Positions 1-30,415 of a DNA stretch of 30,415 nt are shown in pieces. This DNA comes from Deltaproteobacteria bacterium. GTDB lineage: Bacteria > CG2-30-53-67. Below the pieces are notes generated by a model. It did no database searches and was not told where the DNA came from. It saw nothing but the letters and a program-made list of their open reading frames with translations. Numbering within the stretch: the first letter of the stretch is position 1; each line of letters starts with the position of its first letter. The DNA lies in assembly GCA_013151235.1 (NCBI GenBank), contig JAADIO010000051.1, positions 1-30,415 of the forward strand. The letters are read 5' to 3'. The position numbers and the translations under genes were made by a program.

Positions 1-548
1 AGAGCACAGAGAATCCCTTCCCAGTTAACTACAAAAAACAAGAGCAAAAAGCAAGAGCATTAAACCACGGGGAACTCGGGGTGTCACGGGGGAAAGGCAA
101 AGTCAAAGGCAACGGCAAAGAGGTATTCACCACCTGTCTGCGTGCGGGTCGCCCGCACAGGCAGGCGGAGACTTCGGAGAACACAGAGAAAAGCCTACTG
201 GTTACAACAGAATCGGGGTCAACGGCCGTTTCACCGCAAAGGCGGTAGAGGACGCAAAGAAATGCGGGGGACGGCAAGGACAAACCTCCCTCTCGCCAAA
301 CACGCAAAGACCGCCGAGAAGATCCAATAAATTTCATAACCAAGAACTATTTCCGCCTTTCTCCGCGCCCTTGGCGTCCTTTGCGAGAGGCCGGTTTTGC
401 TTTTACCTTTGCCTCTGATGCTGCTCTGTGCCTCTGTGCCTTTGCCCCTGGGTTTTATGCCCCTCGTCTTTCCCCTGCTTTACGCTATTAGTAACTTGAT
501 GAGAGCAAAAGTCGCGAAAATATTTGACTTGACAACTCCTGAACTACA
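1..548. repeat. Gene-free region of degenerate intergenic repeats
   Basis: I see no credible gene here. The stretch is made of low-complexity, purine-rich phrases built on CACAGAG, CAAAGGCAAA, CGCAAAG and ACCACGGGGAAC. Positions 57-93 are nearly the reverse complement of 25853-25890 at the other end of the window, which shows this is a dispersed family and not a decayed gene. Within 225-410 the phrase CGCAAAG..GGACGCAAAG on one side faces GGCGTCCTTTGCGAG on the other, so the block is itself loosely palindromic. Short related pieces recur near 1065-1100, 2040-2065 and 2965-2980. Such phrases are common intergenic debris in deltaproteobacterial and related genomes and generate spurious translated proteins. 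Confidence 0.6.
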
Positions 549-557
549 TTGTATACA
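529..557 (+). promoter_or_regulatory. Sigma-70 type promoter for the first toxin-antitoxin pair
   Basis: TTGACA at 529-534 is followed after exactly 17 bases by TATACA at 552-557. The expected transcription start, about seven bases after the -10 box, falls at about 564, which is the likely ATG of the downstream toxin gene. If correct, the mRNA would be leaderless or almost so. Confidence 0.6.
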
Positions 558-563
558 TGGCCC

Positions 564-842
564 ATGATTGTTTACGAGGCAAACATCCGGAAGTTCGTTC
601 GGAAAGGCTTATTACCCAAGGAGGTTTTTAAAAGATTCCACAATATTTTCATCGCCCTGGAGGCCACGGAAGATCTGGGTCTCTTTGATATCAAGAGATT
701 GAAGTCCACGGAAAGAAGAGCTTATTACCGATTACGAAAAGGGAAATACCGGGCCATATTTTTCCTTGAATCCGGCGATTATCATGTAATGTCCATTGCA
801 AAGCGAGGGGAGGTGTATCGAAAATGGGAGTCATTTCGGTAA
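564..842 (+). CDS. RelE/ParE-family toxin (toxin-first pair)
   Basis: This 92-residue protein has the size and layout of the RelE/ParE ribonuclease/gyrase-toxin fold. The basic central strand (YRLRKGKYRAIFF) and the C-terminal strand (VMSIAKRGEVYRKW) match the typical core in which the RelE family reads its substrate and ends with an HR/KR-x-x-VY motif. The frame is also open from a TTG at 549, but the ATG at 564 is preferred because MIVYEANI starts the first strand directly and because the promoter -10 box covers the upstream codons. No Shine-Dalgarno sequence precedes it. The next gene overlaps its end by 19 bases, the toxin-first order seen in HigBA-like modules. Whether it cuts mRNA on the ribosome or acts otherwise cannot be told from sequence. 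Confidence 0.75.
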   Translation: MIVYEANIRKFVRKGLLPKEVFKRFHNIFIALEATEDLGLFDIKRLKSTERRAYYRLRKGKYRAIFFLESGDYHVMSIAKRGEVYRKWESFR

Positions 843-1039
843 GACTCAACAAGAAGGAAGAGAAGATCCTGAAAAAGCTGACGGAACATTTCGAGACGGA
901 CAAGTCGGCGCTGATCAAAAAATCGCTTCTGGAACTCTATGAAAATCTGGTCGATCTTGAATTTATCGAAGAATTTGAGAGGAAAGAACAAAAGGGCGAG
1001 GTCTCTTTCGTCCCGGCCGGAGAGATCCTGAAGGATTGA
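824..1039 (+). CDS. Ribbon-helix-helix antitoxin of the pair
   Basis: A 71-residue protein starting MGVISVRLNKKEEKIL, the usual N-terminal beta strand and helix of a ribbon-helix-helix DNA-binding domain, followed by a second helix (ETDKSALIKKSLLELYENL). The acidic tail (residues about 47-71) fits the part that binds and neutralises a basic RelE-like toxin. It resembles RelB/DUF6290-type antitoxins. It overlaps the toxin gene by 19 bases, so the two are probably translationally coupled, and the complex would be expected to repress the promoter at 529-557. The family assignment is by pattern; the pairing is inferred from overlap. Confidence 0.75.
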   Translation: MGVISVRLNKKEEKILKKLTEHFETDKSALIKKSLLELYENLVDLEFIEEFERKEQKGEVSFVPAGEILKD

Positions 1040-1133
1040 AGGCAAAATCAAGGGGTAGATGCACACAGACACAGAGTGGCAAAGGCAAACCTTTCATCAA
1101 ATACCCCCGTCCCGGGTAAACCGTGGAAGACCA

Positions 1134-1388
1134 TCAGCGATATACATCTCTTCTATGGCCGATATGTAGAACGATCACCCTTCCCTCCTGGTCATCAATC
1201 TCATAGACAACCCGATAATTCCCTACTCTGATTCGCCATCCTTCACGACCGGTTAATTTGGTACAACCAACCAGCCTCGGACTGCTGCTCAGAGCACGAA
1301 CGGCATTGACGATACGTGGGACATGATCGTGGGGAACTCGCTCCAATTCTTTCTGCGCCCGCCTGAGAATATGAATCTCATACTTCAT
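1134..1388 (-). CDS. RelE-family toxin
   Basis: An 84-residue protein with a textbook RelE pattern: MKYEIHILRRAQKELERVP at the start, a helix pair, then GREGWRIRVGNYRVVYEID and the final strand VLHIGHRRDVYR. The Arg-rich core and the HRRDVY end are the hallmarks of RelE mRNA interferases that cleave in the ribosomal A site. It follows its antitoxin gene with an ATGA overlap (1385-1388), the classical antitoxin-first arrangement. It is transcribed against the toxin-antitoxin pair at 564-1039; the 94 bases between the two modules hold only repeat-like sequence and no clear terminator. Confidence 0.88.
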   Translation of the reverse strand: MKYEIHILRRAQKELERVPHDHVPRIVNAVRALSSSPRLVGCTKLTGREGWRIRVGNYRVVYEIDDQEGRVIVLHIGHRRDVYR

Positions 1389-1588
1389 TCGCTGGTCTTG
1401 TTGATCTCATCTACAGCCTGCTCAAAAGGAATCGTATCATCGCCGGACTTCTTCGCCCTGTCATATGCTCGTATCGATTCCAGTTCTTCCAGTTCTTGCA
1501 ACATTTTTCCGTAGTCCTTAATGCTGAGCAGCACACTGATCCGCTTCCCATTTTTATCAACGATGTAGTGTTCTTTTATGGAAGCCAC
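1385..1588 (-). CDS. RelB/Phd-like antitoxin
   Basis: A 67-residue acidic protein. The N-terminal part (VDKNGKRISVLLSIKDYGKMLQELEELES) has the strand-helix-helix layout of Phd/YefM or RelB-type antitoxins, and the C-terminal part (DDTIPFEQAVDEIN) matches the segment that wraps around RelE toxins. The start is a GTG at 1588, chosen because AAGGAG lies a good distance upstream; no in-frame ATG precedes it. The gene is joined to the RelE toxin gene by an ATGA overlap. Its DNA-binding segment would be expected to repress its own promoter; I did not find a convincing promoter in 1590-1680. Confidence 0.75.
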   Translation of the reverse strand: MASIKEHYIVDKNGKRISVLLSIKDYGKMLQELEELESIRAYDRAKKSGDDTIPFEQAVDEINKTSE

Positions 1589-1675
1589 CTGTCATCTCCT
1601 TATTAGCCTCTCTTGTCTGTACGTTTCATTATTATTGCCGAGGAGCCGGCTTCTGTCAATGAGAAACGACATTGT

Positions 1676-1862
1676 GCGTCATTCGGGGTCATCATCATTC
1701 GGGGTCACATCATTCGGGGTCAGGCTTCGCTAATTTTATATCTTGATCGCGGCCCCTTTCGAAAAGGGATAAAACGCTCCCTTCAGAGAACGCATAACCG
1801 ATTCCCCGGATGATATCAATATAGAATTAGCAAAGCCTGACCCCGGCGTAGCCATGACCCCA
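1676..1862. mobile_element. 129-bp inverted-repeat element (MITE- or REP-like) with flanking short direct repeats
   Basis: Positions 1716-1741 and 1819-1844 form a 26-base inverted repeat with 24 matches (GGGGTCAGGCTT and GCTAATT are the key parts), enclosing about 77 bases. Upstream, CATTCGGGGTCA occurs three times in a row between about 1679 and 1722, and downstream TGACCCC(A/G)GCGTAGCC occurs twice. GGGGTCAGGCTT-type ends are familiar next to REP-associated tyrosine transposases and as stand-alone non-autonomous copies. No transposase gene is present, so this would be a remnant or a non-autonomous element. It lies between two toxin-antitoxin modules. Confidence 0.6.
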
Positions 1863-2074
1863 GCGTAGCCCAATGCAGGGAGATGAAAAAGAAGGCCGTG
1901 GCCCGCTCGCTGCGCGGATTCCTTACCCGGGTGAGGCATGGATCATCAATCTCAGCCTTCGCGACGAGGAAACAGTCGGGGAGACGAAGGTGCGTTTCAT
2001 TCCTGTTTTTGAATTGTTGTAAGACAGGACAGGATTTGGAAAGGCAAGGGGCAAAGGCAAACCTCGCAAAAAAC

Positions 2075-2103
2075 TTGACAGAACAGTTTCATACATGTAA
2101 ATT
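2075..2103 (+). promoter_or_regulatory. Candidate promoter of the AbrB/VapC pair
   Basis: TTGACA at 2075-2080, a 17-base spacer, then TAAATT at 2098-2103. The same -35 and -10 hexamers with the same spacing are used in front of rpsU at 16399-16427. The AT-rich stretch 2096-2140 just downstream could hold the antitoxin operator, but no clean dyad is visible. Confidence 0.5.
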
Positions 2104-2152
2104 ATTATTGGATATGAAATATTTATTATTGCATGACATTCAGGTGAATAAC

Positions 2153-2401
2153 ATGATTACAAAAGTAGGCACACGAGGACAGGTTTCCATTCCGAAAGAA
2201 ATCAGAAAGAAGTTCAAAATCGAATCTGAAACCCGCATTGAGTGGTTCGTTGACGGGAAGACCATTCGGGTTTTGCCGATTCCGAAAGATCCGGTCAAAG
2301 CCTTCAGGGGCAAAGGGAACAGAACCTATACCACGGATGATCTCATAAAGGACCGCAAGCAAGAGCGCTCGCTGGAGGATGTCGATGACGGGAAAAAGTA
2401 A
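2153..2401 (+). CDS. AbrB/SpoVT-type antitoxin (VapB-like)
   Basis: An 82-residue protein whose first 45 residues form a swapped-hairpin AbrB domain: MITKVGTRGQVSIPKEIRKK is the standard signature (strand, TRGQV(S/T)IPKEIR turn, helix). The rest is charged and would be the toxin-binding tail (TTDDLIKDRKQERSLEDVDD). The frame is open from 1883, but the ATG at 2153 is chosen because the AbrB domain begins there and AGGTGA lies eight bases upstream; the upstream codons translate to repeat-like sequence. It overlaps the PIN-domain gene by 23 bases, so the two make a coupled VapBC module, probably autoregulated through the AbrB domain. Confidence 0.88.
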   Translation: MITKVGTRGQVSIPKEIRKKFKIESETRIEWFVDGKTIRVLPIPKDPVKAFRGKGNRTYTTDDLIKDRKQERSLEDVDDGKK

Positions 2402-2813
2402 GAAGCCTTCAAGCTATGTACTGGATACCTCAGCGCTGCTGACATTATGGAACAATGAGGCAGGCGCCGACAGCGTTGAGAAGATCCTCCGGCAAGGAGC
2501 CACCGGAAGTGCAACCGTCTATCTTTCCTTTATCTCCTTTATGGAAATTCGTTACCGCTTTTATAAAACCCGAGGGAAAAGCGCCGCCAACGAGATCTAT
2601 CAGGCAGCGAGGATTCTTCCGTGCACAAGAATCGATGTGGATGAAAGACTGATCCTCCTGGCTTCGGATATCAAAGGGACAAACAGCCTTTCCGTTGCCG
2701 ACAGCTTCATTATCGCAACCGCTGTAAAAGAAAAAAGTACACTCGTACATAAAGATCCCGAATTTGAACAGGTTCGTGACACAGTGACTCTTCTCACGCT
2801 GCCCTACAAATGA
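2379..2813 (+). CDS. VapC-like PIN-domain ribonuclease toxin
   Basis: A 144-residue PIN-domain protein. The four acidic residues that bind metal in this nuclease family are present: Asp16 in YVLDTSAL, Glu56 in SFMEIRYR, Asp108 in LSVADSF and Asp126 in VHKDPEF. VapC toxins cut specific tRNAs or rRNA, and the partner AbrB protein blocks this. The gene overlaps the antitoxin gene by 23 bases. A second ATG two codons downstream (2385) is an equally possible start. The ORF is intact, so the module may be active; the RNA target cannot be inferred. Confidence 0.88.
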   Translation: MSMTGKSKKPSSYVLDTSALLTLWNNEAGADSVEKILRQGATGSATVYLSFISFMEIRYRFYKTRGKSAANEIYQAARILPCTRIDVDERLILLASDIKGTNSLSVADSFIIATAVKEKSTLVHKDPEFEQVRDTVTLLTLPYK

Positions 2814-2839
2814 TCTCCGCTATCCCCCCTTTTAACTAA

Positions 2840-2943
2840 GATGAAGTCGTAAAAAGTCCGTTCGACCCTTCGACCCGCTCAGGGCGAACGGTGTAAGTGA
2901 TTGAGGCACCTCTTAGGGTCAGAGCTACACATTTGACATTTTG
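2840..2943. repeat. Half copy (A) of the GTCGTAAAAAGTC repeat family, plus a second REP-like scrap
   Basis: Positions 2846-2904 carry the left half of the dispersed repeat: GTCGTAAAAAGTC, then TTCGACCCGCTCAGGGCGAACGG and GTGTAAGTGATTGA. The right half (CCGTTCGTGGTGAGCC onward) is missing and is replaced at 2915-2943 by GGGTCAGAGCTACACATTTG, a different phrase often seen beside REP-type transposases. The rest of 2814-3088 holds no gene; it contains more CACAGAG-type debris and, at about 2998-3043, a GC-rich purine/pyrimidine block. Confidence 0.7.
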
Positions 2944-3088
2944 CACGCGGACAGGCGCAGACCTCAGAGAGCACAGAGCTTGGGAAGTCTCATCCATCTC
3001 CCCCTTCCAGGCCATCCCCTTTGAAAAGGAGACCGAGGGGAGGGCAAGGTAGCTGCTGAATACCGGTCGCTGACGGTTTTATCCGATC

Positions 3089-5473
3089 TTACCCCAGTTT
3101 TGCCAACGCCTCTTGCGCCTTCTCTTTTTCCGAAAAATCATACGGAAAGGAAAGGGCCTTCTTCAGCGCCTCTTTCGCCTTCTCCGGCTGCTTGTTATCA
3201 CGATAGGCAAGCCCTAAATGGTAATAAACAGAAGGATTTTTGCCGAATTTCGCGATGCTTTGTTCAAACAGACCAATGGCCTTCGGATAGAAACTTTTTT
3301 TGTAATAGACCCAGCCGAGGGTATCCATAATCATCGGATTCTCAGGCGTTTTTTCCATAGCCTTCTGAACCAGATCCAGGGCACGGTCGGTATCTCCACC
3401 ATGTTCAAGGATGAGGTACGCCAAGTTATTGGACGCAGCAGGGTTGGCCGGGTCAATTTTCAGGACCTTCTCATAGTTGGCGATCGCTTTACTAACCTCA
3501 CCGGTCTTCTCATAGAGCATGGCAAGGCTCGCAAAAGGCTTGGGACTTTTCGGATCAATCTTTGCGGCCTGATGATAATACCCGACGGCATCCCGCATCT
3601 TTCCCTGCCGCTGTTCAAGCCGACCGAGCATCAAGGAAACTTCCAAGTTGCCCGGTGCCTTCTCCAGGGCTTGCCTCAGGGTCTTCTCCGCCGCGCCAAA
3701 ATCTTTTCGGACCAGATAGACTCCTGCAAGTTCGATGTAGAGTCCTCCGCTTTTGGGAGAGGCGGCAATCTGTTTTTCCGCACGGGCGAGTGCCTGATCA
3801 AATTTTTTCTCTGAAACAAAAATCTTAAGAATCTGGGAAAGGGCATTCCGGTAACCGGGATCCTTGGCAAGCGCTGTCTCGAAATCCTGCAATGCTGTAT
3901 CCTTCTCCCCTTTTACAAGGTGAGTCAAACCCCGGTAAAAATAGCCCTCCGGCAGGCCGGGCTTTAATCTTATCATCTTTTCCGATTCATGCGTCAGGGT
4001 TGCCAAATCCTTTATACTGCCGGCAGCCGCCGCACGCAGGGCATGCGCATCGTAAAGATCCGGCATCATTGCTAATATTTTGCCGGTTTCTTTCATAACG
4101 GATGAATATTTCTTCTTTTGCATGGCTAACTTTGCAAGGGTCAGGCGGACCTGGACGGAATGCGGACTGAGTTCGGCCGCCTTTTTCAGCTCCTCTTCCG
4201 CCAGGAGCGGTTCGTTATTCGCAAGATGCGCCATCCCGAGACGGTAATGAACCTCGGCGCTTTCTGGACGATCTTTCAAGACCACCCGGAATTCATCCAC
4301 GGCATCCTTGCCTTTTTTCTGCGCCATAAGGATGAGTCCTTTCAGGTAGTGTGCTTCCGTATCGTCCGGATTGTCACTCAGGATTTCTTCCGTTTTCTTT
4401 ATGGCCGTATCGTAGTCATTCTCTTTGAAAAAAACCTGTGCAAGCTTTCGTTTCGCCTCCAGCGATTCGGAATCGATCTCCAGGCATTTCTCATAAACCT
4501 TCTTCGCCTTGTCAAATTTCTGCAGGCTGGCGTAGAAGTCTCCCAACTGGATCCGTTTCGGGAGATCCTCCGGAGCGGCCTTCACTGAAGCGAGAAGAAG
4601 TTTTTCAGCTTCTTCTTTTTTCGATTCCTGCACGTAAAGTTGAACGAGTGATAGGGTAAAGGCGGAATTTTTCGGAAAGAGATTCATCCCCTTTTTGTAG
4701 GTTGCCTCTGCCATGGCATCATTTTTCTGCACGACATACAGCCCGGCAAGAGACAGAAGAAGTCGTTCATTTTCCGGATCGATGGAGACGGCCTTTTCCA
4801 TCATCCGCACTGCATTCTTCGGCTTTCGGAGATGCTGATAGAGTTGGGCCAGTCGTTGATAGGTGGGAATGTGTTTCGAATTAAGAGCAAGGGCTTCTTT
4901 GAGAATTCCTTCCGCCTTTTCCGGTTTTCCCTGCCGCTCATAAACCACCGAAAGGAAAAGCCGGATTTCCAGGTCCTTTGCGTCGATCTTCAAGACCTTA
5001 AGCCCCTCTTCAACGGCATGATCAAGATCCTTTCTTCCGAGGTAGCAGGACCCTTTGATTTTATGGGCGTCTTTGTTATCCGGTTCCTTTGCAAGTACCA
5101 GGTCCGCTTTTTCCTGGGCCTGATCATATTGGCGGGCGATCGTGAGGATCTGGGCCAGTTTAAGCTGAGCAGCAATCAGGTCGGGTTTGAGTTCCGCCGC
5201 CTTGGAAAAAGCCCCGTAGGCCTTGCGGATATCCTGCAACTTCATGAAGGTCCGCCCCAGTTCATAATATCCTTCCGCAAACTTCGGATCAATCTGGAGG
5301 ACATTCTTGAACTCGATCACGGCCTCTTTGTACTTCTCCTGCTCGTAATAGTTTTTTCCCTTCTCGAAATATTTCTGTCGCCGCTGCTCGATGGTTCCGC
5401 AGGAGGCAATCATGCCGATCAGAAAAAAGCAGTTGACCCAGACCATCATCTTTTTCATACGCTCTTTGCCCAT
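3089..5473 (-). CDS. TPR-repeat lipoprotein, PrsT-like
   Basis: A roughly 794-residue protein made almost entirely of tetratricopeptide repeats (about 20 units with the usual W/Y-LG-A-Y/F-A-P pattern). It begins with a short charged segment, a hydrophobic signal ([11 protein letters not shown]) and a lipobox IASC, so it is probably anchored in the envelope. The opening repeat ([20 protein letters not shown], then [10 protein letters not shown]) strongly recalls the PEP-CTERM/exosortase-associated TPR lipoprotein family PrsT (TIGR02917), though that family is usually somewhat longer and no exosortase or PEP-CTERM protein is in the window. I chose the ATG at 5473; a GTG two codons upstream (5479) is possible, both behind a GGGGGA ribosome site. 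It has its own promoter at 5514-5542, after the hppA terminator. Confidence 0.8.
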
Positions 5474-5513
5474 TTCCACAGATCCCCCTTGTGAGAGTTA
5501 CTATCCGAGGAGG

Positions 5514-5542
5514 AAAATACCACACTTCCTGTATGATCACAA
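5514..5542 (-). promoter_or_regulatory. Candidate promoter of the PrsT-like gene
   Basis: On the minus strand, TTGTGA (5537-5542), a 17-base spacer and TATTTT (5514-5519) give a moderate sigma-70 match. The predicted start near 5507 leaves a leader of about 34 bases, and the site lies directly after the hppA terminator, where a new promoter is needed. Confidence 0.4.
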
Positions 5543-5571
5543 GAGTTTTGCCGGAGAGCAAAATCGGGCAT

Positions 5572-5609
5572 AAAAAACCCCGGCTTCTTCTTCCGAAGCC
5601 GGGGTTTGC
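5572..5609 (-). terminator. Rho-independent terminator of hppA
   Basis: Read on the minus strand, AACCCCGGCTTC pairs with GAAGCCGGGGTT around a short loop and is followed by a run of T. The stem is long, GC-rich and perfect. It begins about 35 bases after the hppA stop codon and closes the transcription unit that starts far upstream. Confidence 0.92.
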
Positions 5610-5642
5610 CGGATGGCTATCTTTTAACGACGATCTTTCCCG

Positions 5643-7697
5643 TCACCGCATCGCCACCAGCGGCGCAATTACGAGGGAAACAATGGACATGAGCTTGATC
5701 AGGATATTCATGGCCGGACCCGAGGTATCCTTGAAGGGATCGCCGATGGTGTCGCCTACGACGGCAGCTTTGTGCGCATCGGAGCCCTTGCCGCCGAGAT
5801 GACCCTGCTCAATATATTTCTTGGCATTGTCCCAGGCACCGCCGCCGTTCCCCATGAAAAGGGCCATGAGGACCCCGGCCACGGTGGCACCGGCAAGCAT
5901 TCCACCCAGAGCCTCCGGCCCGAGGATGAACCCGACGAGGATCGGGGAGATGACGGCAAAAAGACCCGGCATGACCATTTCCTTAATGGCGGCGGCGGTA
6001 CTGATATCGACACACTTCTTGGCATCCGGCTTGACCCCTTCCTTCCCTTCGAGAAGTCCCGGGATCTCCTTGAACTGGCGACGGATCTCCGTTACCATTT
6101 CCATGGCGGCCTTCCCAACGGAGGTCATGGTCATGGCCGCAACGAGGAAGGGAAGGATCCCACCGATGAGAAGTCCGATCACCACCATCGGGTGTGTAAC
6201 GATAATCTGCATTTTGGGCAGATGATTTGTCAAGAGGGTATGATTGACGGTCTGTGAGTATGCGGTAAAAAGAGCTAGGGCCGTCAAAGCGGCGGAGCCG
6301 ATGGCAAACCCCTTCCCGATGGCGGCGGTGGTATTGCCGAGGGCATCGAGTTCATCGGTGATCTTCCGCGTATCTTCACCTAATTCCGCCATTTCCGAAA
6401 TCCCGCCGGCGTTGTCGGCCACCGGGCCGTAAGCATCAACGGACATGGTGATTCCGACGGTCGCCAGCATTCCTACCGCCGAGATCCCGATCCCGTAGAG
6501 GCCGGCATATTTGTTCCCGATGTAGATGGCCAGGGCGATGATAAGAACGGGGATCGCCGTACTCTCCAGTCCTACAGCAAGGCCGGTGATCACGTTGGTG
6601 GCCGCTCCGGTCTTGCTGGCCTCGGCGATCCGGCGGATCGGGCCGGCGGCGGTGTAGTATTCCGTTACCAATCCGATGGCAATCCCGGCAATCGTCCCGG
6701 CGAGAACGGCCCAGAAGACATCTTGATTGACCCCCACCGGGTTGAGGATCACATAAGTTCCCGCAAGGAAAAGACCCGCAGCAATAAATGTGGAGTAGCG
6801 AAGGGCCGCCGCCGGATTCCAGCTCTTCAAAATCTTCATGGAGAGGATCCCGATAAGGGAGGCGATGAGGCCCGTCATGGCCAGGATGATGGGGAGGGCC
6901 ATGTAGCTCAATTTGGTCGTCTCCGTGATCATGGCGATGGTGACGCCGCTGGTTGCGGCAATGGCGATGGTGGCAATGATGGAGCCGACATAGGACTCGA
7001 AAATGTCGGCGCCGAGCCCGGCCACGTCGCCCACGTTGTCGCCCACGTTGTCGGCGATCACACCGGGGTTTCTCGGGTCGTCTTCGGGAATTCCCGCCTC
7101 GATCTTTCCGACCAGGTCGGCGCCGACGTCGGCCGACTTCGTATAGATCCCGCCGCCCACACGGGCGAAGAGGGCAATGGAACTGGCCCCCATGGCGAAG
7201 CCGTTGATGTTGGCGATCCCCGATGCATCACCTTTGCTGAAGACGTAGTAGGCAATCCCGATTCCAATCAGCCCCAGACTCGCGACGGAAAGACCCATGA
7301 CGGCGCCTCCGGAAAATGCGGTGGAAAGCGCCGGTCCGTGATCCGGCTTGTTCGCTTCCGCTGCCTGTGCCGTACGCACGTTGGCCATGGTGGCGGCGTT
7401 CATCCCGAAGTATCCGGCAAGAATAGAGCATAATGCCCCGCCGAGGAAGGCAATCGCCGTCGCAAGGGTCACTTTCCAAGCCAAAAGGGCAAACACAATA
7501 ATGATAAAGATGGCGAGGACCTTGTACATCCGGAACAGAAAGGTCAGCGCCCCTTCGTGAATCTGGTCCGCAATATCACGCATCCGATCGGTACCAACAG
7601 GCTGCTTCTTCAACGCACCGAAGATAAAAAAGGCGACAATCAGCCCGACGGCTCCGATAAGGGGTGCATAGGTTGCATTCAATACTGCATTCAACAT
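5643..7697 (-). CDS. hppA: Membrane-bound ion-translocating pyrophosphatase
   Basis: A 684-residue, highly hydrophobic protein that hydrolyses pyrophosphate and uses the energy to pump H+ or Na+ across the membrane. The cytoplasmic catalytic motifs are all present: [40 protein letters not shown] and [14 protein letters not shown]. The motif [10 protein letters not shown] carries Ala where potassium-independent enzymes have Lys, so the enzyme should be potassium-dependent. The single Glu in [10 protein letters not shown], without a second acidic residue one turn later, is more like sodium pumps than plant-type proton pumps, but that part is tentative. A strong AAGGAGG ribosome site precedes the ATG. 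The gene follows pth after 43 bases and ends at a strong terminator. Removing pyrophosphate would suit the neighbouring biosynthetic genes prs and ispE. Confidence 0.97.
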
Positions 7698-7740
7698 TTT
7701 TGTCCTCCTTCTTGGAAAATAATGGTAAGACCTCTGAAAC

Positions 7741-8298
7741 TTAATGATACCGATTCATGGATTCCTGAAGACCGTGCTGTAGAAGAAATTCCGTGATCTC
7801 CACGGCTCCGGCAATCCATTCCTTCACCACCGCCGGCTGAGAAAAATTGCCCAGCACATAATCAGCGGGATCGAGGCCGCCTTCCGGACGACCGATACCG
7901 ATCCGGATCCGGATAAAGTCTCCCGATCCGAGCCGTTCGATAATGGAGCGGAGACCGTTATGTCCTCCGTGCCCGCCTCCATCCTTGATCTTGATCCTTC
8001 CCGGTTCGAGATCGAGATCATCATGAACGATAATGACCCCCTGCCTCCCTGCTTTACGCCGGGAACACAAACAGGCAACGGCATCTCCGCTTCGATTCAT
8101 AAAAGTCTGCGGTTTGGCAAGAATCACCGCCGCCGCGCCGATCCGTCCTTCCCCGATCTCTGCATTGCACCGTTTCCGACGGATCGGAATTCCTGCCTTT
8201 TCGGCCAGTACTTCGATGACCCTGAAGCCGATATTGTGTCTGTGCTGTTGATATTTTCTACCCGGATTACCGAGACCAACAATCAGAAAATCCGTCAT
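7741..8298 (-). CDS. pth: Peptidyl-tRNA hydrolase
   Basis: A 185-residue cytosolic enzyme that frees tRNA from peptidyl-tRNA dropped by stalled ribosomes. It begins with the canonical [18 protein letters not shown]; His21 is the catalytic base and Asn11, Asn68 (TFMNRSG) and Asn114 region (GGHNGLRSI) are the conserved substrate-binding residues. The acidic partner lies in HDDLDL at about residues 92-97. Length is normal for the bacterial family. It follows rplY after 106 bases, a very common pairing, and precedes hppA. A weak hairpin (GGAACGG / CCGTTCC, 8354-8388) lies in the gap to rplY and may modulate read-through. Confidence 0.97.
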
Positions 8299-8404
8299 GG
8301 AGCAGTGCCTTTGTGATCAATGCTTGTGACAAACAGCCAACAGCACGATATCCGGAACGGGACTTCCCGGGAGATATTGCACCGTTCCAAGACCGCTCTC
8401 TGTC

Positions 8405-9064
8405 CTATTCAGGCTCGCTCTTCTTTTCGGATTCTTCCGCTGACTTTTCCGCCTCAGCACTCCCTTCCGGGGCAACACCCTCATCCGTCTCAACGGCCTC
8501 GGGCTCCTTTTCAAGGGTCGGAGCCACCACATGAAAGAGGACCTGATCGCCGGGTGTCAGGATCTTCGCACCGGGATCGGGGATGTCCGAAACATGGAAA
8601 GCGTCTCCCACATCAAGATGGGCAAGATCGACCTCGAAGGACTCGGGGATCTCCATCGGAAGACACTCCACCTCTACACTGGTCAGCGTATGTGTCAGGA
8701 TGCCCCCCTTTTTGAACCCTTCGGGATCGTCCCCAATCTGGCGGATTTCCACCATAACCCGGATCTTCTTGTCCATGGAGACCTCGAAAAGGTCGGCATG
8801 GATCGGCACCAGACGAATCGGGTCCACCTGGAGATCCTTCAGGAGAACCGTCTTCTTGTCTCCATCGACAGAGATTTCCAGGATGGCGTTGACACCCTGA
8901 TCCGATTTCAGGACCGTTTGCAGATCTGTGAGGCGCACCGACAGACTGCGGGCACCTTCATGCCCATAGAGGACGGCGGGTACCAGCCCTTGCCGGCGGA
9001 GTTTGCGGGCAACCCCCTTGCCGCTCCCGTCCCGGGCAAAAACATCAAATACTTGTGAAGCCAT
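8405..9064 (-). CDS. rplY: 50S ribosomal protein L25, long CTC form
   Basis: A 219-residue protein of the L25/TL5/CTC family that binds 5S rRNA in the large subunit. The N-terminal 90 residues are the 5S-binding barrel (ARKLRRQGLVPAVLYGHEG is the signature segment), followed by the C-terminal TL5 domain (EVSMDKKIRVMVEIRQIGD onward). The last 35 residues are rich in Glu, Ser and Ala and look disordered. The length is that of the two-domain CTC form rather than the short E. coli protein. GGAGG lies about 11 bases before the ATG. It sits 21 bases after prs and ahead of pth, the usual order. Confidence 0.96.
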   Translation of the reverse strand: MASQVFDVFARDGSGKGVARKLRRQGLVPAVLYGHEGARSLSVRLTDLQTVLKSDQGVNAILEISVDGDKKTVLLKDLQVDPIRLVPIHADLFEVSMDKKIRVMVEIRQIGDDPEGFKKGGILTHTLTSVEVECLPMEIPESFEVDLAHLDVGDAFHVSDIPDPGAKILTPGDQVLFHVVAPTLEKEPEAVETDEGVAPEGSAEAEKSAEESEKKSEPE

Positions 9065-9085
9065 GGTTTGTTGTACCTCCAGTCA

Positions 9086-10018
9086 TTAATCGAAGAGTCT
9101 GCTCACGGACGTCTCTTCGTTGATACTGCGAATGGCCTTGGCAAAAAGCTTTCCCACGGAGAGGACTTCTACCTTGCCGCACTTGTCACCATTGCAAAAA
9201 GGAATACTGTTGGTGGAAACCACCTTGTCCAGCCTGGACTCACTGATTCGGGTCAGGGCAGGACCGGAAAGAATCCCGTGAGAGCAACAGGCGGAAACCG
9301 ATTCCGCTCCCTGGTTCATGATGGCATTGGCCGCCTCCGCCAGGGTTCCCGCCGTGTCAACCATGTCATCCAGAATCAGGGCCTTCTTTCCCACCACATC
9401 CCCGATGAGGTTCATCACTTTGGCCTCGTTCGGTTTGCTCCGCCGCTTGTCGATGATTGCCAGCGAGGCATGGAGCCGCTTGGCAAAGGAACGGGCCCGG
9501 AGAACCCCTCCCGCATCGGGCGAAACCACGACCGTGTCGGTTCCTTTCCATCCATTGTTTAGGCAAAACTCCGCCAGAATCGGTGCGGCATAAAGGTTGT
9601 CCACGGGAATATTGAAAAAGCCCTGGATCTGTCCTGCATGGAGATCCATGGTAAGGACCCGGTTGGCCCCGGCAGCCGTGAGAAGATCCGCCACTAATTT
9701 TGCTGTAATCGGCACACGGGGAAGGACCTTCCGATCTTGTCGGGCGTAACCATAATAAGGGAGAACGGCCGTAATCCGGCCGGCCGACGCCCGCTTCAAA
9801 GCATCGATCATGATCAACAATTCCATCAGGTGGCGGTTCACCGGATGGCAGGTCGATTGAACCACGAAGCAATCCCGGCCCCGAACGTTCTCATTAACCT
9901 GAACCATGATCTCGCCGTCGCTGAAGGTTCCCACAACGGCATCCCCCAGCGGGATGTCCAGGTGATTGCAGATTTCTCTGGAGAGTTCCAGATTGGAATT
10001 GCCGGAAAAGATTTTCAT
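9086..10018 (-). CDS. prs: Ribose-phosphate pyrophosphokinase (PRPP synthetase)
   Basis: A 310-residue enzyme that makes 5-phosphoribosyl 1-pyrophosphate from ribose 5-phosphate and ATP, feeding purine, pyrimidine, histidine and tryptophan synthesis. Visible signatures are FSDGEIMVQVNENVRG, the flexible-loop segment YARQDRK, VVSPDAGGVLRAR, and the PRPP-binding loop ALILDDMVDTAGTL. The reading frame stays open upstream through the tRNA-Gln gene, which is an artefact; I place the start at the ATG of MKIFSGNSNLEL (10018), where homology to the family begins. A GTG five codons upstream (10033), close to a GGGGTGA stretch, is an alternative. The gene follows tRNA-Gln and precedes rplY. Confidence 0.96.
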   Translation of the reverse strand: MKIFSGNSNLELSREICNHLDIPLGDAVVGTFSDGEIMVQVNENVRGRDCFVVQSTCHPVNRHLMELLIMIDALKRASAGRITAVLPYYGYARQDRKVLPRVPITAKLVADLLTAAGANRVLTMDLHAGQIQGFFNIPVDNLYAAPILAEFCLNNGWKGTDTVVVSPDAGGVLRARSFAKRLHASLAIIDKRRSKPNEAKVMNLIGDVVGKKALILDDMVDTAGTLAEAANAIMNQGAESVSACCSHGILSGPALTRISESRLDKVVSTNSIPFCNGDKCGKVEVLSVGKLFAKAIRSINEETSVSRLFD

Positions 10019-10155
10019 CGTCTGCTGAATCACCCCATTATAAAAGTCCGTCCCGGATAAACCGGGACGCAACACTTTGTTATGCTTATAGTTCGGCCCT
10101 CTGCGGAGAACATCTGCGGCCCTATAATTAAGTCCGGCACCGCCGATCGTCATGC

Positions 10156-10229
10156 TGGCTCGGGGGCAGGGATTCGAACCCCGATAGCCAGAACCAAAAT
10201 CTGGAGTCCTGCCATTGGACGACCCCCGA
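10156..10229 (-). tRNA. tRNA-Gln (anticodon TTG)
   Basis: On the minus strand the acceptor arms TCGGGGG and CCCCCGA pair perfectly. The anticodon stem CCAGA/TCTGG encloses the loop TTTTGGT with anticodon TTG, which reads CAA and CAG. The T arm has GGTTCGAATCC, and the CCA end is encoded. The gene lies between spoVG and prs and is probably processed from their common transcript, because I see no convincing separate promoter. Confidence 0.97.
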
Positions 10230-10285
10230 TTCATACACAGCAGGGTATCAAACGAATGAACCTTTTAGAATCTCTTGCTAACGTT

Positions 10286-10567
10286 CTACCCTTTCGCGGC
10301 GTCTTCCGAACGGATATGCATCTTGTCCCGATAGACGCGCAACACCTGCTCCTGTATCCGGTTACGGGTCTGAGTATCCAGAGGATGGGCGATATCCCGA
10401 TAGCTGCCATCGGCCTGCCTCCTGCTGGGCATGGCAACAAAGATCCCCTTCCTCCCCTGAATCACCTTCATGTCCCGAACGACGAAACAGTCATCAAAGG
10501 TGATGGCCACATAGGCCTTCAACATCCTGTCTGCTACAGGGTAGATCTGAACCTCAGTAATTTCCAT
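10286..10567 (-). CDS. spoVG: SpoVG family RNA/DNA-binding regulator
   Basis: A 93-residue protein beginning MEITEVQIYPV, with the family core LKAYVAITFDDCFVVRDMKV, IQGRKGIFVAMPSRR and DIAHPL, and a basic C-terminal helix. SpoVG proteins bind nucleic acids and act as site-specific regulators; the name comes from Bacillus sporulation, but the gene is also widespread in deltaproteobacteria that do not sporulate. Here it lies between ispE and tRNA-Gln/prs, an order also typical of Geobacter-like genomes. A ribosome site AAAGGCGGTGA precedes the ATG. Its targets cannot be inferred from the sequence. Confidence 0.96.
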   Translation of the reverse strand: MEITEVQIYPVADRMLKAYVAITFDDCFVVRDMKVIQGRKGIFVAMPSRRQADGSYRDIAHPLDTQTRNRIQEQVLRVYRDKMHIRSEDAAKG

Positions 10568-10632
10568 AGAACGAAAATCACCGCCTTTCTGAGGATTGAG
10601 TATGGGTTGATCAAGAAAGCGGCAACGAAAAT

Positions 10633-11499
10633 CTATGCCGGAATGGTATCAAGCGTGTGTACCAAGGTGACCGAAAGGCCCTTTCTGTTTTCCAACTCCG
10701 TCCCGGCTGCACATGCCGCCTCCCGATCGGGAAAGATCCCGAAAAGGGTTGAACCGCTGCCGGACATTGCACCTTCCAGCGCCCCCAGATCCAGGATCGT
10801 TTCCTTGATCTCCCGAAGCCGGGGATAAGCCTCGAAGGTAACCCGCTCCAGGTCATTTGAAAGTACTGAATGACCCCTCGTAAAGGTTGTGACCAAAAAC
10901 CTGCGTATGCTAATATGTTTATTTTTTGTTGTCAACCCTAATTTTACCCCTTGGTAAACCTTCTTTGTCGATATGTGAAAACCCGGATGGACCAGAAGAA
11001 TCCAGAGGGGAGGCGAAGGGGAGGGAAGCCGTTGAAGCTTTTCTCCCCGCCCCGTGGCCAGGGCCGTTGCCGAAAAAAGAAAAAAGGGGACATCCATTCC
11101 GAGTTCCGCCGCCAGTTCCATCAACCTCGACAGGGGAAGAGGATTCCCCCGGAGCCGGTTGAGAGCGGCCAGGGTCGCTGCCGCATCGCTGCTCCCGCCG
11201 CCGAGACCGGCGCCGACCGGGATCTTTTTTTTCAAACCGATCCGTAGATGAGGCGTTTTCCCAATTTCCCGGTAGAACCGCCCGGCCGCCCGCACGACAA
11301 GATTCTCCTTTCCGGTCGGCAGGCCGGGGGTATCAAGGGTCAGCTCGATCCCCTCTCCCCCCTCTTCGATGAAAATCTCGTCATAGAGAGAGACCGTCTG
11401 AAGAACCGTTTCAATCTCATGGTATCCATCCGGTCGTTTTCCCCGAACGAGAAGACCGAGATTGATCTTTGCCGGAGCCGACAGCGTCAGACCACTCAC
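10633..11499 (-). CDS. ispE: 4-diphosphocytidyl-2-C-methyl-D-erythritol kinase
   Basis: A 288-residue GHMP kinase that phosphorylates the 2-hydroxyl of CDP-methylerythritol in the non-mevalonate isoprenoid pathway. Signatures are SAPAKINLGLLVRGKRPDGYH at the N terminus, the ATP-binding glycine-rich loop PVGAGLGGGSSDAAATL, and the GAMSGSGSTLFGIF motif near the C terminus. Length is normal. The start codon overlaps the stop of the upstream lipoprotein gene (11496-11499), so the two are translationally coupled. Downstream is spoVG after 65 bases. Confidence 0.97.
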   Translation of the reverse strand: MSGLTLSAPAKINLGLLVRGKRPDGYHEIETVLQTVSLYDEIFIEEGGEGIELTLDTPGLPTGKENLVVRAAGRFYREIGKTPHLRIGLKKKIPVGAGLGGGSSDAAATLAALNRLRGNPLPLSRLMELAAELGMDVPFFLFSATALATGRGEKLQRLPSPSPPLWILLVHPGFHISTKKVYQGVKLGLTTKNKHISIRRFLVTTFTRGHSVLSNDLERVTFEAYPRLREIKETILDLGALEGAMSGSGSTLFGIFPDREAACAAGTELENRKGLSVTLVHTLDTIPA

Positions 11500-12266
11500 C
11501 GCTCGCCTCCTCCCGGAAGTACCGGAGGAACTTGGAAGAGCCCCGGATCGAGGGGGCGGTTCAGAAGGATCGACTGATAACGGAGGGACAGGAGTGTCTC
11601 TCCTGCGACTTCCAGGCGGATGCGAAAAGGGAGCCGCATCCCTTTGACTTCACGGAAATCTCCGAAAAGCAGGCTCTCTTCCACGGTTCCCCCACCGTCC
11701 AGCCGGTCCCAGCGCAGGAGATCCCCCGACCCGTTCATCCGGATCCGCTGACAAACCCGCCCCTTTTTGAGAAAAGACAGAATGATTGCGCTCCCATCAC
11801 GTTCACTGCGGATTTTTTCGGGAGTGAGGAGGGGCAGGGGAGGCATTCCAGCCAGGAGCCGGATCAGTTCCGAAACGGTCAGGTTAACTCCGAGGAAGTG
11901 ATACAAATTCTTTTTTTGCGGGGAGAAAACCCGGACGGACGACTTCGCAGGGAAGAGTAACGCCCCCTTTTCCTTCTTCGCCACAAGAAGCATCTGCAAT
12001 CCCCCCAGTGGATCATGGATCTCCAGGTGCAGCCTATCGGGAGCCTCAAGATGAATGACTTCGGTTCCGACAAAGCGGATCTTCAGGTTGTTGATCACCA
12101 CCCGGGCCATGCCTGAGAGAGTCCGGACCGCAGCCTCCCGCGCCTTGAGCCTTCCGATAATTTCCCGGTGAAAGGGTGCCTCGCCGGGGGAAAGAGGAGG
12201 AATGGAAGGGCGCGTACAGGCGGCAAAAAGCAGGCAGAGAAGAATGAATTTCCAAAGGGGCGGCAC
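11496..12266 (-). CDS. Outer-membrane-type lipoprotein, LolB/DUF4292-like
   Basis: A 256-residue protein with a signal sequence (WKFILLCLLFAAC) that ends in a lipobox with Cys17. After the lipidation site the pattern (LKAREAAVRTLSGMARVVI, then a series of alternating strands such as DRLHLEIHDPLGGLQMLLVA and LFGDFREVKGMRLPF) resembles the half-barrel of LolB/LolA and DUF4292 proteins, which bind acyl chains of lipoproteins. It overlaps ispE by four bases and lies seven bases after the TPR lipoprotein gene, so the three form one unit. A role in lipoprotein sorting is a family-level guess; it is not a clear LolB orthologue. Confidence 0.72.
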   Translation of the reverse strand: MPPLWKFILLCLLFAACTRPSIPPLSPGEAPFHREIIGRLKAREAAVRTLSGMARVVINNLKIRFVGTEVIHLEAPDRLHLEIHDPLGGLQMLLVAKKEKGALLFPAKSSVRVFSPQKKNLYHFLGVNLTVSELIRLLAGMPPLPLLTPEKIRSERDGSAIILSFLKKGRVCQRIRMNGSGDLLRWDRLDGGGTVEESLLFGDFREVKGMRLPFRIRLEVAGETLLSLRYQSILLNRPLDPGLFQVPPVLPGGGER

Positions 12267-12273
12267 GGATTCC

Positions 12274-13986
12274 TCAGGGAGAAAGACGGTCGATTTTCTT
12301 GCGGAGTCCCTGATTATCGGGGTCCCCCTTCAAAGCCCGCTTCCAGACCTCAACAGCACGCCCGGTCTTTCCGGCCTTTTCGTAGGCATCTCCCAAATGC
12401 TCCAGAACCAGCGGATCCCCAGGAATGTTGTGGTTGGCCTCCTTCAGATATTTCAGGGCCTCCGGATAGCGCCCCATCTTGTAATAGGTCCATCCGAGGC
12501 TGTCCTGATAGTAGCCGTCCTCAGGACGAATGGCCAGTGCCCGTTTCACCAGCTCGGCCGCCTCGTCCAGGTTGATCCCCCGATCCGCAAACATATAGCC
12601 GAGGTAATTGAGGGCATCATTGTGCTTCGGGTTCAGTTCGATCGTTTTACGAAAGGCCGCCACGGCATCATCAAAGCGTTTCATCTTTTCATAAACAACC
12701 CCGATCTGAAAGTAAATCCTGTCGTCGTCACTTTTCAGGCGGAGCGCCTCCTGGAAGGAGTGAATTGCCTCTTCGTTCCGGTCCATGGAAGCATAGACGG
12801 TACCGAGAAGGAGGTAGAGGTCGGAATTATCGGTAACGGTTTCCAGCGTCTTTTTCAGCAGGGTTACCGCCTTGTCCGGATTTTTCATCCTCTCGTAAAG
12901 CTCGGCCAGTTGGAAGACGGTGTCCAGCTCCTCCGGAGAGATTCCCAGTACGGTTCGGTATTCCTTCGCTGCCCGGTCAAACTGTTTCAGTCCCTCGTAA
13001 GCCGCCCCGAGATAGAAGTGGGCTTTGAAATGTCCGGGCTGCAGAGCCGTGACAATCCGGAGTTCTTCCACGGCTTTCTCAAGTTTTCCCTGCTGCATGT
13101 AGAGCAGACCCACTTTGAAATGTGCATCGGCGTTATTCGGCGCGAGTTCACCGAACTCTTCCAGTTGCCGGATTGCCTTGTCCAGCTGGTTCCCCCGAAC
13201 GTAGAGAAGGCTCAGCCGCTTCTGGATGGGGGCAAACCTCGGGTCCACCTTCAAGGCACGTTCATAGACACGGATCGCTTTGTCCGGCTTCTTCTCGATT
13301 TCATAGAGGGCGCCAAGGCTCAGGTAGGCCTGCATAAAACGGGGCTGGCTGCGGAGGGCCTTTTCAAAAAACTTCCGGGCTTTTTGATAATCCTTTCGGT
13401 TGGCATAAATTCGCCCTAAGTAGTAGTCCCCCACCCCGTTGTGCCCATGGATAGTGGAGAGTTTGTTGAAAAGGTCAATCGCTTTCTCCGTTTTTTCCTG
13501 CTGCAGATAGAGCGTCCCGAGAAAGACATAGGCCTCACGAAAATACGGGTCCTGCTTCAAAACCTGCTCGTAGAGTTTAATCGCCTCATCAGGCCGGTTC
13601 AGGCTGGAGTAAATCCCGGCGGCAAGCATCAAAAGCCGCGGGGAAGGAGGCTCCATGGTCATTGCCCGCTCCACCGCACCAACGGCCTTTTCAAGGTCTC
13701 CCGTCTGCAGATAGAGTGAGGCAATATCGCTCTGAAGAAAAGACGATTCAGGATCCGCCTCCAGCGCCTGTTCCATCTCATCCACCGCCCGATCGAGATT
13801 GCCGTCCATCCGGTAGGCATTGGCCTGCAGATAATGGCCGTAGGCCTCCGGTGAGGCAATCCGTGTCGGACCGGAGAAAACCTTCTTCTCCATATGAAGT
13901 TTTTTTGCGATTGCCGGTGCGGGAGAGGAAACCCGGGGCGTGCAGGCTGCAACCGGCAACATCAAGATCAAAAATAATGAAACCAT
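12274..13986 (-). CDS. TPR-repeat lipoprotein
   Basis: A 570-residue protein with a hydrophobic leader (MVSLFLILMLP), a lipobox VAAC and about 14 consecutive tetratricopeptide repeats, probably an envelope scaffold. The frame is open back to 14097, but the first 37 codons are translated from the dispersed repeat at 13993-14128 (they contain the phrase FALSLSKG, a familiar false-protein signature), so I start at the ATG at 13986 where the signal peptide begins. The ribosome site is poor there: AAGGG lies only one base ahead. It is the first gene of the lipoprotein-ispE unit, seven bases ahead of the DUF4292-like gene. It is similar in style, but not clearly homologous outside the repeats, to the TPR lipoprotein at 3089. 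Confidence 0.82.
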   Translation of the reverse strand: MVSLFLILMLPVAACTPRVSSPAPAIAKKLHMEKKVFSGPTRIASPEAYGHYLQANAYRMDGNLDRAVDEMEQALEADPESSFLQSDIASLYLQTGDLEKAVGAVERAMTMEPPSPRLLMLAAGIYSSLNRPDEAIKLYEQVLKQDPYFREAYVFLGTLYLQQEKTEKAIDLFNKLSTIHGHNGVGDYYLGRIYANRKDYQKARKFFEKALRSQPRFMQAYLSLGALYEIEKKPDKAIRVYERALKVDPRFAPIQKRLSLLYVRGNQLDKAIRQLEEFGELAPNNADAHFKVGLLYMQQGKLEKAVEELRIVTALQPGHFKAHFYLGAAYEGLKQFDRAAKEYRTVLGISPEELDTVFQLAELYERMKNPDKAVTLLKKTLETVTDNSDLYLLLGTVYASMDRNEEAIHSFQEALRLKSDDDRIYFQIGVVYEKMKRFDDAVAAFRKTIELNPKHNDALNYLGYMFADRGINLDEAAELVKRALAIRPEDGYYQDSLGWTYYKMGRYPEALKYLKEANHNIPGDPLVLEHLGDAYEKAGKTGRAVEVWKRALKGDPDNQGLRKKIDRLSP

Positions 13987-14336
13987 ACCCTTGATGGTGT
14001 CGTAAAAAGTCACGAAGCCCTTCGACAAGCTCAGGGCGAACGGTGTAAGTGATTGATATTCCGTTCGTGGTGAGCCTGTCGGAGCCTGTCGAACCATGAA
14101 CGGAATCCGGAAAACGACTTTTTACGACTCCCTCACCCTTTATCATCGTTAAAAAACTCCTTAAAATTACCGATAGTTACATTTCTAAAAAACTAACTGA
14201 TTCTCCGGGGGATGTCAAAAGAAAAAAAGAGGATCGGCTTTTACTTTGGGAAAATGTGTGTTAACTTTCATAAACTGCAAAGACACAAACCTTATCGACA
14301 GGATCAACAGGATAATAAGGAAAGAAACCCAAGAAG
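13987..14336. repeat. Divergent intergenic region with full repeat copy (B)
   Basis: Positions 13999-14128 are a complete 130-bp copy of the dispersed repeat, with GTCGTAAAAAGTC at one end and GACTTTTTACGAC at the other; TTGATGGT just outside extends the left end as in copy C. The inner parts CTTCGACAAGCTCAGGGCG and TGGTGAGCCTGTCGGAGCC are present, the second with an eight-base internal duplication (GGAGCCTGTC). The remaining 200 bases up to the ABC transporter start are AT-rich and carry ATCGACAGGATCAACAGGAT, another familiar intergenic phrase. No clear promoter was recognised for either flanking gene. Confidence 0.8.
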
Positions 14337-15281
14337 ATGAATCCCACCAAAACTCATCCGGTCATCAGCGCCCGGGGCCTCACCAAGGATTTCGGGACGG
14401 TTCGAGCCGTCCGTGGAATCAATTTTGAAATCCGTGAGGGTGAATGTTTCGGTTTCCTGGGCCCGAACGGGGCGGGCAAGAGCAGTACCATCCGGATGCT
14501 CTACGGATTTTCTCCCATGACCGCCGGAATGCTGAAAATCCTGGGGATGGATATTCAGACCTCCGCCCGGAAGATCAAGGCCCGGCTCGGCGTGGTCCCC
14601 CAGGACAACAATCTTGATACCGACCTGACCCTTTTGGAAAACCTTCGGGTCTATGCCCGCTATTTCGATCTTCCGGCAAAAGAGGCCGGGGCACGAGCCG
14701 AAGAACTGATTCATTTCATGCAGTTGGAAGGGAAAAAACAAAACCGGGTCGATGACCTTTCGGGGGGGATGAAACGGCGTCTTATCCTGGCCCGGGCTCT
14801 GCTCAACTCTCCCCGGATCCTCCTGCTCGACGAACCGACGACCGGCCTTGATCCGCAGGCCCGGCACCTGATCTGGCAGCGTCTCCGTTCCCTGAAGAAG
14901 AGCGGGGTCACACTGGTCCTGACAACACACTACATGGAAGAGGCAGCGCAACTTTGTGACCGGATCGCCGTGATGGATCAGGGCAAAATCATCCTCACCG
15001 GCATTCCCCGGGAGATGATCCGGGAGCATGTCGGTACCGAGGTGATGGAGTTCCGGGCCGAAGAGAGCGGAGATGACGAGATCCGGGAGACACTGTCCGA
15101 CCTGGCCGTCGAAACGGAACGGTTCGGGGATACCCTCTACCTCTATCTTTCATCGGAAAAGGATCTTTCCCGGCAGGTCACACAGCGGCTGATGGAGATA
15201 AACCACTCCGAAATGATTCACCGGCAGGCAACGCTGGAGGATCTGTTTCTAAAGTTGACGGGGAGGGATCTGACGGAATGA
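14337..15281 (+). CDS. ABC transporter ATP-binding protein, NodI-like
   Basis: A 314-residue ATPase that would power an ABC-2 type exporter. Motifs in order are Walker A GPNGAGKSS (about residues 42-50), Q-loop GVVPQDNN, signature LSGGMKRRL (141-149), Walker B ILLLDEPTTGLDP and the H-loop TTHYMEEA. The C-terminal 85 residues form the extra domain seen in NodI/DrrA-type ATPases. It is joined by an ATGA overlap to the permease gene. The ribosome site is modest (AAGAAG directly before, AAGGAAAG 11 bases earlier). NodI/NodJ relatives export lipo-oligosaccharides or other amphipathic compounds; the substrate here is unknown. Confidence 0.93.
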   Translation: MNPTKTHPVISARGLTKDFGTVRAVRGINFEIREGECFGFLGPNGAGKSSTIRMLYGFSPMTAGMLKILGMDIQTSARKIKARLGVVPQDNNLDTDLTLLENLRVYARYFDLPAKEAGARAEELIHFMQLEGKKQNRVDDLSGGMKRRLILARALLNSPRILLLDEPTTGLDPQARHLIWQRLRSLKKSGVTLVLTTHYMEEAAQLCDRIAVMDQGKIILTGIPREMIREHVGTEVMEFRAEESGDDEIRETLSDLAVETERFGDTLYLYLSSEKDLSRQVTQRLMEINHSEMIHRQATLEDLFLKLTGRDLTE

Positions 15282-16063
15282 TGCACGAAATCCTGCAAGT
15301 TCCCCAGGTCTCCCGGCGCTGCCTCCGGGTCTGGCAGCGAAACCGTGATGCTTACATGAAATTCTACCGGCTGAGCCTGCTGGGAAGCCTGGGCGATCCG
15401 ATCCTCTACCTTCTTGCCATGGGATACGGCCTCGGCCGCTTCCTCAATCAGATGGAAGGGATGAGCTATGTCGAGTTTCTGGCGCCGGGGCTGGTTATCT
15501 CTTCGACAATGTTTTCGGCCGCGTTCGAGTGCACCTACGGTTCCTTTCTCCGGATGATCTACCTGAAGGCCTATGACGCGATCATTGCCACACCGCTCAC
15601 GATCGAGGATGTCGTCGCCGGGGACATCCTCTGGGGAACGACGAAGGGCGTATTCAACGGCCTGATCATGTTTCTCATCATCACGGCATGCGGACTCGTC
15701 GATTCCTGGTGGGCGGCGGGCATCCCCCTGCTGATTCTTCTCGTCAGTTTTCTTTTCGCCTCCCTTTCGATGATCACCACGGCCTTCGTTCCCACCTTTG
15801 AGGCCTTCAATTATTACATTACCCTCTTTCTCACCCCCATGTTTTTCTTCTCGGGGGTCTTTTTCCCCTTGAACCGGCTGCCGGAATGGGTCACGATCAC
15901 CTCCCGGTTTCTGCCCCTGACCTATGCTGTGGAGATCTCCCGGTCGCTGATCTATGGACGGCCTTCGTGGCGGATCCTCACGGATGCACTGATGCTCCTG
16001 ATTCCGGCGATCGTCTGTTTCCAGGTGGCCGTCAACCTGGTCAAGAGGAGAGTCATCAAATGA
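15278..16063 (+). CDS. ABC-2 type permease, NodJ-like
   Basis: A 261-residue integral membrane protein with about six predicted helices and the ABC-2 pattern of the NodJ family: an N-terminal amphipathic helix, YVEFLAPGLVISSTMFSAAFE, the AYDAIIATPLTIEDVVAGDILWG coupling segment and FFFSGVFFPLNRLPEW before the last helices. It overlaps the ATPase gene by four bases and the SemiSWEET gene by four bases, so the three genes should be made in fixed proportion. It is expected to dimerise and pair with the upstream ATPase as an exporter. Confidence 0.92.
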   Translation: MMHEILQVPQVSRRCLRVWQRNRDAYMKFYRLSLLGSLGDPILYLLAMGYGLGRFLNQMEGMSYVEFLAPGLVISSTMFSAAFECTYGSFLRMIYLKAYDAIIATPLTIEDVVAGDILWGTTKGVFNGLIMFLIITACGLVDSWWAAGIPLLILLVSFLFASLSMITTAFVPTFEAFNYYITLFLTPMFFFSGVFFPLNRLPEWVTITSRFLPLTYAVEISRSLIYGRPSWRILTDALMLLIPAIVCFQVAVNLVKRRVIK

Positions 16064-16320
16064 CGATCGATACAACCAGTCTCATCGGTTTCACTGCCGC
16101 CGCATTCACCACCGTATCCTTCCTTCCCCAGGCCTTCAAGAGCTGGAAGACCGGAGCGACGGATGACCTCTCTTTCTTCATGCTGGCCTTCCTGTCCGCG
16201 GGACTTTTCCTCTGGTTCATCTACGGCCTGCTGTTGAAGAACCTCCCGATCATTTTCTCCAACGGAATCGGATGCACGCTGGTCTTCTCCGTCCTCTATC
16301 TCAAGATCCGCAGCCGGTAA
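16060..16320 (+). CDS. SemiSWEET / MtN3-PQ-loop transporter
   Basis: An 86-residue protein with three membrane helices, the exact size of bacterial SemiSWEET sugar transporters, which work as dimers. The N-terminal helix GFTAAAFTTVSFLPQAFKSW contains the Pro-Gln (PQ) motif at residues 23-24; LFLWFIYGLL and LVFSVLYLKI are the second and third helices. The frame extends upstream into the permease gene, but the ATG at 16060 is supported by AGAGGAGAG upstream and by homology starting there. It overlaps the permease stop as ATGA. Members carry sugars such as sucrose or glucose; coupling to an ABC exporter is unusual and its meaning is open. Confidence 0.88.
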   Translation: MTIDTTSLIGFTAAAFTTVSFLPQAFKSWKTGATDDLSFFMLAFLSAGLFLWFIYGLLLKNLPIIFSNGIGCTLVFSVLYLKIRSR

Positions 16321-16398
16321 TCCCGCTCTCCCCCTCTTCGTCTTTAACCGCGGTTCCTGAACGGGAAAACCGGTAAATGAAAAAAACCGAAAAACTAC

Positions 16399-16427
16399 TT
16401 GACAAAAATCCATCAAAAAGCTAAATT
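16399..16427 (+). promoter_or_regulatory. Promoter of the rpsU operon
   Basis: TTGACA at 16399-16404, a 17-base spacer and TAAATT at 16422-16427 form a good sigma-70 site. The expected start near 16434 leaves a leader of about 37 bases before rpsU. It would drive rpsU, yqeY and perhaps the rest of the macromolecular-synthesis operon. Confidence 0.7.
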
Positions 16428-16470
16428 TAATGGTTACATAAATCACAAAGTGGAGGGAGGCGAAAAATGC

Positions 16471-16668
16471 ATGTTAGGAATCAGACTTCGAGAGGGTGAA
16501 CACTTCGAAGCTGCCTTGAGACGATTCAAAAAACTCTGTGAAAAATCCGGAGTTCTTTCGGAGATTCGAAAACGGGAGCACTACGAAAAACCCTCCATCA
16601 AGAAAAAGAAAAAGGCACTGGCCGCACGAAAAAAGGCCCTGAAGATGCAGCGATTCGGAAAACGCTAA
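16471..16668 (+). CDS. rpsU: 30S ribosomal protein S21
   Basis: A 65-residue basic protein of the small subunit that helps initiation at Shine-Dalgarno sites. The sequence is a classic S21: [33 protein letters not shown] and a Lys/Arg-rich tail. The start is the ATG at 16471 (MLGIRLREG), which lies ten bases after GGAGG; the upstream open frame and the out-of-frame ATG at 16467 are not credible. It heads the operon that in E. coli is rpsU-dnaG-rpoD. Confidence 0.96.
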
Positions 16669-16683
16669 GCGACCCTGCTTGTA

Positions 16684-16720
16684 CAAATACTGCGGCACAC
16701 CGAGTGTACCGCAGTATTTG
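16684..16720 (+). terminator. Long perfect hairpin after rpsU (attenuator or processing site)
   Basis: CAAATACTGCGG (16684-16695) pairs without mismatch with CCGCAGTATTTG (16709-16720), and ACAC/GTGT extends the stem inside. No run of T follows, so it is not a standard intrinsic terminator. It lies 16 bases after the rpsU stop and 89 bases ahead of yqeY. In E. coli a partial terminator between rpsU and dnaG sets different expression levels; this hairpin is well placed for a similar role or as an mRNA processing or stabilising element. Confidence 0.55.
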
Positions 16721-16809
16721 GTGAAGAGGGCTACCCAGACCGATTCAACCAGGATTACAGCCGTGATGGTCTCTTCGGCAGGACGGCTTGATCTGAATGA
16801 TGGAGGCGG

Positions 16810-17253
16810 ATGTCTCTCAGGGAGAAGCTCGATCAAGACCTGAAGGAGGCCATGAAGGGACGGGAGAAGGAACGTCTTTCAGTCCTGCGGATGGTCCGGT
16901 CGGAAATCAAGAATCAGGAAATCAGGGATCGCCGGCCCCTGGATGAAAGTGCTCTTCTCACCCTGCTTGCCCGGAGCGCAAAACAGCGGAGGGATTCGAT
17001 TGATCAGTTCCGAAAAGGGGGCCGGGAGGATCTGGCCGCACAGGAAACCCGGGAGCTTGAGATCCTTCTTGATTATCTGCCAAAACCGCTGACGGACGAC
17101 GAACTGCGGAAAGTGGTCGAGAAAACGGTCACCCGTATCGGCGCCATATCAATGAAGGAAATGGGTACCGTCATGAAGCAGGTCATGGCGGAGGTCGGCG
17201 GACGAGCTGACGGGAAACGGGTCCAGCAGATGGTACGGGAGGTCTTGTCCTGA
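16810..17253 (+). CDS. yqeY: GatB/YqeY domain protein
   Basis: A 147-residue protein of the YqeY family, which shares a helical domain with the C-terminal tail of the GatB subunit of tRNA amidotransferase. Matching parts are LREKLDQDLKEAMKGREKERLSVLRM, the QRRDSIDQFRKGGREDLAAQE segment and MGTVMKQVMAEVGGRADGKR near the end. The family is probably tRNA-related, but its role is not firmly known. GGAGGCGG directly precedes the ATG. It sits between rpsU and mutS2/dnaG, its usual place in several phyla. Confidence 0.94.
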   Translation: MSLREKLDQDLKEAMKGREKERLSVLRMVRSEIKNQEIRDRRPLDESALLTLLARSAKQRRDSIDQFRKGGREDLAAQETRELEILLDYLPKPLTDDELRKVVEKTVTRIGAISMKEMGTVMKQVMAEVGGRADGKRVQQMVREVLS

Positions 17254-17277
17254 AAAAGGGGAAGATCTCCTTTTTTT
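17253..17277 (+). terminator. Possible terminator after yqeY
   Basis: AAAAAGGGGA and TCTCCTTTTT form an imperfect stem around a short loop, followed by more T. The stem is short on GC pairs, so termination would be partial at best. It overlaps the last base of the yqeY stop codon and precedes mutS2 by 54 bases. Confidence 0.45.
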
Positions 17278-17331
17278 CTTGAGGGAAAATTCTTCCTGAG
17301 CATACGACAGAAGACTGCAACACAGGCTCGC

Positions 17332-19680
17332 ATGGATAGCAAGACCCTACGTACCCTTGAGTTTGACCGGATCCAGGAAATCCTGAAACGCTATGCCGCT
17401 TCCAGCCCGGGAATCTCGGAGATTGAACATCTCCGGATCGGGCATCAACCGGAATCCATTCGGCAAAGCCTTGCATGCGTCCGGGAGATGCGCTTTCTTC
17501 TACAAAACCGGGGGAGATTGTCCCTGCAGGGGAATGAGGAGATTCGCCCCTGCCTGCAGTCCATCCGGGTGGAGGGCGCATCCCTGAAAACGGATGATCT
17601 CGTTCTCCTCCGGAAAGTCATCCGCACGGGACAGGTTGTGAAGGACACTCTGGACGGAGAGAAGGAGACCTGTCCCCTGCTCCACCGGGAGGCCCGGCGG
17701 CTTGAATCGTTCCGGGGCCTCGGGGAAATTATTGACCGGACCATCGATGAACGGGGACGGCTCCGGGATTCGGCCAGCCCCGATCTGCAGCGAATCCGGC
17801 GCAGAATGCAAACATTGAGGCAGAGCGTCCGGACCCGGCTGGAAGAGATCCTCTCTTCGGCCTCTCTCGGTCCGATGGTACAGGAGAAACTGGTCACAAT
17901 CCGGAACGGCCGCTACGTGATTCCACTGAAACCGGATTTCTCCGGAAAGCTGTCGGGGATCATCCATGACCGATCCGCCAGCGGTCAGACCGTCTACGTC
18001 GAACCGGCCGCAACGGTGGAGATGAATAACCGCCTTTCCCGGCTGCTGTCGGAAGAGACGGCGGAGATCCGGAAGATTCTTCTTCGGATCACGGAAAAAG
18101 TCAGAGGAGCGGGGGAGGGCCTGGCCCGAAACGTTGCCGTACTGGCTCGTTTTGATCTCCATCAGGCGAAGGCCCTTTACGCAGAGACCATCAAGGGAGT
18201 CAATCCGAAACTTGTTGATTCCAAAATGATTGATTTTCAGCAGGCGAGACATCCCCTGCTGCTGCAACGCACAGCGCCGGACGGTCGGAAACCGGTGGTC
18301 CCGGTTGACCTTCGTCTCGGAGAAACGTGCACAACCCTGCTGATCACAGGTCCGAACACAGGCGGCAAAACCGTCGCGTTGAAAACCCTCGGACTGCTGG
18401 TCTTAATGGCCCAGGCGGGAATTCCGGTTCCCGTGGCGGAGGGAAGCCGCATGGGAGTCTTTCGGGAGGTCATGGCCGATATCGGAGACGCGCAGAGTAT
18501 TCAGGAGGATCTGAGTACTTTTTCCTCCCATATTGAAAACATCGTCTCCATTCTAAAAGGAGCGGAAGAAGGGGCACTGGTCCTCCTCGATGAATTAGGG
18601 ACCGGCACCGACCCCCGGGAAGGAGCAGCCCTGGGAATCGCCATTTTAGAGAAGTTGGAAAATTCGGGCTGCCTCACGGCGGCCACAACCCACTACGAAG
18701 AGGTTAAACAGTTTGCCTACACCCGCCGGGGGATGATGAACGCCTCGATGGCCTTTGACAGGGAGCACCTCCGGCCGACTTATACGCTGCTCTACGGCCA
18801 TCTCGGGACCAGCCACGCCTTCGAGGTGTCGGAACGTCTTGGAATACCGCATGCCGTCCTGCGGCGTGCCCGGGAAGAAATCTCTGATTTCGACCGGAAC
18901 CGGGATCACCTGATTGAAGAACTCGAAGGACGGATTGCGGAAACCCGGACGCAGGCAAAATCCCTGCTACAGAAAGAAAAACGGATAGAGATCCTGAAGA
19001 AAGAGATCGAAGAGGAAAAAGAGAAGACCCGGAAAGAGACCGAAAAGATCCTGGCGGAGGCCCGGGCAAAAGTTGACCGGACCCGGAAACAAGTACGAAA
19101 GATCCTGAAGGCCGCCGGGCGGCAAGCCGACCGCAGCCGTCTCGAAAAGGAATTGACTGAACTGCAGAAGGAACTCCCGGAAGAGGAGCAGGTCATCCGG
19201 ACGAACCGGAATGCTCCCCTTCCGAATATCCCGGTGGGGTGTACCGTCGAAGTCATGGGGACCGGAAAGCAAGGGGTGATCTTAAACCGCCCGAACAGGA
19301 AAGGGCGCGTCCGAATCCTCTGCAACGGAATCCGGATGGAGGTTCCGGCGGCTCGCCTGCAGGAGATCTCCCCCGATACGCCTCTCCGGGGGGTCGTCGT
19401 AAAGCTCGATGCGGAAGAACACCAGGAGGTGGAAGTTCCCTCCCGGATTAATCTCCTCGGACTTCGGGTGGAAGAAGCGGTACGAAAGACGGTACATTAC
19501 ATTGATCAGGCCCATATGAATTGCATGCGTCATGTGGAGATCGTCCACGGCATCGGTACCGGTGCCCTGCGGAGGGCCGTGGCGGAAACCCTGGAGGCAC
19601 ACCCCCTGGTCATGCACTTTGAAAACAGCGGGGACAACCACGGCGGCGCCGGCGTCACCATGGTCCAACTGGTATCCTGA
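17332..19680 (+). CDS. mutS2: MutS2 family endonuclease/ATPase
   Basis: A 782-residue protein of the MutS2 family, which lacks the mismatch-recognition domain of MutS and acts in suppression of recombination or rescue of collided ribosomes. It has the clamp/core region, Walker A GPNTGGKTVALKTLG (from about residue 340), Walker B LVLLDELGTGTDPREGAAL, the TTHYEEVKQFAY segment, a long charged coiled coil (about 515-630), a KOW-like basic domain and a C-terminal Smr domain. In the Smr domain HGIGTGALR is intact, but the usual LDLRG/LDLHG box reads INLLGLRVEEA, without Asp and Arg/His. No strong ribosome site is seen. It lies between yqeY and dnaG, 11 bases before dnaG. Confidence 0.95.
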   Translation: MDSKTLRTLEFDRIQEILKRYAASSPGISEIEHLRIGHQPESIRQSLACVREMRFLLQNRGRLSLQGNEEIRPCLQSIRVEGASLKTDDLVLLRKVIRTGQVVKDTLDGEKETCPLLHREARRLESFRGLGEIIDRTIDERGRLRDSASPDLQRIRRRMQTLRQSVRTRLEEILSSASLGPMVQEKLVTIRNGRYVIPLKPDFSGKLSGIIHDRSASGQTVYVEPAATVEMNNRLSRLLSEETAEIRKILLRITEKVRGAGEGLARNVAVLARFDLHQAKALYAETIKGVNPKLVDSKMIDFQQARHPLLLQRTAPDGRKPVVPVDLRLGETCTTLLITGPNTGGKTVALKTLGLLVLMAQAGIPVPVAEGSRMGVFREVMADIGDAQSIQEDLSTFSSHIENIVSILKGAEEGALVLLDELGTGTDPREGAALGIAILEKLENSGCLTAATTHYEEVKQFAYTRRGMMNASMAFDREHLRPTYTLLYGHLGTSHAFEVSERLGIPHAVLRRAREEISDFDRNRDHLIEELEGRIAETRTQAKSLLQKEKRIEILKKEIEEEKEKTRKETEKILAEARAKVDRTRKQVRKILKAAGRQADRSRLEKELTELQKELPEEEQVIRTNRNAPLPNIPVGCTVEVMGTGKQGVILNRPNRKGRVRILCNGIRMEVPAARLQEISPDTPLRGVVVKLDAEEHQEVEVPSRINLLGLRVEEAVRKTVHYIDQAHMNCMRHVEIVHGIGTGALRRAVAETLEAHPLVMHFENSGDNHGGAGVTMVQLVS

Positions 19681-19691
19681 GGATCAAAACT

Positions 19692-21485
19692 ATGCTCTTC
19701 CCCGAGGAATTCATCACGGAAATCCGGGAAGCGAACGATATCGTCGAGGTCATTTCCAACTACGTCTCCCTAAAAAAGGGGGGCGCCAACTACAAGGGAC
19801 TCTGCCCTTTTCATTCGGAGAAGACCCCCTCCTTCATGGTCAGTCCTGCCAAGCAGATCTTTCACTGCTTCGGGTGCGGCGAGGGAGGCAACGTTATCCA
19901 TTTCATGATGAAACAGGAAAAAATGCACTTTCCCGATGCCGTCACCGCCCTGGCGGAACGATGCGGAAAACCGCTGCCCACCCTGGAACGGGTCCCGGAA
20001 GATCCCGCACGAAAAGAAGCAAAGGCGAGACTGTATGAAATCAACCGGGCCGCATGCGAATTTTTCCGGCAGGCACGGCTCGGCAACCCGGCAGCCCTTC
20101 GTTATCTGAAGGACCGGGGAATCCTGGAAAAATCACTTTCGACCTTTGCCATAGGTTTTGCCCCCGATGCATGGGAGTCTTTGAACCGGCATCTGACCCG
20201 GCAGGGATTCAAGGCCCGGGAGCAGGAGCAGGCCGGACTGGTCCTGCAACGGCAGAAGGGAGACGGGGTCTATGATCGCTTCCGGAACCGGGTGATCTTC
20301 CCCATTGTCGATATCTACGACCGGCCCATCGGTTTCGGCGGGCGGGTCCTGGACGATTCCACACCGAAATATCTCAATTCACCGGAGACCCCGATCTTCG
20401 ACAAGGGGGCAAACCTCTATGGTCTGAATCTGGCCTATGAGGCGATTCGCAAACAGGATTATGTCATCCTGGTGGAGGGGTATATGGACGTCATTACCGC
20501 CCACCAGGAGGGAATCTTAAACATCGTGGCCACCCTCGGGACGGCTCTGACGGAACGGCATCTCAGGAAACTGCGGCGTTATACACGCAACCTTGCCCTC
20601 TTCTTCGATTCCGATGCCGCCGGCCTTAAGGCCGCGGAACGGTCGTTCGACCTCTGCGTCCCGGCGGGGATAAAAGTAAAAGTCGTCACTCTCCCGGACG
20701 GGGAGGACCCAGACAGCTTCATCCGTGCGCGGGGGAAGGCGGGGTTCTCCGAGGCCATGGCCGGCGCACAGCCGATTATGGATTTCATGATGGAGCAGTC
20801 TACGGGCGGGAAAACCCCGGAGACCGTGGAGGAGAAAGTCGCTGTGACGGAAAAACTGGCACCCCTGCTTTCCCGGATTCCGGATGCTGTGGAACAGGAG
20901 CTTTATCTGAAAAAGGCAGCCTCCCTCCTCGGGGTAAAAGACTCGACCCTCTTACAAAAGATGCAAAGCGGCAGGAGGCGTCCTTCCCCAGGGAAACGTG
21001 CCGCGAAAAAACCGGAGGAGAAAAACAAAAAGAGGAGGATTCCCGTCTGGGAAAGGGATTTCGTCGGTTGGATGGTCGAACATCCGGAAGAGATCGGGAA
21101 ACTTCGGGAAAGGATCGTACCGGGCCATTTTCTGGACCCCGGACTCCGAAAGGTTGTGGAGGCCATCCAAAAGCTGCCTGACTCGGCGTTGGACCGGGAA
21201 ACCGTTTCGGCCCGAATCCAGCAGACGGACCCTCAACTGGCCGGTTCCCTGTCTCAATACTCTCTCGAAGAGCGGGACCTCCCCGACATACAGGGTCTGC
21301 TTGGCCGCCTTGAACTGGAACATCTCAGGAACCGCTTGACGCGACTTCAAGAGAAGTTGATCAATACTGAAAAGGGAAGTGAGGAGGAAACTCAATTCTT
21401 GCTGGAGAAAAATCAACTACGACTGCAGGTGGAAAACCTGACGTCCGAACTCGGAAGGGAAAAAAGAGCATGTCCATCAAATTAA
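19692..21485 (+). CDS. dnaG: DNA primase
   Basis: A 597-residue primase that makes RNA primers for replication. The N-terminal CHC2 zinc ribbon has Cys38, His41, Cys59 and Cys62 ([11 protein letters not shown] and [10 protein letters not shown]). The central catalytic part has FGGRVL and the TOPRIM residues [18 protein letters not shown] and [12 protein letters not shown]. The C-terminal part (from about residue 440) is a helical DnaB-binding domain with Lys-rich linker. The AGGA of its ribosome site overlaps the mutS2 stop codon, and its end overlaps rpoD by 16 bases, showing tight coupling within the operon. Confidence 0.97.
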
Positions 21486-23299
21486 AACGTATCCCGGAGA
21501 TCAAATCGCTCATTGCGCAGGGGAAGGAAAAGGGCTTTATCACCTATGATGAGCTGAACGATTCCCTCCCGGAAGAGATGGTCAATTCGGAAAAGATCGA
21601 TGAGCTGATCATACTGTTGGGCGACATGAACATTGAGGTCACGGACCCGGTACAGGAGGGAGGACAACCGGCCAAGTCGATCATCGATCACGAAGATGAC
21701 GGCGTGAAAGAGGTCGATGTCAACTTTAAAGAAGGCGAGGAGGATCCACTCAAACATGACGATGAAGAACTTGCTCTTGACCTGACGCCCGGTGCGATCG
21801 GCAAGACCGACGACCCGGTCCGTCTCTATCTCAAGGAGATGGGAACCATTGCCCTGCTCGATCGCGAAGGAGAGGTCCGGATCGCCAAGAAGATCGAGGC
21901 CGGGCAGCAGAAGATTACAAATGTTCTTATGACCTCACCGGTCATCGTTCCGATGGTCCTCTCGCTCGGAAAGAGACTTCGCAAAGGCAAGATCTATATC
22001 CGGGATGTCGTTTGCGGAACGGATGAGGATTTCGATGAGTTTTCCTCCGGCACTTCGGACAGCGAGCTGAAGATGCAGACCCTGGCCCGGATCGACGAAA
22101 TCCAGGAACTGATGGAATCTCTCGACTATCTGAGGCTCCGCATGGAGGACCCGAGGATCAAGAAAAAAGAGACCCGTGAGAAATACCGCCGCCGGATTGA
22201 TGAGACGCAGAAAAAGATCTTTTCACTCATCTCCCAGCTCGACTTTCATCCCGACCGGATCGAGGCCTTCACCCTCCGGCTCAAGGCAATCGTCGATCGA
22301 ATCAACTACCTCAACCGGGAAGTGCGGCTCTGTGAAAAAAACGCCCGCCTCTCCTCCGAGGATATACTGGCTTACTCGAATGCCCGGCGGAAAACTCCGC
22401 GCATGAAGAAGATCGAAAAGGCGGCCCGTGTGCAGCCACAGCGGATCAAACAGATCGGGCTTCGGTTGAAAAAAGCACGGAAGCAACTCCGGATGATCGA
22501 ACAGACCTATCGGGTTCCTCCGGAACACTTCAGGAACTCCCAGAAAAAACTTCGAAGCGGTGAGGCCCAGGCTCAGGGGGCCAAGGCGGAGATGGTCGAG
22601 GCAAACCTTCGACTCGTTGTGAGTATCGCCAAGAAATATACGAACCGGGGACTGCAATTCCTCGACCTGATCCAGGAAGGGAACATCGGACTCATGAAGG
22701 CCGTAGACAAGTTCGAATACCGGCGGGGCTATAAATTCAGCACCTACGCCACATGGTGGATCCGGCAGGCGATCACCCGGGCGATTGCAGACCAGGCCCG
22801 CACCATCCGGATCCCCGTACACATGATCGAAACGATCAACAAACTGATCCGGACCTCACGCCTTCTGGTCCAGGAAATGGGGCGGGAACCGACCCCCGAG
22901 GAGATATCGAGAGAGATGGATCTCCCCCTGGAAAAGGTACGCAAGGTCCTGAAGATCGCCAAAGAGCCGATCTCTCTGGAGACTCCTGTGGGCGAGGAGG
23001 AAGACAGCCATTTAGGAGATTTTATCGAGGACAAGAAGATCATGTCTCCCACGGAGGCGGTGGTCAAAATTAATCTCCAGGAGACGGTCGTAAAGGTCCT
23101 CCAGACCCTCACGCCCCGAGAAGAGAAAGTCCTGCGCAAACGTTTCGGCATCGGCGAGGCCACCGACCATACCCTCGAAGAGGTCGGCCAGGAATTCAAC
23201 GTCACCCGGGAGCGAATCCGGCAAATCGAGGCCAAGGCACTACGCAAGCTGCGTCACCCGACCCGCAGCCGGATCCTGAAGGCTTTTATCGAAGGGTAA
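21470..23299 (+). CDS. rpoD: Primary RNA polymerase sigma factor
   Basis: A 609-residue sigma-70. Region 1.1 spans about 1-80, region 1.2 is [22 protein letters not shown], a non-conserved insert follows, then region 2 ([22 protein letters not shown] and [19 protein letters not shown]), region 3 ([19 protein letters not shown]) and region 4 with the -35 recognition helix ([22 protein letters not shown]). It reads the TTGACA/TATAAT promoters seen elsewhere in the window. It overlaps dnaG by 16 bases and ends the macromolecular-synthesis operon. No intrinsic terminator was seen between its stop and the next promoter. Confidence 0.98.
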
Positions 23300-23318
23300 A
23301 AACGACGGCAAAAAAACC

Positions 23319-23347
23319 TTGACATTTATACCGGCCTTTTCTATAAT
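23319..23347 (+). promoter_or_regulatory. Perfect consensus sigma-70 promoter
   Basis: TTGACA (23319-23324), 17 bases, TATAAT (23342-23347): an exact match to consensus at the ideal spacing. CCGGCC at 23331-23336 and GGCCGG at 23367-23372 flank the -10 region as a loose dyad. The next gene downstream is the tRNA at 23559, so the leader would be about 205 bases and would include repeat copy C. Confidence 0.8.
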
Positions 23348-23407
23348 ATATAGTTCTATTATGAACGGCCGGAAAAAGGACGAACGGGAAGAATGAAGAA
23401 TGATAAA

Positions 23408-23530
23408 GTCGTAAAAAGTCCGTTCAACCCTTCGACACGCTCAGGGCGAACGGTGTAAGTCATTGATATTCCGTTCGTGGTGAGCCTGTCGAACCATGAA
23501 CGGAATCCGAAAAACGACTTTTTACGACAC
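23408..23530. repeat. Full repeat copy (C) between promoter and tRNA
   Basis: A 123-bp copy with GTCGTAAAAAGTC at the left and GACTTTTTACGAC at the right end, followed by ACCATCA as at copy B. Inside are CTTCGACACGCTCAGGGCG and GTTCGTGGTGAGCCTGTCG. The ends can pair to close a long hairpin, and the inner GTTCGTGGTGAGCC..GAACCATGAAC part is a near-palindrome of its own. Confidence 0.85.
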
Positions 23531-23558
23531 CATCAAGAATAAAAAAGAGAGATCACCT

Positions 23559-23635
23559 GGGCCCATAGCTCAGTTGGTTAGAGCCACCGGCTCATAACCG
23601 GTTGGTCCCAGGTTCGAGTCCTGGTGGGCCCACCA
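23559..23635 (+). tRNA. tRNA with anticodon CAT (Met elongator or Ile2)
   Basis: A complete cloverleaf: acceptor GGGCCCA/TGGGCCC, D arm GCTC..GAGC, anticodon stem ACCGG/CCGGT with loop CTCATAA, T arm CCAGGTTCGAGTCCTGG and an encoded CCA. CAT can be elongator methionine or isoleucine-2, whose C34 is changed to lysidine. The variable loop TGGTC matches E. coli tRNA-Ile2 rather than the GGGTC of tRNA-Met, a weak hint for isoleucine. It is not the initiator type. It follows rpoD, has its own promoter and a strong terminator downstream. Confidence 0.95.
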
Positions 23636-23708
23636 AAGCGTGCAACAAAGGACTATGAAAAACAAATATCTTTTTCCAGGCAGAATCACAAAGATTACGC
23701 GTAAGCTG

Positions 23709-23743
23709 AAATGCACTTTAGAAATCTAAAGTGCATTTTTTTT
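23709..23743 (+). terminator. Rho-independent terminator after the tRNA
   Basis: AAATGCACTTTAG pairs with CTAAAGTGCATTT across a four-base loop and runs straight into eight T residues. It lies about 75 bases after the tRNA and 15 bases before the Nif3-family start codon, so that gene needs its own promoter or read-through. A GTG inside this hairpin opens the Nif3 frame earlier but is not a credible start. Confidence 0.9.
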
Positions 23744-23757
23744 GTCCCTTAAAGAAC

Positions 23758-24555
23758 ATGAAACTACAGCAGATCATCGACATTCTGGAGGAGATCGCCC
23801 CTCCACAGTACGCCGCATCGTGGGACAATTCCGGTCTTCAGGTCGGATCCCCGGAAGCGGAGGTCTCATCCATCCTCGTCGCCCTGGACATCACGGAAGG
23901 AGTCATCCGGGAAGGAGCCCGGAAAAAGACCGATCTCATCGTGACCCATCATCCCCTCTTTTTCCATCCCCTCTCCCGGCTGCAAACCAATACCGGCATC
24001 GGCAAGCTCCTCCCGCCTCTGCTGCAGGCGGGAATCTCCGTCTATGCGGCCCATACGAATCTCGATGTCGCTGCAGGCGGTGTCAACGACCAATTGGGAC
24101 GGGCATTAAAAATTGCCCGCTGGAAGGAACTGCCGGGGGGAAGAACCTCCGAGGTGAAAGGCTTCGGAGGCATTGGGAAGCTGGAGGCCCCGCGGCGGAT
24201 CACGGAAATCATCACCGACCTTAAAAAATCCCTGAAGATCCCCACCGTTCGTCTCGTAGGGTCCAAAGAGAAAACCGTGCAGAAGATCGCCTTCTGTTGC
24301 GGAAGCGGAGCCGATCTCTTCCCCGAGGTCTGCCGTGCGGCACCGGATCTTTTCATCACGGGGGATTTGAAATACCACGATGCCATGAATTTTCTCCTGG
24401 AGGGGATCCCTGCCCTGGACCTGGGTCACTTCGCTTCGGAAGCGGGTATCCGGAAACCTCTGGCGGAAAAGATTCGTCAAGCCATCTACAGGAAAGGGGA
24501 ACACCTTACCGTGCAGGTATCCCGCACCGAACGTGACCCCTTTCAGTTCATCTAA
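23758..24555 (+). CDS. Nif3-like dinuclear metal centre protein (YbgI/YqfO family)
   Basis: A 265-residue protein of the Nif3/DUF34 family. Metal ligands are visible: THHPLFF (His64, His65), AAHTNLD (His99, Asp103) and the C-terminal DLGHFASE with His and Glu. LQVGSPEAEVSSILVALDIT is the typical N-terminal core. Family members form hexameric toroids; proposed activities include GTP cyclohydrolase-type or metal insertion roles, none settled. I start at the ATG 23758 (MKLQQIIDIL); its ribosome site is weak and it sits right behind a terminator, so transcription may depend on read-through. The zinc-ribbon gene follows after 13 bases, a common pairing. Confidence 0.9.
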   Translation: MKLQQIIDILEEIAPPQYAASWDNSGLQVGSPEAEVSSILVALDITEGVIREGARKKTDLIVTHHPLFFHPLSRLQTNTGIGKLLPPLLQAGISVYAAHTNLDVAAGGVNDQLGRALKIARWKELPGGRTSEVKGFGGIGKLEAPRRITEIITDLKKSLKIPTVRLVGSKEKTVQKIAFCCGSGADLFPEVCRAAPDLFITGDLKYHDAMNFLLEGIPALDLGHFASEAGIRKPLAEKIRQAIYRKGEHLTVQVSRTERDPFQFI

Positions 24556-24568
24556 AAAGGAGCCGATC

Positions 24569-25300
24569 ATGACCTTACAAGAAGACCTGCAACAACTGAT
24601 CCACCTTCAGGAGGTTGACAACCGCCTCGGTGAAATCAAAGAAAAACGGGCGGAAGTGAAACAGGCCATTTTGCATGTCCGTGAACCCTTAACGCAATTG
24701 GAAACGGAAAGAGACCGACAGATCGAAGAGGTCACAAAACTTCGGGAGGAAGCTCGGGGACTGGAGCTGGCCACGCAGGAATTTACCGAAAAGATCCGAA
24801 AATCGCAAGAAAAGCTTTCCCGGATTAAAACCCAGGAAGAATATTTTGCTCTGCAGAAAGAAATCGAGGGAATGGAACGAAAAAAGAAAGAGGATGAAGA
24901 GAAACTCCTCGCAAACATGGAACTCCTGGAGTCCTCACAGAATCAAAGGGACGAACTGGCCACACAGTGTCAGGAGGAAGAAGCAAATTTCCGGAAGAAA
25001 CAGGAAGAGATGCTGGCCGATTCAACCCTCTTCGACAGCCGGGAGAAGGAACTCAACGCCCGGCGGGATGAGATTCTCCGGACGATTGATCGCCGCCATC
25101 TGGCATATTACAGTAAAATTTTCCAGCACAAAAGCGGCCCGGCCGTCGTACAGATCATCGACGGCAACTGCCAGGGATGTCACATGACCCTGCCCCCCCA
25201 GCTTTTTAACAATGTCCGGAAGGGAACCTCGATTATTACCTGTTCCTTCTGCAACCGTATCCTCTACGTCGAGAATCAGGTATGTCAAAGCGAATCCTGA
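24569..25300 (+). CDS. Coiled-coil protein with C4 zinc ribbon (DUF164/zf-RING_7)
   Basis: A 243-residue protein. The first 180 residues are a long coiled coil of heptads rich in Glu, Lys, Arg and Leu. The C-terminal 45 residues are a four-cysteine zinc ribbon: NCQGCHMTL and TCSFCNRIL. This is the protein known as zinc ribbon domain-containing protein or putative nucleic-acid-binding protein (COG1579). It is regularly found between a Nif3-family gene and an RNase HI gene, as here, which suggests a nucleic-acid role. AAAAAGGAG lies six bases before the chosen ATG at 24569. It overlaps the RNase HI gene by 19 bases. Function unproven. Confidence 0.9.
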   Translation: MTLQEDLQQLIHLQEVDNRLGEIKEKRAEVKQAILHVREPLTQLETERDRQIEEVTKLREEARGLELATQEFTEKIRKSQEKLSRIKTQEEYFALQKEIEGMERKKKEDEEKLLANMELLESSQNQRDELATQCQEEEANFRKKQEEMLADSTLFDSREKELNARRDEILRTIDRRHLAYYSKIFQHKSGPAVVQIIDGNCQGCHMTLPPQLFNNVRKGTSIITCSFCNRILYVENQVCQSES

Positions 25301-25707
25301 TCCATACCGACGGGGCGGCGAAAGGCAACCCCGGTCCGGCAGGCATCGGATGCATCGCCTGTGCAGAGGATGGAACAGTCCTCTTTGAACACTGCCGGTA
25401 TATCGGAGAGACCACCAACAATGTTGCGGAATACAAAGCGCTCATTGACGGACTGACCCGGGCGCTGGAAGAAGGCGCTTCCGAGGTCCGGGTCGCATCC
25501 GACTCCGAGCTCATGGTCCGGCAACTCCACGGGATCTACCGGGTCAAGCAGCCCCATCTCCGGAAACTCTTCGACGAAGTCACCAGGCTCAGCCGTCGCT
25601 TCGACCACTTCGAGATCGCGCACATCCCGAGGGAAGAAAACCGCGAGGCCGACGCCTTGGCAAACCGGGCGATCCGGCAGCATAATCCGGCAAGACAGAA
25701 TTCATAA
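25282..25707 (+). CDS. RNase HI-family ribonuclease
   Basis: A 141-residue RNase H-fold enzyme that cleaves the RNA strand of RNA:DNA hybrids. The four catalytic acidic residues are in place: Asp10 in HTDGAAKGNPGPAG, Glu50 in NNVAEYKAL, Asp74 in VASDSELM and Asp124 in READALAN. It resembles the reverse-transcriptase-like RNase HI group (as in B. subtilis YpdQ/YpeP and many deltaproteobacteria) rather than E. coli RnhA, with which it shares the fold but lacks the basic handle region. It overlaps the zinc-ribbon gene by 19 bases and ends the three-gene unit with Nif3. Confidence 0.92.
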   Translation: MSKRILIHTDGAAKGNPGPAGIGCIACAEDGTVLFEHCRYIGETTNNVAEYKALIDGLTRALEEGASEVRVASDSELMVRQLHGIYRVKQPHLRKLFDEVTRLSRRFDHFEIAHIPREENREADALANRAIRQHNPARQNS

Positions 25708-25734
25708 ACCTTCAAAAACTTTGGATTTCATGTG

Positions 25735-25945
25735 GTTCGACCGGTTCACTATGCTCGGAAAGTTTAATGGACCGTTCGTGGTGAGCCTGTCGAACCATGA
25801 ACGGAACCCGAAAAATGACTTTTTACGAGACCATCAACCTTTGTGCTCTGCTTTTCCCCGTGACACCCCGTGTTCCCCGTGGTTAAATGCTTTTCGTTTC
25901 TTGCTTTGATTTTGACCTTGATTTTGCCTTTGCCATGAACGCTTT
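25735..25945. repeat. Repeat copy (D, right part) followed by debris related to 57-125
   Basis: Positions 25737-25830 contain the right half of the dispersed repeat (CGGAAAGTTTAATGGACCG, GTTCGTGGTGAGCCTGTCG, GACTTTTTACGA) but lack the left GTCGTAAAAAGTC end; the extra CGGAAAGTTTAATGGACC phrase is shared only with copy E. From about 25850 to 25945 follows CCCCGTGACACCCCGTG and CCGTGGTTAAATGC, the inverted counterpart of 57-93, with a run of TTTGCC/TTTTGACC phrases. Spurious proteins with FVVSLSNHE arise here. Confidence 0.8.
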
Positions 25946-25958
25946 TCTTCGCTACAAT
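25930..25958 (+). promoter_or_regulatory. Promoter of the RNase P RNA gene
   Basis: TTGCCA (25930-25935, one base off TTGACA), a 17-base spacer and TACAAT (25953-25958, one base off TATAAT). The start predicted at about 25964 is exactly the first base of the P1 helix of the RNA. Its -35 box lies in the tail of the repeat debris. Confidence 0.75.
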
Positions 25959-25963
25959 AGGGC

Positions 25964-26330
25964 CGTCCCAAGCAGATCGGGTAATCGCTCCGGTTTTCCG
26001 GAGAGGAAAGTCCGGGCACCACAGGGCAGGATGCTTCCTAACGGGAAGTCCCGGTGACGGGCAGGAAAGTGCCACAGAAAAGACACAGCCCCGGGAATCC
26101 CGGGGTAAAGGTGAAATGGCGGGGTAAGAGCCCACCAGTGTCCGGGTGACCGGGCAGCTCGGCAAACCCCATCCGGTGCAAGGCCAAATAGGGAGGCGTT
26201 TGAGGACGGCCCGTCCGAAGCCTCCGGGTCAGGTCGCTTGACCCCGGCGGTGACGTCGGGGCTAGATGAATGATTACCGTCCCGTCGCAGACGGGATACA
26301 GAACCCGGCTTATAGGTCTGCTTGGGACGC
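25964..26330 (+). ncRNA. rnpB: RNase P RNA (M1 RNA, bacterial type A)
   Basis: The catalytic RNA that trims the 5-prime ends of tRNA precursors. The ends pair perfectly as helix P1 (CGTCCCAAGCAGA at 25964-25976 with TCTGCTTGGGACG at 26317-26329). The universally conserved blocks are present: GAGGAAAGTCCGGGC near 26003, the ACAGAAAAGACACAGC segment, GGTGAAATGGCGGGGTAAGAG, AGATGAATGATTACC near 26264 and ACAGAACCCGGCTTAT near 26298, which forms P4 with the first block. Length of about 367 is normal. It has its own promoter. The kinase gene begins 27 bases after the end. Confidence 0.97.
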
Positions 26331-26355
26331 TTTTCTTTTCCGAAGGAAAAGAAAA
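26331..26355 (+). terminator. Hairpin between rnpB and the kinase gene
   Basis: TTTTCTTTTC (26331-26340) and GAAAAGAAAA (26346-26355) are a perfect 10-bp inverted repeat around CGAAG. It begins directly after the rnpB P1 helix. P1 followed by TTTTCTTTT could itself serve as the rnpB terminator, while the hairpin holds AAGGA (26343-26347), the likely ribosome site of the next gene, in its loop and right arm. Confidence 0.5.
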
Positions 26356-26356
26356 A

Positions 26357-27925
26357 ATGGAGCAATCGTCTGTTCTGCAGGCAATGAGGAACCCCGGCTT
26401 CTACCCGGAAGCAACCCGAAAGGTGGAACTCCGGGAGACCCATATCTCTACCCTCTTTCTCACCGACCGATTCGTCTACAAAGTCAAGAAACCGGTTGAC
26501 TTCGGATTCCTCGACTACACCACACTGAATGCCCGTCGTTTCTTCTGCGAACAGGAATTGCGCCTGAACCGACGCCTCGCAAATGATGTCTATCTACAGA
26601 TCCTTCCGGTCCGCCGGCAGGGTGACCGGATCACCCTTACGGGAGAAGAGGGAGAGGTGATTGAGTACGTCCTCAAAATGCGCCGCCTCCCGGCAGACAG
26701 GATGCTCGACACCCTTCTGATGGAAGGGAGCGTCGATCGTGAAATGATCCGCCGGATCGCCCTTCACCTGATCGGTTTTCACAGCCGGGCCGAGAGCACG
26801 CCGGAGATCTCCATCTATGGATCCCCCAGGCGCATCCGTAAGAATATCGAAGAAAACTTTGAACAGACCCGGTCCTTTATCGGTGAAACCATAGAGAAAA
26901 ACGTCTTCGAACGGATCCGAAACGATAGCCGGGCCTTCCTGGATGGAAACCGTTCTCTCCTTGAAAAACGTGTTACCGAAAAGAAGATCCGCGACTGTCA
27001 CGGCGACCTGCGCCCGGAACATATTTGCGTGCAAGAACCGATCGTTATTTTCGACTGCGTGGAGTTCAACCGCCGTTTCCGCTATTCCGACGTGGCCTGT
27101 GATCTTGCATTCCTCGCCATGGATCTCGATTTCTTCGAACAGCCCGAGCTTTCCCGCCACCTCGTCCACAACTATGCCCGCTACACCCGCGACATCGACC
27201 TGCTGCGGCTGATCCGCTTCTACAAGAGTTACCGGGCCTACGTTCGGGGGAAGGTGGAAAGCATGAAAGCGAAGGATCCCGCATTACCGGCCGGGGAGAA
27301 GGAGCGGACCCGGCGGGCCGCCCGCAGGTACTTCGCTCTCGCCGGAACTTATACCGGCGCCCGCCCGTATCTGATCATCACCTGCGGACTCACAGGGACG
27401 GGCAAGAGTACCCTGGCCTTACGCCTCGCGCAGGACCTCGACCTGCCTTTGTTCCGAAGCGATCTTGTACGCAAGGAGCTTGCCGGGATTCCCGCTTCCG
27501 CTCATCAGGATGTACCCTTTGGAGAAGGGATTTATGGAGAGGCGATGAGCCGCTGGACCTATGACGCGCTTTTAGAAAGAGGAGAAGAGGAACTCCGGAA
27601 AGGAAACCCGGTCCTTCTCGATGCGGCTTTCCTGAAAAAGGAGGAACGGAAAAAAGCGGGAAAACTGGCGCAAAAGATGAATGCGCGATTCTTCGTCATC
27701 GAAACACGCTGTCCCGAAGAGACTGCGATGCAGCGGATTCGGAAGCGGCACCAGGAAAGGGATGATCCCTCGGACGGCAGGGAGGAGATCTACCATGCCC
27801 AAAAAGAACGCTTTGATCCCGTCACAGGCCTTCCCGACGGGCCGCACATTGTCGTCAGCACCGCCGACCGGGGCGATCCCGCCCTCCGTGTGGAAATGGA
27901 AATTCTGCTGGCCGTGGAAACATGA
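26357..27925 (+). CDS. Bifunctional phosphotransferase-like / P-loop kinase protein
   Basis: A 522-residue fusion. Residues about 20-330 resemble the aminoglycoside phosphotransferase-like family (COG2187): FVYKVKKPVDFGFLDYTT near the start, the catalytic-loop motif CHGDLRPEHI (His215) and FDCVEFNRRFRYSDVACDLAF. Residues about 335-522 are a COG0645-type P-loop kinase with Walker A GLTGTGKST (344-352), FRSDLVRKEL and ETRCPEETAMQRIRKR. Such fusions are common in environmental proteobacteria, and their substrate is unknown; drug resistance should not be assumed. The frame opens inside rnpB, but I start at the ATG 26357 with AAGGA nine bases upstream. No own promoter is visible, so it may depend on read-through from rnpB. 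Confidence 0.9.
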   Translation: MEQSSVLQAMRNPGFYPEATRKVELRETHISTLFLTDRFVYKVKKPVDFGFLDYTTLNARRFFCEQELRLNRRLANDVYLQILPVRRQGDRITLTGEEGEVIEYVLKMRRLPADRMLDTLLMEGSVDREMIRRIALHLIGFHSRAESTPEISIYGSPRRIRKNIEENFEQTRSFIGETIEKNVFERIRNDSRAFLDGNRSLLEKRVTEKKIRDCHGDLRPEHICVQEPIVIFDCVEFNRRFRYSDVACDLAFLAMDLDFFEQPELSRHLVHNYARYTRDIDLLRLIRFYKSYRAYVRGKVESMKAKDPALPAGEKERTRRAARRYFALAGTYTGARPYLIITCGLTGTGKSTLALRLAQDLDLPLFRSDLVRKELAGIPASAHQDVPFGEGIYGEAMSRWTYDALLERGEEELRKGNPVLLDAAFLKKEERKKAGKLAQKMNARFFVIETRCPEETAMQRIRKRHQERDDPSDGREEIYHAQKERFDPVTGLPDGPHIVVSTADRGDPALRVEMEILLAVET

Positions 27926-27999
27926 GGCGGCGGGCTGACAGCGGTGATTCCCGCACCATCCTCCTTTGCGGACGACGAAGAACGCCGATGGCCGGAATG

Positions 28000-29082
28000 T
28001 CATCTGAAGATCCCCGAGAGATTCTCAATCCCCGGGGGGGCACTTGCAAAAACCCGTTCCCAGACTTCCCGGCTCTCCATGCAGAGATAGACGGGAACCT
28101 TCGACCCGTAACTCCGGATCCACTCCACCATTTTTCGGTAGGCCGGAACCCGGATGGAGCGCAGATAGCGCATCTTCCCGTCCGGACAGGGAATGAATTC
28201 CCCCGTGACGATCGGACTCTCCGGAAAGCGCTCCCGCATGATCTCCTTCAGCGCCGGCGGAAAACGGAGCCCTCCCAGGCTGATCCATGCAATTCCTTCG
28301 GGATCAACGGATCTCATGATCGCCTCCACGACACCTGAATACGCCCCCTCCCATCCTTCATCGAGGATCATCGGATCAAAATGAAAGGCGATTTTGTACC
28401 CCGCCGCCCGGCACCGTTTTGCCGCGAGGAGACGATCCGTGAGAGACGCCGCTCCCCGTTCTTCCGCGGTAATGATTGCTTCGGGATTAACCGACCAGCC
28501 GATCACCGTCCGGCCGCGGGGATCAAGGTCAAGAAGATTCTCTATGTGATCGGTCTTGGTCTTCAATTCAAGAAGCGCATTTGTCTGCCGGGCGAAAAAG
28601 GGAACAAGTTCCCGGGAGAGACCGGTCAACGGGTCGAGGGCCAGGCTGTCCGTCAGCTCTCCCGTACCGATCCGGAAGATCCGACCGGGACGCGCTGCAA
28701 AAAGGGTCTCCAGCCGGGAGAGGATCTCCCCGGTATTCACAAAAATCCGGAGGATCGGATTATTCCGGAGGTAAAGCTGCAAGATACAGTAGGTGCAGTC
28801 AAGAGGGCAACCGGTGGCGGCATTGAGGACGGTATAGTTGCAGCAGATGAATCCCTGCGTACCGGGACACTTCTTAACGAACGCACCGGGGAAGGAGGAG
28901 AGAAAAAGAACCTGCTTGCCCGCCCCCTGCGGATCCCCCTCCTGCAGAAGGGGTCGAAAGATCGGATCAGGCTCATCCACAATCTCCGCGGGAAGGCCGG
29001 GAAAACGGGCGACAATCTCTTGTGTGACCGGCAAAGTTTCCACCCCGGCCTCAAGAAAGATCCGCTCTATTGGATATTCCAT
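28000..29082 (-). CDS. Spore photoproduct lyase family radical SAM protein
   Basis: A 360-residue radical SAM enzyme. The iron-sulphur cluster motif is CPLDCTYC (Cys92, Cys96, Cys99), preceded by FICCNYTVLNAATG and followed by ILQLYLRNNPILRIFVN, the arrangement of SplB and its relatives, which cleave a thymine dimer in spore DNA. The later parts RIGTGELTDSLALD, LELKTKTDHIENLL, VIGWSVNPE and YKIAFHFDPMI also match the family. The segment where SplB has its hydrogen-donor Cys (as I recall, in an A-C-T-S-D context) reads GELTDS without Cys, so the reaction may differ. It follows the ParB-like gene on the same strand after 28 bases, with GGAGG about ten bases before the ATG, and converges on the kinase gene. 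Confidence 0.85.
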   Translation of the reverse strand: MEYPIERIFLEAGVETLPVTQEIVARFPGLPAEIVDEPDPIFRPLLQEGDPQGAGKQVLFLSSFPGAFVKKCPGTQGFICCNYTVLNAATGCPLDCTYCILQLYLRNNPILRIFVNTGEILSRLETLFAARPGRIFRIGTGELTDSLALDPLTGLSRELVPFFARQTNALLELKTKTDHIENLLDLDPRGRTVIGWSVNPEAIITAEERGAASLTDRLLAAKRCRAAGYKIAFHFDPMILDEGWEGAYSGVVEAIMRSVDPEGIAWISLGGLRFPPALKEIMRERFPESPIVTGEFIPCPDGKMRYLRSIRVPAYRKMVEWIRSYGSKVPVYLCMESREVWERVFASAPPGIENLSGIFR

Positions 29083-29110
29083 CCGGTATGGACCTCCCGA
29101 AAAAATCGAT

Positions 29111-30094
29111 CTATGAATTCAACTGTTTCAGAGAGGCCAGGATCTTTCCGGTTTCCTCCCGGTCCGCAATCCCATTCAGCGAGGCGGTCCGCTCCCGGAG
29201 TTCATCGACGGAGCCGAACCGGAAATGCACCTCAACCTTCTCTCCTTCCAGAAAAGAGGGGAGGAACAGTTGAACCTCCCGCGGACACACCTTTTTCAGC
29301 AAAGAATTCAGGGTTGCGCACTGTTCCGTAAGCTCCGGGAATCGAAATTCCCGCAAGACCTCCTCGACTCTTTCCCGAATCTGGGTGGACGTTAAGTCAC
29401 GGTTTTCCCGCAGGAGGGAGATTTCGGGGCGTTCCAGGATTTTTCCGGGTGTGGTTTTCTCCCTCAGGGCGATCTCTTCGAGGAAGTCGACCAGTTTCCG
29501 GAGAGCATTCCCGCCGAACGTGACCCTCTGCAGCATTCCCTCCAGGGAGCGTTGCCCCGTCTCCGGCCAGGCGGCAATACGGGTGCAGACCCGAACCGGG
29601 ATGTTATGCAAAACAACATAATTTTGGAGCTTGCCGGTCAACCGGACAAGACCCGCATACTGTTTGTAAAGACGATCGCACGGGGAGATCCCGAGTTGAT
29701 TCATCACCTCGTTGCGTGTTGCCCTATCGACGCCGAAGTCCGAGACCAGGCGATGGAGGCACCGGCCCCGTTCAATATTGTTGACCGGACGGACCGCCAG
29801 ATTTTCCCGGATGCCCGCCAGGTAAAGATCAAGATCACCAACCTCCACCCCGACAACCCGGGCCGGCACTTGCCGGATACCCACCCTTTTTGCAGCCGCC
29901 ACCCGGCGATGGCCGCAAACAATCCGGAACAACCCCGTACCGAGGTCCTGCAGAAACAGGGGAACCAAAACCCCCGACGCCTTTACCGAGGGAAGGAGTT
30001 CCTCTACATTCTCGGGGAAAGCGAAGGCAAACCGCTTGTCCGATCCATCAATCCGGTCCAGGGGAACCTCTTCAAAACGGTCGTATTTCATCAT
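29111..30094 (-). CDS. ParB-like N-terminal domain protein
   Basis: A 327-residue protein whose first 120 residues follow the ParB/Srx-like nucleotide-binding domain: EEVPLDRID near the start, SVKASGVLVPLFLQ, CGHRRVAAAKRVG (the place of the GERR CTP-binding box of true ParB) and ENLAVRPVNNIERGR (the ENxxR box). A helical segment with a possible helix-turn-helix follows (NQLGISPCDRLYKQYAGLV), and the C-terminal third has no recognised domain. It is not next to parA, gidB or the origin region, so it is probably not the chromosomal ParB. AAGGA is six bases before the first ATG. It is co-oriented with the SPL-like gene, 28 bases apart, and the two probably form an operon. Confidence 0.8.
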   Translation of the reverse strand: MMKYDRFEEVPLDRIDGSDKRFAFAFPENVEELLPSVKASGVLVPLFLQDLGTGLFRIVCGHRRVAAAKRVGIRQVPARVVGVEVGDLDLYLAGIRENLAVRPVNNIERGRCLHRLVSDFGVDRATRNEVMNQLGISPCDRLYKQYAGLVRLTGKLQNYVVLHNIPVRVCTRIAAWPETGQRSLEGMLQRVTFGGNALRKLVDFLEEIALREKTTPGKILERPEISLLRENRDLTSTQIRERVEEVLREFRFPELTEQCATLNSLLKKVCPREVQLFLPSFLEGEKVEVHFRFGSVDELRERTASLNGIADREETGKILASLKQLNS

Positions 30095-30415
30095 TTGCGG
30101 TCCTTTTACCCTCTATAATCAAAATTGACAAGGCCCCCCTTTTCCCCTATGCTTGCCATCTGAGCGGCCGGGTGCTCCCTCTTTCACCGTAGAGGAAGGG
30201 AAGGGGCGCACCGGGTCAACCAAGACGCTGTATGTCGGTGTTCTTGCCGGCATTTTTGATGAAGTCGTAAAAAGTCACGAAGCCCTTCGACCCTTCGGCC
30301 GGCTCAGGACGAACGGTGTAAGTTATTGATATTCCGTTCGTGTGGTTCGGAAAGTTTAATGGACCGTTCGTGGTGAGCCTGTCGAACCATGAACGGAATC
30401 CGGAAAACGACTTTT
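30095..30415. repeat. Intergenic region with repeat copy (E), cut by the window end
   Basis: No gene is visible. From 30264 to the end lies a long copy of the dispersed repeat: GTCGTAAAAAGTC at 30264, CGGCTCAGGACGAACGG, GTTATTGATATTCCGTTCG, an inserted CGGAAAGTTTAATGGACC phrase as in copy D, TGGTGAGCCTGTCGAACC and the start of GACTTTTTACGAC, cut off at 30415. Positions 30095-30263 hold the upstream region of the ParB-like gene and a GC-rich stretch near 30160-30215; no clear promoter was found on the minus strand. Confidence 0.75.

Follow-up and report, generated by a model that had tools for sequence, protein, structure and literature searches.

A ParB-like protein and a radical SAM enzyme with the spore photoproduct lyase fold are co-inherited, together with a glycosyltransferase, in Desulfobacterota and other bacterial phyla

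Starting from a 30,415-nucleotide stretch of DNA (the window, which is contig C51 of a 2.6-Mb genome that is 99% complete), we find that a ParB-like protein and a radical SAM enzyme with the fold of spore photoproduct lyase (SPL) are encoded together in distant bacteria, often alongside a glycosyltransferase of one GT2 subfamily. This strictly co-inherited trio, which has no described function, is present in over half of the Desulfobacterota genomes sampled and also turns up in several other phyla. Our best reading is that of a widespread module, undescribed as far as we found, shared by many little-studied bacteria. The joint inheritance of a radical SAM enzyme whose fold is one of DNA repair, an adaptor of ParB type and a catalytically intact glycosyltransferase suggests modification of nucleic acid, and we put at roughly 0.4 the probability that the three form a housekeeping module acting in this way. 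Its substrate would most likely be DNA, which the SPL and ParB folds make likelier than other substrates.

The ParB-like and SPL-like genes pair far beyond chance

The two genes lie on the minus strand of the window, with the ParB-like gene upstream (P0002, 327 aa; 29111..30094) and the SPL-like radical SAM gene downstream (P0001, 360 aa; 28000..29082), separated by a 28-bp gap (29083..29110) that contains a GGGAGG ribosome-binding-like site. An earlier note, made from the sequence alone, had described two co-directional genes 28 bases apart with ParB-type and SPL-family domains. Both open frames were indeed found there, and Pfam bears out both assignments, with ParB_N matching P0002 at 1.5e-9 (aa 27-99) and SPL matching P0001 at 1.3e-33 (aa 86-289). 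The convergent neighbour at 26270-27925, in which APH-like and AAA_33 P-loop kinase domains are combined in a single protein, is not kept beside the pair elsewhere. A dispersed palindromic repeat (GTTCGACAGGCTCACCACGAAC plus flanks) has intergenic copies at 23473-23494, 25774-25795 and 30366-30387; one copy sits at the end of the contig, which probably ends where it does because of this repeat, and another lies on contig C55 of the same genome, just 3' of the GT2 gene.

The closest named relatives of this genome are MAGs filed as CG2-30-53-67-type Nitrospirae. Among the eight genomes examined of its candidate phylum, five carry an SPL-like gene (twice in one genome), every copy has a ParB-like gene directly upstream, and the three relatives free of SPL possess only partition ParB, the dedicated ParB-like gene being absent. 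When the family alignment was used to scan 84,980 genomes, 44 loci came up, and in 43 of them the SPL frame was usable. The pair, which the earlier note would have put down to chance if it were confined to a few close relatives, spans phyla: in 23 of the 43 loci a dedicated ParB-like gene lies upstream of SPL on the same strand, either immediately next to it or with one gene between, and the source records of these loci name Schekmanbacteria, Deltaproteobacteria, Calditrichota, Wallbacteria and UBP16, among others. Identities among relatives fall to 37% for the SPL-like and 18% for the ParB-like protein, and the pairwise distances of the two correlate over the 23 loci with an r of 0.94, uncorrected for common descent. 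For the 19 genomes in which the SPL-like gene lacks a ParB-like neighbour, the whole genome was searched with the ParB alignment; a full-length dedicated ParB-like gene lies elsewhere in 15 of them (split in two in one case), and a further genome has a fragment.

The same association holds in Desulfobacterota. A strong SPL match is present in 139 of 247 genomes, and 123 of these also have a dedicated ParB-like gene by profile, as against 6 of the 108 genomes without SPL. The initial set of 16 SPL-only genomes was inflated by the profile threshold, since inspection of most exceptions revealed ten more genomes in which the partner, or its C-terminal half, stands beside SPL (133/139). Two of the six SPL genes still without a partner begin at a contig edge, and three of the six ParB-like genes without SPL also sit at contig edges. 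The two genes are adjacent in 77 of the 123 genomes carrying both. The link between them is thus well supported, and the functional connection proposed in the earlier note stands, because adjacency and genome-wide co-occurrence, whether the genes are linked or not, reach far past close relatives.

A GT2 subfamily belongs to the same unit

While the earlier note took the pair to be the unit, this proved too narrow, for a GT2 glycosyltransferase subfamily also belongs to it: 126 of the 247 Desulfobacterota genomes have all three genes and 98 have none, with 23 deviating. The GT2 gene often lies directly upstream of the ParB-like gene in several phyla, giving the order GT2-ParB-SPL, and the genes overlap or nearly touch in Schekmanbacteria, Calditrichota and many Desulfobacterota. 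The subfamily alignment draws a sharp line between its members and other GT2 genes (E ≤1e-84 versus ≥1e-64), and its invariant residues (D37, D38, D85, D87, E173 and D174) indicate a dedicated enzyme with predicted catalytic residues intact. The window's genome carries the GT2 gene on a different contig (C55:105341-106147, 410 bits); the gene is found in three of the four SPL-carrying relatives and is absent from the three relatives without SPL. Among the 139 SPL genomes, seven have the ParB-like partner but no member of the GT2 subfamily and four have GT2 but no ParB-like gene. In one genome (L148) GT2 directly precedes SPL, the ParB-like gene being absent. No fourth universal member was found among the examined loci, other neighbours (PurC, EF-G-like, a secreted nuclease-like protein, ClpP/ClpX genes) being lineage-specific.

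Fisher tests for co-occurrence of the trio gave p values of 1e-46 to 1e-53, uncorrected for shared ancestry. The unrelated gene COX1, used as a control, showed only a weak association in the same survey (odds ratio 0.55, p 0.04), which means that associations as strong as those of the trio do not arise throughout the sample. Could chance adjacency or shared ancestry alone produce this pattern? In Desulfobacterota inheritance is vertical for two of the genes and often for all three, and the statistics are phylogenetically uncorrected. However, the order GT2-ParB-SPL recurs in different phyla, co-occurrence persists when the genes are unlinked, the COX1 association is weak, and the window's phylum includes a genus in which the SPL and ParB-like genes are both present in one genome and both absent from the other. 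We consider this explanation scarcely credible.

Several observations concern individual lineages. Two genomes, L151 (a single contig of 1.09 Mb) and L049 (Termititenax), keep an SPL-like gene with neither a ParB-like nor a GT2 partner, which suggests some partner-free function. At 16 Desulfobacterota loci (e.g., L028, 11195-11908) a predicted secreted staphylococcal-nuclease-like gene lies directly 3' of SPL, and the gene after that, on the opposite strand, is EF-G-like. Some Desulfobacterota have an additional SPL-like gene (160-210 bits) that is more distant, belongs to another subfamily and does not track the ParB-like partner. Other origins and settings were considered as well. A phage or plasmid origin was rejected, as relatives sought in viral contigs were not found; plasmids and two phage contigs yielded only distant SPL-family proteins with 26-31% identity, the two phage-labelled contigs (L173, human faeces) carrying a fusobacterial-type SPL-like gene. 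PADLOC gave no match to a defence system. A distribution restricted to anaerobes is not claimed, COX1 being weakly anticorrelated and one carrier being apparently an ocean-water MAG by its record accession.

Catalytic residues kept and lost

The AlphaFold2 model of P0001 (pLDDT 89.8) superposes on spore photoproduct lyase (PDB 4fhf) with a Z of 37.0 and an rmsd of 2.0 Å over 324 of 360 residues, the next-best radical SAM fold reaching a Z of 14.8. The CX3CX2C motif for the radical SAM iron-sulfur cluster (C92, C96 and C99; 28786..28809, minus strand) is intact and invariant in all 35 aligned relatives. Equally invariant are three further cysteines, C72, C80 and C81, in a motif (KKCPGTQGFICC; 28840..28869, minus strand) that is absent from Bacillus SplB, and Cys-334 is invariant as well. 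In B. subtilis SPL the catalytic residues are Cys-141 and Tyr-99 (PMC5368176), which correspond to the hydrogen donor Cys-140 and the relay Tyr-98 in Geobacillus numbering. Alignments to SPL and its relatives place Glu-142 at the donor position in 35/35 SPL-like proteins, within a GTGELTDS motif (28645..28668, minus strand), and the relay position is occupied by Ile in 30, Phe in two, Val in two and Ala in one, never by Tyr. By its model, the SPL-like enzyme thus keeps the complete SPL fold, minus two residues that spore photoproduct lyase uses in catalysis. P0001 scores 120.7 bits against TIGR04070 (cut-off 400) and 63.2 bits against TIGR03886 (cut-off 437.55), the curated SPL equivalogs, and both P0001 and P0002 fall far under every equivalog cut-off in NCBIfam. 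With both residues lost and scores this low, lesion repair by SP-lyase chemistry is not to be assumed. In a tree of 53 proteins, a branch with 100/99 support sets the family, together with the fusobacterial type, apart from Bacillus SplB and the usual SPL-family proteins.

The earlier note had suggested DNA repair or modification; the SPL and ParB-type folds do favour nucleic acid as the target, and it is the repair chemistry of SP lyase that does not carry over. A different form of repair can be envisaged in which the SPL-fold enzyme reverses a lesion with C72 as donor in place of Cys-140, a ParB-like clamp delivers it, and GT2 is separate or accessory. In the alignment C72 falls on residue 76 of Geobacillus SPL, which we take as the counterpart of Cys-74, the donor of the clostridial enzyme (described for C. 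acetobutylicum in PMC5368176), making C72 a candidate donor; this is a lead, not a proof, as the comparison chain was solely the 4rh0 mutant C140A/S76C, and the alignment rests partly on a cysteine put in by mutation. Repair would also fit the full SPL fold, the clamp-type partner and the absence of a PF00875-family photolyase from the window's genome. Against it stand the loss of Cys-140 and Tyr-98 in 35/35, a tightly tied glycosyltransferase with no obvious role in repair, and the dark habitats (groundwater, sediment) that record names give for several carriers. It also counts against repair that SASP (PF00269), the spore-DNA protein that makes DNA form spore photoproduct, is absent from the whole genome of the window. 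The earlier note had remarked on the lack of sporulation genes in the fragment, and SASP was the sole marker with which this was checked. Since GT2 belongs to the unit, a plain repair enzyme becomes less likely and modification more likely, and we judge repair to be rather improbable.

P0002 was also modeled with confidence (pLDDT 93.4), and the best structural matches are PadC, ParB, Noc and KorB. Its ParB_N domain, of the CTPase fold (aa 27-99; 29798..30016, minus strand), retains the phosphate-binding motifs GxxR (aa 61-64) and EN..R..N..E (aa 97-108). The catalytic Gln for CTP hydrolysis (Q52 of M. xanthus ParB) is replaced by Val-44 in P0002 and lost in 22 of 24 family members, the other two keeping Gln. 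A 2025 survey found that nucleotide choice in the ParB fold is not predictable from sequence (PMC12704722), and we therefore leave the nucleotide unnamed. The HTH domain is weakly recognisable, as the HTH_ParB profile matches 3 of the 24 members, and aa 89-209 of P0002 match the DNA-binding domain of Noc with a Z of 7.0; net charge of the domains was uninformative. A role as a partition ParB was rejected: the LG-R/K-GL motif for ParA binding was not found in P0002, no parA was found among the examined neighbours, and the genome has a separate parAB elsewhere, with LGKGL.

The C-terminal half of P0002 (aa 150-327; 29114..29647, minus strand) matched no Pfam family and, within the P0002 model, gave no convincing match in structural libraries. 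It is nevertheless the part that some lineages keep alone beside the SPL gene, in at least ten genomes, and in one genome (L156, 1061-2617) SPL shares its reading frame with a 65-residue segment of this half (E 2e-4), an apparent fusion. These C-terminal-half-only partners and the fusion suggest physical contact, with this half as the putative part touching the SPL-like enzyme. They also bear on the regulatory role that the earlier note had allowed for the ParB-like protein. Transcriptional control of the adjoining gene, in the style of VirB or KorB, would suit the short intergenic gaps and the presence of KorB and Noc among the fold relatives. Yet the co-occurrence of ParB-like and SPL-like genes is equally strict when they are unlinked, and because several lineages retain the C-terminal half next to SPL without ParB_N, and one apparently fuses a piece to the enzyme, such a role is disfavoured and in our estimation very unlikely.

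Possible function and relation to known systems

In the module that we propose, the ParB-type domains of the ParB-like protein would bind a nucleotide and DNA, and the C-terminal half of that protein would hold the radical SAM enzyme. The enzyme would generate a 5'-deoxyadenosyl radical to activate a C-H bond on a base, and the GT2 enzyme might then add a sugar to the product. We know of no radical SAM enzyme that primes DNA for glycosylation, and GT2 enzymes are usually glycan-building, which counts against DNA modification. The target could instead be RNA, a nucleotide, a peptide, another small molecule or a surface glycan, the ParB-like fold serving as a nucleotide-binding adaptor, as in SbnI/SerK, and not as a DNA clamp. 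The ParB/Srx fold does include kinases such as the serine kinase SbnI/SerK, some lineages drop ParB_N and HTH and keep only the C-terminal half, and radical SAM and GT2 enzymes occur together in small-molecule pathways such as that of mycofactocin. An arsenosugar or mycofactocin glycosyltransferase was rejected, since subfamily members score far under those cut-offs. Several points speak against a non-DNA target: the fold is that of SPL and not a general radical SAM fold, most partners retain the ParB-like DNA-binding fold, a precursor-peptide gene has no room between the overlapping operon genes, and unlinked GT2 genes lie in unrelated neighbourhoods that share no single common glycan cluster. 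We regard a target other than DNA as a serious but doubtful alternative.

Returning to DNA modification, its most specific form, which we hold only tentatively and by analogy, would be an oxygen-independent hypermodification in which a ParB-derived clamp chooses or scans sites, an anaerobic counterpart of base J. Base J depends on Fe(II)/2-oxoglutarate thymine hydroxylases that use O2. Its likeness to the trio, like that of other sugar-bearing DNA modifications, would be one of working parts only (a base-activating enzyme, a glycosyltransferase and a DNA-binding protein). Such a pathway, if it exists, would be common on Desulfobacterota chromosomes, and if the trio modifies DNA at all, a large bacterial phylum alters its chromosomes, with no need of oxygen, in a hitherto unrecognised way. 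Should the trio act in repair instead, this would be a new route of radical SAM repair that operates outside spores. A description of the module (ParB with photoproduct lyase, radical SAM or glycosyltransferase) was not found in the openly licensed literature, and accounts may exist elsewhere.

Among characterised proteins, SplB (TIGR04070, PF20903; PDB 4fhc-4fhg and 4rh0) shares with P0001 the whole fold, CX3CX2C and the first Tyr of CxYC (Y98 in P0001). The P0001 family differs by Glu-142 for Cys-140, Ile-100 (30/35) for Tyr-98, the extra CX7CC cysteines, its separate clade and, in the window's genome, the absence of SASP. Closer in some respects is the clostridial and fusobacterial SPL with donor Cys-74 (C. 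acetobutylicum), which lies on the same side of the 100/99 branch, has a Cys upstream of the cluster motif and shows similar LELKTKT/IELRTKS and FDP motifs; the GTGE motif, the CC pair, the C-terminal CMES motif and the gene partners set P0001 apart. SplB-like enzymes linked to DUF4130, ImuB-C and SOS genes (PMC3765255) are likewise SPL-family proteins in a non-spore-forming context with a proposed DNA role, but they have other partners, and ParB is not mentioned in that paper. A Roseomonas plasmid (L175, 1-3165) shows a second and distinct pairing between ParB-type and SPL genes: there two SPL-family genes directly follow repA-repB, RepB being a ParB-family protein. ParB of ParABS systems and orphan ParB-fold proteins (PMC12704722) share the ParB_N fold, GxxR and EN..R with P0002, whereas P0002 has neither ParA-binding motif nor parA neighbour, belongs to a family in which the catalytic Gln is lost in 22/24, and possesses a C-terminal half of its own. 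The text of that survey mentions neither radical SAM nor photoproduct lyase, and whether the trio modifies or repairs DNA, orphan ParB-fold proteins gain a concrete enzymatic partner.
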